A stretch of 64,000 bases of DNA from Streptomyces aquilus (lineage in GTDB: Bacteria > Actinomycetota > Actinomycetes > Streptomycetales > Streptomycetaceae). The number at the start of each line of letters is the position of its first letter. Positions within the stretch are counted from its first letter, which is position 1. The stretch lies in NCBI RefSeq assembly GCF_003955715.1, contig NZ_CP034463.1, positions 3,410,001 to 3,474,000 on the forward strand. The letters run 5' to 3'. A program made the position numbers and the translations under genes. Below the pieces are notes generated by a model. It was given only the letters and a program-made list of their open reading frames with translations, did no database searches and was not told the DNA's origin. Below, in pieces: positions 1 through 64,000 of this stretch.

Positions 1-8
1 ATAACGCG

Positions 9-584
9 TTATGAGACGTTGACCCCGAAGTCCAGTGCGATGCCCCGCAGGCCGGACGCGTACCCCTGTCCGACGGCCCGGAACTTCCACTCGCCGCCGT
101 AGCGGTAGACCTCGCCGAAGATCATCGCGGTCTCGGTGGAGGCGTCCTCGGAGAGGTCGTAGCGGGCGAGCTCCTGGCCGTCGGCCTGGTTCACCACACG
201 GATGAAGGCGTTGCTGACCTGGCCGAAGGTCTGGCCGCGCTCGTCGGCCATGTGGATCGAGACCGGAAAGACGATCTTGTCGCACTGGGCCGGCACCTTG
301 GAGAGGTCGATCAGGATCGACTCGTCGTCGCCGTCGCCCTCACCGGTGAGGTTGTCGCCGGTGTGCTCCACCGAGCCGTCCGGGCTCTTGAGCTGGTTGT
401 AGAAGATGAACCACTCGTCACCCATGACCCGTCCCCCGGCGCACATGAGCGCGCTGGCGTCGAGGTCGAAGTCGGCTCCGGTGGTGGAGCGTGCGTCCCA
501 GCCGAGACCGACCATCACCTGGGTGAGGTTGGGTGCGGCCTTGGACAGGGAGACGTTGCCCCCCTTGGCGAGCGTGACGCCCAT
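9..584 (-). CDS. TerD family protein (downstream copy)
   Basis: This 191-residue protein has the length and pattern of a single TerD domain. It begins [10 protein letters not shown], carries the acidic DFDLDASA segment and a GEGDGDDE loop that in TerD proteins form calcium sites, and ends in the conserved [15 protein letters not shown] block. TerD proteins bind Ca2+ and are linked to tellurite and general envelope or oxidative stress, with the molecular role still unclear. The ATG at 584 was chosen because GGGGAGGA lies just upstream and the protein then aligns end to end with the neighbouring copy; the frame stays open further upstream but without similarity. It is the second of two same-strand terD genes, 130 bp apart with a hairpin between them. 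Confidence 0.9.
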
Positions 585-626
585 GATGCTGGTCCTCCCC
601 GTGTGCCTTTTTTGTTGTGGTGCGCG

Positions 627-659
627 TCCGGCGCCGCACGCAAACCGTACGGCGCCGGA
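627..659. terminator. Hairpin between the two terD genes
   Basis: A perfect 10-bp inverted repeat (TCCGGCGCCG with CGGCGCCGGA) encloses a 13-nt loop. On the transcribed strand it is followed by an A-rich rather than U-rich stretch, so it may be a partial terminator or an RNA-stabilising stem that sets the ratio of the two TerD proteins. Confidence 0.45.
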
Positions 660-714
660 TCCGGCAATGTCGTGTCCCGGAAGGTCACGACTCAGCCGTG
701 GAACATTGCCGACG

Positions 715-1290
715 TCAGACGTTGACGCCGAAGTCCTGCGCGATGCCGCGCAGGCCCGAGGCGTAGCCCTGGCCGATGGCGCGGAACTTCCACTCCGCGC
801 CGTGCCGGTACAGCTCACCGAAGACCATGGCGGTCTCGGTGGAGGCGTCCTCGGAGAGGTCGTAGCGGGCGATCTCCGCCTCGCCCGCCTGGTTCACGAC
901 GCGGATGAACGCGTTGCGGACCTGGCCGAAGGACTGCTGGCGGTTCTCGGCGTCGTAGATCGAGACCGGGAACACGATCTTCTCGATGTCGGCCGGGACG
1001 GCCGCGAGGTTGACCTTGATCTGCTCGTCGTCGCCCTCGCCCTCACCGGTGATGTTGTCGCCGGTGTGCTCGACGGAGCCGTCGGGGCTCTTGAGGTTGT
1101 TGAAGAAGACGAAGTTGGCGTCGCTGCTGACCTTGCCGGAGCTGTTCAGCAGCAGCGCGCTGGCGTCGAGGTCGAAGTCCGTGCCGGTCGTGGTGCGGAC
1201 GTCCCACCCCAGACCGACGATGACCGCGGTCAGGCCGGGGGCCTCCTTGGTCAGCGATACGTTGCCGCCCTTGCTGAGGCTGACTCCCAC
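715..1290 (-). CDS. TerD family protein (upstream copy)
   Basis: A 191-residue TerD-domain protein, closely similar along its whole length to the next gene downstream ([10 protein letters not shown] start, DFDLDASA acidic motif, GEGEGDDE loop, [15 protein letters not shown] end). The acidic motifs are the family's calcium ligands. The GTG at 1290 has GGAGGACTC directly before it. No other ter genes (terB, terC, terF) are in view, so the pair acts alone or with genes elsewhere. A possible ECF-sigma-like promoter, GGGAAC-N19-GTT (1348-1375 on this strand), lies upstream, but that reading is weak. Confidence 0.9.
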
Positions 1291-1403
1291 GAGTCCTCCA
1301 TTGGTGTCCAGGGGCGGGGAGCCCCGCCATGCGTTTGGTACCGGATCAACGACTCGATCCTAGTGACGGGTTCCCGTGGCCCGCAGGCCTTGGAACCGAA
1401 GAA

Positions 1404-1862
1404 TCACAGGGTGTCGAGCGCCTTGACGTACTCGTTCAGGTCACGGGCGTCGGGCAGCGCGTTGACGACGGTCCAGCGGACCACGCCCTCCTTGTCGATG
1501 ACGAAGGTGCCGCGCACCGCGCAGCCCTTGTCCTCGGCGAAGACGCCGTAGGCGCGGGAGACCTCGCCGTGCGGCCAGAAGTCGCTCAGCAGCGGGTACT
1601 CCAGGCCCTCCTGCTCGGCGAAGACGCGCAGGGTGTGGATGGAGTCGTTGGAGACGGCGAGGAGCTGGGTGTCGCGGTCGGAGAACTGCGGCAGGTTGTC
1701 GCGCAGCTCGCAGAGCTCGCCGGTGCACACCCCGGTGAAGGCGAAGGGGTAGAAGAGCAGGACGACGTTCTTGCTGCCGCGGAAGTCGGACAGCTTCACG
1801 GTCGCACCGTGGTTGTCCTTGAGCTCGAAGTCGGGGGCCTTTTCGCCGACCTGGATCGCCAT
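1404..1862 (-). CDS. Peroxiredoxin, AhpE/BCP type
   Basis: A 152-residue thioredoxin-fold peroxidase that should reduce H2O2 and organic or peroxynitrite substrates in the cytoplasm. The active site reads [14 protein letters not shown]: the peroxidatic Cys is residue 46 and a second Cys follows at 51. A C-x4-C pair is typical of BCP-type 2-Cys enzymes, whereas mycobacterial AhpE lacks the second one. The C-terminal half has the expected [10 protein letters not shown] strand. The ATG at 1862 is preceded by AAAGGGA. It reads with the DUF3052 gene but 125 bp separate them. Confidence 0.9.
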
Positions 1863-1987
1863 CGTCGTGAATCCCTTTCGGTGGGACTGTTCGGGTGAGA
1901 CCCACCCTACGCAGCGATCACGACAGGCCGACGGACGGGCCGAGCACACTGCGTGGCTCAGCCCGTCCGGTTACTACCGGGCGGAGG

Positions 1988-2425
1988 TCACCGCTTCGAC
2001 TTGGCGCCCTTCGGGGTCACCAGACGGCTGCCGCTCCAGTCCTTGCCGACGCTGACGCTCTTGGAGGCGGAGAGCCCCGCCGTCGTCGCGGCTTCGGAGA
2101 TGTCGCTGGGCTCGACGTAGCCGTCGCGGCCGGTCTTCGGCGTCAGCAGCAGGATCGAGCCACCCTCCTCGATGTACGTGGTGGCATCCACCAGTACGTC
2201 GGTGAGGTCTCCGTCCTCGTCGCGGAACCACAGCACCACGGCGTCGGCGACGTCGTCGTACTCCTCGTCCATCAGCTCGCCGCCGATGACTTCTTCAATG
2301 GCCTCGCGGAGCTCCTGGTCGACGTCGTCGTCGTAGCCGATCTCCTGGACCACCTGCTCGGGCTGGAACCCCAGCCTTGCGGCAGGGTTCGTCCGCTCCT
2401 CCGCGTGGTCCGCGGTCGCGCTCAC
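1988..2425 (-). CDS. DUF3052 family protein
   Basis: About 145 residues, acidic and soluble, matching the DUF3052 family conserved next to aceE in streptomycetes (LGFQPEQVVQEIGYDDDVD near the N-terminus, then acidic helices). Function is unknown. The GTG at 2425 was chosen because AGGAGG sits 6 nt upstream; an in-frame ATG six codons earlier has no such site. It is divergent from aceE across a 342-bp gap, so co-regulation with pyruvate dehydrogenase is possible but unproven. Confidence 0.85.
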   Translation of the reverse strand: MSATADHAEERTNPAARLGFQPEQVVQEIGYDDDVDQELREAIEEVIGGELMDEEYDDVADAVVLWFRDEDGDLTDVLVDATTYIEEGGSILLLTPKTGRDGYVEPSDISEAATTAGLSASKSVSVGKDWSGSRLVTPKGAKSKR

Positions 2426-2550
2426 GGGTTGCCTCCTGATCATGTCTTAGGGAATGACTCAGCCACGCGCGTGCGCGAAGCATTGGCCGTAGTCCACACG
2501 GGCGGGGCGGATCGCGCAAGTACCCGGCCGTTCAGACCGCCGAAACGGTG

Positions 2551-2564
2551 ACGTTCCGGAACGT
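2551..2564. promoter_or_regulatory. Palindromic operator candidate ACGTTCCGGAACGT
   Basis: A perfect 14-bp palindrome flanked by GGTG on the left and GTCACC on the right, midway between two divergent genes. Its position suits a repressor or activator site for aceE or the DUF3052 gene. No specific regulator is inferred. Confidence 0.45.
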
Positions 2565-2601
2565 GTCACCGCAACTTCAGGCACATCATCATGGCTCCAC
2601 G

Positions 2602-2615
2602 GTGACGCATGCCAC
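2602..2615. promoter_or_regulatory. Crp-like site GTG-N6-GCCAC
   Basis: Matches the GTG-N6-GNCAC pattern described for Streptomyces Crp. It lies about 150 nt upstream of aceE. Such a short motif occurs by chance, so this is a candidate only. Confidence 0.3.
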
Positions 2616-2767
2616 ACGTTTCTGCCCCCTATGTGCGTTTGGGAACCATACCTGGCCGCGCGCCTCTGGTTACCCCACAGTAGAGATGACGTTTGGCGCC
2701 CCGAGGTACACGATGGGGAGCGGTGCAGACATACAGGAATACGGCCCTCTGACAGGTAAGGAACAGC

Positions 2768-5500
2768 GTGGCTTCCGGATCCGATCGCAACCCGATCATC
2801 ATTGGCGGCCTTCCGAGTCAGGTTCCTGACTTCGACCCCGAGGAAACCCAGGAGTGGCTCGACTCCCTCGACGCCGCCGTCGACGAGCGCGGCCGGGAGC
2901 GGGCCCGCTATCTGATGCTGCGGCTGATCGAGCGGGCCCGCGAGAAGCGCGTGGCCGTGCCCGAGATGCGCAGCACGGACTACGTCAACACGATCGCCAC
3001 CAAGGACGAGCCGTTCTTCCCGGGCAACGAGGAGATCGAGCGGAAGATCCTCAACGCGACCCGCTGGAACGCCGCGGTGATGGTGTCCAGGGCGCAGCGG
3101 CCCGGCATCGGCGTCGGCGGCCACATCGCCACGTTCGCCTCCTCGGCCTCGCTGTACGACGTGGGCTTCAACCACTTCTTCCGCGGCAAGGACGAGGGCG
3201 ACGGCGGCGACCAGGTCTTCTTCCAGGGCCACGCCTCCCCGGGCATCTACGCGCGCGCGTACCTGCTGGACCGCCTCAGCGAGGAGAACCTCGACGCGTT
3301 CCGCCAGGAGAAGTCCAAGGCGCCGTACGGCCTGTCCTCGTACCCGCACCCGCGGCTCATGCCGGACTTCTGGGAGTTCCCGACCGTGTCGATGGGGCTC
3401 GGCCCGATCGGCGCGATCTACCAGGCGCGGATGAACCGGTACATGCACGCGCGCGGGATCGCCGACACGTCGAAGTCGCATGTGTGGGCGTTCCTCGGCG
3501 ACGGCGAGATGGACGAGCCGGAGTCGCTCGGCCAGCTGACCATCGCCGCCCGCGAGGGCCTGGACAACCTGACGTTCGTCGTCAACTGCAACCTCCAGCG
3601 CCTCGACGGGCCGGTGCGCGGCAACGGCAAGGTCATCCAGGAGCTGGAGTCCGTCTTCCGCGGCGCCGGCTGGAACGTCATCAAGCTGGTCTGGGACCGC
3701 TCCTGGGACCCGCTGCTGGCCCGGGACCGCGACGGGGTGCTGGTCAACCGGATGAACACCACGCCGGACGGCCAGTACCAGACGTACGCCACCGAGTCCG
3801 GCGCGTACATCCGCGAGCACTTCTTCGGTGACGACCACCGGCTGCGCGCGATGGTCGAGAACATGACCGACGACCAGATCCTGCACCTGGGCCGTGGCGG
3901 TCACGACCACAAGAAGATCTTCGCGGCGTTCTCGGCGGCCAAGGCGCACAAGGGCCAGCCGACGGTGATCCTCGCCAAGACGGTCAAGGGCTGGACGCTG
4001 GGCCCGAACTTCGAGGGCCGCAACGCCACCCACCAGATGAAGAAGCTGACGGTCGACGACCTCAAGGGCTTCCGCGACCGGCTGCACCTGCCGATCTCCG
4101 ACAAGGAGCTGGAGTCCGGCGCGCCGCCGTACTTCCACCCGGGCCGGGACTCGGAGGAGATCCAGTACATGCACGACCGCCGCAAGTCGCTGGGCGGTTA
4201 CGTCCCCACGCGCGTGGTGCGCGCCAAGCCGCTCGCGCTGCCGGACGACAAGACGTACGCGACCGTGAAGAAGGGGTCGGGTCATCAGTCCATCGCGACG
4301 ACGATGGCCTTTGTCCGGCTCCTCAAGGACCTCATGCGGGACAAGGAGCTCGGCAAGCGGTTCGTGCTGATCGCGCCGGACGAGTACCGCACGTTCGGCA
4401 TGGACTCGTTCTTCCCGAGCGCGAAGATCTACAACCCCCTTGGCCAGCAGTACGAGTCGGTGGACCGCGATCTGCTGCTCGCCTACAAGGAGTCGCCGAC
4501 CGGCCAGATGCTGCACGACGGCATCTCGGAGGCCGGCTGCACGGCGTCGCTGATCGCGGCGGGCTCGGCGTACGCGACGCACGGCGAGCCGCTGATCCCG
4601 GTCTACGTCTTCTACTCGATGTTCGGTTTCCAGCGCACCGGCGACCAGTTCTGGCAGATGTCCGACCAGTTGGCGCGCGGTTTCGTACTGGGTGCGACCG
4701 CGGGGCGTACGACGCTGACCGGTGAGGGTCTTCAGCACGCGGACGGTCACTCGCAGCTGCTGGCTTCCACCAACCCCGGCTGTGTGGCGTACGACCCGGC
4801 GTACGGGTTCGAGATCGCGCACATCGTGCAGGACGGTCTGCGCCGGATGTACGGCCCCGAGGCCGAGGACGTCTTCTACTACCTCACCGTCTACAACGAG
4901 CCGATCCAGCACCCGGCCGAGCCCGAGAACGTGGACGTCGAGGGCATCCTCAAGGGCATCCACCGCTACAGCGAGGGCACTTCGGGCTCCGTCCCGGCGC
5001 AGATCCTCGCGTCCGGCGTCGCGGTGCCGTGGGCGCTCGAGGCGCAGAAGATCCTCGCCGAGGAGTGGAACGTCAGGGCGGACGTCTGGTCGGCGACCTC
5101 CTGGAACGAGCTGCGGCGCGAGGCGGTCGACGTCGAGCGGCACAACCTGCTGCACCCCGAGGAGGAGCAGCGGGTGCCGTACGTGACGCGGAAGCTGTCG
5201 GGTGCGCAGGGGCCGTTCGTGGCCGTGTCCGACTGGATGCGGGCGGTGCCGGACCAGATCGCGCGGTGGGTGCCGGGCACGTACCAGTCGCTGGGCGCGG
5301 ACGGGTTCGGCTTCGCGGACACCCGGGGCGCGGCCCGGCGCTTCTTCCACATCGACGCGCAGTCGATCGTGGTGGGCGTGCTGACCGAGCTCGCGAAGGA
5401 GGGCAAGGTCGACCGCTCGGCCCTGAAGCAGGCGATCGACCGCTACCAGCTCCTGGACGTGGCGGCGGCCGACCCGGGCGCGGCGGGCGGCGACGCGTAG
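2768..5500 (+). CDS. aceE: Pyruvate dehydrogenase E1 component, homodimeric type
   Basis: A 910-residue thiamine-diphosphate enzyme that decarboxylates pyruvate and passes the acetyl group to lipoyl-E2. Length and organisation fit the single-chain E1 of actinobacteria. The ThDP-binding motif runs from [10 protein letters not shown] (near residue 243) to the NCN about 30 residues later. The transketolase-like second half contains [12 protein letters not shown] and the [10 protein letters not shown] loop. The GTG at 2768 follows GGTAAGGA. E2 and E3 genes are not in the window. A hairpin at 5520-5552 probably ends transcription. Confidence 0.97.
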
Positions 5501-5519
5501 CACGCACGGTGGTGCACTG

Positions 5520-5552
5520 AAGGGCGGTGGGGCCAAGCGGCTCCCCGCCCTT
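5520..5552 (+). terminator. Terminator after aceE
   Basis: An inverted repeat (AAGGGCGG with CCGCCCTT, extended by two GC pairs past a bulged T), followed by TTCTCCC at the start of a pyrimidine tract. It fits a factor-independent terminator 20 bp after the stop codon. Confidence 0.6.
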
Positions 5553-5620
5553 CTCCCTTCATCCCTTCTCCCTTCATCCCTTCTTCCTTCTCCCTCCCCT
5601 CCTCCCCTTACCGCTTCTTT
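5548..5620 (+). repeat. Polypyrimidine tract with a tandem CCCTTCTCCCTTCAT unit
   Basis: About 70 nt that are nearly all C or T on the plus strand, containing two copies of CCCTTCTCCCTTCAT followed by shorter CTTCC/CTCCC units. It sits directly upstream of the channel gene. Such mirror-like purine/pyrimidine tracts can adopt triplex DNA and are prone to slippage. Confidence 0.8.
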
Positions 5621-5631
5621 ACGATGCGGAC

Positions 5632-6372
5632 ATGAAGGAAGAACCGGCGCAGGTCCGTTGGGAACACCTGACCCAGCGGCCCCTGATGGCGCTTGCGGTG
5701 CTGTTCGCCGTCGCCTATGCCGTGCCGATCGTGGACGACTCGGCCGGCCATGAGCTGACGGCCGTGTGCACGGGTGTCGAGTGGGTGGTGTGGGGGGCGT
5801 TCGCCGTCGACTACGTCGTACGGCTGTCGGTCTCGCGGGACCGTCGGGAGTTCGTACGACGACACTGGCTCGACCTGGGGGCGGTGGTCCTGCCTCTCCT
5901 CCAGCCGCTGCGGTTGCTCCGGCTCGTCGCCACGCTGCTGCTGGTGCAGCGCAGAGCGCGGATGGCCTCGCAGATCCGGCTGACGACGTATGTCGCGGGG
6001 GCGGTGGTCGGCCTGCTGATGTTCGGCTCCCTGGCAGTCCTCTCGGTGGAGCGGAACTCGCCGAACGGGAACATCCGGACGCTGGGTGACGCGGTGTGGT
6101 GGTCGTTCACGACGATGACGACGGTGGGGTACGGCGACCACGCCCCGACGACCGGTCTGGGCCGGGTGATCGCGGTCGGCCTGATGCTCTCCGGCATCGC
6201 CCTGCTCGGTGTCGTCACCGCGAACATCGCCGCGTGGTTCATCGCCCGCTTCGAGAAGGACGACGTGGAGGAACGCCGCCAGACGGAGGCGATCATGGCC
6301 TTGACGGAGGAGGTACGAGCGCTGCGCGCACAGGTCGCGGAGCTGCAACAGCAGCAGTCGGTCAGACCGTGA
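5632..6372 (+). CDS. Voltage-gated-type potassium channel
   Basis: A 246-residue membrane protein with the layout of a six-helix K+ channel. There are hydrophobic segments near residues 17-35, 42-65, 80-103, 119-138 and 175-205, a pore loop, and the selectivity filter TVGYGD at 164-169. The S4-like segment carries only a few arginines, so voltage sensing is uncertain. The C-terminal 30 residues look like a short coiled coil, suited to tetramer assembly. ATG 5632 was chosen although the frame opens 35 codons earlier, because that extension translates the pyrimidine tract. A -10-like TACGAT ends 6 nt before the ATG, so the mRNA may be leaderless. Confidence 0.88.
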   Translation: MKEEPAQVRWEHLTQRPLMALAVLFAVAYAVPIVDDSAGHELTAVCTGVEWVVWGAFAVDYVVRLSVSRDRREFVRRHWLDLGAVVLPLLQPLRLLRLVATLLLVQRRARMASQIRLTTYVAGAVVGLLMFGSLAVLSVERNSPNGNIRTLGDAVWWSFTTMTTVGYGDHAPTTGLGRVIAVGLMLSGIALLGVVTANIAAWFIARFEKDDVEERRQTEAIMALTEEVRALRAQVAELQQQQSVRP

Positions 6373-6625
6373 GGCGGGCCCCCGGTTCCCGAACCGGAGG
6401 CCCTCCCGCCAGCCAGATGACTGCCAAGAGCGTGTCTATGACGCCCCGTACGAAAGCGACCAACGAAGAAGCCAACGACCGCGCAGATACTGACTCTCCG
6501 AGGGACACCCCCAGACCCCCGGCGATGATTCCGAGCGTCGCGCGATCCGGCCCGGTCCGTGACCACGTCCGGTCGGCGGGGGGGAAGGCGTCGCGTCTTC
6601 GTACAGGGGCGGACCCCCGGCTCAT
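6362..6625 (-). pseudogene. Decayed copy of the neighbouring DUF4190 gene
   Basis: The reading frame repeats two blocks of the intact DUF4190 gene next door: RTWSRTGPDRATLGII and, further on, LVAFVRGVIDTLLAVIWLAG. The stretch between them, which in the intact protein forms a membrane helix and loop, is about 58 nt shorter and unrelated in sequence. At DNA level 6405-6462 and 6521-6573 are near-identical to 6693-6750 and 6868-6920. This is a tandem duplication that lost its middle. The frame is still open, so a residual peptide cannot be excluded. Confidence 0.65.
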
Positions 6626-6659
6626 CGCGCCAGGGGTCCCTCCCTCACTACCCCCGGCG

Positions 6660-6968
6660 CTAGAACATGCCGTTCCCCGGGGAAGCCGCTCCTGCCAGCC
6701 AGATGACTGCCAGGAGCGTGTCTATGGCGCCCAGTACGAAGGCGACCAGAGCCGTCACCGGGCGCGAGCGCGACCAGGTGCGGCCCATGGCCAGCCAACC
6801 GCAGACGATCGCCACCGGGCCGAGGATGATCCCCAGCACGAAGAAGCCGGCGACCGCGCAGATGACTCCGATGATTCCGAGCGTCGCGCGATCCGGCCCG
6901 GTCCGTGACCACGTCCGGCCACGTGAGCGGGGGTACCTGCGCGTTCCATGACCAAAGCCCGCCATCAT
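6660..6968 (-). CDS. DUF4190 small membrane protein
   Basis: About 102 residues with two membrane segments (LGIIGVICAVAGFFVLGIILGP and, later, LVAFVLGAIDTLLAVIWLAG) joined by a basic loop. This is the pattern of DUF4190, a common Streptomyces membrane family of unknown function. ATG 6968 has GGGAG 6 nt upstream; a second ATG follows immediately. The basic, arginine-rich N-terminus should be cytoplasmic. A partly deleted copy lies just downstream. Confidence 0.75.
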   Translation of the reverse strand: MMAGFGHGTRRYPRSRGRTWSRTGPDRATLGIIGVICAVAGFFVLGIILGPVAIVCGWLAMGRTWSRSRPVTALVAFVLGAIDTLLAVIWLAGAASPGNGMF

Positions 6969-7047
6969 CAACAACTCCCGGAACCCCTAGGCAAGTTGGG
7001 TTCGATGACTGGCGAGTACCCCCGATGCTCCTGCTAATCCTCCGGTC

Positions 7048-7084
7048 TTGCGGCGCGCCGCCCCCCTCCGGCAGCGCGCCGCAA
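7048..7084. terminator. Strong GC hairpin
   Basis: A perfect 11-bp inverted repeat (TTGCGGCGCGC with GCGCGCCGCAA) around a 15-nt loop. It lies in the 250-bp gap between the DUF4190 gene and the exporter gene and could end leftward transcription from the exporter. Nothing else in 6969-7221 looks coding. Confidence 0.5.
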
Positions 7085-7221
7085 CGCCGGTCACCCGTCC
7101 CGCACTTGCCTGAGGAACATGCCGTACCGGAGGGCTTCACCTACTGTGACGTGCGGTGCGTGCCGGGAGCGAGGAATCTTTAGCGTCTTCACTCTGATGA
7201 GGGAAGTCCCGCTGAATTTCC

Positions 7222-8841
7222 TCAGATGTGGCCCACGCCCGCGCCCGCCTCCGCGTTCGCGCCCTTCTTCGTCAGCAGCGCCACGAAGATCGCGACGGCG
7301 GCCACGCCCGCGGCGACCAGCGACGCGAGGCTCATGCCCGAGATGAACGTGTCGTGCGCGACGTCGGTGATCTTCGCGGCGATCGCCTCCGGCGTCCCCT
7401 TGGCGATCGGCGGCACGCCGACCTGGACCGCCTCGGAGGCCTGCGCCTGCTGGGCGGGCGTGAGCGCCGGCAGTCCGGCGGCCTTCCAGTTGCCGGCCAG
7501 GTCGCTGTCGACCTTGGAGGCCATCACGGCACCGAGCACCGCCGTACCGAGGCTGCCGCCGATCTGCATCGCGGCCTGCTGAAGACCGCCGGCGACACCG
7601 GACAGCTCCAGCGGCGCGTTGCCGACGATGACCTCGGTCGCACCGACCATGACCGGGGCGAGACCCAGGCCCAGCAGGGCGAACCAGAGGGACATGACCG
7701 CGCTGCCGGTGTCCGTGTCCAGCGTCGACATGCCGTACATCGCTATCGCGGTCGCGGCCATACCGCCGGCCAGCGGGACGCGCGGGCCGAGCTTGGTGAT
7801 CATCACGCCCGCCAGCGGGGAGCCGACGATCATCATGCCGGTGAGCGGTAGGAGGTGCAGACCCGCGTCGATCGGGCTCATGCCGTGCACGTTCTGGAGG
7901 TAGAACGTGACGAAGAACAGGCCGCCCATGAAGGCGATGGCCATCAGGACCATCAGGACCACGCCCGCGGAGAGGGCGACTGAGCGGAACAGGCCCAGCG
8001 GGATCAGTGGCTCCTTCACTCTGGTCTCCCAGAAGGCGAAGAGCGCGAAGCCCAGCACCGACACGGCGATGAACGCCCACGTCTTGCCGTCGCCCCAGCC
8101 CCACTCCGGGGCCTTGATCAGGGCCCAGACCAGGCAGAACATCGCGCCCGACAGCAGCCCGATGCCGAGCAGGTCGAAGGAGCGCGGGGCGTTCTCCGCA
8201 CGGTGGTCGAGGAGGATCAGCCCGCCGAGGACGAGGGCGATGACGCCCACCGGCACGTTGATGAAGAACACCGACTGCCAGTTGACGTGTTCGACCAGGA
8301 CGCCGCCCAGGATCGGGCCGCCCGCGGTGGAGGCGCCGATGACCATGCCCCAGATGCCGATGGCCATGTTGAGCTTCTCGGCCGGGAAGGTCGCCCGCAG
8401 CAGTCCGAGCGCGGCCGGCATCAGCAGCGCGCCGAACAGGCCCTGGAAGACGCGGAAGGTGACGACCGCGCCGATGCTGCTGGACAGCCCGATGGCACCG
8501 GACGCGGCGGCGAAGCCGACGACGCCGATGAGGAACGTCTGGCGGTGGCCGAAGCGGTCACCGAGCTTGCCCGCGGTGATCAGGGCGACCGCGAGGGCGA
8601 GGAAGTACCCGTTGGTGATCCACTGCACCTGGGCGAAGGTGGCGCCGAGGTCCTTCTGGATGGCCGGGTTGGCGATGGCCACGATGGTGCCGTCGAGGGC
8701 GACCATCATGACGCCGACGGCCACGGTGATGAGGGTGAACCAGGGATGGCCGCGCAGCCCGGCGGCCGGGGCCGGGCCCGACGGGGAGGCCGACGCCTCG
8801 TCCCCCGGCCCCGTCTTGTCGAGCGTGGTCTGACTAGTCAT
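7222..8841 (-). CDS. MFS exporter, DHA2 (EmrB/QacA) family, 14 helices
   Basis: A 539-residue proton-driven drug or metabolite exporter of the inner membrane. Length and about 14 hydrophobic segments fit DHA2. Motif A is visible as GKLGDRFGHRQ, and the helix-5 region has the GGPILGGVLVEHVNWQSVFFINVP signature of EmrB-type pumps. The first 35 residues are a polar cytoplasmic tail. The start ATG is only weakly supported by a close GGAG. It is divergent from a TetR gene 66 bp away, the usual arrangement for a locally repressed pump. Substrates cannot be read from sequence. Confidence 0.92.
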   Translation of the reverse strand: MTSQTTLDKTGPGDEASASPSGPAPAAGLRGHPWFTLITVAVGVMMVALDGTIVAIANPAIQKDLGATFAQVQWITNGYFLALAVALITAGKLGDRFGHRQTFLIGVVGFAAASGAIGLSSSIGAVVTFRVFQGLFGALLMPAALGLLRATFPAEKLNMAIGIWGMVIGASTAGGPILGGVLVEHVNWQSVFFINVPVGVIALVLGGLILLDHRAENAPRSFDLLGIGLLSGAMFCLVWALIKAPEWGWGDGKTWAFIAVSVLGFALFAFWETRVKEPLIPLGLFRSVALSAGVVLMVLMAIAFMGGLFFVTFYLQNVHGMSPIDAGLHLLPLTGMMIVGSPLAGVMITKLGPRVPLAGGMAATAIAMYGMSTLDTDTGSAVMSLWFALLGLGLAPVMVGATEVIVGNAPLELSGVAGGLQQAAMQIGGSLGTAVLGAVMASKVDSDLAGNWKAAGLPALTPAQQAQASEAVQVGVPPIAKGTPEAIAAKITDVAHDTFISGMSLASLVAAGVAAVAIFVALLTKKGANAEAGAGVGHI

Positions 8842-8867
8842 GCTCCGAGGCTAATGACAGCCGCTGA

Positions 8868-8889
8868 CAATTGACAAAGCAATTCACAA
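8868..8889. promoter_or_regulatory. TetR operator candidate and tetR promoter
   Basis: A direct repeat CAATTGACAA / CAATTCACAA with 12-bp period lies in the 66-bp gap between exporter and TetR genes. It overlaps TTGACA (8871-8876), which with TAACTG (8895-8900) makes a promoter whose start site would fall at the TetR ATG. Repressor binding there could control both directions. Confidence 0.5.
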
Positions 8890-8907
8890 GTCGGTAACTG
8901 ACACACC

Positions 8908-9534
8908 ATGGAAAACCTGCGCGAACGCAAGAAGCAGCGCACCCGTGAGGCCCTGCTGCGCGCCGCCCTCGAACTGTTCACCACGCGCGGGTACGAGCGC
9001 ACGACCGTCGACGACGTCGTCGCCGCCGTCGACGTCTCGCAGCGCACCTTCTTCCGCTACTTCGCCAACAAGGAGGAGGCCGCCCTCGCCGTGGTGGAGC
9101 TGGCGGTGGCGCACTTCGTCGAGGCGGTGCGCGCCCGGCCGCCGCACGAGGCGCCGATGGAGGTCCTGCGGCAGGCGGTCGTGGAGGGCTGGGACTCGCT
9201 CAACGACGTCATCGAGTCCGTCGTACCGGTCGAGCTGTACCTGCGGATGTACCAGGTCATCGAATCGACGCCGGTGCTGCTCGCGGCCCATCTGCGGCGT
9301 TCCATGGAGAGCGAGGAGGCGCTCGCGCGGATCATCGCCGAGCGCGAGGGGCTCGACGTGGCGGCGGACCCGCGGCCCCGGCTCGTGGTGGCCGTCTTCA
9401 GCGGCGTGATGCGGATGACCGAGCGGCAGTGGAGCACCGGTGCGGACTTCGGTCTGGACGCGATGCGGTCGCTCACGGTCTCATATCTCGAACAGGTGGG
9501 CCCGGCACTGGCGGGCGACTGGCGAACAAACTGA
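8908..9534 (+). CDS. TetR family transcriptional regulator
   Basis: 208 residues. The N-terminal helix-turn-helix (TREALLRAALELFTTRGYE, then VSQRTFFRYFANKEE) is typical of TetR, followed by an all-helical ligand domain with no clear subfamily. It most likely represses the divergent DHA2 exporter and itself through the CAATT repeats between them. TAACTG ends 7 nt before the ATG and no ribosome site is present, so the mRNA is probably leaderless. Confidence 0.92.
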   Translation: MENLRERKKQRTREALLRAALELFTTRGYERTTVDDVVAAVDVSQRTFFRYFANKEEAALAVVELAVAHFVEAVRARPPHEAPMEVLRQAVVEGWDSLNDVIESVVPVELYLRMYQVIESTPVLLAAHLRRSMESEEALARIIAEREGLDVAADPRPRLVVAVFSGVMRMTERQWSTGADFGLDAMRSLTVSYLEQVGPALAGDWRTN

Positions 9535-9616
9535 GGTCATCGTCACGGCGACCGAAACGTGATCCCTGTCACTCGGTTAACGCGAGACCGTCTCGTTCTC
9601 CTAGTGTGTCCTCCCA

Positions 9617-10834
9617 GTGACTTCCTTCGACACCTCTCCCCAACTGAACGTCTGGCGCGCACTGCTCGCGCTGGCCGTGGTGTTCGTGATGCTGGCGACC
9701 ACCGGGTGGACCGCGCTCAAGGGCGATCGGCCCACCACCCCGCTCCAGGCGTCGCTCAGCGCCTGGGAGCACGGTCGCATCGCAGGACACCACCTCCCCG
9801 ACCCGGACGCCTCCCCCGCCCGGCTCGCCGTCTTCTTCGCCTCGCTCACCGCTCAGCAGCGCGGCAAGCTCGCCCACCGCTACCCGCTCGCGGTCGGCAA
9901 CATGAACGGCGCCCCCGTCGAGCTGCGCTACCGCGCCAACCGCGTCGCGCTCGGCCAGGCCCGCAAGACCGAGCTGAAACGCATGCACGACAGCCGCCTG
10001 TCCCCGGACGGGCAACGCGACGCGGGCCGTCGTATGCACCGCTACGAGGCGCTGATGAGCGACGAGCGGCACATCCTCGCCTTCGACCCGGAGGGCTCGG
10101 GCCGGGTCGCCGAGGTCTTCGGCAGCCTGACCGAGGCGGAGCGGATCTCGGTCGTCGTCCCCGGCGTCGACACCGACCTGCTCACCTTCCAGCGCACCTA
10201 CCGCAAGTACTCGGCCCCGGTCGGCATGGCCAAGTCCCTGTACGCGGCCGAGAAGGCGGCGAGCCCCTCGGTCCGTACGGCGGTGATCGCCTGGGCCGAC
10301 TACACCGCGCCGGGCGGGATCGGCCTCGACTCGGCGACCGGCGTGCGGGCCGCCGAGGGGGCGGTCCGGCTGAACGCGCTGGTGCGCGCGCTGCCCGGCA
10401 GCGCCCCCGTCTCCCTGTTCTGCCACAGCTACGGCTCCGTGGTCTGCGGGGTCGCCGCGCGCGAACTTCCGGAGCGGGTGGCCGACATCGCGGTGGCCGG
10501 CAGTCCGGGGATGCGGGTCGAGAAGGCCTCCCATCTGCACACCTCGGCGCAGGTGTGGGCGATGCGGGACGCGGACGACTGGATCCAGGACGTGCCGTAC
10601 CTGGAGCTCGGTGGTCTGGGTCATGGAGCCGATCCGGTGTCCTCCGCGTTCGGGGCCCGGGTGCTGTCGGCGGCGGACGCGAAGGGGCACAGCGGCTATT
10701 TCGAGCCGGGTACCGAGAGCCTGCTGAACTTCGCCGAGATCGGCGTCGGCGCATACCGCTCGGTGCACTGCTCCGACAACGACAAGGCGTGCCGGGCCGG
10801 TTTGTCCGGCGCCACGACGGACGGACGCGCGTAG
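9617..10834 (+). CDS. Alpha/beta hydrolase, DUF1023 type, membrane-anchored
   Basis: 405 residues. An N-terminal hydrophobic segment (residues 13-33) acts as signal or anchor, and a long charged spacer follows. The C-terminal half has the alpha/beta-hydrolase nucleophile elbow CHSYGSVV and a late histidine region (GHSGYF). DUF1023 hydrolases are common in streptomycetes, with unknown substrates. The GTG start lacks a ribosome site, but TAGTGT lies 9 nt upstream, which favours a leaderless transcript. It stands alone between the TetR and DUF4429 genes. Confidence 0.82.
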   Translation: MTSFDTSPQLNVWRALLALAVVFVMLATTGWTALKGDRPTTPLQASLSAWEHGRIAGHHLPDPDASPARLAVFFASLTAQQRGKLAHRYPLAVGNMNGAPVELRYRANRVALGQARKTELKRMHDSRLSPDGQRDAGRRMHRYEALMSDERHILAFDPEGSGRVAEVFGSLTEAERISVVVPGVDTDLLTFQRTYRKYSAPVGMAKSLYAAEKAASPSVRTAVIAWADYTAPGGIGLDSATGVRAAEGAVRLNALVRALPGSAPVSLFCHSYGSVVCGVAARELPERVADIAVAGSPGMRVEKASHLHTSAQVWAMRDADDWIQDVPYLELGGLGHGADPVSSAFGARVLSAADAKGHSGYFEPGTESLLNFAEIGVGAYRSVHCSDNDKACRAGLSGATTDGRA

Positions 10835-10879
10835 AGGCGCAGGAATTGCGGTCTGCGCAGGGAGGCGACGGAGGAGCTC

Positions 10880-11749
10880 GTGCCGCATACGATGAGCCGC
10901 ATGGGTGACGTACTGGCCGGATTTCATGCCGCCTGGGAGTTCGAGTCCGACTCTGTGCTCATCCGTTACGAACGAGGCATTCGAACACCCAAGCTGTTCC
11001 AGTCCCTGGGCGAGCGCCGGATTCCGCTGCGGGCGCTGTCCGGGGTGACCCTCACCCCGGGCAAGCGCGGCACGGTCGTCCTGCGCGCCGAGCCCAGGCC
11101 GGGCGCCGACCCTCTCATGGAGGCGGCGGCCGGGCAGCTGAAGGAAGGGTGCGACCCGTACCGGCTGGTGCTGCCGGCCGAGCGGGAGACCCTCGCCGAG
11201 TACTACGCCGACGAGCTGCGGGCACAACTGACGCCGGGCGACGAGCCGGTGGAACGCTTCCTCGTGCCGGCGCCCGAGGTGCCGTTGTCCTTCAAGGCGT
11301 ACGACGGGAAGGCGTCCTTCGACGGGAAGACCGTGTTCTTCCGGTGGTTCTGGACGGGGGCGTCGTCGGCGAAGTGGAAGGCGGGCGACCAGAGTTTCGC
11401 CGTGTCCCAGCTGAGCGGGGTGGAGTGGCGGTCGCCGGAGGTGTTCGAGGGGCATCTACGGCTGCTGCGCAGTGACGTGGCGTCGCCCGCGCAGGCCGAT
11501 CAGGATCCGGCGGCGGTGGTGTTCGGGCTGGGGTACGGGCCGGTCCATGAGTCGTTGCCGTTCGCCGCGGCGGTGTTGGCGGCGGTTCGGGAGCGCGGGG
11601 CCGTGGCGGCGGTGCCGGCCGCCGCGCCGAGGCGCGATCCGGCCGACATCGCTGAGCGGATTCGCCATCTGGGAGAGCTGCATCAGGCTGGGTTGGTGAC
11701 TGATGAGGAGTTCTCCATGAAGAAGGCGGAGTTGTTGGCTGAGTTGTGA
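10880..11749 (+). CDS. DUF4429 protein with C-terminal SHOCT domain
   Basis: 289 residues. Two related beta-rich halves (around residues 10-110 and 130-240) match DUF4429, and the last 35 residues (IAERIRHLGELHQAGLVTDEEFSMKKAELLAEL in overall pattern) form a SHOCT helix hairpin often used for oligomerisation. Function is unknown. The GTG at 10880 has GGAGGAG at ideal spacing; in-frame ATGs at 10892 and 10901 are alternatives, and the conserved family sequence seems to begin at the latter (MGDVLAGFH). Confidence 0.85.
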   Translation: MPHTMSRMGDVLAGFHAAWEFESDSVLIRYERGIRTPKLFQSLGERRIPLRALSGVTLTPGKRGTVVLRAEPRPGADPLMEAAAGQLKEGCDPYRLVLPAERETLAEYYADELRAQLTPGDEPVERFLVPAPEVPLSFKAYDGKASFDGKTVFFRWFWTGASSAKWKAGDQSFAVSQLSGVEWRSPEVFEGHLRLLRSDVASPAQADQDPAAVVFGLGYGPVHESLPFAAAVLAAVRERGAVAAVPAAAPRRDPADIAERIRHLGELHQAGLVTDEEFSMKKAELLAEL

Positions 11750-11775
11750 GGCAGTTCGTCGGGTGCGGGTGGTTC

Positions 11776-11812
11776 GTGGCTGGTCGCGCAGTTCCCCGCG
11801 CCCCTAAAAGCC
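11776..11812. repeat. Streptomyces intergenic repeat element, single arm
   Basis: The stretch GTTCCCCGCGCCCCTAAAAG and its flanks match, from memory, a sequence found many times between genes in Streptomyces genomes, often as half of a hairpin. Here only one arm is present, between convergent genes. Its role is unknown. Confidence 0.5.
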
Positions 11813-11814
11813 TT

Positions 11815-12831
11815 TCACTCACGTCCGGCGGAAGTGAACGCCATATCGGCGTAGCGGTCGCCCGCCACCTTCCCCGCGATCGGCTCCAGCAACGCCAGTT
11901 CCGCCTCCGTCAGTTCGATGCCCACCGCCCCCACGTTCTCCTCCACCCGGCTCGCCTTCCGGGTGCCCGGGATCGGGATCACCGGCAGGTCGTGCACCTG
12001 TGCCTGCTGGTGGACCCAGGCCAGTGCCACCTGGCCCAAGGACACCCCGTGGGTCTCGGCCACCGTGCGGATCGGTTCCAGGAGGGCCACGTTCGACGCC
12101 GCGTTCTCGCCCGTGAAGCGGGGCTGCTGGCGGCGGAAGTCGCCGGCGGTGAGGTCCTTGTCGGCGTTGGCGAAGGAGCCGGTGAGGAAGCCGCGGCCGA
12201 GCGGGGAGTAGGGGACCAGGGTGACGCCGAGGTCGCGGGCGGTCGGGACCACGCCGGACTCGATGTCGCGGCTGAACAGGGACCACTCCGACTGCACGGC
12301 GGCGATGGGGTGGACGCCCTGGGCCGCCCGCAGCTCGGTGCCGGTGACCTCGCTCAGGCCCAGGTGCTTGACCTTGCCCTCGCGGACCAGTTCGGCCATG
12401 ACGCCGACGGTCTCCTCGATCGGCACGTTCACATCGCGCCGGTGCATGTAGTAGAGGTCGATGACGTCGACGTCGAGGCGCTTGAGGCTGGCCTCGACGG
12501 CCTGGCGGATGTAGGGCGGGTCGTTGCGGATGATGCGCCGGGTCGGGTCGTCCGGCGGGACCGTCAGAGCGAACTTGGTGGCGATCACCAGCTCGTCGCG
12601 GTGGGCCTTGAAGAACGGGGAGAGGAACTTCTCGTTCTCCCCGGCGCCGTAGGCGTCCGCCGTGTCGTAGAGGGTGACGCCGAGTTCCAGGGCGCGTTCC
12701 AGGGTGGCGCGCGACTCGCCCGCGTCGGCGGGGCCGTAGGCGAAGCTCATGCCCATGCAGCCCAGGCCCTGAACTCCCACCTCGGGGCCGTCGGCGCCCA
12801 GTCGTGCGGTGGGGATCGTGCGGTCGGTCAT
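11815..12831 (-). CDS. Aldo/keto reductase
   Basis: 338 residues forming an NADPH-dependent (beta/alpha)8 reductase. The catalytic tetrad is visible as the Asp and Tyr in YDTADAYG, the Lys in ATKFAL and the His in YYMHRRD; the C-terminal IPIPGTRKASRVEENVGA segment binds the cofactor phosphate. It resembles the AKR13-type cytosolic reductases that detoxify aldehydes and ketones. Its ATG overlaps the stop of the upstream merR gene (ATGA), so the two are translationally coupled and share the MerR-type promoter. The likely signal is an electrophile or aldehyde. Confidence 0.92.
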   Translation of the reverse strand: MTDRTIPTARLGADGPEVGVQGLGCMGMSFAYGPADAGESRATLERALELGVTLYDTADAYGAGENEKFLSPFFKAHRDELVIATKFALTVPPDDPTRRIIRNDPPYIRQAVEASLKRLDVDVIDLYYMHRRDVNVPIEETVGVMAELVREGKVKHLGLSEVTGTELRAAQGVHPIAAVQSEWSLFSRDIESGVVPTARDLGVTLVPYSPLGRGFLTGSFANADKDLTAGDFRRQQPRFTGENAASNVALLEPIRTVAETHGVSLGQVALAWVHQQAQVHDLPVIPIPGTRKASRVEENVGAVGIELTEAELALLEPIAGKVAGDRYADMAFTSAGRE

Positions 12832-13298
12832 CCGGCTTTCTCCGTTTCGTAGGCGCGACCGGCATCGGCGTAGAAGCTGATCTTCCGGTCGAGAACGGCG
12901 AGGGTGTCCTGGAGCTCCGCGATCCGGGACAGCACGTCCCGGCGGGTCGTCTCCAGAAGCTCGTACCGTTCGCTGAATGTGTGGTCGCCCTCGCGCACCA
13001 GTTCCGCGTACCGCACCATGTCGGCGACCGGCATGCCGGTGAGCCGGAGCTTGCCGACGAGGTCGAGCCAGTCCAGGTCGCGGTTGCTGTACCGGCGCTG
13101 GCCGGTGTGCGAGCGGTCGATGTGCGGCATCAGGCCGATGCGCTCGTACCAGCGCAGGGTGTGCGCGGACAGTCCGGTAAAGGCGACGACTTCGCTGATC
13201 GTGTAGCTGTCCTGGCCCTCGGGGCGCCGATGCGGGTGCGGCGGGGCGGCACAGCTGTCGGTCCTGGTACCCGTGGTCGTGGTCTCCATCACCGTCAT
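12828..13298 (-). CDS. MerR family transcriptional regulator
   Basis: 156 residues. After about 30 polar residues comes the MerR winged helix (YTISEVVAFTGLSAHTLRWYERIGLMP), then a helical dimerisation arm, ending without a metal-binding cysteine cluster. Only one Cys is present, in the N-terminal tail, so a metal sensor is unlikely; an electrophile or small-molecule sensor fits better with the co-transcribed aldo/keto reductase. The ATG at 13298 was chosen because the promoter's -10 ends 7 nt before it, implying a leaderless mRNA. A second ATG three codons on is possible. Confidence 0.88.
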   Translation of the reverse strand: MTVMETTTTGTRTDSCAAPPHPHRRPEGQDSYTISEVVAFTGLSAHTLRWYERIGLMPHIDRSHTGQRRYSNRDLDWLDLVGKLRLTGMPVADMVRYAELVREGDHTFSERYELLETTRRDVLSRIAELQDTLAVLDRKISFYADAGRAYETEKAG

Positions 13299-13305
13299 GA
13301 CCCCC

Positions 13306-13336
13306 ACGCTAAAACCTTGGAGTGCACTCCAAGCAA
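13306..13336 (-). promoter_or_regulatory. MerR-type promoter with 19-bp spacer and 18-bp palindrome
   Basis: On this strand -35 TTGCTT and -10 TAGCGT are separated by 19 bp, which is longer than normal and characteristic of promoters that MerR proteins untwist. The spacer is filled by the perfect palindrome CTTGGAGTGCACTCCAAG (13316-13333). Its TGGAGT/ACTCCA arms resemble operators known for ZntR and related regulators. Confidence 0.8.
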
Positions 13337-13394
13337 GCGGAACAGGTAAGAAATCCGCAGGACGGGACGGGGCGCGCTGACTAGCGTGCGGGAC

Positions 13395-13865
13395 ATGAGT
13401 CTCGTACGACGTGCTGAGCCCGAGGATGCCGCGGAAGTGCTGCGGCTGCGCCAGGTGATGATCGACTCGATGGCCGGTGCCGACCCGTCCACAGCGTGGC
13501 ACACGGAGTCGCTGCCGGTCCTGCGGGCCCGGCTGGCGGAGCCGGACGGGGACTTCGCCGCCTTCGTCGTCGACCACCCCGAGCGGTCCGGAGCCCTGGC
13601 GGCGCTGGTGTGCGGGACGGTCGACTACCGGATCGGCAAGGCCGGGAACCCGCACGGTGTCGTCGGCTTCGTCTTCAGCGTCGCCACCGACCCCGACGCC
13701 CGGCGGCGGGGATACGCGCGTGCCGGCATGACCGCGCTGCTGGACTGGTTCCGTGAGCGCGGTGTCCGCCGCGTCCAGCTCACCGCGTCGACCGAGGCCA
13801 GGACGCTGTACGACTCCCTCGGCTTCCTGCCCAAGCCGGACCCCTTGCTGGAGCTGGCGCTGTGA
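13395..13865 (+). CDS. GNAT family N-acetyltransferase
   Basis: 156 residues with the GNAT fold. The acetyl-CoA loop is visible as VATDPDARRRGYARAGM (the Q/R-x-x-G-x-A pattern), followed by the helix and the LYDSLGFLPK strand that closes the domain. The acceptor substrate is unknown. ATG 13395 was preferred to an upstream in-frame GTG because TAGCGT lies 7 nt before it, a leaderless arrangement. It is divergent from the merR operon; the gap of 96 bp contains the MerR operator. Confidence 0.88.
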   Translation: MSLVRRAEPEDAAEVLRLRQVMIDSMAGADPSTAWHTESLPVLRARLAEPDGDFAAFVVDHPERSGALAALVCGTVDYRIGKAGNPHGVVGFVFSVATDPDARRRGYARAGMTALLDWFRERGVRRVQLTASTEARTLYDSLGFLPKPDPLLELAL

Positions 13866-13883
13866 GCGCTTAGGCTCGACGGC

Positions 13884-14708
13884 ATGTCGTTGAAGAGCCT
13901 CGCGCTGATCGAGAACTGGCCGGTTCCCACCGCCGCGGCGGGTGTCGTACAGGCTGACGGTACGGTCCTCGGCACCCACGGGCCCGTCGACCGGCGTTTC
14001 CCGCTGGCCTCGGTCACCAAGCCGCTCGCGGCGTACGCGGCGCTCGTCGCGTACGAGGAGGGCGCGATCGAGCTCGACGAGCCGGCGGGGCCCGCCGGGT
14101 CGACGGTCCGGCATCTGCTCGCCCACACCTCGGGGCTGGCCTTCGACGAGCACAGGGTGACCGCGCCTCCCGGTGAGCGCCGGCTGTACTCCAACGCCGG
14201 GTTCGAGCAGCTCGGCGACCACATCGCGAAGGCGACGGACATCCCCTTCGCCGAGTATCTGCGCCAGGCGGTCCTGGAGCCGCTGGGCATGGCGTCGACC
14301 TCGCTGGAGGGCTCGCCGGCCAAGGACGGTGTGTCGACGGTCGGGGATCTCGCCCGGTTCGCCGCCGAGGTCCAGGCACCGCGCCTTCTCGACCCCCGCA
14401 CGGTCGCCGACGCGATGACCGTCCAGTACCCGGGCACCAAGGGTGTTCTGCCGGGCTACGGCCACCAGAACCCCAACGACTGGGGCCTCGGCTTCGAGAT
14501 CCGCGACGCCAAGTCCCCCCACTGGACGGGCTCTTCGTCCTCGCCGCGCACCTTCGGGCACTTCGGTCAGTCCGGTACGTTCCTGTGGGTCGACCCGGGC
14601 GCGGGGGCGGCCTGCGTGGCGCTGACGGACCGGGCGTTCGGGCCGTGGGCGGTGGAGGCGTGGCCGCCGTTCACGGACGCGGTGCTGGCCGAACTCCGCG
14701 GCCGCTAG
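13884..14708 (+). CDS. Serine hydrolase, beta-lactamase/class C fold
   Basis: 274 residues without a signal peptide, so cytoplasmic. The three signature elements are present: SVTK (S-x-x-K), YSN (Y-x-N) and HFGQSG (the H-x-G motif). Such proteins are esterases, peptidases or amidases more often than true beta-lactamases. TAGGCT ends 7 nt before the ATG, so translation may be leaderless despite the GNAT gene only 18 bp upstream. Its stop overlaps the stop of the convergent pirin gene by 4 bp. Confidence 0.88.
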   Translation: MSLKSLALIENWPVPTAAAGVVQADGTVLGTHGPVDRRFPLASVTKPLAAYAALVAYEEGAIELDEPAGPAGSTVRHLLAHTSGLAFDEHRVTAPPGERRLYSNAGFEQLGDHIAKATDIPFAEYLRQAVLEPLGMASTSLEGSPAKDGVSTVGDLARFAAEVQAPRLLDPRTVADAMTVQYPGTKGVLPGYGHQNPNDWGLGFEIRDAKSPHWTGSSSSPRTFGHFGQSGTFLWVDPGAGAACVALTDRAFGPWAVEAWPPFTDAVLAELRGR

Positions 14709-15355
14709 GCCATCTCCCACAGCAGCAGCTCGGCCCGCGTCACCGCCACGGCGTCCACGTCCTCGGCGTCGGTGATGCGTGCCGCGTCGCCGGGCCCCAA
14801 CTCGTCTCCGCCCAGCCGGACTTCACCGCGTACGACATGGACGTACACGTACGCCCCGTCCGGCACCGCGGTCCGCTCCCCCGCCGCGAGGCGCCGTACG
14901 TGGAGCATCGCGGCCGCCTCCGGGACGGCGTACGGGGTGGAGTCGGCGATGCCGCGGACGATCTCGTAGGCGGGGTCACCGCCCGGCTCCCGCGGGGCCA
15001 GCCACATCTGGAGGAAGGTCAGGGGCCGGTCCCCGTCGTTGCGCTCCACGTGCCGGACGCCGCCGGCGGAACTCAGCCGCTGCACGTCCCCGGCGCGGAC
15101 CCGCGTCTCGTGCCCCGCCGAGTCGCGATGTGTGAGCTCGCCCTGCACCACCCACGTCACGATCTCGGTGTGGCTGTGCGGATGCTCGTCGAAGCCCGCG
15201 CCGGGGGCGAGCCGCTCCTCGTTGCAGGCGATCATCGCGCCGAAGCGGAGGTTGTCGGGGTCGTAGTGGGAGCCGAAGGAGAAGGCGTGACGGGAGTCGA
15301 TCCCGGCCGCCGGGTCGCCCCCCGGGAAACGCTCACCAGCACGTCGCACATCCAT
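14705..15355 (-). CDS. Pirin family protein
   Basis: 216 residues with a double cupin architecture. The N-terminal cupin keeps the metal ligands in DEHPHSHTEIVTWVVQGE, and RLSSAGGVRHVERN supplies the second motif. Pirins bind Fe2+; some show quercetinase activity or act as redox cofactors of regulators, and the role here is unknown. The start was placed at ATG 15355, where GGTGGGG precedes. It ends convergently on the serine hydrolase gene, sharing the palindromic CTAG of both stop codons. Confidence 0.87.
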   Translation of the reverse strand: MDVRRAGERFPGGDPAAGIDSRHAFSFGSHYDPDNLRFGAMIACNEERLAPGAGFDEHPHSHTEIVTWVVQGELTHRDSAGHETRVRAGDVQRLSSAGGVRHVERNDGDRPLTFLQMWLAPREPGGDPAYEIVRGIADSTPYAVPEAAAMLHVRRLAAGERTAVPDGAYVYVHVVRGEVRLGGDELGPGDAARITDAEDVDAVAVTRAELLLWEMA

Positions 15356-15417
15356 CACGAGCCCCACCGTAGACCCCGCCAGCGCATGCTCCCGTCCGGA
15401 TAAGGCAGTCTTGTCCC

Positions 15418-16623
15418 GTGCCCGAACCCGAAACCGGCAACACCGCAGCCGCCGCATCCGTCGTCCATCCGCACTCCGCGACCCTGAAGAGGCTGGAGAA
15501 GTCGTCCGGGTCCCTCGCCGCGCAGGCCATCGCGCGCATGGACGAGACACTGCCGTGGTACCGGGCCATGCCCCCGGAGAACCGTTCCTGGATCGGGCTG
15601 GTCGCGCAGGCCGGTATCGCCGCCTTCACCGAGTGGTTCCGGCATCCCGACGCTCCGCAGGCCATCTCCACCGACGTCTTCGGCACCGCTCCCCGCGAGC
15701 TGACCCGGGCCATCACCCTGCGGCAGACCGTCGAGATGGTGCGCACCACCATCGAGGTCATGGAGAGCGCCATCGACGAGGTGGCGGCTCCCGGTGACGA
15801 GTCCATCCTGCGCGAGGCCCTGCTCGTGTACGCCCGCGAGATCGCCTTCGCCACCGCCCAGGTCTACGCCCAGGCCGCGGAGGCACGGGGTGCCTGGGAC
15901 GCCCGTCTCGAGTCGCTGGTCGTCAACGCCGTGCTGAGCGGCGAGGCCGACGAAGGGGCGGTCAGCCGGGCCGCCGCTCTCGGATGGAACGCTCCCGAAC
16001 ATGTCTGTGTCGTCCTCGGCACCGCCCCCGACGGGGACTCCGAGCTGACCGTCGAGGCCATCCGGCGGGCCGCCCGGCACGCCAAGCTCCAGGTGCTCAC
16101 CGGGGTGCTCGGCGACCGGCTCGTCGTCATCGCCGGCGGCAGCGACAATCCGCTCGCGGTCGCCAAGTCGCTGATCGGGCCTTATGCGGCGGGACCTGTG
16201 GTCGCCGGGCCCGTGGTGCCCGATCTGCTGGCCGCGACCCGGTCCGCGCAGGCCGCCGCGGCCGGTCTGAAGGCATGTTCCGCCTGGCAGGACGCCCCGC
16301 GCCCGGTACTGGCCGACGATCTGCTGCCGGAGCGCGCGATCGCCGGTGACCCCAGCGCCCGCGAGCAACTGGTGGAGGAGATCTACAGACCGCTGGAGCA
16401 GGCCGGCTCGGCACTGCTGGAGACGCTCTCCGTCTATCTCGAACAGGCGAGCAGTCTCGAAGGCGCGGCCCGGATGCTCTTCGTCCATCCCAACACCGTG
16501 CGCTACCGGCTTCGACGTGTGACTGACGTCACCGGCTGGTCACCCTCGGATGTACGCTCGGCATTCACGTTGCGGATCGCGCTGATCCTGGGGCGTCTGG
16601 TCGACGGGGATCTCCAGCTCTAG
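15418..16623 (+). CDS. fasR: FasR, PucR-type activator of fatty acid synthesis
   Basis: 401 residues. The C-terminal PucR/CdaR helix-turn-helix is clear (LEGAARMLFVHPNTVRYRLRRV in overall pattern), preceded by a GGDEF-like middle domain. In Streptomyces coelicolor the protein encoded at this position, FasR, activates the adjacent fabDHPF operon, and the same order is seen here, so the assignment rests on both domain type and context. The GTG start has no obvious ribosome site. Absence of a DNA site model prevents naming its operator, but the 90-bp gap before fabD is the likely target. Confidence 0.93.
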   Translation: MPEPETGNTAAAASVVHPHSATLKRLEKSSGSLAAQAIARMDETLPWYRAMPPENRSWIGLVAQAGIAAFTEWFRHPDAPQAISTDVFGTAPRELTRAITLRQTVEMVRTTIEVMESAIDEVAAPGDESILREALLVYAREIAFATAQVYAQAAEARGAWDARLESLVVNAVLSGEADEGAVSRAAALGWNAPEHVCVVLGTAPDGDSELTVEAIRRAARHAKLQVLTGVLGDRLVVIAGGSDNPLAVAKSLIGPYAAGPVVAGPVVPDLLAATRSAQAAAAGLKACSAWQDAPRPVLADDLLPERAIAGDPSAREQLVEEIYRPLEQAGSALLETLSVYLEQASSLEGAARMLFVHPNTVRYRLRRVTDVTGWSPSDVRSAFTLRIALILGRLVDGDLQL

Positions 16624-16712
16624 GCTTTTGTCGGGGGCCCACAAAACCCCCCCGTGTTCTTCGTCCCTGTCCCCACGGGCGGCCGTGGCCGTCCACAAGA
16701 GAGAGTGTGAGA

Positions 16713-17627
16713 GTGCTCGTACTCGTCGCTCCCGGCCAGGGCGCCCAGACGCCCGGCTTCCTGACTCCTTGGCTCGAACTCCCCGGTGCCGCCGACCGCG
16801 TCGCCGCGTGGTCGGACGCCATCGGGCTGGACCTTGCCCACTACGGCACACAGGCCGACGCGGACGCCATCCGTGACACCGCGGTGGCGCAGCCGCTGCT
16901 GGTCGCCGCCGGGATCCTGTCGGCGGCGGCACTCGGTGCCGTCACGCCCGGCGCGGTCGCGGGCCACTCCGTCGGTGAGTTCACCGCCGCCGCCCTCGCC
17001 GGTGTCCTCGACGACACCGCCGCCCTCACCCTCGTGCGCAAGCGCGGTCTGGCGATGGCCGAGGCCGCCGCGATCACCGAGACCGGGATGTCGGCGCTGC
17101 TCGGCGGCGACCCCGAGACCTCCGTGGCGCACCTGGAGAAGCTCGGTCTGACCCCGGCGAATGTGAACGGCGCGGGCCAGATCGTGGCCGCCGGCACGCT
17201 GGAGCAGCTCGCCGCGCTGAACGAGGACAAGCCCGAGGGTGTCCGCAAGGTCATCGCGCTGAAGGTGGCCGGCGCCTTCCACACGCACCACATGGCGCCC
17301 GCGGTCGACGCGCTGGCGAAGGCCGCCGAGGCCGTCACGCCCACCGACCCGACGCTCCCCTACGTCTCCAACAAGGACGGACGGACCGTCGCCACCGGCG
17401 CCGAGGTGCTGGAGCGGCTGGTCGGCCAGGTGGCCAACCCGGTCCGCTGGGACCTGTGCATGGAGACGTTCAAGGAGCTCGGCGTCACCGCGCTCGTCGA
17501 GGTGTGCCCGGGCGGCACCCTCACCGGGCTCGCCAAGCGTGCCCTGCCGGGTGTGAAGACCCTGGCGCTCAAGACCCCCGACGACCTCGACGCCGCTCGC
17601 GAGCTCATCGCCGAGCAGAGCGCCTGA
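16713..17627 (+). CDS. fabD: Malonyl-CoA:ACP transacylase
   Basis: A 304-residue enzyme that moves malonyl groups from CoA to acyl carrier protein to supply fatty acid synthase II. The nucleophile elbow GHSVGE places the active Ser near residue 86, and the partner His is in AFHTHHM. An N-terminal GQGAQ motif is present (APGQGAQTPG). GTG 16713 was preferred to the in-frame GTG at 16707, because AGAGAG is 7 nt from the former but abuts the latter, and the usual FabD start is MLVLVAPG. It is the first gene of the fabD-fabH-acpP-fabF operon. Confidence 0.96.
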   Translation: MLVLVAPGQGAQTPGFLTPWLELPGAADRVAAWSDAIGLDLAHYGTQADADAIRDTAVAQPLLVAAGILSAAALGAVTPGAVAGHSVGEFTAAALAGVLDDTAALTLVRKRGLAMAEAAAITETGMSALLGGDPETSVAHLEKLGLTPANVNGAGQIVAAGTLEQLAALNEDKPEGVRKVIALKVAGAFHTHHMAPAVDALAKAAEAVTPTDPTLPYVSNKDGRTVATGAEVLERLVGQVANPVRWDLCMETFKELGVTALVEVCPGGTLTGLAKRALPGVKTLALKTPDDLDAARELIAEQSA

Positions 17628-17644
17628 AAAGGAGCCAACGAGCA

Positions 17645-18646
17645 ATGTCGAAGATCAAGCCCAGCAAGGGCTCCCCGTACGCGCGGATCATGGGCGTCGG
17701 CGGCTACCGCCCGACCCGGGTCGTGCCCAACGAGGTGATCCTCGAGACGATCGACTCGTCCGACGAGTGGATCCGTTCGCGCTCCGGCATCGAGACCCGG
17801 CACTGGGCGAACGACGAGGAGACCGTCGCCGCGATGTCGATCGAGGCGTCCGGCAAGGCCATCGCGGACGCCGGGATCTCCGCCGAGCAGATCGGCGGCG
17901 TGATCGTCTCGACCGTCTCGCACTTCAAGCAGACCCCGGCCGTGGCGACGGAGATCGCCGACAAGCTGGGCACGAACAAGGCCGCCGCGTTCGACATCTC
18001 CGCCGGCTGCGCGGGCTTCGGCTACGGCCTGACCCTCGCCAAGGGCATGATCGTCGAGGGTTCGGCCGAATACGTCCTCGTCATCGGCGTCGAGCGGCTC
18101 TCGGACCTGACCGACCTGGAGGACCGCGCGACGGCCTTCCTGTTCGGTGACGGTGCCGGCGCCGTCGTCGTGGGCCCCGCCAAGGAGCCGGGCATCGGCC
18201 CGACGGTGTGGGGCTCCGAGGGCGACAAGTCCGAGACGATCAAGCAGACCGTGCCGTGGACGGACTACCGTTCCGGCGAGGTCGCCAAGTTCCCCGCCAT
18301 CACGCAGGAGGGCCAGGCGGTGTTCCGCTGGGCCGTCTTCGAGATGGCGAAGGTCGCCAAGGAGGCGCTGGACGTCGCCGGCATCACCGCGGACGACCTG
18401 GATGTCTTCATTCCGCACCAGGCCAACGAGCGGATCATCGACTCGATGGTGAAGACACTGAAGCTGCCGGAGTCCGTCACGGTCGCCCGTGACGTTCGCA
18501 CCACCGGCAACACCTCGGCCGCCTCGATCCCGCTCGCGATGGAGCGGCTCCTGGCGACCGGCGAGGCCAAGAGCGGCGACACCGCGCTCGTCATCGGCTT
18601 CGGGGCGGGTCTCGTCTACGCCGCCACTGTCGTTACCCTCCCCTAG
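17645..18646 (+). CDS. fabH: 3-Oxoacyl-ACP synthase III
   Basis: A 333-residue initiating condensing enzyme that joins an acyl-CoA starter to malonyl-ACP. In streptomycetes branched-chain starters are preferred. The catalytic triad is visible: Cys122 in SAGCAGFGYG, His258 in IPHQAN and Asn289 in GNTSAASIP. The ATG at 17645 follows AAAAGGAG, and only 17 bp separate it from fabD, so they form one transcript. Confidence 0.97.
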   Translation: MSKIKPSKGSPYARIMGVGGYRPTRVVPNEVILETIDSSDEWIRSRSGIETRHWANDEETVAAMSIEASGKAIADAGISAEQIGGVIVSTVSHFKQTPAVATEIADKLGTNKAAAFDISAGCAGFGYGLTLAKGMIVEGSAEYVLVIGVERLSDLTDLEDRATAFLFGDGAGAVVVGPAKEPGIGPTVWGSEGDKSETIKQTVPWTDYRSGEVAKFPAITQEGQAVFRWAVFEMAKVAKEALDVAGITADDLDVFIPHQANERIIDSMVKTLKLPESVTVARDVRTTGNTSAASIPLAMERLLATGEAKSGDTALVIGFGAGLVYAATVVTLP

Positions 18647-18728
18647 GCACTCCGTGCCGGATCACACGGTCCGGTACGGGAAGCACCACCTGCCACACCC
18701 TCTGGATCAAGAAGAAGGAGCGCCTCAC

Positions 18729-18977
18729 ATGGCCGCCACTCAGGAAGAGATCGTCGCCGGTCTCGCCGACATCGTGAACGAGATCGCCGGCATCCCGGTC
18801 GAGGACGTCCAGCTGGACAAGTCCTTCACCGACGACCTGGACGTCGACTCGCTGTCCATGGTCGAGGTCGTCGTCGCCGCTGAAGAGCGCTTCGACGTCA
18901 AGATCCCGGACGAGGACGTCAAGAACCTCAAGACGGTCGGCGACGCGACCGACTACATCCTCAAGCACCAGGCCTGA
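18729..18977 (+). CDS. acpP: Acyl carrier protein
   Basis: An 82-residue, acidic carrier protein. The phosphopantetheine site is Ser41 in LDVDSLSMVE. Helix pattern and length match fatty-acid ACPs. AAGAAGGAG precedes the ATG, a strong ribosome site as expected for a very abundant protein. It lies between fabH and fabF in the fatty acid synthase II operon, followed by a short hairpin. Confidence 0.97.
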   Translation: MAATQEEIVAGLADIVNEIAGIPVEDVQLDKSFTDDLDVDSLSMVEVVVAAEERFDVKIPDEDVKNLKTVGDATDYILKHQA

Positions 18978-19007
18978 GCCACCCCTTAGGCCCGGCTGCA
19001 CAAGCCC

Positions 19008-19025
19008 CGCCACCCGGCGGTGGCG
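19008..19025 (+). terminator. Intra-operon hairpin between acpP and fabF
   Basis: CGCCACC pairs with GGTGGCG around a CGGC tetraloop, without a following U-run. It is more likely an mRNA stabiliser or attenuator that raises acpP over fabF than a full terminator. Confidence 0.4.
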
Positions 19026-19062
19026 CCGCTGAATCCTCGTGATACTTGGAGAAAGATTTCCC

Positions 19063-20334
19063 GTGAGCCCGACCAATCGCACCGTGGTCGTCACCGGTAT
19101 CGGCGCAACCACACCGCTGGGTGGCGACGCAGCCTCTACCTGGGAAGGCCTGATCGCCGGCAAGTCCGGTGTGAAGCCCCTTGAGCAGGAGTGGGCGGCC
19201 GACCAGGCCGTCCGCATCGCGGCGCCCGTCGCCGTGGAGCCGACCGAGGTCATCCCCCGGCCGCAGGCCCGCCGCCTCGACCGCTCGGCGCAGTTCGCGC
19301 TGATCGCGGCCAAGGAGGCGTGGGCGGACGCCGGGTTCGAGGCCAAGGCCGGCGAGGACCCCGCCGTCGACCCCGACCGTCTGGGGGCCGTCATCGCCTC
19401 CGGCATCGGTGGCGTCACGACGCTGCTCGACCAGTACGACGTGCTGAAGGAGAAGGGCGTCCGCCGCGTCTCCCCGCACACCGTCCCCATGCTCATGCCG
19501 AACGGCCCCTCGGCCAACGTCGGTCTGCTCGTCGGTGCCCGTGCCGGTGTGCACACCCCGGTGTCCGCCTGCGCCTCGGGCGCGGAGGCCATCGGCTACG
19601 CCATCGAGATGATCCGCTCCGGCCGCGCCGACGTCGTCGTCGCGGGTGGCACGGAGGCGGCGATCCACCCGCTGCCCATCGCCGCGTTCGGCAACATGAT
19701 GGCGATGTCCAAGAACAACGAGAACCCGCAGGGCGCCTCGCGTCCCTACGACACCGCGCGCGACGGCTTCGTGCTCGGCGAGGGTGCCGGTGTCATCGTC
19801 CTGGAGTCCGCGGAGCACGCCGCCAAGCGCGGTGCCCGCGTGTACGCCGAGGCCGTGGGCCAGGGCATCTCCGCCGACGGTCACGACATCGTGCAGCCGG
19901 AGCCGGAGGGCCGGGGCATCGCCCACGCCCTTCAGAACCTGCTGGACAACAGCGACCTGGACCCGGCGGAGATCGTGCACGTCAACGCGCACGCCACCTC
20001 GACGCCGGCCGGTGACGTGGCCGAGCTGAAGGCGCTGCGCAAGGTGTTCGGCGACGACACCGACCACTTCGCGGTGTCCGCGACGAAGTCCATGACGGGC
20101 CACCTGCTGGGTGGTGCCGGTGGTGTGGAGTCCGTCGCCGCGATCCTCGCCCTGTACCACCGGGTCGCGCCGCCGACCATCAACGTCGAGAACCTCGACC
20201 CGGAGGCGGAGGCCAACGCCGACGTCGTCCGCGGTGAGGCGCGCAAGCTGCCCGTGGAGGGCCGTATCGCCGCGCTGAACGACTCGTTCGGCTTCGGCGG
20301 CCACAACGTGGTGCTGGCGTTCCGCACGGTCTGA
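19063..20334 (+). CDS. fabF: 3-Oxoacyl-ACP synthase II
   Basis: A 423-residue elongating beta-ketoacyl-ACP synthase. The Cys-His-His triad is present: Cys170 in SACASGAEA, His310 in NAHATSTPAGD and His347 in SMTGHLLGGAG. GTG 19063 was chosen because GGAGAAAG precedes it and the protein then starts like known FabF; the frame opens eight codons earlier. It is the last gene of the fab operon and is followed by a strong terminator. Confidence 0.97.
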   Translation: MSPTNRTVVVTGIGATTPLGGDAASTWEGLIAGKSGVKPLEQEWAADQAVRIAAPVAVEPTEVIPRPQARRLDRSAQFALIAAKEAWADAGFEAKAGEDPAVDPDRLGAVIASGIGGVTTLLDQYDVLKEKGVRRVSPHTVPMLMPNGPSANVGLLVGARAGVHTPVSACASGAEAIGYAIEMIRSGRADVVVAGGTEAAIHPLPIAAFGNMMAMSKNNENPQGASRPYDTARDGFVLGEGAGVIVLESAEHAAKRGARVYAEAVGQGISADGHDIVQPEPEGRGIAHALQNLLDNSDLDPAEIVHVNAHATSTPAGDVAELKALRKVFGDDTDHFAVSATKSMTGHLLGGAGGVESVAAILALYHRVAPPTINVENLDPEAEANADVVRGEARKLPVEGRIAALNDSFGFGGHNVVLAFRTV

Positions 20335-20353
20335 GCAGTGCTCGTACGCAACG

Positions 20354-20385
20354 GAAGGGCCCCCACCGGTCGGTGGGGGCCCTTC
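20354..20385. terminator. Bidirectional terminator after fabF
   Basis: A perfect 14-bp inverted repeat (GAAGGGCCCCCACC with its complement) around a GGTC loop, between the convergent fabF and DUF3145 genes. Confidence 0.8.
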
Positions 20386-20401
20386 GGCGTGTCCACGAGG
20401 C

Positions 20402-20896
20402 CTAGACCACCTGGTGCAGCCAGCGCACCGGCGCGCCCTCGCCGGCGTACCGGAACGGCTCCAGCTCGTCGTCCCACGGCTTGCCCAGGAGTTTGGCGAT
20501 CTCGGCCTCCAGGTCCGTCTCGCCCTGCTGGGAGCGGGTCAGGGCGGCGCGCAGCCGGTCCTCGGGGATCAGGATGTCGCCGTGGATGCCGGTGACGGCG
20601 TGGAAGATGCCGAGGTCGGGGGTGCAGCTGTAGCGCTCGCCCTCGGCCGTGGGGCAGGGCTCGGCGGTCACCTCGAAGCGGAGCAGGTGCCAGCCTCTGA
20701 GGGCCGACGCGAGCTTGGAGGCGGTGCCCGGCTGGCCTTGCCAGGAGAACTCCGAGCGCCAGGTGCCGGGGGCCGCGGGCTGCCGGATCCAGTCGAGGTT
20801 GACGCGCGTGCCGAGCACTCCGGCGACGGCCCACTCGACGTGCGGGCACAGCGCGCGCGGAGCGGAGTGCACGTACAGAACTCCACGTGTCGTCAC
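20402..20896 (-). CDS. DUF3145 family protein
   Basis: 164 residues beginning TTRGVLYVHSAPRALCPHVEWA, the conserved start of DUF3145, a soluble actinobacterial family that habitually sits beside the fab operon. Function is unknown. GTG 20896 is supported by GGAGG 6 nt upstream; an open extension of 47 codons further upstream has no such support. A role tied to lipid metabolism is suggested only by position. Confidence 0.87.
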   Translation of the reverse strand: MTTRGVLYVHSAPRALCPHVEWAVAGVLGTRVNLDWIRQPAAPGTWRSEFSWQGQPGTASKLASALRGWHLLRFEVTAEPCPTAEGERYSCTPDLGIFHAVTGIHGDILIPEDRLRAALTRSQQGETDLEAEIAKLLGKPWDDELEPFRYAGEGAPVRWLHQVV

Positions 20897-21069
20897 CGGG
20901 ACCTCCGGGCAGAGCGGGACCATTGTGCGGACGAGATGAGTGGCGGTGGCGGCAGCCACGTTGATGGCGAGGCTACCGTGCGGCGGCGCAAGGAGTGTGA
21001 CGTACCGTCGGTCCCGGTGCCGGGAAACGCCCGCCATTCACCCGGCAGGACGCTAGTACGGGGGGTTCG

Positions 21070-21098
21070 GGGTTCCCGGGGCGTGGTCGGGAACCCCC
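21070..21098. terminator. Hairpin upstream of the SGNH lipoprotein gene
   Basis: A perfect 10-bp inverted repeat GGGGTTCCCG / CGGGAACCCC with a 9-nt loop, within 70 nt upstream of the SGNH gene and in the divergent gap. It could be an operator or a leader-RNA structure as well as a terminator. Confidence 0.4.
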
Positions 21099-21165
21099 GT
21101 GCGTTGTCATGGAGGGGGACGAATTCCGCAAGGACCTGCAAGTCGACCGAGGGGGTCACCAGGGG

Positions 21166-22059
21166 ATGCGTAGCCGGGGTGCGCGTGCCGTTCTCGCCGT
21201 CGTGACGGCGGGTGTTCTGGGCGTCGCGGGGTGCGATGCCGTCGGTGGCAACGCGTCGGAGCCGTCCGGCTCCGCGGCCCAGAGAGTCAAGCCGTCCCCG
21301 TCGCCGACGCCGCTGTGGGACCGCAGCCCGGCATCGCTCGCCGCGGTCGGTGACTCCATCACCCGGGGTTTCGACGCCTGTTCGCTGCTCAAGGACTGCG
21401 CGGAGGCGTCGTGGGCGACCGGCAGCGACACCGCGGTCGACAGTCTCGCCGTACGCCTGCTGGGGCGGGCGAAGGCGGCGTCGTCCAGCTGGAACTACGC
21501 GGTGACCGGGGCGCGGATGGCGGATCTCGCCGGGCAGATGGCGCAGGCGGCGACGCGGCGGCCGGAGTTGGTGACGGTGATGGCGGGGGCCAATGACGCG
21601 TGCCGGGACTCGGCCGCGGCGATGACGTCGGTGGCCGATTTCCGGGCGCAGTTCGAGGAGGCGATGGACACGCTGCGGGCGGCCGCGCCGAAGGCGCAGG
21701 TGTATGTGGCGAGCGTGCCGAACCTGAAGCGGCTGTGGTCGCAGGGCCGGACGAACCCGCTGGGCAAACAGGTGTGGAAGCTGGGGATCTGCCCGTCGAT
21801 GCTGGGCGACGCGGACGCGCTGGACGCGGCGGCGACCGAGCGGCGCGACACCGTGCAGGAGCGGGTGGAGGCGTACAACGAGGTGTTGGAGTCGGTGTGC
21901 GCGAAGGACAAGCGGTGCCGTTTCGACGGCGGCGCGGTCTACGAGTACCGGTTCGGGACCGACCAGTTGAGCCACTGGGACTGGTTCCACCCGAGTGTGG
22001 ACGGCCAGGCGAGGCTCGCTGACATCGCCTACCGGAAAGTCACCGCTCCCACCGCGTGA
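21166..22059 (+). CDS. Secreted SGNH/GDSL hydrolase lipoprotein
   Basis: 297 residues. A basic N-terminus and hydrophobic stretch end in the lipobox VAGC (Cys near residue 23), so the protein should be lipid-anchored outside the membrane. A Ser/Pro linker follows. The SGNH blocks are present: VGDSITRG (Ser), the Gly in NYAVTGAR, GANDAC (Asn) and DWFHPS (Asp and His). Cysteines in the catalytic domain could form disulfides, as in secreted Streptomyces lipases/esterases. ATG 21166 was chosen because it starts the signal peptide; the frame extends 19 codons earlier. Confidence 0.88.
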   Translation: MRSRGARAVLAVVTAGVLGVAGCDAVGGNASEPSGSAAQRVKPSPSPTPLWDRSPASLAAVGDSITRGFDACSLLKDCAEASWATGSDTAVDSLAVRLLGRAKAASSSWNYAVTGARMADLAGQMAQAATRRPELVTVMAGANDACRDSAAAMTSVADFRAQFEEAMDTLRAAAPKAQVYVASVPNLKRLWSQGRTNPLGKQVWKLGICPSMLGDADALDAAATERRDTVQERVEAYNEVLESVCAKDKRCRFDGGAVYEYRFGTDQLSHWDWFHPSVDGQARLADIAYRKVTAPTA

Positions 22060-22074
22060 CTTAAAGTTCCGCAC

Positions 22075-23049
22075 ATGAACGAACTCTTCGGCACACTTCC
22101 CGACGGCACCCCGGTTCACCGCTGGACGCTGGAGCGGGCCGGTGTGCGGGTGCGGGTGTTGTCGTACGGCGGGATCGTGCAGTCGGTGGAGGTGCCGGAC
22201 CGGGACGGGCGCGTCCACAACGTGGTGCTGGGGTTCGCGGACCTGGACGGCTATCTCACGCACACCGGGCCCTACTTCGGCGCGCTGATCGGCCGCTTCG
22301 CGAACCGGATCGCCGGCGGCCGCTTCCCGCTGGACGGGGTGACGTACGCGCTCGCGCCCAACGGCGCGCCCAACTCGCTGCACGGTGGCGAGCGCGGCTT
22401 CGACAAGCGGGTGTGGGACGTGACGCCGGTCGGCGAGCACGGACTGCGGCTGGCGCGGGTCAGTCCGCACGGCGAGGAGGGGTTCCCGGGGCGGCTCGAC
22501 GTCTCGGCGACCTACGCGCTGGACGCCGACGGGGCGCTGCGGATCGCCTACGAGGCGACGACGGACGCGCCGACCGTCGTCAACTTCACCAACCACAGCT
22601 ACTTCAACCTGGCCGGCTCCGGGAACGCCGGCGGTCATGAGCTGCGGCTGGCCGCCTCCCGGTACACGCCGGTGGACGCGGACCTGATCCCGACCGGGGC
22701 GCTGGAGGATGTGACGGGCGGGCGGTTCGACTTCCGTGAGGGGCGCAAGACCGGGTCGGGCTACGACCACAACTTCGTGCTCGACAAGGGCGTGACGGAC
22801 GCGCCCGTCGAGGTCGCCGAGCTGTACGACCCCTCCTCCGGCCGCGTCCTGACCGTCTCGACCACCGAGCCGGGCTTGCAGCTCTACACCGCCGATCATC
22901 TGCCCGAGCCCTTCGCCCCCTGCGACGGCGTGGCACTGGAGACCCAGCACTTCCCCGACTCCCCCAACCAGCCCGACTTCCCCAGTACGGTCCTGCGCCC
23001 CGGCGCGGTGTTCCGCTCGGAGACGGTGTACGCGTTCGGCACGCGCTGA
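22075..23049 (+). CDS. Aldose 1-epimerase (galactose mutarotase type), copy 1
   Basis: 324 residues that interconvert alpha and beta anomers of galactose or glucose in the cytoplasm. The signatures NSLHGGERGFD, NFTNHSYFNL (catalytic His) and LETQHFPDSPN (catalytic Glu) are present. TAAAGT ends 7 nt before the ATG, suggesting its own leaderless promoter despite the SGNH gene 15 bp upstream. A paralogue with the same motifs lies at 52700-53746 in the sugar island. Confidence 0.92.
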   Translation: MNELFGTLPDGTPVHRWTLERAGVRVRVLSYGGIVQSVEVPDRDGRVHNVVLGFADLDGYLTHTGPYFGALIGRFANRIAGGRFPLDGVTYALAPNGAPNSLHGGERGFDKRVWDVTPVGEHGLRLARVSPHGEEGFPGRLDVSATYALDADGALRIAYEATTDAPTVVNFTNHSYFNLAGSGNAGGHELRLAASRYTPVDADLIPTGALEDVTGGRFDFREGRKTGSGYDHNFVLDKGVTDAPVEVAELYDPSSGRVLTVSTTEPGLQLYTADHLPEPFAPCDGVALETQHFPDSPNQPDFPSTVLRPGAVFRSETVYAFGTR

Positions 23050-23068
23050 GCTCCCCGGGAAAGCATTT

Positions 23069-23102
23069 GCCCCGACCCGGGTGTCAGGTCCCGGGCCGGG
23101 GC
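23069..23102. terminator. Bidirectional terminator
   Basis: An inverted repeat GCCCCG-A-CCCGGG / CCCGGG-C-CGGGGC with one mismatch and an 8-nt loop, between the convergent epimerase and GH3 genes. Confidence 0.65.
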
Positions 23103-23127
23103 TGCTCGTGGGGAGACTTGTCCCGGA

Positions 23128-25545
23128 TCAGACGTTAATCGTCTCGGTGAGACGGCGGTCCGTGATCGACCGTCCGATCTCGATCTCGTACGAACCCTTC
23201 ACAAACGACCACGCTCCCTCCTCCTCGCTCCAGGTCTCGAAGGCCCGGCGGGGGATCTCCACCGTGACCTCGGCGGTCTCGCCGGGGGCCGCCTCGACCC
23301 CGGCGAAGCCGGCGAGGGCGCGCTCCGGGCGGTCGCCCGGCTCGGCGGGGGCGAGATAGACCTGGACCACCTCACGGCCCGCGCGCTCGCCGGTGTTGCG
23401 GACGCGGACCTTGACGGTCGTACCGGTGACCTCGACGGATTCGTAGGCCCAGTCGGTGTAGCCGAGGCCGTGGCCGAAGGGGTACGAGGGGGTGCGGCCC
23501 TCCTTCGCCCAGGCGCGGTAGCCGATGAAGACGTCCTCGGTGTACGGGAGCCGGCCGTCCTGCGGGGTGACCCGGGTGACCGGGGCGTCGGCGAGGGCGC
23601 CCCAGGTGGTGGGGAGGCGGCCGCCGGGCTCGTGGGCGCCGGTGAGGACATCGGCGAGGGCCGCGCCGCCCTCCTGGCCGGGGAACCAGCTGAGCAGGAC
23701 GGCGGCGACGTCGTCGCGCCACGGGAGCTCCACCGGGGAGCCGGAGTTGACGACCACGACCGTGTTCGGGTTGGCGGCGGCGACGGCGCGGACCAGGTCG
23801 TCCTGGCGGCCGGGCAGGTTCATGTCCTTGCGGTCGAAGCCCTCGGACTCGACGCGATCGGTGGTGGCGACCACGACGACGGCCGTGTCGGCGTTCCGCG
23901 CGGCCGCCACCGCCTCCGTGATCAGCTCGTCGGGGTCGCGCTGCGGCTCCTGGTGGGCGAGGGCGAAGGCGACGACCTTGAAGGGGAAGCCCTCGGGGAG
24001 CCGGAAGACATGGGTGAGGGAGACCTCGACCGGCTCTGAGGCGGTCAGTTCGACCTCGGCGCGCGGCACCGGGGAGCCGAAGAAGGCCTCGAACGGGTCG
24101 GTGGTGTCGGCGGGGAGCTGGAGGTCGTCGTAGTACGGGGTGCCGTCGACGGTGAGGGTGAAGGCGCCGACGCCCTTGATGCCGAAGGTGTGCGGGCCGG
24201 TGTCACGCGGGGTGAAGGTGCCGGTCAGCTCGATGGTGTGGAGGGTGTCGTGGGTGACGCCGTCGGGGAGGTCGTCGCCCATCCACTGGATCTGGCCGTT
24301 GGGCGCGGAGCCTGTGCCGAGGACGTTGCCGTCGGCGTCCCGGCAGACGGCGTGCAGCGTGAAGCCCTTGTCGGCGACGGCGAGTTCGGTGTCGGGGTCG
24401 GCGCCGACGGCGTACGTCAGGTCGGGCAGGGCCGCGGTGAGGCCGTCGAGCGGGGAGACGATCCGGGACGGGAAGACGGTGGCGGAGCCACCGCCGAGGA
24501 CACGGGCGTCGCGGGCGGCGGCGCCGATGAGGGCGACGCTCCCGGGCTTCAGCGGCAGGGCGCCCTGGTTGCGGACCAGGACGAAGGCGCGGCGGGCGAT
24601 CTCGCGGGCGAGCGCCTGGCCGTCGACGGTGTCGGGGAGTTCGGTGACGACGGGTTCGACGTCCGCCAGGGCGCCGACGCGGGCGGCGAGCCGCAGGACG
24701 TTGCGGACGGCGGTGTCGACCTTGGCCTCGTCGACCTCGCCGTCCCGCACGGCCTGGGCGAGCGCGGGGCCGTAGACGGTCTGCGGGCCGGGCATGGCCA
24801 CGTCGAGGCCGCCCTCGATGGCGCCCTTGGTGGAGCGGGCGGCCATCCAGTCGGAGACGTTGTAGCCGTCGAAGCCCCACTCGCCGCGCGCGATCTCGTT
24901 CACCAGGTGGTGGTGCTCGGTCATGGTGACGCCGTTGACCTGGTTGTAGGCGGTCATGATGCCCCAGGGGCGGGCGTTCTCGACGATGAGCTCGAAGGGC
25001 CGCAGATACAGCTCGCGCAGGGCCCGTTCGGAGACGAGGTTGTCGACGGTGAAGCGGTCGGTCTCGGCGTCGTTGGCGACGAAGTGCTTGACGGTGGTGC
25101 CGACGCCGCCGGACTGGACGCCGCTCACGTATCCCGCGCCGATCAGACCGGTCAGGTACGGGTCCTCGCTGTAGGCCTCGAAGTGCCGGCCGCCGAGCGG
25201 GGAGCGGTGCAGGTTGACGGTGGGGGCGAGCAGCACGTGGACGCCCTTGCGGCGGGCCTCCTGGGCGAGCAGGACGCCTGCGCGGCGGGCGAGTTCGGGG
25301 TCCCAGGTGGCGCCGAGGGCGGTCGGGGACGGCAGGGCGATCGACGGGTCGTCGGCGGTCCAGCGCACCCCTCGGACGCCGATCGGGCCGTCGGACATGA
25401 CGAGCGACGCGAGGCCGATCTCGGGCAGGGCGGGCAGCGTCCACATGTCCTGGCCGGACAGCAGCCGGGCCTTGGCATCCAGGTCGAGCTTGCCGAGAGC
25501 GGCCTCGACGGCGGCCTCGCGGGCCTGGTCGGCGGTTCCCTGCAT
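23128..25545 (-). CDS. Glycoside hydrolase family 3, beta-glucosidase type with PA14 domain
   Basis: 805 residues without a signal peptide, so intracellular. Domain order is the GH3 barrel (about 1-300, nucleophile Asp in GYNVSDW), the alpha/beta sandwich with a PA14 insertion (around 390-520, with FTPRDTGPHTFGIKGVGAF), and a C-terminal fibronectin-like domain (from about 690). KHFVANDAETDR is the conserved substrate-binding segment. The PA14 insertion is typical of enzymes acting on oligosaccharides and glycoconjugates. AGGAGG 7 nt upstream supports ATG 25545, with a GTG just before it as alternative. It probably hydrolyses imported disaccharides. Confidence 0.93.
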   Translation of the reverse strand: MQGTADQAREAAVEAALGKLDLDAKARLLSGQDMWTLPALPEIGLASLVMSDGPIGVRGVRWTADDPSIALPSPTALGATWDPELARRAGVLLAQEARRKGVHVLLAPTVNLHRSPLGGRHFEAYSEDPYLTGLIGAGYVSGVQSGGVGTTVKHFVANDAETDRFTVDNLVSERALRELYLRPFELIVENARPWGIMTAYNQVNGVTMTEHHHLVNEIARGEWGFDGYNVSDWMAARSTKGAIEGGLDVAMPGPQTVYGPALAQAVRDGEVDEAKVDTAVRNVLRLAARVGALADVEPVVTELPDTVDGQALAREIARRAFVLVRNQGALPLKPGSVALIGAAARDARVLGGGSATVFPSRIVSPLDGLTAALPDLTYAVGADPDTELAVADKGFTLHAVCRDADGNVLGTGSAPNGQIQWMGDDLPDGVTHDTLHTIELTGTFTPRDTGPHTFGIKGVGAFTLTVDGTPYYDDLQLPADTTDPFEAFFGSPVPRAEVELTASEPVEVSLTHVFRLPEGFPFKVVAFALAHQEPQRDPDELITEAVAAARNADTAVVVVATTDRVESEGFDRKDMNLPGRQDDLVRAVAAANPNTVVVVNSGSPVELPWRDDVAAVLLSWFPGQEGGAALADVLTGAHEPGGRLPTTWGALADAPVTRVTPQDGRLPYTEDVFIGYRAWAKEGRTPSYPFGHGLGYTDWAYESVEVTGTTVKVRVRNTGERAGREVVQVYLAPAEPGDRPERALAGFAGVEAAPGETAEVTVEIPRRAFETWSEEEGAWSFVKGSYEIEIGRSITDRRLTETINV

Positions 25546-25651
25546 CACGGTGCCTCCTCGTCGAAGTCCCTGCACGCCTCCATCCTGCCTCGGCGACCCG
25601 CGACGCGGTCGAGACCGCGACCGTCAATCGGGGAACCCCTGAACTTCCCGG

Positions 25652-25981
25652 CTACTGGCGCCAGATGACGGCCAGGGCCTTGCTCACCACGCATACGACG
25701 GCGAAGGCCACGGCCCAGCCCACGGCCCCGGCGGCGGACAGCGCGGCCACGCCCGCCCCGAACCAGAGCAGTTCGAAGCCGACGCGGACCGCACCTCGGG
25801 TCTTGTACGGGGCCTTCGGCGAACCGAAGCACGACCACAGCACGATGAGCACGGCCGGGGCGCCGAGGCCGAACAGCCAGGTGAGCGGGGTCGCCACGGC
25901 ACGGGTGAAGCCCCAGTAGCCGACGGCCGCCAGCGCGCCCAGTTCGATGAGGAAGAGCACGCCCAGGTTCGTCGCCTTCAT
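25652..25981 (-). CDS. YrdB family membrane protein (DUF2568)
   Basis: 109 residues with four hydrophobic segments, matching the small DUF2568/YrdB family of unknown function. The conserved middle reads LIVLWSCFGSPKAP. ATG 25981 was chosen over a start five codons earlier because GATACT ends 7 nt before it, a leaderless arrangement. Its own promoter implies it is independent of the RidA gene 25 bp upstream. Confidence 0.75.
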   Translation of the reverse strand: MKATNLGVLFLIELGALAAVGYWGFTRAVATPLTWLFGLGAPAVLIVLWSCFGSPKAPYKTRGAVRVGFELLWFGAGVAALSAAGAVGWAVAFAVVCVVSKALAVIWRQ

Positions 25982-26006
25982 GGCAGGCAGTATCACCCGG
26001 AAGGGA

Positions 26007-26396
26007 TCACCGCGGTGCGGGCACCGCGGCGACGACCTCCACCTCGATCAGGGCCTCCGCCCGGAACAGCCGCGGCACCTCGAACGTCATGCTGGTGGGC
26101 GGGGTGCCGGTGAGGAACTCCCCGCGTACGGCGCCGTATTCGGCGAGGCGGCCGATGTCCGTCAGATAGGTCCGGATGTTGATGACGTCGGCGAGTGTCG
26201 CGCCGTGCGCCCTCAGCAGCGCGTCGATGGTCTCGAAGACGCCCCGGCTCTGCTCGGCGAGGGTGTCGCCCTCGGCTATCTGGCCGGAGAGGAACAACAG
26301 GGCGCTGCCGTCGGCCTGTTCGACGCGGGCGACCTGGGAGTAGTAGGGGCTCAGGGGCTGGGGTGCGGAGGCCGGGTTGTCGAGGGTGATCTTCAC
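26007..26396 (-). CDS. RidA family protein
   Basis: 129 residues of the YjgF/YER057c/UK114 fold, trimeric enzymes that hydrolyse reactive enamine/imine intermediates. The family pattern LFLSGQIAEGDTLAEQ and VINIRTYLTDIG is visible. The arginine that binds the substrate carboxylate in classic RidA seems to be absent from the C-terminal part (LIEVEVVAAVP), so this may belong to another Rid subgroup. GTG 26396 follows AAGGA. It lies 14 bp behind the oxidoreductase gene and is probably co-transcribed. Confidence 0.88.
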   Translation of the reverse strand: MKITLDNPASAPQPLSPYYSQVARVEQADGSALLFLSGQIAEGDTLAEQSRGVFETIDALLRAHGATLADVINIRTYLTDIGRLAEYGAVRGEFLTGTPPTSMTFEVPRLFRAEALIEVEVVAAVPAPR

Positions 26397-26410
26397 GGGG
26401 TTTGGTTCCT

Positions 26411-27208
26411 TCAGCGGTCGGCGGTACGGATGCGGGCGGCGGCCACGGAGATGTCCGTGCCGGGCTCGGCGACCCGTCGGTACTGGTCCGACGCGGCCTC
26501 GATGACGGGCAGTTCGGCGGCCTGCGTGGCCAGGTCGAGGTCCTTCACCGCGAGCGCCGTGTCGAAGTGGACGCCCTCCGCGAAGGCGCGGGCGACGGCT
26601 CCCCCGAGGGGACTGTGGGCGAGGGCCGCGCGGGCCGTCTCCCCGTCCAGACCGAGGGCGTCGGCGAGCCGCAGCGCCTCGGCGACGACCGCGATCCCCC
26701 CGATGACGGCCGAGTTGACGACGAGCTTGAGCGCGGCGCCGGAGCCGAGCGGCCCGGTGCGGGTGACGGTGCCGAGGTGCGCGAGGACATGCGCGACGGG
26801 GGCCGTGTCACCGCCGGCGAGGATGCCGAGCGTGCCCGCGGCGGCCTTGTCGGTGCTGCCCATGACGGGGGCGTCGACGACGGAGACGCCGGCGAACCGG
26901 TCGAGTCGGCGTACGGCGTCGGGCCCGACGGTGGACATCTCGATCCAGTGCGTGCCGGGGCGCAGGGCCGGTGCGATGGCCTCCGTGACCGCCTCCAGCG
27001 CGGCCGGCCCGGCGAGCATCGTGACGACGACGTCGGCGTCCCGTACGGCGTCGGCGGGTGACACGGCCGCGACGGCTCCCTCGGCGACGAGGGCCGCGGT
27101 CTTCTCGGCGGTGCGGTTCCAGACCGTCAACGGGTGGCCGGCGGCGAGGAGTCGGCGGGCCATGGGGGCGCCCATGTGCCCGAGGCCCAGGAATGCGATG
27201 TGCTCCAT
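26411..27208 (-). CDS. NAD(P)-dependent oxidoreductase, beta-hydroxyacid dehydrogenase family
   Basis: 265 residues. An N-terminal Rossmann motif AFLGLGHMGAPMARRL, the substrate segment VVDAPVMGSTDKAAAGTLGILAGG and the catalytic Lys region GSGAALKLVVNS place it in the 3-hydroxyisobutyrate dehydrogenase / 6-phosphogluconate-type family. The substrate is not predictable; imine reductases share the same fold. ATG 27208 is preceded at 7 nt by TAGCGT, so the transcript may be leaderless. It is divergent from a LysR regulator that probably controls it. Confidence 0.88.
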   Translation of the reverse strand: MEHIAFLGLGHMGAPMARRLLAAGHPLTVWNRTAEKTAALVAEGAVAAVSPADAVRDADVVVTMLAGPAALEAVTEAIAPALRPGTHWIEMSTVGPDAVRRLDRFAGVSVVDAPVMGSTDKAAAGTLGILAGGDTAPVAHVLAHLGTVTRTGPLGSGAALKLVVNSAVIGGIAVVAEALRLADALGLDGETARAALAHSPLGGAVARAFAEGVHFDTALAVKDLDLATQAAELPVIEAASDQYRRVAEPGTDISVAAARIRTADR

Positions 27209-27236
27209 GGCCACGACGCTATGCGGCGGCCGACGC

Positions 27237-27260
27237 ATGCGACAAGCGAATGTCTAGCAT
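27237..27260. promoter_or_regulatory. LysR-type operator candidate
   Basis: An imperfect dyad ATGC-GACA-N6-TGTC-TA-GCAT in the 59-bp divergent gap, overlapping the -10 of the LysR gene (TAGCAT, 27255-27260) and close to the -10 of the oxidoreductase gene (TAGCGT on the minus strand, 27216-27221). The position suits autoregulation and control of the divergent gene. Confidence 0.5.
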
Positions 27261-27267
27261 GGCTGCC

Positions 27268-28197
27268 ATGCCGACCTCGCATGAATTCGAGACGCTCGAC
27301 CTCTCGACCGTCTGGCTGCGGGCCTTCCTGGAGGTCGCCCGCCAGGGGTCCTTCACCGTCGCCGCGCGCGGCCTCGGCTGGACCCAGTCCGCGGTGTCCC
27401 GGCAGATCTCCTCGCTGGAGGCGGCCCTGGGCGGCGCCCCGCTCTTCGACCGGCTGCCGAGGGGCGTACGGCTCACCGAGGCCGGTCGCGTGCTCGTGCC
27501 GTACGCCGAGACCGTCGCCGAGGCACTGCGGGGCGCCGGGCGGGAGCTCACCGCCCTGCGGGAACTCGCGGGCGGGCGGCTGCGGTTCGGGGCGTTCGCG
27601 ACGGCCGACGCGGCGCTGGTGCCGCAGGCGCTGGCCGCGTTCCGGGCCCGGCATCCGAAGGTGCGGGTCGCCCGCGAGGAGGGCTTCACCCCGAGGCTCC
27701 TGGACCGGCTGACCGCCGGCCATCTGGACCTGGCGGTCGTCTCGACGACGGGCCGCCCGCCCTTGGAGTCGTACGACCTGCACCACCTCCTCGACGAGTC
27801 CCTGTACGTCGCCGTCCCCGCCGGTCATCCGCTGGCGGACGGCCGCCCGGTGCGGCTCGGCCGGTTCGCCGACGCGGACTGGATCTCGGGGAGCGCCCGC
27901 CCGGAGGGGACGCTGCTGGACGCGGCCCTGCGAGAGGGGTTCCGGCCCCGGGTCGCGCATGTCGTCGCCGAGTGGACCGCCAAGCAGGGGTACGTCGCCG
28001 CGGGCCTCGGTGTGACGCTCGTACCGGCGCTGGCCGCCGCGTCCGTACGACCCGACGTGGCCCTGGTGCCGGTGCTGGACGAGGGGGCTCCGGCGCGGGC
28101 GGTGTACGCGGCGACGGTGCGGGGCCAGTCGCCGGCCCCGGCGGCGGAGGCGTTCGTGGGGGCGCTGCGGGAGGCGGCCGGCCGGCTCCCCTCCTGA
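27268..28197 (+). CDS. LysR family transcriptional regulator
   Basis: 309 residues. The N-terminal helix-turn-helix (LEVARQGSFTVAARGLGWTQSAVSRQISSLE in pattern) is typical of LysR, followed by a periplasmic-binding-like effector domain. It is divergent from the oxidoreductase-RidA pair, the classical LysR arrangement. ATG 27268 was chosen because TAGCAT ends 7 nt upstream; two earlier in-frame ATGs would overlap that promoter. Confidence 0.92.
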   Translation: MPTSHEFETLDLSTVWLRAFLEVARQGSFTVAARGLGWTQSAVSRQISSLEAALGGAPLFDRLPRGVRLTEAGRVLVPYAETVAEALRGAGRELTALRELAGGRLRFGAFATADAALVPQALAAFRARHPKVRVAREEGFTPRLLDRLTAGHLDLAVVSTTGRPPLESYDLHHLLDESLYVAVPAGHPLADGRPVRLGRFADADWISGSARPEGTLLDAALREGFRPRVAHVVAEWTAKQGYVAAGLGVTLVPALAAASVRPDVALVPVLDEGAPARAVYAATVRGQSPAPAAEAFVGALREAAGRLPS

Positions 28198-28276
28198 ACC
28201 ACGCGCCATGGCGTAGACCACTTCCGTCACGCGATACTCGGCGCACTCCCCCACACCAAACGGAGGCTGAACTCCC

Positions 28277-29509
28277 GTGACTTCCCTACGTGTTCGCATC
28301 GGCGTTCTCGGATTCGCCCTGGTGGCCGGGCTCACGGCCGCCCCGCACCCGGCCCGGGCGGCCGCCGCCACCGTCGAGGAGCAGCGGCTCGGCAACGCGG
28401 TGCCGCAGGAGATTCTCCGGCGGTCCGGTTTCGACTCCGTGGCACCGGAGTTCGCGCAGGCGCTCGGCTCGGCGCACAGCTATGCGCAGGCCCGCCGGAT
28501 CGTCGTACGCGAAGGATCGGCACTGTGGGAGCGGGCCGTCGACCGGGCGCAGGGGCGTGGGCCCGCGGGCGGGGATCTGAGCCGGGACGACGATCGGCCC
28601 CTGTACTGGGCGCGGTTGGGGATGACCCGGGAAGTGCGGGGATGGGAGCCGGAGTTCGGGCTCAGCGACCGCCAACGAACCGCCCTGCTCGATAAGTTGG
28701 AGCGGACCTCGCGCGGGCAGACCGACATCCACTACCCCAAGGGCGGCAAGCGGGTCCTCGTCACCGGGTTCGATCCGTTCACTCTCGACCGGGACATCCG
28801 GATCTCCAACCCGTCCGGGGCGACCGCGCTCGCGCTCGACGGGACGGTCATCGAGACGGCGGACGGGCCGGCGCGGGTGGAGACGGCCGTGTTCCCGGTG
28901 CGGTGGCAGGACTTCGCGGACCAGACCGTGGAGCGGACGCTGCGGCCGTACCTGAAGAAGGTCGATCTGTTCACGACCGTCAGCCAGGGGCGGGTCGGGC
29001 GGTTCGACGTCGAGCGGACCAACGGGGCCTGGCGGGGCGGGTTCCCGGACAACGAGAACGTGAGCCGGACGGAGACCGTGCCGGTCACCGATCCGGCCTC
29101 GCAGCCGCAGTGGACGACGACGACCTTGCCGTACAAGGCGATGGTGGCTGCCGCAACCGGCCGGTTTCCCGTCTACGACAACACGAGCGTGACCGAGATA
29201 CCGGCCGGAGGGACGGACCCGGTCGTGCGCCCGGACGGGCCGACGGAGGGGTCGACGGCCCGGGCCGGGGGCGGCGGGAACTACCTCTCCAACGAGATCG
29301 CCTATCGCGCCACGCTGTTGCGGGACCGGCTCGGGCTGCATGACCGGCTGCCGGGTGGCCATGTGCACACGCCCGTGCTTCAGTTCGGGGCCGGGAACAC
29401 GACCGAGGTGACCGACCCGGAGTTCGTGGCGAACCGGCTCGACATCATCGCGCAGGTGCGGGCGATCCTGACGGTCGCCGTCAGTGCGACGGAGCGAACG
29501 CGAGGCTGA
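28277..29509 (+). CDS. Secreted pyroglutamyl-peptidase-I-like protein, Cys replaced by Ser
   Basis: 410 residues with a Sec signal peptide (cleavage likely after ARAAA, near 30), about 120 residues of helical preface, then a C15-like domain from residue 158 (VLVTGFDPF). C15 peptidases use Glu, Cys and His. Glu246 (GRFDVER) and His364 (GHVHTP) are in place, but the Cys position is Ser338 in NYLSNEIAY. It may be a serine variant or an inactive binder. C15 enzymes are normally cytoplasmic, so the signal peptide is unusual too. GGAGG precedes the GTG start. The 3' end overlaps the convergent LysE gene by 29 bp. Confidence 0.75.
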   Translation: MTSLRVRIGVLGFALVAGLTAAPHPARAAAATVEEQRLGNAVPQEILRRSGFDSVAPEFAQALGSAHSYAQARRIVVREGSALWERAVDRAQGRGPAGGDLSRDDDRPLYWARLGMTREVRGWEPEFGLSDRQRTALLDKLERTSRGQTDIHYPKGGKRVLVTGFDPFTLDRDIRISNPSGATALALDGTVIETADGPARVETAVFPVRWQDFADQTVERTLRPYLKKVDLFTTVSQGRVGRFDVERTNGAWRGGFPDNENVSRTETVPVTDPASQPQWTTTTLPYKAMVAAATGRFPVYDNTSVTEIPAGGTDPVVRPDGPTEGSTARAGGGGNYLSNEIAYRATLLRDRLGLHDRLPGGHVHTPVLQFGAGNTTEVTDPEFVANRLDIIAQVRAILTVAVSATERTRG

Positions 29510-30095
29510 TGCCGAGGCCGGCCAGGACCGACCCGATCACCTTGTTGAGGACCTTCTGACCGCGCAGCATCAGGGTGCGCATCCGGTCGTGGGAGAAGAA
29601 GACCGCGACGACGCCGAACCACAGCAGGTGGGCCAGCGACATGAACAGGCCGTAGCCCACCTGCTGGTAGACCGGGGTGCCGGGGCTGACGACCTGGGCG
29701 AACGTCGAGACGACGAAGAGCGTCGTCTTGGGGTTGAGGACGTTGGTGAGGAACCCGGAGCGCAGGGCCTGGAGCGGGGTGAGGTCCGACGTGGTCTCCA
29801 GGTCGACCTCGACCTCGCCTCGGGCGCGGAAGGTACGGATGCCGATATAGACGAGGTAGGCGGCGCCCACCAGCTTGATGACCGTGAACAGGAAGGTGGA
29901 GGAGGCGATCAGCAGGCCCACGCCGAGCATCGTGTAGGTGACGTGGACCAGGACGCCCGCGGCGACGCCGGTCGCGGCGAGGAGGCCGGTGCGGCGGCCG
30001 TGGAGGTAGCTGTTGCGGACGACCATGGCGAAGTCGGCGCCGGGGGCGATGACGGCCAGGACGGTGATGACGGCGACGGCGAGTATCTCGGTCAA
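29481..30095 (-). CDS. LysE family amino acid exporter
   Basis: 204 residues with about six hydrophobic segments and the LysE/RhtB hallmark PGADFAMVVRNSYLHGRRTGLLAATGVAAG in pattern near residues 18-47. These proteins export amino acids such as lysine, homoserine or threonine. The TTG start overlaps the stop of the upstream EI24 gene (TTGA), so translation is coupled. Substrate unknown. Confidence 0.9.
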   Translation of the reverse strand: MTEILAVAVITVLAVIAPGADFAMVVRNSYLHGRRTGLLAATGVAAGVLVHVTYTMLGVGLLIASSTFLFTVIKLVGAAYLVYIGIRTFRARGEVEVDLETTSDLTPLQALRSGFLTNVLNPKTTLFVVSTFAQVVSPGTPVYQQVGYGLFMSLAHLLWFGVVAVFFSHDRMRTLMLRGQKVLNKVIGSVLAGLGISLAFAPSH

Positions 30096-30877
30096 GAGGT
30101 GACTTCCTCTACGTCGTTGGAGTCGTCCAGCGTCTCCTCACCGAGCAGCTCGCGGGCCATGAGGGTGGCGCCCGCGACCGCGCCCGGCATCAGGAACACC
30201 GCGACGAACGGGACCAGGAAGGCCAGGCCCAGGGGCGTGCCGAAGCCCCAGACCAGGGTCTTGCGGGAGCGGAGCAGGGCGAGCCGGTCGCGGAGTTCGA
30301 CGCCGCGGCGCTGCATGGCGACGGCGACGAGTTCCTCGGTGAGGAAGAAGCCGGTGACGAAGAAGCCGATGACGGGAACGACCGTCTGCCCGACGAACGG
30401 GATGAACCCGAGGCCGAAGAGCAGGACGCCCCACAGCAGGGCGCGGAAGAGGATGCGCAGGCTGTCCCGCGCCGAGATCCACAGCTCCCGCCAGAGCGGG
30501 AGGTTCGACTCGGGGGCGGTGCCGTCCGGGGAGACGTCACGGTCGACCTTCTCCGACAGGCTCTCGTAGAACGGCTGGCCTATCAGCAGCGTGACCGCGG
30601 TGAAGGTGAGGACCGCGAGGAGCAGGGCGAGCGCCCACAGCACGACGGTGAGGAAGCCGCGGAAGAGCCCCGCCCAGGGGCTCGACCAGTCGTCGGCGAA
30701 CGGTGTCGCCCAGGCGACGAGGTCGTCGCCCCAGATCGCGAGCGACACCAGGGCGGCCCCGTAGAGGACGAGGGTGATGAGCCCCGGGATCAGCCCGAAC
30801 TCGTACTGCTTGCCGTGCCGGGCCACCCACCGCTGGCCCTTCAGGAGGTACTTGAACCCCACCCCAAGATCGCGCAT
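30092..30877 (-). CDS. EI24 domain membrane protein
   Basis: 261 residues with four hydrophobic segments (around 30-50, 70-100, 145-185 and 205-235) in the EI24/CysZ-like arrangement. E. coli CysZ is a sulfate uptake protein; streptomycete members are uncharacterised. The acidic C-terminus is cytoplasmic. TAGAGT ends 6 nt before the ATG, so the two-gene transcript with lysE may be leaderless. A shared transport role with LysE is possible. Confidence 0.85.
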   Translation of the reverse strand: MRDLGVGFKYLLKGQRWVARHGKQYEFGLIPGLITLVLYGAALVSLAIWGDDLVAWATPFADDWSSPWAGLFRGFLTVVLWALALLLAVLTFTAVTLLIGQPFYESLSEKVDRDVSPDGTAPESNLPLWRELWISARDSLRILFRALLWGVLLFGLGFIPFVGQTVVPVIGFFVTGFFLTEELVAVAMQRRGVELRDRLALLRSRKTLVWGFGTPLGLAFLVPFVAVFLMPGAVAGATLMARELLGEETLDDSNDVEEVTS

Positions 30878-30899
30878 GGCCGAACTCTATCGGGCGGCC

Positions 30900-30963
30900 G
30901 GATCAGGGTTCCCGGTCGTGGACGCCCCCGAGCCGGGCGCCGGGCCCCGACGACCCCTGATCC
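30900..30963. terminator. Large inverted repeat, probable terminator
   Basis: GGATCAGGG and CCCTGATCC pair perfectly across a GC-rich 46-nt interior that itself folds. It sits just after the stop of the alanine-rich helical gene on the minus strand. Confidence 0.4.
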
Positions 30964-30981
30964 TCGCAACCGCCCTGCCCC

Positions 30982-31845
30982 TCATACGGCCGCCACCGAC
31001 ACCACCACCCCCGGTTCCGCCGCCGGGCTCACCGCCGCCGACACCCGTACCGCCGCCGTCCGGGCCACCCGGCCCGCGCGGGAGGCGCCGGCCAGCAGGA
31101 GCGGCTGGAGGTGTTCGAGGCCGGCCACCAGCAACTCCTCGCCCGCGACCAGCACCGGCCCGGCCGCCTTGGCCGTCGCGGCCGCCGCCTCCGTGAGGTC
31201 GGCGAGGGGCTGGAGGGAGGCCCGGACGACGCCCGCGCCCGCCCCGGCCGCGCGTTCCGCGAGGGCCACCTGGAGCGGCATCAGCGGGGCCAGGGCGGCC
31301 GTCAACGCGTCGGCGATGCGGCGGAGTTCGGGGGACGAGTCGCGCAGGACCTCCGCCGCCGAGCGAATCAGCGGGGTGAGGGCGAGCAGGATGCCGGCCG
31401 CGAGGCCCGCCGTGGCGGGGAGCAGCGGGGACATGGCCTCCACCAGGTCGCCCAGTGCCGTGGCGAACTCCTCCACCGCCGGTTCCACCGCGTCCAGCAC
31501 CGGCAGCAGGCTGTCGCCCAGCGCGGTGAGGAGGGCCTGGGCCGGCTGGCTGACCGGGTGCACTGCCAGGGGTGCGCCACTGGTGCCGAGGCGGGTCAGG
31601 GTGTCGACGATGCGGTAGAACGCCTCCTGCGCCTGGGGCGAGGCGCTGGCCTCGGCCAGTTCGGCGGTGGTCTGCCGCAGGACCCGGAGCACCTCCTGGC
31701 CGGAACCGTCTCTGGGGTCGAAGGTGTTGATCGCGATCCGGGTGATGTTGCCTGCGGTGTCCAGGAGTTGGCCGGTGATGTCGGTCGTGCTGCGGGCCAT
31801 GCGCAGCACGTCGTCCCTGCTGGGGAGCGAAGGGATGGTTGCCAT
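30982..31845 (-). CDS. Uncharacterised alanine-rich helical protein
   Basis: 287 residues, not assigned to a family. It is almost wholly helical by composition (Ala, Leu, Glu), with repeating amphipathic stretches and a mildly hydrophobic C-terminal end, no signal peptide and no cysteines. The early segment MARSTTDITGQLLDTAGNITR suggests a coiled or phasin-like bundle, but that is impression only. GGAGAG precedes the ATG. It diverges from the M14 carboxypeptidase gene. Could be a lipid-droplet or membrane-surface protein. Confidence 0.7.
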   Translation of the reverse strand: MATIPSLPSRDDVLRMARSTTDITGQLLDTAGNITRIAINTFDPRDGSGQEVLRVLRQTTAELAEASASPQAQEAFYRIVDTLTRLGTSGAPLAVHPVSQPAQALLTALGDSLLPVLDAVEPAVEEFATALGDLVEAMSPLLPATAGLAAGILLALTPLIRSAAEVLRDSSPELRRIADALTAALAPLMPLQVALAERAAGAGAGVVRASLQPLADLTEAAAATAKAAGPVLVAGEELLVAGLEHLQPLLLAGASRAGRVARTAAVRVSAAVSPAAEPGVVVSVAAV

Positions 31846-32015
31846 GGGTGGCTCTCCTCGTCCTCGGCTCGTTCGCCTTCAGCATGCCCCGTCCGGGGTC
31901 GGCGGGATGCGCCGTCCGGGGCATCCGTGACACGAACTCCCTCTTGTTCCGGTTGAGTCGAACAGGTACATGTCGCCGTACCGATCTCAGGAAGCTCCCG
32001 GAGGAGGTACGACCC

Positions 32016-34568
32016 GTGCGCACCACGAGCACCACCCCTGCGAGACCCGTACTGATCGCCGCCCTCGCCCTGACCACGGCGGGGTCCCTGCTCCTCACCC
32101 CGCACCCGGCGGGCGCGGACCCCAAGCCCGCCCCCACCCGGCACGAGCCCGCCCTCGACCGGCGCGCCGCCCAGGCCCCCGCGAGCGCCGCCGCGCGCGC
32201 CCTCGGCATCGACGCCCCCGCCGGCCGCCCGATCACCGGCTATCCGCGGGAGCAGGTGCTCTCCCCCGACCCTGAGAACCCCGCCGACAAGTCCCTCAAG
32301 CTCGGCCTCACCCCGTACCACGCGATCGCCCCGAAGCTGAACGCGCTCCAGGCGCTCGGTGACCGGGTGAGCGTCGAGGTGACCGGGAAGTCGGCGGGCG
32401 GGCACCGCCTCTATCTGGTGACCGTCACCGCCCCGGAGACCGACCGCCAGGCCCGCGCCCAGGAACGGATGCGCGACCTCATCGAGAACGCCCCGGCGAC
32501 GGCCGCCAAATCTGCGGAGATCAAGGCGAGTTACAAGGCCCCCGTCTTCTTCAACAACAACATCCACGGCAACGAGTGGGAGGGCACCGACGCCTCCCTC
32601 AAGCTCATCGAGCAGCTCGCCACCGCCAAGGACAAGCGCACGGCGGACCTTCTCGCCCACTCCCGCCTGTACTTCAACATCACGGCCAACCCCGACGGCC
32701 GTATCGCCGGCACCCGCGCGAACGCCAACGGCTTCGACCTGAACCGGGACTTCGTCACCGCCTCCCAGCCCGAGACTCGGGTCATGCGGCAGATCGAGAT
32801 CGACAAGCAGCCGGCCGTGATGCTCGACCTGCACGGCTACGTCAACGGCACCCTGATCGAGCCCACCACTCCCCCGCACGGCGAGAACTACGAGTACGAC
32901 CTCTTCCTGAAGAACACCTACGCCAACGCCCTCGGCATGGAGGCCGCCGTCAACGGACTCGGCTACACGCCCGCGAAGGACGGCGTGGAACCGGCGCAGA
33001 TCCCGTTCCGGGACCAGCAGGAGGGCTGGGACGACTGGCCGCCGATCTTCACGCCGCAGTACGCGGCCTTCCACGGCACGGTCGCCGCGCACACGGTCGA
33101 GATCCCGCTCCAGGTGAACAACTCGGCCTACACCAGCCTCCCGGTCGAGGAACTCCGCCGCCGCTCGGCCGTCAACACGGCCGTGGCGGGCGCCGCGATC
33201 CGGGCCACGCTCGACTTCGTACAGGCCCGCCGCGCCTCGCTCGTCGCCGACCAGATCGAGGTCTTCCGGCGCGGAGCGGCCGGGGCGGCACAGGTGCCGG
33301 TGTCCGAGAAGACGGTGCCGGGCGTGCCCGGGATCGGCCCCGAGGACGTCTACACGACCACCTTCCCGCGCGCCTACGTGATCCCCGCCGGCAGGACAGC
33401 CGCGGCCCGCCTCGTGGACCACCTCCTCGCCAACGACATCCGCGTCACCCGCGCCACCAAGGCCTTCCACCTCTCCGGCCGCACGTACGCGAAGGGTTCG
33501 TACGTCGTCGACATGCACCAGCCCAAACGCGGCCTCGCGAACGTCCTGTTGGCGGACGGCCGGGACATCAGCGACAAGGTGTCGGTGATGTACGACATCT
33601 CGGGCTGGAGCCTCGGCAGGCTGTGGGGAGCCGAGGTGACGGCCGCGCCGACGGGAAGGCTCACGGGCCTCCCCCTGCGTTCCGTGGACAAGGCCACGAG
33701 CGTCGGCCGGGTCGCCCCGCACGGCGACCTGGGCCTGCGCCTGGACGACCCTGCGGCGATCGCGGCCCTCAACTCCCTTCTCCAGCAGGGTGTTCCGGTA
33801 CGCACCACGGCGGACGGCGGCACCGCGATCGTCCCGGCGTCGGCCCGTCCGAAGGCCATGGCCCTCGCCCGCACCCACGACGTCGCCTTCGACGCCACCC
33901 GCCTCACCGGCACCACCCCGCTCCACCGCACCCGCGTGGCCGCCGCGGTCACCCCGGGTGAGCTCTTCGCCCTGCGCGAGATGAACTTCGAGGTCACGCC
34001 GGTCTCGACAGCTGTCCTCAACGCGGGCTACGACTGGTCGGCGACGGACGTGCTGATGGTGTCGACGGGGCTGGAGTACACGGACCTGACCGCGCCCGCC
34101 CGCACGGCCCTCGACGCGTTCCTCGCGAAGCCCGAAGGCCATGGCCTGGTCGGACGAGGCATCGGCGGAGCCGAACTGAGCACCGCCACCGGCCTCCTGG
34201 CGGCCAAGCCGGTCGAGGGCAACGGGGACGCGAACGGCGTGGTCCGCATGGTGAACGCGGGACCGATCACCACCGGCACCCCGGGTTACGGTTTCGTGTA
34301 CGCGCCCGTCTGGTTCACCGACCTCGGGCCGCAGGTCCGCGTGGAGCAGTCGTACGCGACCGGCAACCCCTTGCTCTCCGGGCACTGGCGCCCGTTGGAG
34401 GACGGCACCGGCGGACCGTCCGCCGCGGCCGGCCGGCCGTCGGTGATCAGCGGTCCGCACGCGGTCCTCTTCGGCACCGAGCCTCTCTTCCGGGACCACC
34501 CGAAGGGAGAATTCCCGCAGGTGGCACGGGCATTGTTCAACATGGCAGCAGTCAAGGAGAGCGGATGA
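32016..34568 (+). CDS. Secreted M14 family zinc carboxypeptidase
   Basis: 850 residues with a Sec signal (cleavage near HPAGA, residue 35). The M14 domain keeps the zinc ligands His184 and Glu187 in HGNEWEG and His273 in LDLHGY, the substrate Arg in FDLNRDF, and catalytic Glu362 in HTVEIPLQ. About 400 further residues follow with no domain I can name; the end resembles an extracellular binding module. GTG 32016 follows GGAGGAGG. Its stop overlaps the ATG of the serine hydrolase gene (ATGA), so the two are coupled, suggesting linked peptide processing. Confidence 0.9.
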   Translation: MRTTSTTPARPVLIAALALTTAGSLLLTPHPAGADPKPAPTRHEPALDRRAAQAPASAAARALGIDAPAGRPITGYPREQVLSPDPENPADKSLKLGLTPYHAIAPKLNALQALGDRVSVEVTGKSAGGHRLYLVTVTAPETDRQARAQERMRDLIENAPATAAKSAEIKASYKAPVFFNNNIHGNEWEGTDASLKLIEQLATAKDKRTADLLAHSRLYFNITANPDGRIAGTRANANGFDLNRDFVTASQPETRVMRQIEIDKQPAVMLDLHGYVNGTLIEPTTPPHGENYEYDLFLKNTYANALGMEAAVNGLGYTPAKDGVEPAQIPFRDQQEGWDDWPPIFTPQYAAFHGTVAAHTVEIPLQVNNSAYTSLPVEELRRRSAVNTAVAGAAIRATLDFVQARRASLVADQIEVFRRGAAGAAQVPVSEKTVPGVPGIGPEDVYTTTFPRAYVIPAGRTAAARLVDHLLANDIRVTRATKAFHLSGRTYAKGSYVVDMHQPKRGLANVLLADGRDISDKVSVMYDISGWSLGRLWGAEVTAAPTGRLTGLPLRSVDKATSVGRVAPHGDLGLRLDDPAAIAALNSLLQQGVPVRTTADGGTAIVPASARPKAMALARTHDVAFDATRLTGTTPLHRTRVAAAVTPGELFALREMNFEVTPVSTAVLNAGYDWSATDVLMVSTGLEYTDLTAPARTALDAFLAKPEGHGLVGRGIGGAELSTATGLLAAKPVEGNGDANGVVRMVNAGPITTGTPGYGFVYAPVWFTDLGPQVRVEQSYATGNPLLSGHWRPLEDGTGGPSAAAGRPSVISGPHAVLFGTEPLFRDHPKGEFPQVARALFNMAAVKESG

Positions 34569-35719
34569 CGCAGGAGATCCACGGCACCGTCGCCGACGGC
34601 TTCGAGGCGGTGCGCGAGGAGTTCGCCGCCTTCGTGGCCGGTGAACGTCCCGACTACGAAGGCCAGTTGTGCGCCTATGTGCACGGCCGCAGGGTCGTCG
34701 ACCTGTGGACCGGCGACGGCAACGAGGCGGACTCCCTCCACGCCGTCTTCTCCTCGACGAAGGGCGCCGCGCACCTCGTGGTGGCGCTCCTGGTCCAGGA
34801 CGGCACGCTCGAACTGGACCGCAAGGTGACCTACTACTGGCCGGAGTTCGCGGCCGAGGGCAAGGGCGCCCTCACCCTCCGCGACCTGCTCGCGCACCGC
34901 GCGGGCCTGGTCGGCCTGGACGCCGGATTCTCACGCGCCGAGATGGCCGACGACCGCGTGATCGCCGAACGCCTCGCCGACCAGCGCCCGTTCTGGCGCC
35001 CCGGCACGGCCTTCGGCTACCACGCGCTGGTCATAGGCGCCCTGACCGGCGAGGTGGTCCGCCGCGCCACGGGCCGCACGATCCAGGACCTGTGGGAGGA
35101 ACGAGTCCGCGCCCCGTACTCTCTCGACTTCCACCTGGGCCTACCCGCCTCCCAGGAACCCCGCTACCGCCCGGTCCAGCCGATGCTCCCCACCCCCGAG
35201 CAGCAGGCCCTGATCGACGCCTCCCCCCAGGGCCCGCACACCCTGGCCTCGATCGCGTTCAACGCGCACGTCCCGGACACGGGCGACCTCGTCGACTACG
35301 CCAACTCCCGCGAGGTACGCGCCAAGGGCCCGGCCTCCGCGGGCGGGGTGGCCGCGGCCCGCGGCATCGCCGGCATGTACGCGGCGGCCATCAGCGAACT
35401 CAACGACCGCCCACCCCTCCTCAAGCCGGACACGATCGCCGAGGTGGGCCAGATCCACTCCATCGGCTACGACCTGATCGCCCGCGCCCACCGCTCCTAC
35501 GGCCTCGGCTTCCAGGCCACGGCCGACACCTGGCACCCCTTCCTGGGCGCCGGCGCCTTCGGCCACAGCGGCGCGGCAGGCTCCCAGGGCTTCGCCGACC
35601 CCCGCAGCGGCCTGGCCTACGGCTACACCCGCAGACGGCTGGCTTTCCCGGGGGGCGGGGCAGCACCAGAAAACAGCATCCTGGTGAGGGCGGTACACAC
35701 AGCAGCACTGGCCCACTGA
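34565..35719 (+). CDS. Serine hydrolase, beta-lactamase family (EstB-like)
   Basis: 384 residues without a signal peptide. Motifs are SSTK (S-x-x-K), GYHAL (Y-x-H instead of Y-x-N) and FGHSGAAGS. The Y-x-H variant and overall length fit class C-like esterases rather than antibiotic-hydrolysing enzymes. GGAGAGCGG precedes the ATG inside the upstream M14 gene, which overlaps it by 4 nt. The M14 partner is exported while this protein appears cytoplasmic, so a direct two-step pathway is not obvious. Confidence 0.88.
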   Translation: MTQEIHGTVADGFEAVREEFAAFVAGERPDYEGQLCAYVHGRRVVDLWTGDGNEADSLHAVFSSTKGAAHLVVALLVQDGTLELDRKVTYYWPEFAAEGKGALTLRDLLAHRAGLVGLDAGFSRAEMADDRVIAERLADQRPFWRPGTAFGYHALVIGALTGEVVRRATGRTIQDLWEERVRAPYSLDFHLGLPASQEPRYRPVQPMLPTPEQQALIDASPQGPHTLASIAFNAHVPDTGDLVDYANSREVRAKGPASAGGVAAARGIAGMYAAAISELNDRPPLLKPDTIAEVGQIHSIGYDLIARAHRSYGLGFQATADTWHPFLGAGAFGHSGAAGSQGFADPRSGLAYGYTRRRLAFPGGGAAPENSILVRAVHTAALAH

Positions 35720-35752
35720 ACCCGGGCGCCTTCTCAACGCACCGAACACAAA

Positions 35753-35783
35753 AGGCCGCACCCCACGTCCAGGGGTGCGGCCT
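35753..35783. terminator. Bidirectional terminator
   Basis: A perfect 12-bp inverted repeat AGGCCGCACCCC / GGGGTGCGGCCT with a 7-nt loop. On the minus strand it is followed by TTTTGTG, a U-run that suits termination of ohr; the serine hydrolase converges from the left. Confidence 0.85.
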
Positions 35784-35804
35784 CCGTGTTGTGAACGAGC
35801 GGCC

Positions 35805-36224
<420 letters not shown>

Positions 36225-36320
36225 GCGGTACTTCCTCCTAGGTCCGCCGTACGACTCGCGCCCACGATCGACGGCGGTTTCGGAAAGAAGTTACCGCATG
36301 CCGGAAACAAGCAGAAGGTG

Positions 36321-37319
36321 TCAGAGCTTGACGACCATCTTTCCGACGTTGTCGCCGCGCAGTACCCCGAGGAACGCCTCCAGGTTGTTCTCGATGCCCT
36401 CGACGACCGTCTCGCGGTACTTGAGCGCGCCGGACGCCACCCACGGGCCGACCTCGGAGACGAACTGCGGCTGGAGGTCGTAGTGGTCGCCGACCAGCAG
36501 GCCCTCGATACGGCCGCGGGTCTGGATCAGACGGGCGAGGTTCCTCGGACCAGGAGCCGGCTCGGTGTTGTTGTAGACGGAGATCATGCCGCAGATCGCG
36601 ATCCGGCCGCCCTGGTTCAGCGAGCCGATCGCCGCCTCCAGGTGGTCGCCGCCCACGTTGTCGAAGTACACGTCGACCCCGTCCGGCGCCGCGGACCGCA
36701 GCTGCTCGCTCACCGGCCCGTTCTTGTAGTTGAACGCGGCGTCGAAGCCGTACTCCTCCACCAGCAGCTTGACCTTCTCGTCGGAGCCGGCCGAGCCGAT
36801 GACCCGCGAGGCGCCCTTGAGCTTGGCGATCTGGCCGACCTGGCTGCCGACCGCGCCGGCCGCGCCGGACACGAAGACGCTGTCGCCCTCCTTGAAGGAC
36901 GCGGTACGCAGCAGGCCCGCGTAGGCGGTGAGGCCGGTCATGCCGAGGACGCCGAGGTAGGTGGAGAGGGGGGCGGCGTCGGGGTCCACCTTGACGGCCT
37001 GCGCGGCGTCGAAGGTGGCGTACTCGCGCCAGCCGCCGAAGTGCAGGACGTGGTCGCCGACCGCGATGCCCTCGGCGCCGGAGGCGATGACCTCGCCGAC
37101 CGCGCCGCCCTGCATGACCTTGCCGAGCTCGAAGGGGGCGACGTAGGACTTGGCGGCCGACATCCGGCCCCGCATGTACGGGTCCACCGACAGGTACTTG
37201 TTCCGCACCAGCACCTGACCCTCACCCGGCTGCTTCACCTCGGTCTCGACCAGGGCGAAGTCCTCGGGCTTCGGCCAGCCGACGGGACGGCTGAGCAGGT
37301 GCCACTCGCGGTTGATCAT
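36321..37319 (-). CDS. NADP-dependent oxidoreductase, zinc-free MDR family
   Basis: 332 residues of the medium-chain dehydrogenase/reductase fold lacking zinc ligands. The family pattern SVDPYMRGRM and the cofactor loop VSGAAGAVGSQVGQIAKLKG match the leukotriene B4 dehydrogenase/CurA group that reduces alpha,beta-unsaturated ketones. AAAGG precedes ATG 37319. It is divergent from a MarR gene, and its promoter contains a perfect TTGACA overlapping possible MarR sites, so induction by reactive carbonyls is plausible. Confidence 0.9.
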   Translation of the reverse strand: MINREWHLLSRPVGWPKPEDFALVETEVKQPGEGQVLVRNKYLSVDPYMRGRMSAAKSYVAPFELGKVMQGGAVGEVIASGAEGIAVGDHVLHFGGWREYATFDAAQAVKVDPDAAPLSTYLGVLGMTGLTAYAGLLRTASFKEGDSVFVSGAAGAVGSQVGQIAKLKGASRVIGSAGSDEKVKLLVEEYGFDAAFNYKNGPVSEQLRSAAPDGVDVYFDNVGGDHLEAAIGSLNQGGRIAICGMISVYNNTEPAPGPRNLARLIQTRGRIEGLLVGDHYDLQPQFVSEVGPWVASGALKYRETVVEGIENNLEAFLGVLRGDNVGKMVVKL

Positions 37320-37340
37320 GACAGAGCCTTTCCGATTTAC

Positions 37341-37377
37341 TTCAGTACCTGAAACAACCATGCTCCTGAATATTTCA
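37341..37377. promoter_or_regulatory. MarR operator candidates and oxidoreductase promoter
   Basis: Two short dyads lie in the 89-bp divergent gap: TTCAG-TAC-CTGAA (37341-37353) and TGAA-TAT-TTCA (37367-37377). On the minus strand TTGACA (37380-37385) forms a -35 for the oxidoreductase gene, with CATGGT 18 nt further as a weak -10, so both dyads lie within or just after that promoter. Confidence 0.5.
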
Positions 37378-37408
37378 TGTTGTCAAGTAATGGGGTTAGG
37401 CTTGGACC

Positions 37409-37846
37409 ATGGCCACTCCACCCAAGACCCGTCGCCCCGACGCGCTGACCATGGAGGTCGTCGAGCTGATCGGTGACGTCGTGGCGCGCTTCTACGAGGA
37501 CTACGAGGAGGCCGCCGCCGACCACGCGCTCACCGGCGCCCAGGCGCGCCTGCTCAGCCTGCTGTCGCTGGAGCCGCTGCCCATGCGGAAGCTGGCCCAG
37601 AAGCTGAAGTGCGAGCCGTCGAACGTCACCGGGATCGTGGACCGGCTGGAGACGCGAGGGCTCGTGGAGCGGCGGCCGGACCCCGCCGACCGGCGCGTGA
37701 AGGTGGCGGCGGTGACGGACGAGGGCCGGGAGGTGGCCCGGAGCCTGCGCGAGGAACTGCGGTTCGCCCGCGCGCCGCTGGCCGGACTGTCGGACGCGGA
37801 GCGGGAGTCGCTGCGGGACCTGCTGCGACGGATGCTGAACTCCTAG
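37409..37846 (+). CDS. MarR family transcriptional regulator
   Basis: 145 residues with the MarR winged helix (LPMRKLAQKLKCEPSNVTGIVDRLETRGLVERRPDPADRRVK in pattern). One Cys (KLKCEPS) sits at the recognition helix and could be a redox switch. It likely represses the divergent oxidoreductase and itself. TAGGCT ends 6 nt before the ATG, so the message may be leaderless. Confidence 0.92.
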   Translation: MATPPKTRRPDALTMEVVELIGDVVARFYEDYEEAAADHALTGAQARLLSLLSLEPLPMRKLAQKLKCEPSNVTGIVDRLETRGLVERRPDPADRRVKVAAVTDEGREVARSLREELRFARAPLAGLSDAERESLRDLLRRMLNS

Positions 37847-37883
37847 GCGCGGCCGCGCAGTTGCCCGGCGAGGGCCGGAACCC

Positions 37884-38858
37884 TCAGGTGCACCACCACA
37901 GGAACCGGTCACACTCGCTCTCCGTCGGCGACGGCTGCGCGGTCGGCTGGGCCGACGTCGGGTCGGCGGTCGGGGTCGCGGAGGCGGCCGGGGGCGTCTG
38001 CGCGTTCGTGGGCGGGACGACCAGGGTCGTGGCGGTCGCGGACTGGGTGTCCTTGTCCTTGTCGTCCTTGTCCTTGTCGTCCTTCGACGCCGAGGCGGAC
38101 GGTGACGCGGAGGCGTCCGCGGAGGCCGAGGCCGAGGGGTCGGATCCGTTCGTGTCGTCCAACGGCTCGGCCGGCGTGCTCGCGTCCGCCGACGCCGCGC
38201 CGTCCGCCGACTCGCCGCCCGCCGCGGCCGGGGCGGGGTTCGAGCCCGGGGCGTCCATGCCGAGCTCGGCGAGGCTCAGTCCTCCGGCGGCCAGCACGAA
38301 GCCCGCCGCGACCAGGAGGAGGCGGCGGCGTCTGCGGCGGTGCGCCGCGGCCTTGCGGTCACGCCGGCTGCCACCGCCCTCGGTGTCGGCGTCCTCGTCC
38401 TCGTACTCGTCGTCGTACTCGAGGTCCTCGGAGTCGTCGTACTCCTCCGGCTCCTCCTGCGGTACGGCCCGTCCGCGGCGGCCCTGGGCGCGGCGCCGTG
38501 CGGCCCTGCCGCCGACCACGACCTCGGGTGCCTCCTCAGGCGTCACCTCGGGCTCTTCGTACGGCCCTTCGTGGCTCTGCGCACTCTCGGCGGCCGGAGC
38601 GCTGTCGCCGTACGCGACGGTCTCGGGACCGCTCCCGTACGAGGGGGCCTCGGGGGCGCCCCCGTACGCATCCGCGTAGCCACCACCGTCGTACGCCTGG
38701 TACGCCCCGCCACCCCCCTGCTGCGGCACGTACGACTGGGCCTGCGGCTGCTGCGGCTGCTGGGCGGCGTATGCGCGCAGCTCTTCGACTGGGGTACCGC
38801 ACCCCGGGCAGGCGAGGGCGCCGTTGAGGTGCCGTCGGCACGGGAGGCAGTAGTCCAT
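37884..38858 (-). CDS. Zinc-ribbon membrane protein, SCO2400-like
   Basis: 324 residues in four parts: a zinc ribbon (MDYCLPCRRHLNGALACPGCG, two C-x2-C pairs), a Gly/Tyr/Gln/Glu-rich cytoplasmic stretch to about 165, a basic cluster and one membrane helix (LLLVAAGFVLAAGGLSLAELG), then an exposed Ala/Ser/Thr/Asp-rich tail with a KDDKDKDDKDKD run, ending CDRFLWWCT. I recall this as the SCO2400 family; function is unknown. The tail looks like a wall-spanning spacer. A -10-like TAATCT lies 9 nt before the ATG. Confidence 0.75.
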   Translation of the reverse strand: MDYCLPCRRHLNGALACPGCGTPVEELRAYAAQQPQQPQAQSYVPQQGGGGAYQAYDGGGYADAYGGAPEAPSYGSGPETVAYGDSAPAAESAQSHEGPYEEPEVTPEEAPEVVVGGRAARRRAQGRRGRAVPQEEPEEYDDSEDLEYDDEYEDEDADTEGGGSRRDRKAAAHRRRRRRLLLVAAGFVLAAGGLSLAELGMDAPGSNPAPAAAGGESADGAASADASTPAEPLDDTNGSDPSASASADASASPSASASKDDKDKDDKDKDTQSATATTLVVPPTNAQTPPAASATPTADPTSAQPTAQPSPTESECDRFLWWCT

Positions 38859-38939
38859 GACGCGGGAAGATTAAGTTCCTCGTAGGGAGGGTTCCTAGAG
38901 GCGGCTGTGAAGATTGTGTGGGAACTGGTCGTTCCGGTG

Positions 38940-38983
38940 CGGCGAGTTGAGGAGGATCCGCCCATCCGTCCCTCAACTCGCCG
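38940..38983. terminator. Terminator of the ytfQRT-yjfF operon
   Basis: A perfect 13-bp inverted repeat CGGCGAGTTGAGG / CCTCAACTCGCCG with an 18-nt loop, 24 bp after the last transporter gene and before the zinc-ribbon gene. Confidence 0.7.
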
Positions 38984-39006
38984 AAACCGGTTCCCTTTCG
39001 GGCTGT

Positions 39007-40038
39007 TCAGGCTTTCTTGCGGGTCGTCATCACACGCTGGATCAGGATGAACGCGCAGAGCAGCACACCGGTGGCGATCTTCGTCCACCAGGAGCTGAGC
39101 GTGCCCTCGAACTGGATGATGCTCTTGATGAGGCCGAGGACGAGGACGCCGAACAGGGTGCCGAGGACATAGCCGGAGCCGCCCGTGAGCAGCGTGCCGC
39201 CGATGACCACCGCGGCGATCGCGTCGAGTTCCATGCCGACCGCGTGCAGCGGGTCGCCGGACTGGATGTAGAGCATGAAGAGGAGGCCGGCGAGCGCGGA
39301 GCAGAAGCCGCTCATCGTGTAGACCGCGATCTTCGTACCGCCCAGCGGGAGGCCCATGAGGAGGGCCGACTGCTCGTTGCCGCCGATGGCGTAGATCCGG
39401 CGGCCGAAGCGGGTGTAGTGGAGGAGGTAGAAGGCCGCCGCCAGGACCAGCAGAGCCACCACGGCGCCGATGGACAGGTCGCCCAGGCCCAGGGACACCC
39501 GGGTCTCGGCGAGGCTGCTCACCGCGGAGTCGTTGATCGCGATCGACTCCTTGCTGATGACCAGGCACAGGCCGCGGAAGAGGAAGAGGCCGGCGAGGGT
39601 CACGATGAACGGCTGGATCTCGAAGTTGTGGATCACATAGCCCATGAGGAAGCCGCCGAACGCGCCCACGCCCAGGGATATGGGGATCACCACCAGCAGC
39701 GGCAGGCCCACGTCCTGGACCAGCCACGCCGTGAGCATGGTGGTGAAGCCGATCACCGAGCCGACGGACAGGTCGATGCCGCCGGAGAGGATGACGAAGG
39801 TGGCGCCGACCGCGGCGACCAGGAGGTAGCTGTTGTCGATGAACAGGTTGAGGAAGACCTGCGAGTCGCCGAAGCCGTAGTTCTGGTAGCGGCTGAGTCC
39901 GGCGATGTACATCGCGAGGAACAGGGCGGCCGTGACCAGGACGGGCAGGCGGCGGTCGCCCAGCAGCCGCGCCGCCCCGGACGGCGTACGGCCTTCGGTC
40001 TTGCCGGGTGTCGTGGGGGTCTGGGTGGTCGCACTCAT
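39007..40038 (-). CDS. yjfF: Sugar ABC transporter permease, YjfF type
   Basis: 343 residues with eight to ten membrane segments of the CUT2 (RbsC-like) class, with [14 protein letters not shown] and the permease signature near VVIGGTLLTGGSGYVLGT. The C-terminal EGTLSSWWTKIATGVLL closely resembles E. coli YjfF, one of two permeases of the galactofuranose importer. The ATG overlaps the stop of the upstream permease gene (TGATG), and GGAGG precedes it. It is the last gene of a four-gene importer operon. Confidence 0.88.
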   Translation of the reverse strand: MSATTQTPTTPGKTEGRTPSGAARLLGDRRLPVLVTAALFLAMYIAGLSRYQNYGFGDSQVFLNLFIDNSYLLVAAVGATFVILSGGIDLSVGSVIGFTTMLTAWLVQDVGLPLLVVIPISLGVGAFGGFLMGYVIHNFEIQPFIVTLAGLFLFRGLCLVISKESIAINDSAVSSLAETRVSLGLGDLSIGAVVALLVLAAAFYLLHYTRFGRRIYAIGGNEQSALLMGLPLGGTKIAVYTMSGFCSALAGLLFMLYIQSGDPLHAVGMELDAIAAVVIGGTLLTGGSGYVLGTLFGVLVLGLIKSIIQFEGTLSSWWTKIATGVLLCAFILIQRVMTTRKKA

Positions 40039-41117
40039 CACGACACCTCCATCTTGGGAGCGGGCTCGGCGGGGGCCGCGGGCGGCGTCGCCGGGGCCGG
40101 GGTCTTCGCACGGGCGCCGAAGACCTTGGCGCGGAACTTCGGGGACTGGAGCAGGCAGACGACGATGACGACGGCGGCCTTGAAAACCAGGTTGGTCTGG
40201 GTCGGGACGCCGATCGTGTAGATGGTGGTCGTCAGGGTCTGGATGACGAGGGCGCCGACCACCGTGCCGCCGATCGAGAAGCGGCCGCCGAGCAGCGACG
40301 TACCGCCGATGACGACGGCGAGGATGGCGTCGAGCTCGATCCACAGGCCGGCGTTGTTGCCGTCGGCCGCCGAGGTGTTGGAGCTGATCATCAGGCCCGC
40401 GATGCCGGCGCACAGGGCGCAGAAGACGTACACCATGATCTTGATGCGCATCGACCGGATGCCCACCAGGCGGCTGGCCTCGGCGTTGCCGCCGACCGAC
40501 TCGACGAGCAGGCCGAGGGCGGTGCGGCGGGTCAGGGCGACGGTGACGGCGACGACCGCGGCGACCACGAAGATGGAGAACGGCAGGGTCAGCCAGTAGC
40601 CGCCGCCGATCAGCTTGTACGGCTCGCTGTTGATGGTGATGATCTGGCCGTCGGTGATCAGCTGGGCGACGCCGCGGCCCGCGACCATGATGATGAGGGT
40701 CGCGATGATCGGCTGGATGCCCATCCGGGCCACCAGGAAGCCGTTCCACAGACCGCAGACGACGGCGGCCAGCAGGCCGAGACCCATCGCCAGCAGGACT
40801 CCGGCCAGCGCGTCCTGGTCCTTGCGGTCGCTGATGTACGAGCAGGTCAGCGCGCCGGTGATGGCGACGACCGCGCCGACGGAGAGGTCGATGCCGCCGG
40901 TGGCGATGACCAGGGTCATGCCGACCGCCACCAGGATCAGGGGCGAGCCGAACAGGACGATGGAGACGAGGCTGCCGTAGAGGTGGCCGTCCGTCATGTG
41001 GATGGCGAAGAAGTCGGGCGTGAAGGGGATGTTGACGAGCAGCAGGGCCACCAGGACCGCGACCGGCCAGAAGAGGTTGTGGCGTGTCAGTGCTCGCCAG
41101 CGGTTGGTGGTGGTCAC
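40038..41117 (-). CDS. ytfT: Sugar ABC transporter permease, YtfT type
   Basis: 359 residues, CUT2 permease with ATGGIDLSVGAVVAI and the VVIGGTSLLGGRFSIGGT motif, pairing with the next gene as a heterodimeric channel as in E. coli YtfT-YjfF. The last 35 residues are an Ala/Pro-rich cytoplasmic tail not found in E. coli. The GTG start overlaps the ATPase stop (GTGA). Confidence in the class is high; the exact sugar is inferred. Confidence 0.87.
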   Translation of the reverse strand: MTTTNRWRALTRHNLFWPVAVLVALLLVNIPFTPDFFAIHMTDGHLYGSLVSIVLFGSPLILVAVGMTLVIATGGIDLSVGAVVAITGALTCSYISDRKDQDALAGVLLAMGLGLLAAVVCGLWNGFLVARMGIQPIIATLIIMVAGRGVAQLITDGQIITINSEPYKLIGGGYWLTLPFSIFVVAAVVAVTVALTRRTALGLLVESVGGNAEASRLVGIRSMRIKIMVYVFCALCAGIAGLMISSNTSAADGNNAGLWIELDAILAVVIGGTSLLGGRFSIGGTVVGALVIQTLTTTIYTIGVPTQTNLVFKAAVVIVVCLLQSPKFRAKVFGARAKTPAPATPPAAPAEPAPKMEVS

Positions 41118-42685
41118 TGCTGTTCTCCGCTCTGCGCGCCGCCGACGAGGGATTGCTCGCCACTGGCGATGGTTTCGAGGATCTTGCTGGGGGTGATCTC
41201 CGGGCCGTTGGTGAGCCGGGCGACCAGCTTGCGGTCGCGCAGGACACCGATGGTGTGGCTGAGGCGGAGGACCTCCTCCAGCTCGGCCGCGATGTAGAGG
41301 ACGGACATGCCGTCCTCGGAGAGGGAGACCACCAGTTTCTGGATCTCGGTCTTGGCGCCGATGTCGATGCCGCGGGTGGGCTCGTCGAGGATCAGCAGCT
41401 TGGGCTGGGTGATGAGCCAGCGGGCGAGGAGCACCTTCTGCTGGTTGCCGCCGCTCAACTGGCCCACCCGGGCCTCGGGGTTGGCGGGCCTGATGTCGAG
41501 GGCCTTGATGTACTTGGCGACGAGTTCGTCGCGCTGGGCCGTCGGGATGGGGCGGGTCCAGCCGCGGGCCGCCTGGAGCGCGAGGATGATGTTCTCGCGG
41601 ACCGTCAGGTCGGGGACCAGGCCCTCGGTCTTGCGGTTCTCGGAGCAGAACGCGACGCCGGCGCCGATGGCGTCGTTGGGGGCGCTCATCGAGACCTGCT
41701 TGCCGCCGATGGTGACCTTGCCGGTGTCGGGCTGGTCGGCGCCGAAGAGGAGCCTGGCCAGTTCGGTGCGGCCGGAGCCCAGCAGGCCCGCGAGGCCGAC
41801 GACTTCGCCCTTCTTGATGTCGAGGTCGAAGGGCGCGATGCCGCCGGTGCGGCCGAGGCCCTCCGCGGTGAGGAGCGACTCGCCGACGTCCGCGTGGAGT
41901 TGGTGGTCGTGCAGCTCCTCCAGCTGGTCCAGGGCCTTGCCGATCATCAGCTCGATGAGCTGGACCTGGTCGAGGTCGCGGACCAGGTGCTCGCCGACGA
42001 GGGTGCCGTTGCGCAGGACCGTCATGCGGTCGCAGATCTCGTAGATCTGGTCGAGGAAGTGGGAGACGAAGAGGATCGCCACGCCCTCGTCGCGCAACCG
42101 CCGCATCAGCCGGAAGAGTTCGAGGACCTCGTCGCGGTCGAGGCTGGAGGTCGGCTCGTCCAGGACGAGGACCTTGGTGCCGGAGCCCGAGCCGTCGCTG
42201 TCGCCGTGGCCCACCGACCGTACGATCGCGACCAGTTGCTGCACCGCGAGCGGGTACGAGGCGAGCGGCGCGGTGACGTCGATGTCCAGGCCGAGACGGT
42301 CGACCATCTCCGCGGCTTCCTTGCGCATCCGCTTCCACTGGATGCGGCCGGCGCGGGTGGGTTCACGGCCGATGAAGATGTTCTCCGCCACCGACAGGTT
42401 GGGGCAGAGGTTGACCTCCTGGTAGACGGTGCTGATGCCGGCCTGCTGCGCCTGCAACGGGCTGCCGATCCGCACGGCCCTGCCGTCGAGGGTGATGGTG
42501 CCGCCGTCCAGGGTGTAGACCCCGGTCAGCACCTTGATCAGGGTGGATTTCCCGGCTCCGTTCTCGCCCATCAGGGCGTGGATCTCGCCGGGGAAGAGCC
42601 GGAAGTCGACGCCCGACAGAGCCCTTACCCCCGGAAACTCCTTGACTATGCCCGTCATCTCCAGGACGGGCTGCGGCTCTGCCAT
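41114..42685 (-). CDS. ytfR: Sugar ABC transporter ATP-binding protein, YtfR type
   Basis: 523 residues with two fused nucleotide-binding domains. The first has Walker [10 protein letters not shown] and Walker B VLVLDEPTSSLD. The second has the degenerate Walker A GLLGSGRTEL, signature LSGGNQQK and Walker [13 protein letters not shown], as in all CUT2 ATPases. Much of it reads like E. coli YtfR (GIAPFDLDIKKGEVVGLAGLLGSGRTE in pattern). A Gly/Ser/Asp insertion (GHGDSDGSGSG) lies just before the first Walker B. GGAGGAG precedes ATG 42685. Confidence 0.92.
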   Translation of the reverse strand: MAEPQPVLEMTGIVKEFPGVRALSGVDFRLFPGEIHALMGENGAGKSTLIKVLTGVYTLDGGTITLDGRAVRIGSPLQAQQAGISTVYQEVNLCPNLSVAENIFIGREPTRAGRIQWKRMRKEAAEMVDRLGLDIDVTAPLASYPLAVQQLVAIVRSVGHGDSDGSGSGTKVLVLDEPTSSLDRDEVLELFRLMRRLRDEGVAILFVSHFLDQIYEICDRMTVLRNGTLVGEHLVRDLDQVQLIELMIGKALDQLEELHDHQLHADVGESLLTAEGLGRTGGIAPFDLDIKKGEVVGLAGLLGSGRTELARLLFGADQPDTGKVTIGGKQVSMSAPNDAIGAGVAFCSENRKTEGLVPDLTVRENIILALQAARGWTRPIPTAQRDELVAKYIKALDIRPANPEARVGQLSGGNQQKVLLARWLITQPKLLILDEPTRGIDIGAKTEIQKLVVSLSEDGMSVLYIAAELEEVLRLSHTIGVLRDRKLVARLTNGPEITPSKILETIASGEQSLVGGAQSGEQQ

Positions 42686-42754
42686 GGCAGCGCTCCTCCA
42701 TGAAATCGGTTCTGGCGCACGGCAGTTCTGTACTGCGGTGGGCCGGTCCCCCGC

Positions 42755-42803
42755 GGGGAGCCCCGCCGGGGCCGGGCTGTGCCCGGCCCGCTGAGGGCTC
42801 CCC
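42755..42803 (-). terminator. Nested hairpin between ytfQ and ytfR
   Basis: An outer 9-bp repeat GGGGAGCCC / GGGCTCCCC encloses an inner perfect 9-bp repeat GGGCCGGGC-TGT-GCCCGGCCC. It lies after the binding-protein gene and before the ATPase gene. Such a structure commonly protects the upstream mRNA or lets only some transcripts continue, giving excess binding protein. Confidence 0.7.
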
Positions 42804-42821
42804 ACCGGTGCGTGCGGTCGG

Positions 42822-43829
42822 TCAGTACTTGCGGGTCGGGAGCGCGGCCTTGGCCTGGTCCTGCATGAAGTCGCCCTCCTTGGTCTTGATCCAGCGCTCG
42901 ACCGAGCCGCCGTCGTGGACCGTCTTGACGACCTCCATCAGCTGGGGGCCGAGCAGCGGGTTGCACTCGACGATGGCGTTGATCTTGCCCTCGGACATGG
43001 CGACGAAGCCGTCCTTCACGCCGTCGATCGAGACGATGAGGATGTCCTTGCCGGGCTTCTTGCCGGCCGCCTCGATGGACTGGATGGCGCCGATGGCCAT
43101 GTCGTCGTTGTGCGCGAAGAGCACGTTGATGTCCGGGTTGGACTGCAGGAAGGCCGCCATGACCTGCTTGCCGCCGGCGCGGGTGAAGTCACCGGTCTGG
43201 CTGACGACGATCTTCCAGTCGTCCTTGTGCTCGGCGTCCATGACCTCCTTGAAGCCCTTGGCGCGCTCGATGGCGGGGGCGGCACCGGTGGTGCCCTCCA
43301 GCTGGGCGATCTTGACGTTGCCCTTGAGGCCGGCCTTCGCGATGACCTTCTCGAGGATCTTGGCGGCGCGGCGGCCCTCGTCGGTGAAGTCGGAGCCGAC
43401 CAGGGTGACGTACAGGGAGTCGTCGGAGGTCTCGACGGAGCGGTCGGTGAGGACCACCGGGATCTTCGCGGCCTTGGCCTCCTTGAGCACGGCGTCCCAG
43501 CCCGTGACGACCACCGGCGAGAAGGCGATGACGTCGACCTTCTGCGCGATGTAGCTGCGGATCGCGGAGATCTGGTTCTCCTGCTTCTGCTGGGCGTCGG
43601 AGAACTTCAGGGTGTAGCCCGCGTCCTTGGCCGCGGACTTCACCGACTCACTGTTGGCGGTGCGCCAGCCGCTCTCGGAGCCGACCTGCGAGAAGCCGAG
43701 GACGATCTTCTTGCTGCCGCCGCCTCCCGTGGAGTCGCCGGCGCTGTCGTCCTCCTTGGCGCAGGCCGCCAGGGTGCCGGCCGCCGCCACGCCGATCGCC
43801 GCAGTGAGGAAGTTCCTTCTGTTGAGCAT
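42822..43829 (-). CDS. ytfQ: Sugar ABC transporter substrate-binding lipoprotein, YtfQ type
   Basis: 335 residues. The N-terminus MLNRRNFLTAAIGVAAAGTLAAC has an RR pair and ends in a lipobox (LAAC, Cys near 22), so it may be a Tat- or Sec-exported lipoprotein. The periplasmic-binding fold begins KKIVLGFSQVGSESGWRTANSES, which resembles YtfQ, the galactofuranose-binding protein. GAHNDDMAIGA-like text (FAHNDDMAIGAIQSIEAAG) is in the hinge region. AAAGGAG precedes the ATG. A copy of the shared 15-nt motif lies 83 nt upstream. Confidence 0.9.
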   Translation of the reverse strand: MLNRRNFLTAAIGVAAAGTLAACAKEDDSAGDSTGGGGSKKIVLGFSQVGSESGWRTANSESVKSAAKDAGYTLKFSDAQQKQENQISAIRSYIAQKVDVIAFSPVVVTGWDAVLKEAKAAKIPVVLTDRSVETSDDSLYVTLVGSDFTDEGRRAAKILEKVIAKAGLKGNVKIAQLEGTTGAAPAIERAKGFKEVMDAEHKDDWKIVVSQTGDFTRAGGKQVMAAFLQSNPDINVLFAHNDDMAIGAIQSIEAAGKKPGKDILIVSIDGVKDGFVAMSEGKINAIVECNPLLGPQLMEVVKTVHDGGSVERWIKTKEGDFMQDQAKAALPTRKY

Positions 43830-43911
43830 GTTCTTCTCCTTTGAAGAGCCGGTCCGGGGAGGACCGCTGTACTCGTGGGACCGACTGCCCTGCGTCCAGC
43901 CTGTCGATCAT

Positions 43912-43926
43912 TATTCGAAATATCGG
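43912..43926 (-). promoter_or_regulatory. Shared motif CCGAWATWTCGAAYA, site 1 (before ytfQ)
   Basis: On the minus strand this reads CCGATATTTCGAATA, 83 nt upstream of the ytfQ start and in its direction of transcription. Two matching sites occur before the dehydratase and TIM-barrel genes. Confidence 0.6.
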
Positions 43927-43961
43927 TCACACTGGTGTACGAATTAGCTGGTCGGTGCATG

Positions 43962-44981
43962 TCAGTCGGGAGCGGTGCTGGCCCGGACCACGAGATGCGG
44001 CTCGATGGCGACTCCGGGCGTCCCGGACGGGGCCCGGCCCTCGATGAGGTCCAGCAGCAGGGCGATGCTGTGCTTGCCCACCGTCGCGAAGTCCTGCCGG
44101 ACGGTGGTGAGCGGTGGAGCGAAGAACTCGGACTCCGGGATGTCGTCGAAGCCGACGATCGCGACGTCCTGGGGCGTGCGCACCCCCGCTTCCCGCAGGG
44201 CCCGCAACACCCCCAGTGCCATCTGGTCGTTGGCGACGAAGACGGCGGTGAGTCCGCGGCCCACCCAGCCGGCCAGTTGCTGGCCCGCACGGTAGCCCGA
44301 CAGTGGACTCCAGTCCCCTCGCAGCAGCTTCGGCGGCTCGACGCCCGCCGCTTCGAGGGTGTCCCGCCAGCCGGTGACCCGGTCGGCCGCCTCCTGCCAG
44401 TCCTCGGGTCCGGCGAGATGCCAGACCGTGCGGTGGCCCGCGGCCAGCAGATGACCGGTGGCGAGCCGGGCGCCGAGCTGCTGGTCGACGTTGACGCTGG
44501 GGATCTCGGCGCCGGAGCCGGTGCCGACGACCACCACCGGGAAGGGGTGGCGGAGTTCGGCGAGGGCCTCGACCGCCGAGCGTTGCGGGGCGAGGGCGAT
44601 CACCCCCTCCACGCCGCCCTCGCTGAGGTGGTCGAGCGCCTCGGAGAGGGTTTCCTTCGCCAGCTTGTGCAGGCTGACCGTCGAGACGGTGTACCCCGCC
44701 GCCCGCGCCGCGTCCTCCAGTGCGAACAGCGTGCTGGCCGGACCGTAGAGCGTGGTGTTGGCGGCGACCACACCCAGGGTGCGGGTGCGGCGGGTGGCCA
44801 GGGCCCGTGCCGAGGAGTTGCGGCGGTAGCCCATCTCCTCGATGGCGCGGAGCACCTTGGCCCGGGTCTCCTCCCGCACGTTGGGGTGATCACCCAGGAC
44901 ACGGGAGACGGTCTGGTGCGACACGCCGGCCAGGCGTGCCACGTCGGCCATGGTGGGCGGCCGGAGCTCCAAGTGGTTCAC
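43962..44981 (-). CDS. LacI family transcriptional regulator
   Basis: 339 residues. The helix-turn-helix TMADVARLAGVSHQTVSRVLG and hinge helix (SSARALATRRTRTLG) are canonical LacI, followed by the sugar-binding core. It lies 132 bp upstream of the ytfQRT operon on the same strand and diverges from the dehydratase operon, so both are likely targets. A lac-operator-like dyad 45 nt upstream of its start suggests autoregulation. A sugar such as galactose or galactofuranose is the plausible inducer, by context only. Confidence 0.93.
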   Translation of the reverse strand: MNHLELRPPTMADVARLAGVSHQTVSRVLGDHPNVREETRAKVLRAIEEMGYRRNSSARALATRRTRTLGVVAANTTLYGPASTLFALEDAARAAGYTVSTVSLHKLAKETLSEALDHLSEGGVEGVIALAPQRSAVEALAELRHPFPVVVVGTGSGAEIPSVNVDQQLGARLATGHLLAAGHRTVWHLAGPEDWQEAADRVTGWRDTLEAAGVEPPKLLRGDWSPLSGYRAGQQLAGWVGRGLTAVFVANDQMALGVLRALREAGVRTPQDVAIVGFDDIPESEFFAPPLTTVRQDFATVGKHSIALLLDLIEGRAPSGTPGVAIEPHLVVRASTAPD

Positions 44982-45025
44982 GGCCGCACCTCCCGGCGGT
45001 CAGCGATCGATTGAATGCGAGGCAC

Positions 45026-45043
45026 ATTGTGAGCGCTAACAAT
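45026..45043. promoter_or_regulatory. LacI-type operator ATTGTGAGCGCTAACAAT
   Basis: An 18-bp dyad with one mismatch (ATTGTGAGC / GCTAACAAT), very like the E. coli lac operator half-sites. It is 45 nt upstream of the LacI gene, in the gap before the divergent dehydratase gene. Confidence 0.7.
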
Positions 45044-45172
45044 TCGCGGCGGTCAAGAGGGCTGCATCAGGGAAGTCGTCACGGTTGAATAACGCCGCAG
45101 GCTGCAGGAGTTGAGATCCCGGACGGATGTGCACGTCACCAAGACCATTCCGGCGTTCGACCCTCCGACCCA

Positions 45173-45202
45173 TTGACACCCCGCCCGAGACGTCCTTACC
45201 GT
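45173..45202 (+). promoter_or_regulatory. Promoter of the dehydratase operon
   Basis: A perfect -35 TTGACA (45173-45178) and TACCGT (45197-45202) are separated by 18 bp. The start site would fall near 45209, immediately before the CATTTCGAAC and CCGAAATTTCGAACA sites, so a bound repressor would block elongation. Confidence 0.6.
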
Positions 45203-45210
45203 CGGGCCAG

Positions 45211-45240
45211 CATTTCGAACGTGAGCCGAAATTTCGAACA
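45211..45240 (+). promoter_or_regulatory. Shared motif CCGAWATWTCGAAYA, site 2 (before the dehydratase)
   Basis: CCGAAATTTCGAACA (45226-45240) contains the perfect palindrome CGAAATTTCG, with an extra half-site CATTTCGAAC at 45211-45220. It is 30 nt before the dehydratase start. Confidence 0.65.
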
Positions 45241-45270
45241 ACAAGCTTCAGAGCCTAGGGAGTAGCTGAC

Positions 45271-46431
45271 GTGCGCATCACGGGAATCAGCACGCACGTG
45301 GTCGGGACGCCATGGCGCAACCTGACCTACGTCCAGGTGCACACCGACGAGGGACTCACCGGAGTCGGCGAGACCCGCATGCTGGGCCACACCGACGCCC
45401 TGCTCGGCTATCTGCACGAGGCGAAGACCAACCACATTCTCGGGTCGGACCCGTTCGCTGTCGAGGATCTGGTCAAGCGGATGAAGTACGGCGACTACGG
45501 CCGTGCGGGCGAGATCGTGATGTCCGGCATCGCCGTGATCGAGATGGCCTGCTGGGACATCAAGGGCAAGGCCCTCGGCGTCCCGGTCTGGCAGCTGCTC
45601 GGCGGCAAGGTCACCGACAAGGTCAAGGCCTACGCCAACGGCTGGTACACCACCGAGCGCACCCCGGAGGCCTACCACAAGGCCGCCCAGGGCGTCATGG
45701 AGCGCGGTTACAAGGCCCTCAAGATCGACCCCTTCGGCACCGGCCACTTCGAGCTCGACCACGAGCAGAGCCTGTACGCCGTCTCGCTCATCGAGGCCGT
45801 CCGGGACGCCATCGGTCCGGACGCCGAGCTGATGCTGGAGATGCACGGCCGCTTCTCCCCCGCCACCGCCGTCCGCCTCGCCAAGGACCTCGCGCCCTTC
45901 AAGCCCGCGTGGCTGGAGGAGCCGGTGCCGCCGGAGAACCTGAAGGCGCTGGAGAAGGTGGCCGCCAAGGTCGACATGCCGGTCGCCACCGGTGAGCGCA
46001 TCCACGACCGGATCGAGTTCCGCGAGCTCTTCGAGAGCCAGGCCGTGGACATCATCCAGCCCGACGTCGGCCACATCGGCGGCATCTGGGAGACCCGCAA
46101 GCTGGCCGCGACCGCCGAGACCCACTACATGCTGGTCGCCCCGCACAACGTGGGCGGCCCGGTGCTCACCGCCGCCTCCCTCCAGGTCGGCTTCACCGCC
46201 CCGAACTTCAAGATCCTGGAGCACTTCAACGACTTCGCCGACGCGGAGATCAAGAAGGTCGTCAAGGGCGCCCCGCAGGTCGTGGACGGCTACTTCGAGC
46301 TGTCGCACGAGCCGGGCCTCGGTGTCGAGCTGGACGTCGACGCCGCCGCCGAGTTCCCGCAGCAGCAGGCCCGCTTCGACCTGTGGGCCGAGGGCTGGGA
46401 GCAGCGCAAGCCGAAGGGCACCGAGCAGTGA
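45271..46431 (+). CDS. Mandelate racemase/enolase superfamily sugar-acid dehydratase (DgoD-like)
   Basis: 386 residues with the enolase-superfamily capping domain and barrel. The KxD-type lysine is in ALKIDPF, metal ligands lie in MLEMHGRFS, WLEEPVPPEN and ATGERIHDR, and acid/base residues in QPDVGHIGG and APHNVGGP. The HGRFS and overall spacing resemble E. coli D-galactonate dehydratase DgoD, so dehydration of a sugar acid to a 2-keto-3-deoxy acid is likely, with exact stereochemistry unknown. The GTG start is only weakly supported by a ribosome site. The gene opens an operon with the zinc dehydrogenase, which overlaps its stop. Confidence 0.85.
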   Translation: MRITGISTHVVGTPWRNLTYVQVHTDEGLTGVGETRMLGHTDALLGYLHEAKTNHILGSDPFAVEDLVKRMKYGDYGRAGEIVMSGIAVIEMACWDIKGKALGVPVWQLLGGKVTDKVKAYANGWYTTERTPEAYHKAAQGVMERGYKALKIDPFGTGHFELDHEQSLYAVSLIEAVRDAIGPDAELMLEMHGRFSPATAVRLAKDLAPFKPAWLEEPVPPENLKALEKVAAKVDMPVATGERIHDRIEFRELFESQAVDIIQPDVGHIGGIWETRKLAATAETHYMLVAPHNVGGPVLTAASLQVGFTAPNFKILEHFNDFADAEIKKVVKGAPQVVDGYFELSHEPGLGVELDVDAAAEFPQQQARFDLWAEGWEQRKPKGTEQ

Positions 46432-47432
46432 GCAGCGCGGTCGTCATCGGGGCGCCCGGCGAGCACGAGCTCGTCGCGCACACCCCGCGAGAGCCCGGTG
46501 CCGGCGAGGCCCTGGTCCGCGTCCACGCGGTCGGCATCTGCGGCAGCGACCGCGAGGTGTACCAGGGCAACCGGCCCGAGGGGTACGTCCGGTACCCGCT
46601 CACCCCGGGCCATGAGTGGTCCGGGGTGGTCGAGGCCGTGGGCTCCGGGGTCCCGGAGTCGCTGGTCGGCCGCAAGGTGGTCGGCGAGGGCTTCCGCAAC
46701 TGCCAGGTCTGCGACCGCTGCCACGCGGGCGAGACCACGCTGTGCACCGACGGCTACGAGGAGACGGGCTTCACCCAGCCCGGCGCCATGGCCGCCACCC
46801 TCACCCTGCCGGCCCGGCTGCTGCACGCCCTGCCGGACGACGCCGACCTGACGGCGGCGGCGCTGCTGGAGCCGGCCGCGTGCATCGCGGCCGCCGCGCT
46901 GAAGGCGAACGCACGGCCCGGTGAGCGGGTCGCGGTGGTGGGCACGGGCACGCTCGGGATGTTCGCGGTGCAGTTCCTGCGGGCGGGTTCGCCCTCGGAG
47001 CTGCTGGTGGTGGGCACCCGCCCGGACCGCGCGGAGCTGTCGAAGACCTTCGGCGCCACCGACTTCCGCACCCGCGACCAGGAGCTCCCCGACGACTTCG
47101 ACGTCGTCATCGAGACCGCCGGGTCGGCGTCCGCCGCGAACACCGCGGCCTCGCTGCTCAGACGCGGCGGCCGGCTCGTCCTGACGGGCATCCCGGCGCC
47201 GGGCGCGGACGGACTGGACCCCACCGATCTCGTCGTACGGCAGCTGGAGGTGCACACCGTGTTCGGGGCGCCGCCGGACGCCTGGGCGCACACGGTGCGG
47301 GTCTTCGGGGCCGGGCTGCTCGATCCGCTGCCGCTCGTCACGCACGAGTTGCCGCTGGAGGAGTTCCCGCAGGCCATCGAGCTGGTCGGGTCCGGCGACC
47401 CGGCCGTCGGCAAGGTCCTCCTCAAGCCATGA
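46428..47432 (+). CDS. Zinc-dependent alcohol/sugar dehydrogenase
   Basis: 334 residues of the zinc MDR family. The catalytic zinc Cys is in GICGSDREVY and the His-Glu pair in GHEWSG. The structural-zinc loop is reduced: CQVCDRCHAGETTLC keeps the four cysteines. The Rossmann loop is VVGTGTLGMFAVQFLRAG. Such enzymes oxidise polyols or sugars. Its GTG overlaps the dehydratase stop (GTGA). With that partner, oxidation of a sugar or a sugar-derived alcohol feeding the dehydratase is the simplest reading. Confidence 0.87.
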   Translation: MSSAVVIGAPGEHELVAHTPREPGAGEALVRVHAVGICGSDREVYQGNRPEGYVRYPLTPGHEWSGVVEAVGSGVPESLVGRKVVGEGFRNCQVCDRCHAGETTLCTDGYEETGFTQPGAMAATLTLPARLLHALPDDADLTAAALLEPAACIAAAALKANARPGERVAVVGTGTLGMFAVQFLRAGSPSELLVVGTRPDRAELSKTFGATDFRTRDQELPDDFDVVIETAGSASAANTAASLLRRGGRLVLTGIPAPGADGLDPTDLVVRQLEVHTVFGAPPDAWAHTVRVFGAGLLDPLPLVTHELPLEEFPQAIELVGSGDPAVGKVLLKP

Positions 47433-47446
47433 CACCCCTTTGAGCC

Positions 47447-47488
47447 GTACGCCGGTACGGAGTACCTGACGACTTCGTACCGGCGTAC
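47447..47488. terminator. Inverted repeat after the dehydrogenase gene
   Basis: A perfect 13-bp repeat GTACGCCGGTACG / CGTACCGGCGTAC with a 16-nt loop, 15 bp after the stop. It separates the dehydratase-dehydrogenase pair from the following gene, which has its own motif copy. Confidence 0.6.
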
Positions 47489-47534
47489 ATCCACTGTTCC
47501 TAAGCCTTGTTGCACGCAGAGCCGCGATCCACGT

Positions 47535-47549
47535 CCGAAATATCGAACA
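47535..47549 (+). promoter_or_regulatory. Shared motif CCGAWATWTCGAAYA, site 3
   Basis: CCGAAATATCGAACA lies 13 nt before the GTG of the TIM-barrel gene, in the same orientation as the other two sites. Because it reaches the ribosome-site region, binding should block transcription rather than activate it. Confidence 0.6.
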
Positions 47550-47562
47550 CGAAGGACAGCTT

Positions 47563-48531
47563 GTGACCGACACCACCGCCAGCGCGGCCCGACGACCCGG
47601 TGAGCAGGCGCTCACCGCGCTCGGCCTGGGTGCTCCCGCCCTCGACCCGGCCGACGCCTCCCCGCACGCCTTCCCCGGTGGCGGCCGCTGGCGCACCGAA
47701 GTGCCCTCCGTGGAGGGCCCCGAGGCCCTCTCGGTGGTCCTCAAGGAGTCCTCGCGGCTCGACGTGCCGATCCACCGGATCAGCCAGGGCAGCGGTGTGT
47801 GGATGCTCACCGACGCCGAGATCACCGAGATGGTCGAGGCGACCGCCGAACGCGACATCGAGCTCTGCCTGTTCACCGGCCCGCGCGGCACCTGGGACAT
47901 CGGCGGCTCCACCCGCACCGACTCCAAGGGCGCCGGACTGCGCGCCCGCGGCCACGACGCGGTCGCCGGATGCGTCGAAGACGCCGTCCGGGCGACGGAG
48001 TTGGGCGTGAAGTGCCTGCTCGTCGCCGACGAGGGCGTGCTGTGGACGCTGCACCGGGCAAGAACCGCCGGGATCATCCCGGCCGACACCACGCTCAAGG
48101 TGTCGGCGCTGATCGGCCCGGTGAACCCGGCCGCGTACGCCGTCTACGAGAACCTCGGCGGCGACTCGATCAACGTGCCCAGCGATCTGACGCTCGATCA
48201 ACTCACCGAGATCCGCCGGGTGTCGGGCGCCCCGATGGACATGTACATCGAGGCCCCCGACGACCTCGGCGGCTATGTCCGGATGTACGAGGTCGCCGAG
48301 CTGATCCGGCGCGGCGCCCCGCTCTATCTGAAGTTCGGCCTGTCGAAGGCCCCGGGGATCTACCCCTACGGCCATCACATGCGCGAGCTCACGCTGTCCA
48401 CCGCCAAGGAGAGAGTGCGGCGCGGACGGCTCGCCCTGGACCTGCTCGCACGGCACGGAGCGGACGGCGACATGGCGCCGCTCGGCTCGCGACTGCCGGG
48501 CGCGCTGAAGCGATTCGAAACGCCTGCATAA
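47563..48531 (+). CDS. Uncharacterised TIM-barrel-like protein of the sugar island
   Basis: 322 residues that I cannot place in a named enzyme family with confidence; a distant U32-peptidase-like or aldolase-like barrel is possible. Alternating strands and helices (IELCLFTGPRGTWDIGGS, VKCLLVADEGVLWTLHRA, LKVSALIGPVNP, SINVPSDLTLDQLTEI, DMYIEAPDDLGGY, PLYLKFGLSKAPGIYPYG) suggest an eight-strand barrel with conserved acidic residues at strand ends. No signal peptide. GAAGGA precedes the GTG. Its motif-controlled promoter and position between a sugar-acid dehydratase operon and a sugar importer suggest an aldolase, isomerase or similar catabolic step. Confidence 0.7.
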   Translation: MTDTTASAARRPGEQALTALGLGAPALDPADASPHAFPGGGRWRTEVPSVEGPEALSVVLKESSRLDVPIHRISQGSGVWMLTDAEITEMVEATAERDIELCLFTGPRGTWDIGGSTRTDSKGAGLRARGHDAVAGCVEDAVRATELGVKCLLVADEGVLWTLHRARTAGIIPADTTLKVSALIGPVNPAAYAVYENLGGDSINVPSDLTLDQLTEIRRVSGAPMDMYIEAPDDLGGYVRMYEVAELIRRGAPLYLKFGLSKAPGIYPYGHHMRELTLSTAKERVRRGRLALDLLARHGADGDMAPLGSRLPGALKRFETPA

Positions 48532-48563
48532 CGTTCCGGACAACGCCCCTTCACAGAAGCCGA

Positions 48564-48582
48564 CGGAGTCGAACAGACTCCG
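48564..48582 (+). terminator. Hairpin in the chvE leader
   Basis: CGGAGTC-GAACA-GACTCCG, a perfect 7-bp stem about 100 nt upstream of the binding-protein gene. It could be an attenuator, a processing barrier or a weak terminator. Confidence 0.4.
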
Positions 48583-48684
48583 ACACAACTTCTCGGTTCC
48601 TCTCCGCACCACGCTCCACGCTCCACCAGACAGGCGCTCGTACCGCAGATCGCCCTGGCCTCTAGACCATCAAGGATGATGATC

Positions 48685-49791
48685 ATGCTTAACCGCAGAG
48701 CTGCACTCTCCGCCATAGCCACCTCGGCCGTCCTCGCCCTCTCCCTGACCGCCTGTGGCCAGGACAGCGAAGGCGGCAGCGCGGAAAGCAAGGGCGACGC
48801 CAAGGGCGGCACCATCGGTATCGCGATGCCGACCAAGTCTTCGGAGCGCTGGATCGCCGACGGCAAGAACGTCGAGACCAACCTGCAGAAGCTGGGCTAC
48901 AAGACCAAGCTGGTCTACGGCGAGGACGAGCCCGACCAGCAGGTCTCGCAGATCGAGAACCTGATCACCCAGGGCGTCAAGGCGCTGATCGTCGCCGCGA
49001 TCGACAACAAGTCGCTCAACAACGTCCTCCAGGAGGCCAAGGACGCCGGCATCCCGGTCATCGCCTACGACCGCCTGATCCTCGGCACGCCGAACGTCGA
49101 CTACTACGCCTCCTTCGACAACACCAAGGTCGGCGAGCTCCAGGCCAACTACATCGTCGAGAAGCTGGGCCTGGCGAGCGGCAAGGGCCCCTTCAACATC
49201 GAGCTGTTCGCCGGCTCCAACGACGACAACAACACCAAGTACTTCTTCAACGGCGCGATGAGCGTCCTCAAGCCGTACATCGACTCCAAGAAGCTCGTCG
49301 TCAAGTCCGGCCAGGTCGACCTCAACAAGGTCACCACCCTGCGCTGGGACGGCGCCACCGCCCAGCGCCGCATGGACGACATCCTGACCGGCTCCTACAA
49401 GTCCGGCCGGGTCGACGCGGTGCTCTCGCCGTACGACGGCATCTCCATCGGCATCCTGTCGGCGCTGAAGTCCGACGGCTACGGCACCAAGTCCAAGCCG
49501 CTGCCGGTCCTCACCGGTCAGGACGCCGAGCTGGCCTCCGTGAAGTCGATCATCGCGGGCGAGCAGACGCAGACCGTCTACAAGGACACCCGTGAGCTCG
49601 CCAAGGTCGCGGCGAACATGGTGGACGCGGTCCTCAACGACAAGAAGCCCGAGACCAACGACACCAAGACCTACGACAACGGGTCCAAGGTCGTCCCCGC
49701 CTACCTGCTGAAGCCGGTGAGCGTCGACAAGACCAACTACAAGCAGGTCCTGGTCGACGGTGGTTACTACACCGAGGGTGAGCTCAAGTAA
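48685..49791 (+). CDS. chvE: Multiple-monosaccharide ABC transporter binding lipoprotein (ChvE)
   Basis: 368 residues. The signal peptide ends in lipobox LTAC (Cys near 23). The mature protein matches ChvE-type binding proteins for aldoses (galactose, arabinose, xylose, fucose): [35 protein letters not shown] and [22 protein letters not shown] 48685 was chosen because AAGG lies 9 nt upstream; ATGs at 48676 and 48679 abut it. It begins the importer operon with the following ATPase and permease genes. Confidence 0.92.
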
Positions 49792-49843
49792 TCAGCCCCC
49801 GGCTGTAGTCGTCTGCACCAGACAGAGATTGGAAGGCACGACC

Positions 49844-51390
<1,547 letters not shown>

Positions 51391-51394
<4 letters not shown>

Positions 51395-52635
51395 GCACGG
51401 ATGTGACCGCCAAGACGCCGGCCCCGGCGCCGCCGGGCAAGAGCGGATCGGCCTCCGGCGAGAACCTGTTGCAGCTGATGCTGGACGGCCTGCGCCGCAA
51501 CATGCGCCAGTACGGCATGCTGATCGCCCTCGGCCTGATCGTCGCGCTGTTCGCGGTGTGGACCGACGGCGACCTGCTGCTGCCGCGCAACGTCTCCAAC
51601 CTGGTCCTTCAGAACAGCTACGTCCTGATCCTCGCGATCGGCATGATGCTGGTCATCATCGCCGGCCACATCGACCTGTCGGTCGGCTCGGTCACTGCGT
51701 TCGTGGGCGCGTTCGCGGCCGTACTGACGGTCCAGCACGACGTGTCCTGGCCCATCGCCGTGGCGCTGAGCCTGGCGGTCGGCGCGGGCGCGGGTGCGGC
51801 GCAGGGCTTCCTCATCGCGTATCTCGGCATACCGTCGTTCATCGTCACCCTCGCGGGCATGCTGGTCTTCCGCGGCTTCACCGAGATCCTGCTGGAGGGC
51901 CAGACCCTCGGCCCGTTCCCGAGCGGCCTGCAGAAGATCGGCAACGGCTTCCTGCCGGAGGTCGGCCCGGAGACCAACTACCACAACATCACGCTGCTCC
52001 TGGGCCTCGCCCTGATCGTCTTCGTGGTCCTCCAGGAGGTCCGCGACCGGGGGCGCCAGCAGGAGTTCTCCCTCGAGGTGCTGCCCAGGAACCTCTTCCT
52101 GCTGAAGCTCGTCTCGATCGTCGCCGCGATCCTCGTCGTCACCATGCTGCTCGCCAGCTACAAGGGTGCCCCGATCGTCCTGCTCATCCTGGGCGGCCTG
52201 GTCGTCGGCTACGGCTACCTGATGCGCAACTCGATCTTCGGCCGGCACATCTACGCGATCGGCGGCAACCTGCCGGCCGCGAAGCTGTCCGGCGTGAAGG
52301 ACAAGAAGGTCACCTTCCTGGTCTTCCTCAACATGGGCGCCCTCGCGGCCCTCGCGGGTCTGGCCATCGCCGCGCGCCTGAACGCGGCGTCCCCGAAGGC
52401 GGGTCTGAACTACGAACTCGAGGCCATCGCCTCGGCGTTCATCGGTGGCGCGTCGATGAGCGGCGGTGTCGGCACCGTCCTCGGCGCGATCATCGGTGGT
52501 CTCGTCCTCGGTGTTCTCAACAACGGCATGAACCTCCTCAGCGTCGGCTCCGACTGGCAGCAGGTCATCAAGGGCCTCGCCCTGCTGGCCGCGGTCGGGT
52601 TCGACGTGTGGAACAAGCGCAAGTCCGGTTCGTAG
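51391..52635 (+). CDS. mmsB: Multiple-monosaccharide ABC transporter permease
   Basis: 414 residues with about eleven membrane segments, CUT2 permease motifs [14 protein letters not shown] and [17 protein letters not shown]. The length and the extra loop near residues 185-235 match the GguB/MmsB permeases that pair with ChvE and MmsA. Translationally coupled to the ATPase gene. Confidence 0.93.
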
Positions 52636-52653
52636 CACACGGATCGACCGGTC

Positions 52654-52677
52654 GGGCCCCGTCGGAAGGCGGGGCCC
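52654..52677 (+). terminator. Hairpin between mmsB and the epimerase gene
   Basis: A perfect 8-bp stem GGGCCCCG / CGGGGCCC with an 8-nt loop followed by TTCCC. It is 19 bp after mmsB and 23 bp before the next gene, so it may end most transcripts while letting some continue. Confidence 0.6.
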
Positions 52678-52699
52678 TTCCCATGGGAGGAGACATCTG

Positions 52700-53746
52700 G
52701 TGAAGGAACTCTTCGGCAAGCTCGCCGACGGGACGGAGATCCACCGCTGGTCGCTGGAGAACGGCGGCACCCGTATGAAGGTCCTGTCGTACGGCGGGAT
52801 CGTGCAGTCCCTGGAAGTCCCCGACCGGCACGGCCGGTACGCGAACGTCTCCCTCGGCTTCGACCACCTCGAGGACTACGTCACGTCCAGCCCGTACTTC
52901 GGCGCGCTGATCGGCCGGTACGGCAACCGCATCGGCAAGGGCCGGTTCACCCTGGACGGCAAGACGTACCAGCTCTCCGTCGACGACGGCGACAACAGCC
53001 TGCACGGTGGCGAGGCGGGCTTCGACACGGTGGTCTGGGACGTCGAGCCGTTCGAGCGGGGCACCGACATCGGCCTGCGGCTGTCGTACACCTCCCCCGA
53101 CGGCGAGATGGGCTACCCCGGCACGCTGACGGCGACGGTGACGTACACCCTCACCGCCGAGGGCGACTGGCGCATCGACTACGCGGCCACCACCGACACG
53201 GCCACGGTCGTCAACCTCACCAACCACGTCTACTGGAACCTCGCGGGCGAGGGCAGCGGCACGATCGAGCACCACGAACTGACCATCCCCGCCGCCCACT
53301 TCACGCCGACCGACGCCGGTCTGATCCCGACCGGCGAACTGGCACCGGTGGACGGCACGCCGTTCGACTTCCGGGAGCCGAAGCCGATCGGCCGGGACCT
53401 GCGCACCGGGCATCCGCAGCTGCTCGCGGCCAAGGGGTACGACCACAACTGGGTGCTGGAGAAGGGGATCTCGGCGGAGCCGGAGCACGTCGCGACGCTC
53501 CAGGACCCCGCTTCCGGCCGCACCCTGCGGATCGCCTCCACCGAGCCCGGCCTCCAGTTCTACTCGGGCAACTTCCTCGACGGCACGCTGGTCGGCCCCG
53601 CCGGCCGCACCTACCGTCAGGGCGACGCCGTGTGCCTGGAGACCCAGCACTACCCCGACTCCCCGAACCACGAGAACTTCCCGTCGACCGTGCTGCGACC
53701 TGGGGAGACCTACCGGTCGACGACCGTGCACTCCTTCCCTTCCTGA
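52700..53746 (+). CDS. Aldose 1-epimerase, copy 2
   Basis: 348 residues. The mutarotase motifs NSLHGGEAGFD, NLTNHVYWNL (catalytic His) and LETQHYPDSPN (catalytic Glu) match the copy at 22075-23049. Placed behind the ChvE importer, it would speed anomer conversion of imported aldoses before oxidation. GGAGGAG lies at good spacing before the GTG. Confidence 0.92.
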   Translation: MKELFGKLADGTEIHRWSLENGGTRMKVLSYGGIVQSLEVPDRHGRYANVSLGFDHLEDYVTSSPYFGALIGRYGNRIGKGRFTLDGKTYQLSVDDGDNSLHGGEAGFDTVVWDVEPFERGTDIGLRLSYTSPDGEMGYPGTLTATVTYTLTAEGDWRIDYAATTDTATVVNLTNHVYWNLAGEGSGTIEHHELTIPAAHFTPTDAGLIPTGELAPVDGTPFDFREPKPIGRDLRTGHPQLLAAKGYDHNWVLEKGISAEPEHVATLQDPASGRTLRIASTEPGLQFYSGNFLDGTLVGPAGRTYRQGDAVCLETQHYPDSPNHENFPSTVLRPGETYRSTTVHSFPS

Positions 53747-53917
53747 CCCTCCCGACCCTCCTTCACAGGTGGGGCACAAGTTCTTACCGATTTCTCAGTG
53801 GTTGAACAGTGTCACCGCAGCCCTCGTATGTATGAGCGGCCCGTGCTCCCCCGCGCGGGCCACCCAAAGACGACGGACCCGGCCGTCCCCACCGGGTCCG
53901 CCCCATACGGAGGTTCC

Positions 53918-55480
53918 ATGGCCGAGAACGTCACCTCGCTGTTCCGCAGCTCCGCGGCACACAGCCCGTCCATGGCGGCGCTGACGCGGGCGGCAGGAGA
54001 CGGGGCCGGCCCGATCGACTTCTGTATCCCGGTGAACCCCTACTTCCCCACCCCGGGGATGTGGGACGAGATGGCAGGCCGACTGCGCGACATCATCACG
54101 TACTACCCGTCCAGCGCCGACACCATCACCGCCGAGCTGTGCAACCTCCTCCAACTCCCGCCGCAGGCCGTGGCGATGGGCAACGGCTCGACCGAACTAA
54201 TCACGTGGATCGACCACTTGCTGGTCCGTGAGTCCCTCGCCGTCCCCGTCCCCACCTTCGGCCGCTGGACCGACCAGCCCATGGAGACCGGCAAGCGGGT
54301 CGACATGTTCCCGCTCCAGGAGTCCAGCGGCTTCGCCCTCGACCTCGCCCAGTACGCCGAGTTCATACGGGCCCGCGGCACCCGGGCCGCCGTGATCTGC
54401 AACCCCAACAACCCCGACGGCGGCTTCCTCCACAAGCACGCGATCGTGCAGTTCATGGACGCGATGGCCGACCTCGACCTGGTCGTCATCGACGAGAGCT
54501 TCCTGGAGTTCGCCGACGCGGAGGCGGAGCCGAGCGTGGTCCAGGAGGCCATGCTGCGCCCCAACGTCATCGTGCTCCGCTCGCTCGGCAAGAACTTCGG
54601 GCTGCACGGCATCCGCTTCGGCTACATGGTCGCCAACCCGGCGCTCGCGGGCCGCGTCCGCTCGATGCTGCCGAAGTGGAACCTCAACGCCTTCGCCGAG
54701 TACGTGGTGTTCATGCTCAAGGAGCACGGCGCCGAGTACGCGCAGAGCCTCCAGCAGGTCCGCCGGGACCGCCTCGACATGTCGAGCCAGCTCTCCGCCC
54801 TCCCCGGTCTGACCGTCTACCCCTCCCAGGGCAACTTCCTCTTCGTACGCCTCCCCGTGGGCGCCGAAGGCACCGTGGTCCGGGACCGGCTGCTCTCCGA
54901 GCACCGGATCCTGGTCCGCGAGTGCGGTAACAAGATCGGCTCGTCCAGCCGCTTCCTGCGTCTCGTGGTGCGCCCCCAGACGGACGTGCGTCGCCTGGTG
55001 TCCGCGCTGGAACAGGTGCTCTACGGGACCAGGAGGGGAGCCGCCGTGCCCGAGCTGTCCACCGGGACCAGTTACAGCTCGGGCACGGCGGCCGTGGACC
55101 GCCTGATGAGCAACGGGGTGGGTATGCCGCTGGCCGCACAGGCCATGGCGGCGGCGCCGATGCCCGCGGCGCCGGCGCCTGTGCCGGTGCCGGCGGCGCC
55201 TCAGCCGGTCGCCGCACAGCCGATGGCCCCGCAGCCGGTGGCTCCTCAGCCGATGCCCATGCCGACGCCGGTCGCCCCGCAGCCGATGCCGATGCCGGTC
55301 GCTCCTGCGGCCGCCGCCCAGTCGCCGTACGGGGTGCCTGCCGCCGGTCCCACGCCGCCCGGGGTGCCCGCACGGGGTGGGCTGACGGCGGCGCAGGTCC
55401 GGGGCACCAACGGGTTGACGCCGGCGCCGGCGCAGGGCTGGCCGAACAGTGGCGCTTGGCCCAATGCGGCGGGGGCGTGA
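53918..55480 (+). CDS. PLP aminotransferase (class I/II) with Pro/Ala/Met-rich C-terminal tail
   Basis: 520 residues. The first 390 form a fold-type I aminotransferase with NPNNPDGG (cofactor loop), DESFLEFAD and the PLP lysine K225 in SLGKNFGLHGIRFGY, nearest to histidinol-phosphate aminotransferases. A tail of about 120 residues follows, rich in PQPMA/PMPMP repeats, with no fold I can recognise. Such tails are unusual for aminotransferases and may tether the enzyme. ACGGAGG precedes ATG 53918; the frame opens 40 codons earlier. It stands alone, and substrate and pathway are unclear. Confidence 0.85.
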   Translation: MAENVTSLFRSSAAHSPSMAALTRAAGDGAGPIDFCIPVNPYFPTPGMWDEMAGRLRDIITYYPSSADTITAELCNLLQLPPQAVAMGNGSTELITWIDHLLVRESLAVPVPTFGRWTDQPMETGKRVDMFPLQESSGFALDLAQYAEFIRARGTRAAVICNPNNPDGGFLHKHAIVQFMDAMADLDLVVIDESFLEFADAEAEPSVVQEAMLRPNVIVLRSLGKNFGLHGIRFGYMVANPALAGRVRSMLPKWNLNAFAEYVVFMLKEHGAEYAQSLQQVRRDRLDMSSQLSALPGLTVYPSQGNFLFVRLPVGAEGTVVRDRLLSEHRILVRECGNKIGSSSRFLRLVVRPQTDVRRLVSALEQVLYGTRRGAAVPELSTGTSYSSGTAAVDRLMSNGVGMPLAAQAMAAAPMPAAPAPVPVPAAPQPVAAQPMAPQPVAPQPMPMPTPVAPQPMPMPVAPAAAAQSPYGVPAAGPTPPGVPARGGLTAAQVRGTNGLTPAPAQGWPNSGAWPNAAGA

Positions 55481-55521
55481 ATGCGAACGACACTCACAGG
55501 CACCTGACAGCCCGACTGCTC

Positions 55522-55550
55522 TTGTACAGAGATCAAATATTGGGCATAGT
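55522..55550 (+). promoter_or_regulatory. Promoter of the small secreted protein gene
   Basis: TTGTAC (55522-55527) and CATAGT (55545-55550) with a 17-bp spacer, inside an AT-rich patch unusual for this genome. Transcription would start near 55557, leaving a 65-nt leader. Confidence 0.55.
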
Positions 55551-55621
55551 CCGTTCACACGGTGTCGACGACCTGAACTCCCCCCACGCTCAACCCCCTT
55601 TGCCCTGCAAGGAGTTCAAGC

Positions 55622-56038
55622 ATGCCCAAGCTCAGACATCTCGCCGTGCCCGCCCTCGTCGCCGGGGCCCTCGTGGTCGGGACGGCGGGTTCGTCCTTCG
55701 CGGCCGACATCTACACGGCCAGCTCCAGCAACTCCTGTGGTGCCGCGTACTTCTACGACGACGGCGACACCTTCAAGATCCTCGACGTCTGCTCGGACGG
55801 CAAGGGCGTGCGCCTTCAGTACACCAACCCCACCACGGGCAACCCCTCCACGAGCGACACGAAGATCCACGTGGACTACACCGGCGGCTACACCGGGTGG
55901 AGCATCTCCAACGCCTACATCTACGACACCGACATGAACGAGGCCGCCTGCTTCTACTTCCGCGTCGGCCACGTCGACAACGGCTCGTACGTGAGCGGCT
56001 CGTACGGCGGCTGGAACCTGGCCTGCGCGGCCAACTGA
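55622..56038 (+). CDS. Small secreted cysteine-containing protein
   Basis: 138 residues with a clear Sec signal (cleavage near SSFAAD, residue 27). The mature 110 residues are rich in Asn, Ser, Thr, Tyr and Gly and contain four cysteines (SCGAAYF, DVCSDG, AACFYF, LACAAN), enough for two disulfides; the beta-strand pattern suggests a small beta-sandwich. No family recognised. AAGGAG precedes the ATG. It is convergent with the protease-NACHT gene, separated by a terminator, so joint regulation is unlikely. Confidence 0.8.
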   Translation: MPKLRHLAVPALVAGALVVGTAGSSFAADIYTASSSNSCGAAYFYDDGDTFKILDVCSDGKGVRLQYTNPTTGNPSTSDTKIHVDYTGGYTGWSISNAYIYDTDMNEAACFYFRVGHVDNGSYVSGSYGGWNLACAAN

Positions 56039-56048
56039 CGGACAGCGC

Positions 56049-56078
56049 GCCCCCGTTCGGGTTCGACGGAACGGGGGC
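56049..56078. terminator. Bidirectional terminator
   Basis: A perfect 10-bp inverted repeat GCCCCCGTTC / GAACGGGGGC with a 10-nt loop between the convergent secreted-protein and NACHT genes. Confidence 0.75.
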
Positions 56079-56102
56079 ACGCTCGATGCCACGACCGCGG
56101 TA

Positions 56103-59100
56103 TCAGCACCGCAGGCGGTCGCCGAAGGCTTCCGCGCCCACGATGACGGCCTTTCTCGGCCCGGAGTTCCAGAGGTCGATGCGCAGGTCGGTCATGTCGT
56201 GCAGGGGGCGCAGGTCGAGGCTTCCCCCTCCGACCAGCTCCAGGCCCAGTCGCCTGAGCTGCGGGAAGAGAGCCCTGAGCGGTGCGATGTCGGTGTACTG
56301 CTCCAGACCGGTAAGCATCAGCCGCTCGATGTGCGGGAGCGGATCCAGCGACCTCAGGGTCGAGATCGAGTCGACAGCCAGCGCGATCCGAGTGAGCCGC
56401 GGCGCGTGAGCGGAGGCTGCCAGGGTCCAGGCGGGGCTGTGGGAGAACCCCTCGACTGTCAGCGACCGCAGATTCGACCATTCCTCCAGGAAGTCGAGCC
56501 GTCGCAGATGTTCGGCCCCGATCTCCAAGTGGTGCACGTCCGGCTGTGGTTCGAGGGCCACGGTGGTCCCGCCCCCGATCAGCTGGAGCTCGGTGAGGTC
56601 AAGGTCGCGCAGCACGGACAGGTCCGAAAGGGCTGAGCAATCCTGTAGTGCGACTCTGCGCAGTTCCTCTCGGCTGCGGAGAAACGCGAGATCTTTGACG
56701 GCCCCATTGCCGCAGAGCGTGAGTGATGCAAGGTGCTGTACGGGAAGGTGTGCGTCAAGCTGCCTCGCGGTGTACGAGCCCCGCACGGTGAGCCTGGCGA
56801 CGGAACCGAGCCGGGGCAGTCGTACGAGCGCCGCTTCCTTGTCGACGATCAGGTCGAACAGGTCGGCCCCTTCGAGGACTTCCGCGGTGTACTCCTCCAG
56901 CGGCTGGAGGTCCCAGACCCCCGCCACTTCGCTGCGGACGAGCCGGTCCGGATGGAACGCGCACTGTCTCAGCTTGCGCCGTGACTTCGGGCTGCGCACC
57001 CGGCCGAGGAGTCGCACCGTGTTCAGGGCCACACGCTCTCTCAGCTCATCCCCGTCCGGCAGCACTCCGACGACCCAGTCCCCCAGGCCCGCGAGCTCCT
57101 CGACCTCCCCGCCGTCCCGTGGCGGCATGAGGGCATCCACCCGGCCCTTCACCGCCTCCATCAGGGACTGGTTCAAGGTCTGGACGTTGATCGCACACCG
57201 CGCCGCCAGGAGGTGGAGCTGGTACTTCTCCTGTCTGTTCGGGGCGGCATCCCCGAGATCCACGAGGGCGGTGATGAGCTTGAAGGCATCCGGCCGTGAC
57301 ATGTGGCCGACAGCCAGCACGATCACGTCCTGCCAAGCCTCGTTGCGGACCTGCTCCAGGAGTTCCAGGAAGTAGCCGCTCTCATGAAACTCCTTGGCCG
57401 CCAGGAAGTCCTGGAATGTGCGGTGGATGAACTGGAACGCGTCGTCGGTCCGTTCCTGGAGCAGTCCGCTGCGGTCCAGCAGGAAGCGCAGCACCCGCTC
57501 GGGTGGCCCCTGTTCCCCGACCTGAGGCATGTCCCGCACGGCGAGAGCCAGTTGCTGGACGGCCTGGTCGTAGGTCATCTGCTGCTGTCCCGTACGCACC
57601 AGCCAGATGGCCAACCGCTGAAGCAGGGCGTGCTGTTCGTCGGAGTCCAGCCGGATGGGGTCGGCGTGCAGGACGCCCCGCCCCGCGTCCCGTCCGCCCA
57701 GGAGCATGGCGAGTGCGGCCCTGTAGAGCTGCCAGCGGGTGGTGGGCAGCAGGCCTCGACGGCGCCGGTGCAGGGCGCAGATCACGGCTGCCAACAGCGG
57801 CGTGCGGGCGAGGTCGCGCAGCGCGGTGTTCCGCTCCAACTGGTGGGCGAGGTCCTGTTCCAGGGAGGTGAGGAGTTCGTCCTCCGTCCGGCCACATTCG
57901 GTGCGTGCGGCGTTGTGCCAGGCCTCCACGAAGGCGTGAATGTCGGCGTCGCTCATCGGCAGGAGGGTCAGCTCGGCGAAGCCGTCCCCTTCTAGCCAGT
58001 TCTTGTCGACCGCGTTGGGGCGCACGGTTGCCAGGCAGCGTGTGCCGGGATAGCGGTCGAGGAGTGCGGCGAGCGAGCGCCGCGCCCCTTCTCGCTCCGC
58101 TGCCGGAACCTCGTCCAAGCCGTCCACCAGGAGCAGCCCGCGACGGGCCTCCAGCACACGGTGCACCCAGCCTTCCGGCTCCCCGTCCGTGAGGGTCCGT
58201 CCAGCGGCCAGGAGCTCCGACGGCTTGGGAAAGCGTCCGCCGCGGGCATGCACCTCGCGCAGGGGGACCACGAAGGGGATGAGGCCGTTCAGATCGGTGA
58301 GATCCGCGTCCAGACTGCCGACCGCGGCATGGGCGGCGAGCCACCAGACGAGGGTCGTCTTGCCGGCACCCGCCTCGCCGCGGAGCAGGGCGCGAGGCCG
58401 GTCCGCCAGCAGTGCCTCCACACGCTGAGGATTGCCCCAGAGCGGGCGCGGCCGTCTCGGTATGCCGGCAGCGTACGAGGACGAGCGCGCGGGAGCCTCC
58501 GCCCGCAGGCTCAGATAGGCCGTGTCCAGGTCCCACCGGGACTCTCTCCGCCCCAGTTCCTCGATGCCGAAGATCTCCGTCTTGCGGTACTGGGATCTCA
58601 GGTCCTTCGCGTACCGGTCCTCGAAGCGCTCGTCCTCGGGGTGCACCTCGGTGATCTGTTCCTGCCAGGTACCGCGGAGCTTCAGCGAGCCAAGGTCGAC
58701 GAGGGCCGAAATCGGTACTCCCTCGATCCTGAGATGCCGGCGCGCCTGGGGCACCTGGGTCACTATGCCGAGCAGTACGGGGCCCGCGAAGATCGGGGCA
58801 CCGGACAGCCCGGCGAGGGGAGACATCGTCACGTCCTCTGGTTCGTCCGCGGCCGGCTGGTCGAGTTCGCAGGTGAGGGCGCCCTTGATCCGTCCGGCCA
58901 TCGGCAGCACGGTGGCCCGGTACTGGTCGTACTCCAGATCCTCGCCATGCTCCCCGTAGCGCTGATTCCATGGAAACCCGACGATCTCGCAGAGCGGCAG
59001 TGCGGCCCCGGTGGCGACCCTGCCGTGTCTAAGACGGCCCATGGGCGCCGCCCGCTGGGCGCTGATCACGTCCGTCGTCGCGATCAACACCACGGCATCG

Positions 59101-59294
59101 ATCTTCTTGCCCGCCCAGTGGACGTCGCACAACACGGGCCGGCTGGACGAAGGATGGATCACCTCGATCCGCTTGCCGTCCCCCACCACATGCCACGCCG
59201 TGAGCACCCGCCGCCGGTCCAGCAGCACCCCGCTGCCCTGCCCCCGCTCGCCCCGTACCACGACGACCCGGTCCAGGGCCCGCCCCCCGATCAC
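56103..59294 (-). CDS. Trypsin-like protease / NACHT NTPase / leucine-rich-repeat-like STAND protein
   Basis: 1063 residues in three parts. Residues 1-200 form a chymotrypsin-fold protease with all three catalytic residues: His35 (TAWHVV), Asp66 (KIDAVVL) and Ser164 (GLSGAP). Residues 285-720 form a NACHT ATPase: Walker A GEAGAGKTT (306-314), Walker B LLLVDGLDE (387-395) with the NACHT-typical paired acidics, then helical domains. Residues 840-1050 contain leucine-spaced strands (LASLTLCGNG, LRSLTVEG, IERLMLTGLEQYTDIAPLRAL) that look like irregular LRRs, a sensor region. This architecture belongs to the STAND class linked to phage defence and programmed death. GTG 59294 overlaps the Trypco2 stop (GTGA), so both are produced together. 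Confidence 0.9.
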   Translation of the reverse strand: MIGGRALDRVVVVRGERGQGSGVLLDRRRVLTAWHVVGDGKRIEVIHPSSSRPVLCDVHWAGKKIDAVVLIATTDVISAQRAAPMGRLRHGRVATGAALPLCEIVGFPWNQRYGEHGEDLEYDQYRATVLPMAGRIKGALTCELDQPAADEPEDVTMSPLAGLSGAPIFAGPVLLGIVTQVPQARRHLRIEGVPISALVDLGSLKLRGTWQEQITEVHPEDERFEDRYAKDLRSQYRKTEIFGIEELGRRESRWDLDTAYLSLRAEAPARSSSYAAGIPRRPRPLWGNPQRVEALLADRPRALLRGEAGAGKTTLVWWLAAHAAVGSLDADLTDLNGLIPFVVPLREVHARGGRFPKPSELLAAGRTLTDGEPEGWVHRVLEARRGLLLVDGLDEVPAAEREGARRSLAALLDRYPGTRCLATVRPNAVDKNWLEGDGFAELTLLPMSDADIHAFVEAWHNAARTECGRTEDELLTSLEQDLAHQLERNTALRDLARTPLLAAVICALHRRRRGLLPTTRWQLYRAALAMLLGGRDAGRGVLHADPIRLDSDEQHALLQRLAIWLVRTGQQQMTYDQAVQQLALAVRDMPQVGEQGPPERVLRFLLDRSGLLQERTDDAFQFIHRTFQDFLAAKEFHESGYFLELLEQVRNEAWQDVIVLAVGHMSRPDAFKLITALVDLGDAAPNRQEKYQLHLLAARCAINVQTLNQSLMEAVKGRVDALMPPRDGGEVEELAGLGDWVVGVLPDGDELRERVALNTVRLLGRVRSPKSRRKLRQCAFHPDRLVRSEVAGVWDLQPLEEYTAEVLEGADLFDLIVDKEAALVRLPRLGSVARLTVRGSYTARQLDAHLPVQHLASLTLCGNGAVKDLAFLRSREELRRVALQDCSALSDLSVLRDLDLTELQLIGGGTTVALEPQPDVHHLEIGAEHLRRLDFLEEWSNLRSLTVEGFSHSPAWTLAASAHAPRLTRIALAVDSISTLRSLDPLPHIERLMLTGLEQYTDIAPLRALFPQLRRLGLELVGGGSLDLRPLHDMTDLRIDLWNSGPRKAVIVGAEAFGDRLRC

Positions 59295-59629
59295 CGCTCG
59301 TCATCACCTCGCCCGAACCGGCCGACGCTCCCCCGGTTCTCGTTCCGCACCTTCCACGGTTGCCCGGTCCGGGCGTCGAGGGCCTTCAGCGTGACGGTCA
59401 CCCGATGCGTACGGGTCGTGTCGCCGCCCCCGTCGACCCCGCCCTCGACGACCCACGCCTTCACCTTGACCCCGCCCTTGACCTCTTTGCGCAGCTCAAC
59501 CCCGAACTCCAGCTCGATGTCCCCCACTTCGAAGGTCACGTCCTGGCCGGAGGAACGGCTCGCCGCGGTGATGAGTTCGTCTCGCACGGCCTGCACGGCG
59601 TCGGCCAGCTCGATCCGGTTGTCGCTCAT
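59291..59629 (-). CDS. Trypco2-like (trypsin-co-occurring) domain protein
   Basis: 112 residues, small and soluble. The first half ELADAVQAVRDELITAASRSSGQDVTFEVGDIELEF and the following strand pair match what I recall of Trypco2, a domain repeatedly found beside trypsin-like proteases in predicted conflict systems. It precedes and overlaps the protease-NACHT gene by 4 nt. It may be the substrate, adaptor or inhibitor of the protease; none of these is shown. TAGCTT ends 6 nt before the ATG, so the operon is possibly leaderless. Confidence 0.78.
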   Translation of the reverse strand: MSDNRIELADAVQAVRDELITAASRSSGQDVTFEVGDIELEFGVELRKEVKGGVKVKAWVVEGGVDGGGDTTRTHRVTVTLKALDARTGQPWKVRNENRGSVGRFGRGDDER

Positions 59630-59792
59630 GCGGCCAAGCTAGCGGCTGCTCGCCGCCACCACGGGCGGCATGCGGAAGACCCGGCCCCCTGAAGGGTCGC
59701 GTCCGGATCCTGTCTCGCAAGGAACTTGACGGTCTCTCACTTTGCCGAACTGACAGCCCATCAACAGCAAGCACTCCTACGGTGCCGTGTTC

Positions 59793-60560
59793 ATGACAGA
59801 CACTTCGGAAGCAACCCCCACCCCGGTCGGGCGCCGTACCGTTCTGATCGCAACCGGCGCCACGGCAGCGGCAGTTGCCGTGGGCACCACAGTGCCCGAA
59901 GCCCCCACAGCCGACGCGGCCGACGCCTCCCCCGTCGCCGCCGCGGCCGTCTGCACCCTCACGAAGGAGATGACCGAAGGCCCCTACTACCTGGACGGCG
60001 CGCTCGTCCGCTCCGACATCCGCGAGACGAAGACCGGCTTCGTGCTGAAGCTGGCGCTGACCGTCGTCAACGACGACACCTGCGCGCCGATCCCCAACGC
60101 CCTCGTGGAGATCTGGCACGCCGACGTGCTCGGCGAGTACTCCGGCTACGTCGGCAACAACGGCCACAACGAGGCCGACAACGGCACGTTCCTGCGGGGC
60201 GGCGTCCTCACCGACGCCGGCGGCGTCGCCACCATCACCACGGTGTACCCGGGTTGGTACCGGGGCCGCTGCGTCCACATCCACGTCAAGGTCCACACCG
60301 GCGTGACCCTCACCTCGGACGGCTCCTTCACCGGCGGCACCGAAGTCCACACCGGCCAGCTGTTCTTCGACGAGGCGATCACCGCGCGAGTGGGCGCGCT
60401 GTCCCCGTACTCGGCGAACACGGTCACGCGGACGACCCTGGCCCAGGACTCGATCTACGACGACGGGGGCGCGGCGTCGGGGTTGCTGACCCTGAAGGCC
60501 ATCGGCAGCTCCCCGTCGTCGGGGTACACCGGGACGCTGACGCTGGGCGTCGAGGTCTGA
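59793..60560 (+). CDS. Secreted intradiol ring-cleavage dioxygenase
   Basis: 255 residues. The N-terminus has GRRTVLIATGATAAAVAVG, a twin-arginine-type signal. The catalytic domain has the intradiol iron site: Tyr in EGPYYLDG and Tyr-His-His in WYRGRCVHIHV. It should cleave catechol-type aromatics between the hydroxyls, here outside the cell, perhaps on lignin- or humus-derived phenols. ATG 59793 was preferred to a GTG two codons earlier. It diverges from the Trypco2 gene and is followed by a terminator. Confidence 0.88.
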   Translation: MTDTSEATPTPVGRRTVLIATGATAAAVAVGTTVPEAPTADAADASPVAAAAVCTLTKEMTEGPYYLDGALVRSDIRETKTGFVLKLALTVVNDDTCAPIPNALVEIWHADVLGEYSGYVGNNGHNEADNGTFLRGGVLTDAGGVATITTVYPGWYRGRCVHIHVKVHTGVTLTSDGSFTGGTEVHTGQLFFDEAITARVGALSPYSANTVTRTTLAQDSIYDDGGAASGLLTLKAIGSSPSSGYTGTLTLGVEV

Positions 60561-60595
60561 CACCAGAACTCAGCCCCGGCACATCCCGAGCACAG

Positions 60596-60629
60596 GCCGC
60601 GCCCGGCTTCTTCCAGCGGGCGCGGCTTT
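60596..60629 (+). terminator. Terminator after the dioxygenase gene
   Basis: A perfect 10-bp stem GCCGCGCCCG / CGGGCGCGGC with an 11-nt loop followed by TTT. Confidence 0.8.
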
Positions 60630-60785
60630 CGTACGTCGATGACAGCGCCGGCGCGGGTGTCGGCGACCGGCGAGTTGTGCGGGACGCCCCGGCGCTGGAG
60701 CGGGCGGAGCAGGGGTCGGGGACGCGGAGGAGGGGTCGGGGATCAGGCCCCGCACCTCACCCTCTCCCCCTCGGCTTGACCTGCT

Positions 60786-60799
60786 GTGATCAGGGTCAC
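60786..60799. promoter_or_regulatory. Crp-like site GTG-N6-GTCAC
   Basis: Matches GTG-N6-GNCAC and lies 197 nt upstream of the next gene. Weak evidence on its own. Confidence 0.25.
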
Positions 60800-60887
60800 G
60801 ACCCCAAAGCGGGACCGTCCGATTAGTCCCCTGTTCGCAGGAAGTCCATGGCGGCTACTGTCTCGCCTCACTGATCGACTTCTGGCT

Positions 60888-60959
60888 ATGAGATTTCCGG
60901 AGATCCCCTCGTGGAGCACTCTGCTTTCGAGCCGTGACGGCGACGGCGGCGTGCCCTGA
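60888..60959 (+). CDS. Possible 23-residue leader peptide
   Basis: A short frame MRFPEIPSWSTLLSSRDGD... ending 2 nt before an ATG of the downstream frame. No ribosome site is obvious and codon evidence is too short to judge. It could be a translated leader or chance. Confidence 0.2.
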   Translation: MRFPEIPSWSTLLSSRDGDGGVP

Positions 60960-60982
60960 CCATGATCGATCGACGGAGTGTC

Positions 60983-61270
60983 GTGTCTTCGAAGCTTGCA
61001 GGCAAGGTAGTCGCGCGGGCCCAGGAATTTCTGAGGCCCGGTGAACAGGTCCGGCGGGTGGTGATCGCCCAGGGCGGGATCAACCCTCGACTTCAGATCG
61101 CCTTCCTCATGGTCGCGTTCATCGGGGTGATCGCCCGGCTGCCGCAGGGGACGAGGATCGGCCCGATGTCCGGAACCTGGGCGCAGATCGAGCTGGCTGG
61201 TGAGCGGCTGTGGGTGCACAAGAAGTGGCAGGGGGACGCGGCCGCGTTCACGCCCGTTCAGCTCGGGTAG
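60983..61270 (+). CDS. Small conserved membrane-associated protein, possibly internally shortened
   Basis: 95 residues. The N-terminus SSKLAGKVVARAQEFLRPGEQVRRVVIAQGG is charged; one hydrophobic stretch follows (LQIAFLMVAFIGVIA) and the end reads LPQGTRIGPMSGTWAQIELAGERLWVHKKWQGD. As I remember them, related Streptomyces proteins carry about 40 more residues between these blocks, so an internal deletion is possible. GTG 60983 was preferred because CGGAG precedes it; an in-frame ATG at 60962 is the alternative. Function unknown. Confidence 0.6.
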   Translation: MSSKLAGKVVARAQEFLRPGEQVRRVVIAQGGINPRLQIAFLMVAFIGVIARLPQGTRIGPMSGTWAQIELAGERLWVHKKWQGDAAAFTPVQLG

Positions 61271-61308
61271 CGCCGGGTTTCTGGCGGCGACGTCGGTGGC
61301 GAATTGAA

Positions 61309-62049
61309 ATGACTCCTGAAACGCGTGTCATGGCGCGATTCCGCGCTTGGGGTGTTGACGAACGGCATACGGCACAGGCGGCGCTGGTTTTCCGGGTGCT
61401 GGCGCTGGTCGTGCTGGCTGCCGGATTCCTGGGCCTGTGTTCCAGCCTGTTCCCGGCACGAGCCGGGGTTCCCGAGCTGTTGCGGGACCTGCGGAGCGGG
61501 GACGCGTCCGTCGTGCAGGTCACCAGTCCGGACGTCGGTGAGGTGCGGGTCTTCTGGTCCACCGGATTTCTGGGGGATCACGCGTTCACCTACCACGACG
61601 ACCTCAGCCTCCCGGGGGCGGAAGCCGAGCACTTCACGGCGGACGTCAAAGAGCGGTTGGGCGAGCAAGCGGCCGGCGTGACCTTCGAGGAGGGTGATCG
61701 GTTCGACGCCCTGGGCTTCCTGGATGTCCTCGTCCCCCTCATGTACTGGTTCGTCATGCCGCACTTCGCCTGGCCCGTGGCCGCCTGCTGTCTCGTCGCG
61801 GTCGTCGACATGGTGGCCAGACGGGACCTTCGTACCCCGAGCGCCGGCTACTGGCTGCTCGCCTCGGTCGTCTTCGGCTTCGGCTTTCCGGCGTACCTCT
61901 GGTCGGAACCCCGGCCGCTGTGGTCCCGCCGCACCCCCGCCCCGGGAGACCGGCCAGGCATGACCGGCCTCCGGGTGGCGGGGGCTACCGCCTGTTGGGC
62001 GGGGGTGGGCGTGGCCGTGATGGTGGCCGTGGCCCTCGGGCGACAGTGA
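61309..62049 (+). CDS. Uncharacterised membrane protein
   Basis: 246 residues. One hydrophobic segment near residues 22-42, an extracellular-type domain to about 130 (SGDASVVQVTSPDVGEVRVFW), then three more helices (around 140-170, 182-202 and 225-245). No family recognised. Its ATG has only a weak upstream GGTGG; another ATG seven codons in is possible. It starts 38 bp after the small membrane protein gene and may be co-transcribed. Confidence 0.65.
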   Translation: MTPETRVMARFRAWGVDERHTAQAALVFRVLALVVLAAGFLGLCSSLFPARAGVPELLRDLRSGDASVVQVTSPDVGEVRVFWSTGFLGDHAFTYHDDLSLPGAEAEHFTADVKERLGEQAAGVTFEEGDRFDALGFLDVLVPLMYWFVMPHFAWPVAACCLVAVVDMVARRDLRTPSAGYWLLASVVFGFGFPAYLWSEPRPLWSRRTPAPGDRPGMTGLRVAGATACWAGVGVAVMVAVALGRQ

Positions 62050-62064
62050 CGGACTACGTCAGCG

Positions 62065-62721
62065 TCACTTCTCCGGGCACTCCTTCCACGCCAGGTGGTA
62101 CACCGTGCTGATGTCGCCGTCCGTCGAGTCCATCGTCATGAAGCTGACCTTGTTCGCGGACGTCGACCCCGCCGCGACCCTCAGCTCCGTGTTGATGTTG
62201 AAGTTGCGCTGGACTCCGCAGGGTGCCCAGACCAGTTGGGCCCAGTCGGTCGTGTCGGTGGCCTGCCAGTTGTCGTTGTAGGGGCCGTTGAAGGGGTGGG
62301 AGCGGGACGCGGTGTTCGGGGAGCCCTGGAAGTAGTACGAGGCTCTCTGGGTGCCGGTCGCGCCGGACTGGAGGGCGGCGAAGCCTCGGTAGTCCGCGCT
62401 GGCGATGGCGTACGTGAAGCCCTGAGGGACGTGGACGATGAGGTTCAGCTGGCAGTTCCTGCGGAACGCCGTCGGGTCCGAGCCGCCGCCCGCCTGGGCG
62501 AGGTAGTCGCTGTACGTCACCGTGAAGGCCGTGTTGTCCTCGGAGACGGCCACCGCCGTCGTCCCGGCGGGGCAGCCGCTGCCGTTCACCGTCGCCACCT
62601 TGATGACGATCTTGTCCGGCGGCGGGTCCTCGAACCCGCCGGACGAGGTGGCGGCCTGGGCCGGTAGTGCCGTGGTGAGCAGAGCGGCTACCGCACCGCT
62701 CAGCAGGAGCCCACGAGTCAT
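62065..62721 (-). CDS. Secreted DUF4360 protein
   Basis: 218 residues with a Sec signal (cleavage near PAQAA, residue 24). The mature protein matches DUF4360: GSGCPAGTTAVAVSEDNTAFTVTYSDY near the start, then RRNCQLNLIVHVPQGFTYAIASADYRGFA. Four cysteines probably form two disulfides. The family is a secreted beta-rich protein of unknown role in streptomycetes and fungi. GGAGAG precedes ATG 62721. Confidence 0.85.
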   Translation of the reverse strand: MTRGLLLSGAVAALLTTALPAQAATSSGGFEDPPPDKIVIKVATVNGSGCPAGTTAVAVSEDNTAFTVTYSDYLAQAGGGSDPTAFRRNCQLNLIVHVPQGFTYAIASADYRGFAALQSGATGTQRASYYFQGSPNTASRSHPFNGPYNDNWQATDTTDWAQLVWAPCGVQRNFNINTELRVAAGSTSANKVSFMTMDSTDGDISTVYHLAWKECPEK

Positions 62722-62898
62722 GGTCTCTCCGTAACAGTTGGGGGGTGGCTGACGTGCCACCCGGACCGTAGGGACAGACCGGCGCCGCGGACAGGACGAA
62801 CTCAAGCCATTCACAGGTGCGGTTTTCACAGCATCTTCACAGTGTCCGACCTCTGCCGATACGTGAGGACGGCGGCCCACAGCGCGGCCTCAGAACAC

Positions 62899-63369
62899 TC
62901 AGGGGTTCTCCCAGGCCGCCGGCTCCGCCGCCAGCTGCTGCACCGGCGTCGGCAGTGCGTCCGCCGCGATGTCCGCGATCGACACGCCCTCCAGGATGCG
63001 GCGCACATTCGCGCGAAGAGCGATCCACAGGGGCAGGAGCGGCTGCGCCGAGCCCGTGTAGGCCAGGCCCGTCGGCCGTTCGCCCCGTACCGACACGATC
63101 GGGCCGTCGACCGCCCGGATCACGTCGGCCACCGTGATCTCGGCCGCGTCCCGGGCCAGCGTGTAGCCGCCGTTGCCGCCGCGCCTGCTGTCGACGACGC
63201 CTCCGCGGCGCAGGTCGCCGAGGATGCCTTCGAGGAACTTGTGCGGAATGTCCTGGGCGAGGGCGATGGTCTCCGCCTTCACGGGAGTCTTCACAGGTCC
63301 GCCGCCCTGTCGTACGGCGAGCTCCAGTACCGCTCGTACCGCGTAGTCCGCCCGTGCCGAGATCCTCAT
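62899..63369 (-). CDS. Rrf2 family transcriptional regulator without cysteines
   Basis: 156 residues with the Rrf2 winged helix (MRISARADYAVRAVLELA, then IPHKFLEGILGDLRRGGVVDSRRGGNGGY). Fe-S members such as IscR and NsrR use three cysteines; this protein has none, so it should sense something other than an iron-sulfur cluster, as CymR does. ATG 63369 was chosen because CACAAT ends 7 nt upstream; another ATG three codons earlier would overlap that promoter. Divergent from the GH35 gene. Confidence 0.85.
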   Translation of the reverse strand: MRISARADYAVRAVLELAVRQGGGPVKTPVKAETIALAQDIPHKFLEGILGDLRRGGVVDSRRGGNGGYTLARDAAEITVADVIRAVDGPIVSVRGERPTGLAYTGSAQPLLPLWIALRANVRRILEGVSIADIAADALPTPVQQLAAEPAAWENP

Positions 63370-63462
63370 ACGGACCATTGTGAGGCGTGCCGCCCCGGGC
63401 ATGGAGAATGGTCCCTCACTCGCGTCCCGGGAAACGCAGGCACAACAGGAGGCGACGCTCGC

Positions 63463-64000
63463 GTGGAGCTCAGCAGACGAACTTTCAGCACCCTCGCCGG
63501 TACGGCCGCGCTCGGCTTCGCGCTGACCGGCAGCGGCGGTGTGCTGCCGTCGCGGACGGGGCCCCGCGTCGTGCCCACGGGGCCGCCGCCGGCCCCGCCC
63601 GTCGCGGACGGCGCCGTCCACACGGTCGGCCACGACCGCTACTCCCTGCTCGTCGACGGCCGGCGGCTGGCGCTGTGGCCGGGCGAGATGCATCTGTTCC
63701 GGCTGCCGAGCCCGTCGCTGTGGCGGGACGTGCTGGAGAAGATGCGGGCGCACGGCTACAACGCCGTCAGCCTCTCCGTCGCCTGGAACTACCACTCCCC
63801 CGCCCCGGGCACGTACGACTTCACGGGCGTCCGCGACCTCGACCGCTTCCTGCGCACGGCCGCCGCCACCGGGCTGTACGTCGTGCTGCGCCCCGGCCCC
63901 CACCTCGGCGCCGACATCGACGCGGGCGGCCTCCCCGGCTGGCTGACGGCGACCGGGGGACACGCCCGGACCACCGACCCCGCCTATCTGGCGCACGCCG
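63463..64000 (+). CDS. GH35 beta-galactosidase, N-terminal part
   Basis: Partial at the right edge; 179 residues visible. It starts VELSRRTFSTLAG, a twin-arginine-type signal, and continues with a Pro-rich linker and the GH35 barrel start (RLALWPGEMHLFRLPSPSLWRDVLEKMRAHGYNAVSLSVAWNYHSPAPGTYDF in pattern, then YVVLRPGPHLGADIDAGGLPGWL). GH35 enzymes remove terminal beta-galactose. AGGAGG lies 10 nt before the GTG. The catalytic residues lie beyond the window. Confidence 0.9.
   Translation, partial: MELSRRTFSTLAGTAALGFALTGSGGVLPSRTGPRVVPTGPPPAPPVADGAVHTVGHDRYSLLVDGRRLALWPGEMHLFRLPSPSLWRDVLEKMRAHGYNAVSLSVAWNYHSPAPGTYDFTGVRDLDRFLRTAAATGLYVVLRPGPHLGADIDAGGLPGWLTATGGHARTTDPAYLAHA

What the first reader, a model, noticed from the sequence alone, without database searches (positions are those of the whole stretch)
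56103..59629. Trypco2 plus trypsin-NACHT-repeat operon: candidate immune or regulated-death system
Seen: a 112-residue Trypco2-like protein whose stop overlaps the start of a 1063-residue protein with an intact His35/Asp66/Ser164 protease triad, a NACHT Walker A and B pair, and a leucine-repeat-like C-terminus. Known: NACHT STAND proteins act in anti-phage defence, and trypsin-co-occurring domains were described in predicted NTP-dependent conflict systems. Inferred: the repeat end senses a ligand, NACHT oligomerises, and the protease cuts a target, with Trypco2 as candidate substrate, adaptor or inhibitor.
Basis: partly seen in the sequence, partly recalled or inferred. Interest (0 to 1): 0.8.

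Follow-up and report, generated by a model that had tools for sequence, protein, structure and literature searches.

The report
Bacterial NLR receptor with built-in protease
A soil bacterium carries a two-gene unit: an immune-receptor-like protein, shaped like human NLR inflammasome sensors but with a protease at its front end, and a small partner protein that accompanies this protease; it is probably an untested infection- or stress-triggered protease switch.

Summary
On the minus strand of a 10.4-Mb Streptomyces chromosome a 112-aa Trypco2 protein (Pfam E 4e-27) overlaps by 4 nt a 1063-aa protein: HtrA-like protease, NACHT, HEAT-like helices, LRR. His35/Asp66/Ser164 are kept in all 81 aligned relatives that have the N-terminus. 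The AlphaFold2 model (pLDDT 85) matches NLRC4/NLRP3/NOD2 over 217-1063 and Deg-type proteases over 1-206. So the architecture reading holds. Immunity is inferred: no phenotype, no defence genes recognised beside it, no phage copy. Against a mobile defence gene: fixed chromosomal sites (57 of 80 relatives abut clpC; this clade has a second site). For a conflict role: divergent LRRs, patchy presence, weak likeness to anti-phage proteases (LmuA). New points: Trypco2 follows the protease, not NACHT (near clpC, 11 of 11 protease-NLRs have it, 0 of 20 NNH1-NLRs); NLR-linked Trypco2s carry a conserved W..FG tail (72 of 74 loci) that is rare in other Trypco2s (4 of 55); 9 of 80 loci pair this NLR in tandem with an NNH1-NLR. 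Verdict: new variant of a known kind (bacterial NLR with protease effector plus Trypco2). Ligand, substrate and Trypco2's role are unknown.

The parts
59291..59629 (-). Trypco2 gene, 112 aa
   Evidence: ORF; PF19631 E 4.3e-27
59384..59614 (-). Trypco2 core domain, residues 6-82
   Evidence: PF19631 match 6-82; AF2 model of this protein is poor, pLDDT 54
59294..59383 (-). Trypco2 C-terminal tail, residues 83-112, with W92, V94, N96, F105-G106
   Evidence: W92 50, F105 51, G106 50 of 53 rows of A2; FG in 72 of 74 NLR-linked loci, 4 of 55 Trypco2s of other contexts
59291..59294 (-). 4-nt overlap GTGA of Trypco2 stop and large-gene start
56103..59294 (-). protease-NACHT-HEAT-LRR gene, 1063 aa
58680..59294 (-). 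HtrA-like protease domain, residues 1-205
   Evidence: fold; PADLOC LmuA E 3e-6 over residues 10-203
59190..59192 (-). catalytic His35 codon
   Evidence: 81 of 82 aligned relatives, one lacks the region
59097..59099 (-). catalytic Asp66 codon
   Evidence: 82 of 82
58803..58805 (-). catalytic Ser164 codon, in GLSGAP
   Evidence: 82 of 82
58425..58679 (-). linker / pre-NACHT segment, residues 206-290, partly disordered in the model (271-285)
57375..58424 (-). NACHT module incl. helical and winged-helix parts, residues 291-640 (Pfam NACHT 303-462); limits are mine from alignment and model
58356..58379 (-). Walker A GEAGAGKT, residues 306-313
   Evidence: G306, K312, T313 in 82 of 82
58110..58139 (-). 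Walker B stretch, residues 386-395 (D391, E395)
   Evidence: 82 of 82
56805..57374 (-). HEAT-like helical region, residues 641-830
   Evidence: model secondary structure
56106..56804 (-). leucine-rich repeats, residues 831-1063

Best explanation
A bacterial NLR whose N-terminal effector is a Deg/HtrA-like serine protease, encoded with its dedicated partner Trypco2. Resting state: ADP-bound, LRR folded back, protease latent (inferred from NLR homology). A ligand reaches the LRR/HEAT end; NACHT exchanges nucleotide and oligomerises, which clusters and orders the protease domains (inferred). The residue before Ser164 is Leu163, not the Asp that locks classic trypsin zymogens, so activation by allosteric ordering, as in HtrA, is more likely than by N-terminal cutting (sequence shown; mechanism inferred). 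Trypco2 works with the protease through its core domain (shown by co-occurrence), and in this NLR subtype through a conserved C-terminal W..FG tail as well (tail shown, role inferred); I take it as adaptor or substrate presenter. Outcome: cutting of a cellular or phage protein that stops the infected or damaged hyphal compartment (inferred).
For: NLR fold over 217-1063 and Deg-type protease fold over 1-206. Triad, Walker motifs and WHD His invariant. Trypco2 directly upstream in 71 of 80 relatives. Near clpC protease-NLRs have Trypco2 in 11 of 11, NNH1-NLRs in 0 of 20 (one further genome has two NNH1-NLRs plus an orphan Trypco2). In 61 Streptomyces genomes 52 of 70 Trypco2s have a trypsin domain directly downstream and 9 more have one on the other strand beside them, fused to NACHT, nSTAND5, TPR and others. 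Tail: 72 of 74 against 4 of 55. LRR least conserved: mean pairwise identity 0.33 against 0.68 for the NACHT NBD. Protease resembles LmuA, E 3e-6.
Against: No phenotype data. Fixed chromosomal sites rather than a defence island; no PADLOC match in five neighbours. dN/dS is below 1 in every domain, HEAT (0.32-0.65) is as high as LRR (0.36-0.58), and in the closest pair the protease (0.45) exceeds the LRR (0.36): no sign of positive selection. Some protease-NLRs have no Trypco2 beside them. The mirror-tree test did not single out the protease as Trypco2's partner (r 0.80 protease, 0.82 NACHT). 9 of 70 Trypco2s had no trypsin domain found nearby. The complex could not be modelled.
Confidence: 0.45

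Rival explanations
1. Trypco2 is the substrate: the activated protease cuts its tail or core and the freed piece is the effector or signal, by analogy with nuclease-protease pairs in which the upstream gene encodes the pro-effector.
For: Same gene order (small upstream gene, protease fused to a STAND NTPase) as in Hachiman/AVAST/Lamassu pairs (PMC12799240, passages); conserved tail of about 29 residues with fixed aromatic positions.
Against: The Trypco2 core matched only PF19631 and no enzyme family in Pfam and no solved structure credibly (best E 0.59); the core is shared by partners of many different proteins while the tail is not, and an effector would be expected to be a recognisable toxin.
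Confidence: 0.25
2. Trypco2 is an inhibitor (antitoxin-like) that holds the protease silent until NACHT assembly displaces it.
For: Tight translational coupling (4-nt overlap) and almost constant pairing.
Against: Triad intact in 10 of 10 examined genes without Trypco2 directly upstream; but 3 of these 10 (L051, L056, L066) have Trypco2 elsewhere in the locus, and other genomic copies may act in trans.
Confidence: 0.12
3. Not immunity: a physiological or developmental proteolytic switch of Streptomyces (stress, proteostasis, programmed death of hyphae).
For: Fixed chromosomal sites, 57 of 80 within 500 bp of and convergent with clpC; family names seen in the listing are Streptomyces; phage records have none; a CARD-NLR-like system is known to control lysis for gene transfer agents (PMC13236601, passages).
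Against: Patchy presence: by my count of the listed rows 46 of 246 Streptomyces genomes have a match that begins in the protease domain (list cut off), 27 of 59 genomes have no such NLR near clpC, 5 of these 27 on short contigs; divergent LRR; a core developmental gene should be more constant.
Confidence: 0.25

Closest known systems
Bacterial NLRs / bNACHT proteins (bona fide NACHT-LRR NLRs and NLR-related proteins)
   Same: Tripartite effector-NACHT-sensor design; bacterial NACHT-LRR proteins are already called bona fide bacterial NLRs (PMC12169576, introduction read)
   Different: Effector here is a protease and comes with Trypco2; the tested bNACHT25/32 carry PD-(D/E)XK nucleases and NCH1 (PMC12169576, passages). 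Assignment to a bNACHT clade was not possible: the 2023 classification paper is not held
Trypco-trypsin pairs of VMAP ternary systems (Kaur et al. 2020, PMC7159879; passages and part of section 9)
   Same: Trypco2 gene next to a trypsin-like peptidase at the N-terminus of a large protein
   Different: No VMAP-C in the large protein and no MoxR or vWA match in eight neighbouring ORFs; NACHT-LRR takes that place
Nuclease-protease pairs in AVAST, Hachiman, Lamassu, DRT (PMC12799240, passages)
   Same: Trypsin-like protease fused to a sensing NTPase, small partner gene upstream; LmuA-model similarity of the protease
   Different: Upstream gene is Trypco2, not an MBL-fold nuclease
CARD-NLR systems, LypABC (PMC13236601, passages)
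   Same: Protease plus NLR-like ATPase logic; protease serine needed for lysis there
   Different: Protease and NLR are one protein here, with no CARD-sized segment before the protease; no gasdermin or LypC-like protein was looked for genome-wide
Animal inflammasome NLRs (NLRC4, NLRP3, NOD2)
   Same: Fold over residues 217-1063
   Different: CARD/PYD is replaced by the protease itself; similarity is of fold, 14-21% identity

Membership tests
Bacterial NLR (NACHT-LRR) | NACHT module | tested here: met
   PF05729 E 3e-23, cut-off 26.7, 82.9 bits
Bacterial NLR (NACHT-LRR) | C-terminal leucine-rich repeats | tested here: met
   PDB LRR chains E 1.1e-6, NLR fold; Pfam LRR models only below cut-off
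Bacterial NLR (NACHT-LRR) | N-terminal effector domain | tested here: met
   Deg-type protease fold with triad; activity itself not tested
Bacterial NLR (NACHT-LRR) | anti-phage activity | not testable with these tools
   needs plating assays
Trypco2-trypsin module | Trypco2 family protein | tested here: met
   94.6 bits, cut-off 24.2
Trypco2-trypsin module | adjacent trypsin-like peptidase | tested here: met
   4-nt overlap; 71 of 80 relatives have Trypco2 directly upstream
VMAP ternary system | VMAP-C domain on the peptidase protein | tested here: not met
   not among Pfam hits up to E 1; in 52 Trypco2-linked proteins of other genomes it occurs in 1 (first 880 aa only)
VMAP ternary system | MoxR ATPase and vWA neighbours | tested here: not met
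   Pfam on eight neighbouring ORFs between 51391 and 62880: none
Nuclease-protease pair (AVAST/Hachiman/Lamassu type) | MBL-fold nuclease gene upstream | tested here: not met
   upstream gene is Trypco2; next gene beyond is an intradiol dioxygenase-like ORF on the other strand
CARD-NLR system | CARD-like domain before a separate protease | tested here: not met
   protease fold begins at residue 1-4
Mobile defence island | known defence genes beside it | tested here: not met
   no PADLOC match up to E 0.001 in five neighbours

The most novel reading that the evidence does not exclude
Trypco2 is a two-ended adaptor: its core docks on the protease in all Trypco systems, and its subtype tail (W-x-V-x-N ... 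F-G) docks on the NACHT-LRR body, so that it licenses protease firing only in the assembled ring. The family began as a tandem NLR pair beside clpC (NNH1-NLR plus Trypco2/protease-NLR), a bacterial counterpart of paired sensor/executor NLRs, later split by loss and relocation; the window's locus would be the relocated executor, with the NNH1-NLR partner still at clpC in the same genome.
Probability: 0.25. Interest if true: 0.75.

Novelty: new variant of a known kind. Interest (0 to 1): 0.5.

Why it matters
In animals the NLR recruits its protease through adaptor domains; here sensor, switch and protease are one chain, with a small partner of unknown role. If it cuts on activation it would give Trypco2, named in 2020 without a tested function in the papers I saw, its first mechanism, and would put a protease-wielding NLR into the chromosomal gene content of antibiotic-producing bacteria. 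The clpC site with NNH1-NLR, protease-NLR, both or neither is a ready natural experiment.

Tried and rejected
Repeated effector swapping on one NACHT-LRR body: rejected. In a tree of 107 NACHT regions the 74 protease-type and the 32 NNH1-type rows are each one side of a branch (support 100 and 85), so the combinations were fixed once and the clpC site reflects gain and loss of two old paralogues. The single HTH-type row is a long branch of unsure place.

Mirror-tree for Trypco2 against domains of the large protein, 74 loci: r 0.80 protease, 0.80 linker, 0.82 NACHT NBD, 0.80 HD-WHD, 0.76 HEAT, 0.61 LRR; not discriminating, partial correlations failed.

Trypco2 structure: AF2 pLDDT 54, pTM 0.41; no fold search was made with it. 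No credible solved relative.

Promoter/terminator scan of 59560-59860: none found, which says little for Streptomyces.

First counts that were artefacts and were replaced: Trypco2 upstream 54 of 80 (over-long ORF starts) became 71 of 80; trypsin next to Trypco2 43 of 70 by motif became 52 of 70 by profile. A first scan of genome contigs with the single protein gave no relative; the alignment gave 80.

Literature: 'Trypco2' is in 2 held papers; trypsin + NACHT + anti-phage + Streptomyces in 0; NNH1 + NACHT in 1, an unrelated soil paper; searches listed no paper that, from title and abstract, is about this operon. Not in print in what I searched; subscription journals and preprints are mostly not held, and the 2023 bNACHT paper could not be read.
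Full report
What is there. Two minus-strand genes: Trypco2, 59291-59629 (112 aa), and 56103-59294 (1063 aa), overlapping by 4 nt. Pfam: Trypco2 E 4.3e-27; NACHT E 3e-23; weak Trypsin_2 and LRR hits below cut-off. PADLOC: LmuA E 3e-6 over residues 10-203, nothing for Trypco2. The window lies at 3410001-3474000 of a single 10,393,987-bp contig; close relatives are named Streptomyces.

Conservation. Asp66 and Ser164 in 82 of 82 aligned rows, His35 in 81 of 82 (one lacks the N-terminus), Walker and WHD residues in 82 of 82. Mean pairwise identity falls from 0.68 (NACHT NBD) and 0.55 (protease) to 0.41 (HEAT) and 0.33 (LRR). dN/dS against six relatives: NACHT 0.12-0.23, protease 0.35-0.49, HEAT 0.32-0.65, LRR 0.36-0.58. 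This fits a changeable sensor end, but all values are below 1 and in the closest pair the protease (0.45) is above the LRR (0.36), so it is no proof of an arms race. Residue 163, before the catalytic Ser, is Leu and is invariant in 82 rows; that this speaks against trypsin-type zymogen activation is my inference from known protease chemistry.

Trypco2 belongs to the protease. Of 80 relatives in named Streptomyces genomes, 71 have Trypco2 directly upstream of the matched gene. Of the other nine, L051 and L056 have it before a second tandem copy, L066 has it downstream, L099 is cut by its contig end, and L031, L049, L075, L087, L090 have none found. In 61 Streptomyces genomes, 44 have Trypco2. 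I fetched 70 of the 76 listed matches (the 5 own ones and 1 below cut-off were dropped): 52 have a trypsin domain directly downstream on the same strand, 9 have one on the other strand beside them (8 of these 9 weak, 18-31 bits), 9 none found. Of the 52 downstream proteins (first 880 aa) 49 match Trypsin_2, 25 NACHT, 19 nSTAND5, 16 AAA_16, 9 TPR_12, 1 VMAP-C, 1 NB-ARC. The sharpest contrast is the clpC neighbourhood in 59 genomes: 11 hold the protease-NLR, all 11 with Trypco2; 20 hold only NNH1-NACHT-LRR proteins, 0 of 20 with Trypco2; one (G011) has two NNH1-NLRs and an orphan Trypco2; 27 have no such NLR, 5 of these on short contigs and one (G005) with weak Trypco2 pieces. Fisher p 1e-8, ignoring relatedness.

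A subtype tail. After the core, NLR-linked Trypco2s carry about 29 residues with W, V, N, and F-G; FG is in 72 of 74 loci, in 62 of them at the same spacing. In the 61-genome sample it is in 13 of 15 NLR-linked and 4 of 55 other Trypco2s; of these four, L226 and L206 have the full NLR-type tail, L226 being the orphan at clpC and L206 having a protease-NLR match just upstream. The 74 loci were found by similarity to this family, so shared descent explains part of it; the fixed aromatic positions still suggest constraint.

Where it sits. In 57 of 80 relatives the gene is convergent with clpC within 500 bp (median 93 bp; clpC is within the fetched flank in 60). The window's own clade (23 rows, support 99) sits elsewhere: 14 of its loci with long flanks have no clpC in the flank, and 12 of 21 loci without clpC (own included) share the DUF4360 neighbour (62065-62880) and 12 of 21 the aminotransferase (53798-55480) (Pfam names). 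Comparing coordinates, of 12 genomes with that aminotransferase 4 have the protease-NLR within about 0.6 to 12 kb (G000, G009, G011, G007) and 8 show none there among the listed rows. So the gene is accessory at fixed chromosomal sites. It has no match in phages; among 87 plasmid records with a match, one place covers 80% or more of the query. In 246 Streptomyces genomes 170 match at E<=1e-50, but many only through the NACHT-LRR body; by my count of the listed rows, 46 have a match that begins in the protease domain, two of them with a stop inside (G094, G225) (list cut off).

Tandem NLRs. In 9 of 80 loci (L048, L049, L064, L069, L075, L086, L087, L103, L106) an NNH1-NACHT-LRR gene lies directly upstream; L053 has one downstream. 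Six of these nine have Trypco2 in between; L049, L075, L087 do not. In the window's genome the clpC site holds an NNH1-NACHT-LRR gene (NNH1 E 1.5e-49), 60 bp from clpC. The two NACHT types are separate clades.

How it most likely works. Shown: domains, triad, NLR fold, Trypco2-protease association, tail, sites. Inferred: ligand binding at the LRR/HEAT end, nucleotide-driven oligomerisation, ordering of protease domains, Trypco2 as adaptor, cutting of a target, and arrest or death of the compartment. Precedents: trypsin-like proteases fused to defence NTPases that activate an upstream-encoded nuclease (PMC12799240, passages) and LypA, whose serine is needed for lysis (PMC13236601, passages). 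Kaur et al. named Trypco1/2 as frequent neighbours of trypsin-like peptidases of VMAP systems (PMC7159879, passages and part of section 9). Another paper calls Trypco2 an adaptor domain without testing it (PMC10907252, passages).

Novelty. NACHT-LRR proteins are known bacterial NLRs (PMC12169576, introduction) and Trypco2-trypsin neighbours are known; their union in one NLR, the subtype tail, the clpC site and the tandem with NNH1-NLRs I did not find described in the searches named under Tried and rejected. New variant of a known kind.

Noticed in passing
L024 752-7336 (own genome C1:3378751-3385335): A second Trypco2 followed by a 2071-aa trypsin / nSTAND5 / TPR protein; its protease weakly matches Avs1b, E 0.0005. 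About 81 kb from the window's operon.
   Followed up: partly
L025 6596-9556 (own genome C1:5802595-5805555): Trypco2 followed by an 854-aa trypsin / weak NB-ARC-like NTPase / TPR protein.
   Followed up: partly
L026 7125-12000 (own genome C1:21 kb) and mirror copy near C1:10.37 Mb: Near both chromosome ends: Trypco1 plus a 1318-aa trypsin-NACHT-HEAT protein, facing a short Trypco2 ORF; beside that an ORF I read as transposase-like (not Pfam-tested). The protease weakly matches RT-Protease models, E 3e-5.
   Followed up: partly
L029 5097-8144 (own genome C1:5973096-5976143): NNH1-NACHT-LRR paralogue, convergent with clpC at 60 bp.
   Followed up: yes
L028 6460-9363 (own genome C1:96459-99362): A third NACHT-LRR protein of this type with an HTH (HTH_31) N-terminus, 967 aa.
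   Followed up: no
L256 (G011) and L272 (G005), next to clpC: Orphan Trypco2 without protease-NLR (G011) and weak Trypco2 pieces without any NLR (G005): looks like loss of the system.
   Followed up: no
L051, L056: Tandem duplicates of the protease-NLR with a single Trypco2 between them.
   Followed up: no
G000:C1: 15 NACHT matches in the own genome, 13 over the curated cut-off.
   Followed up: no
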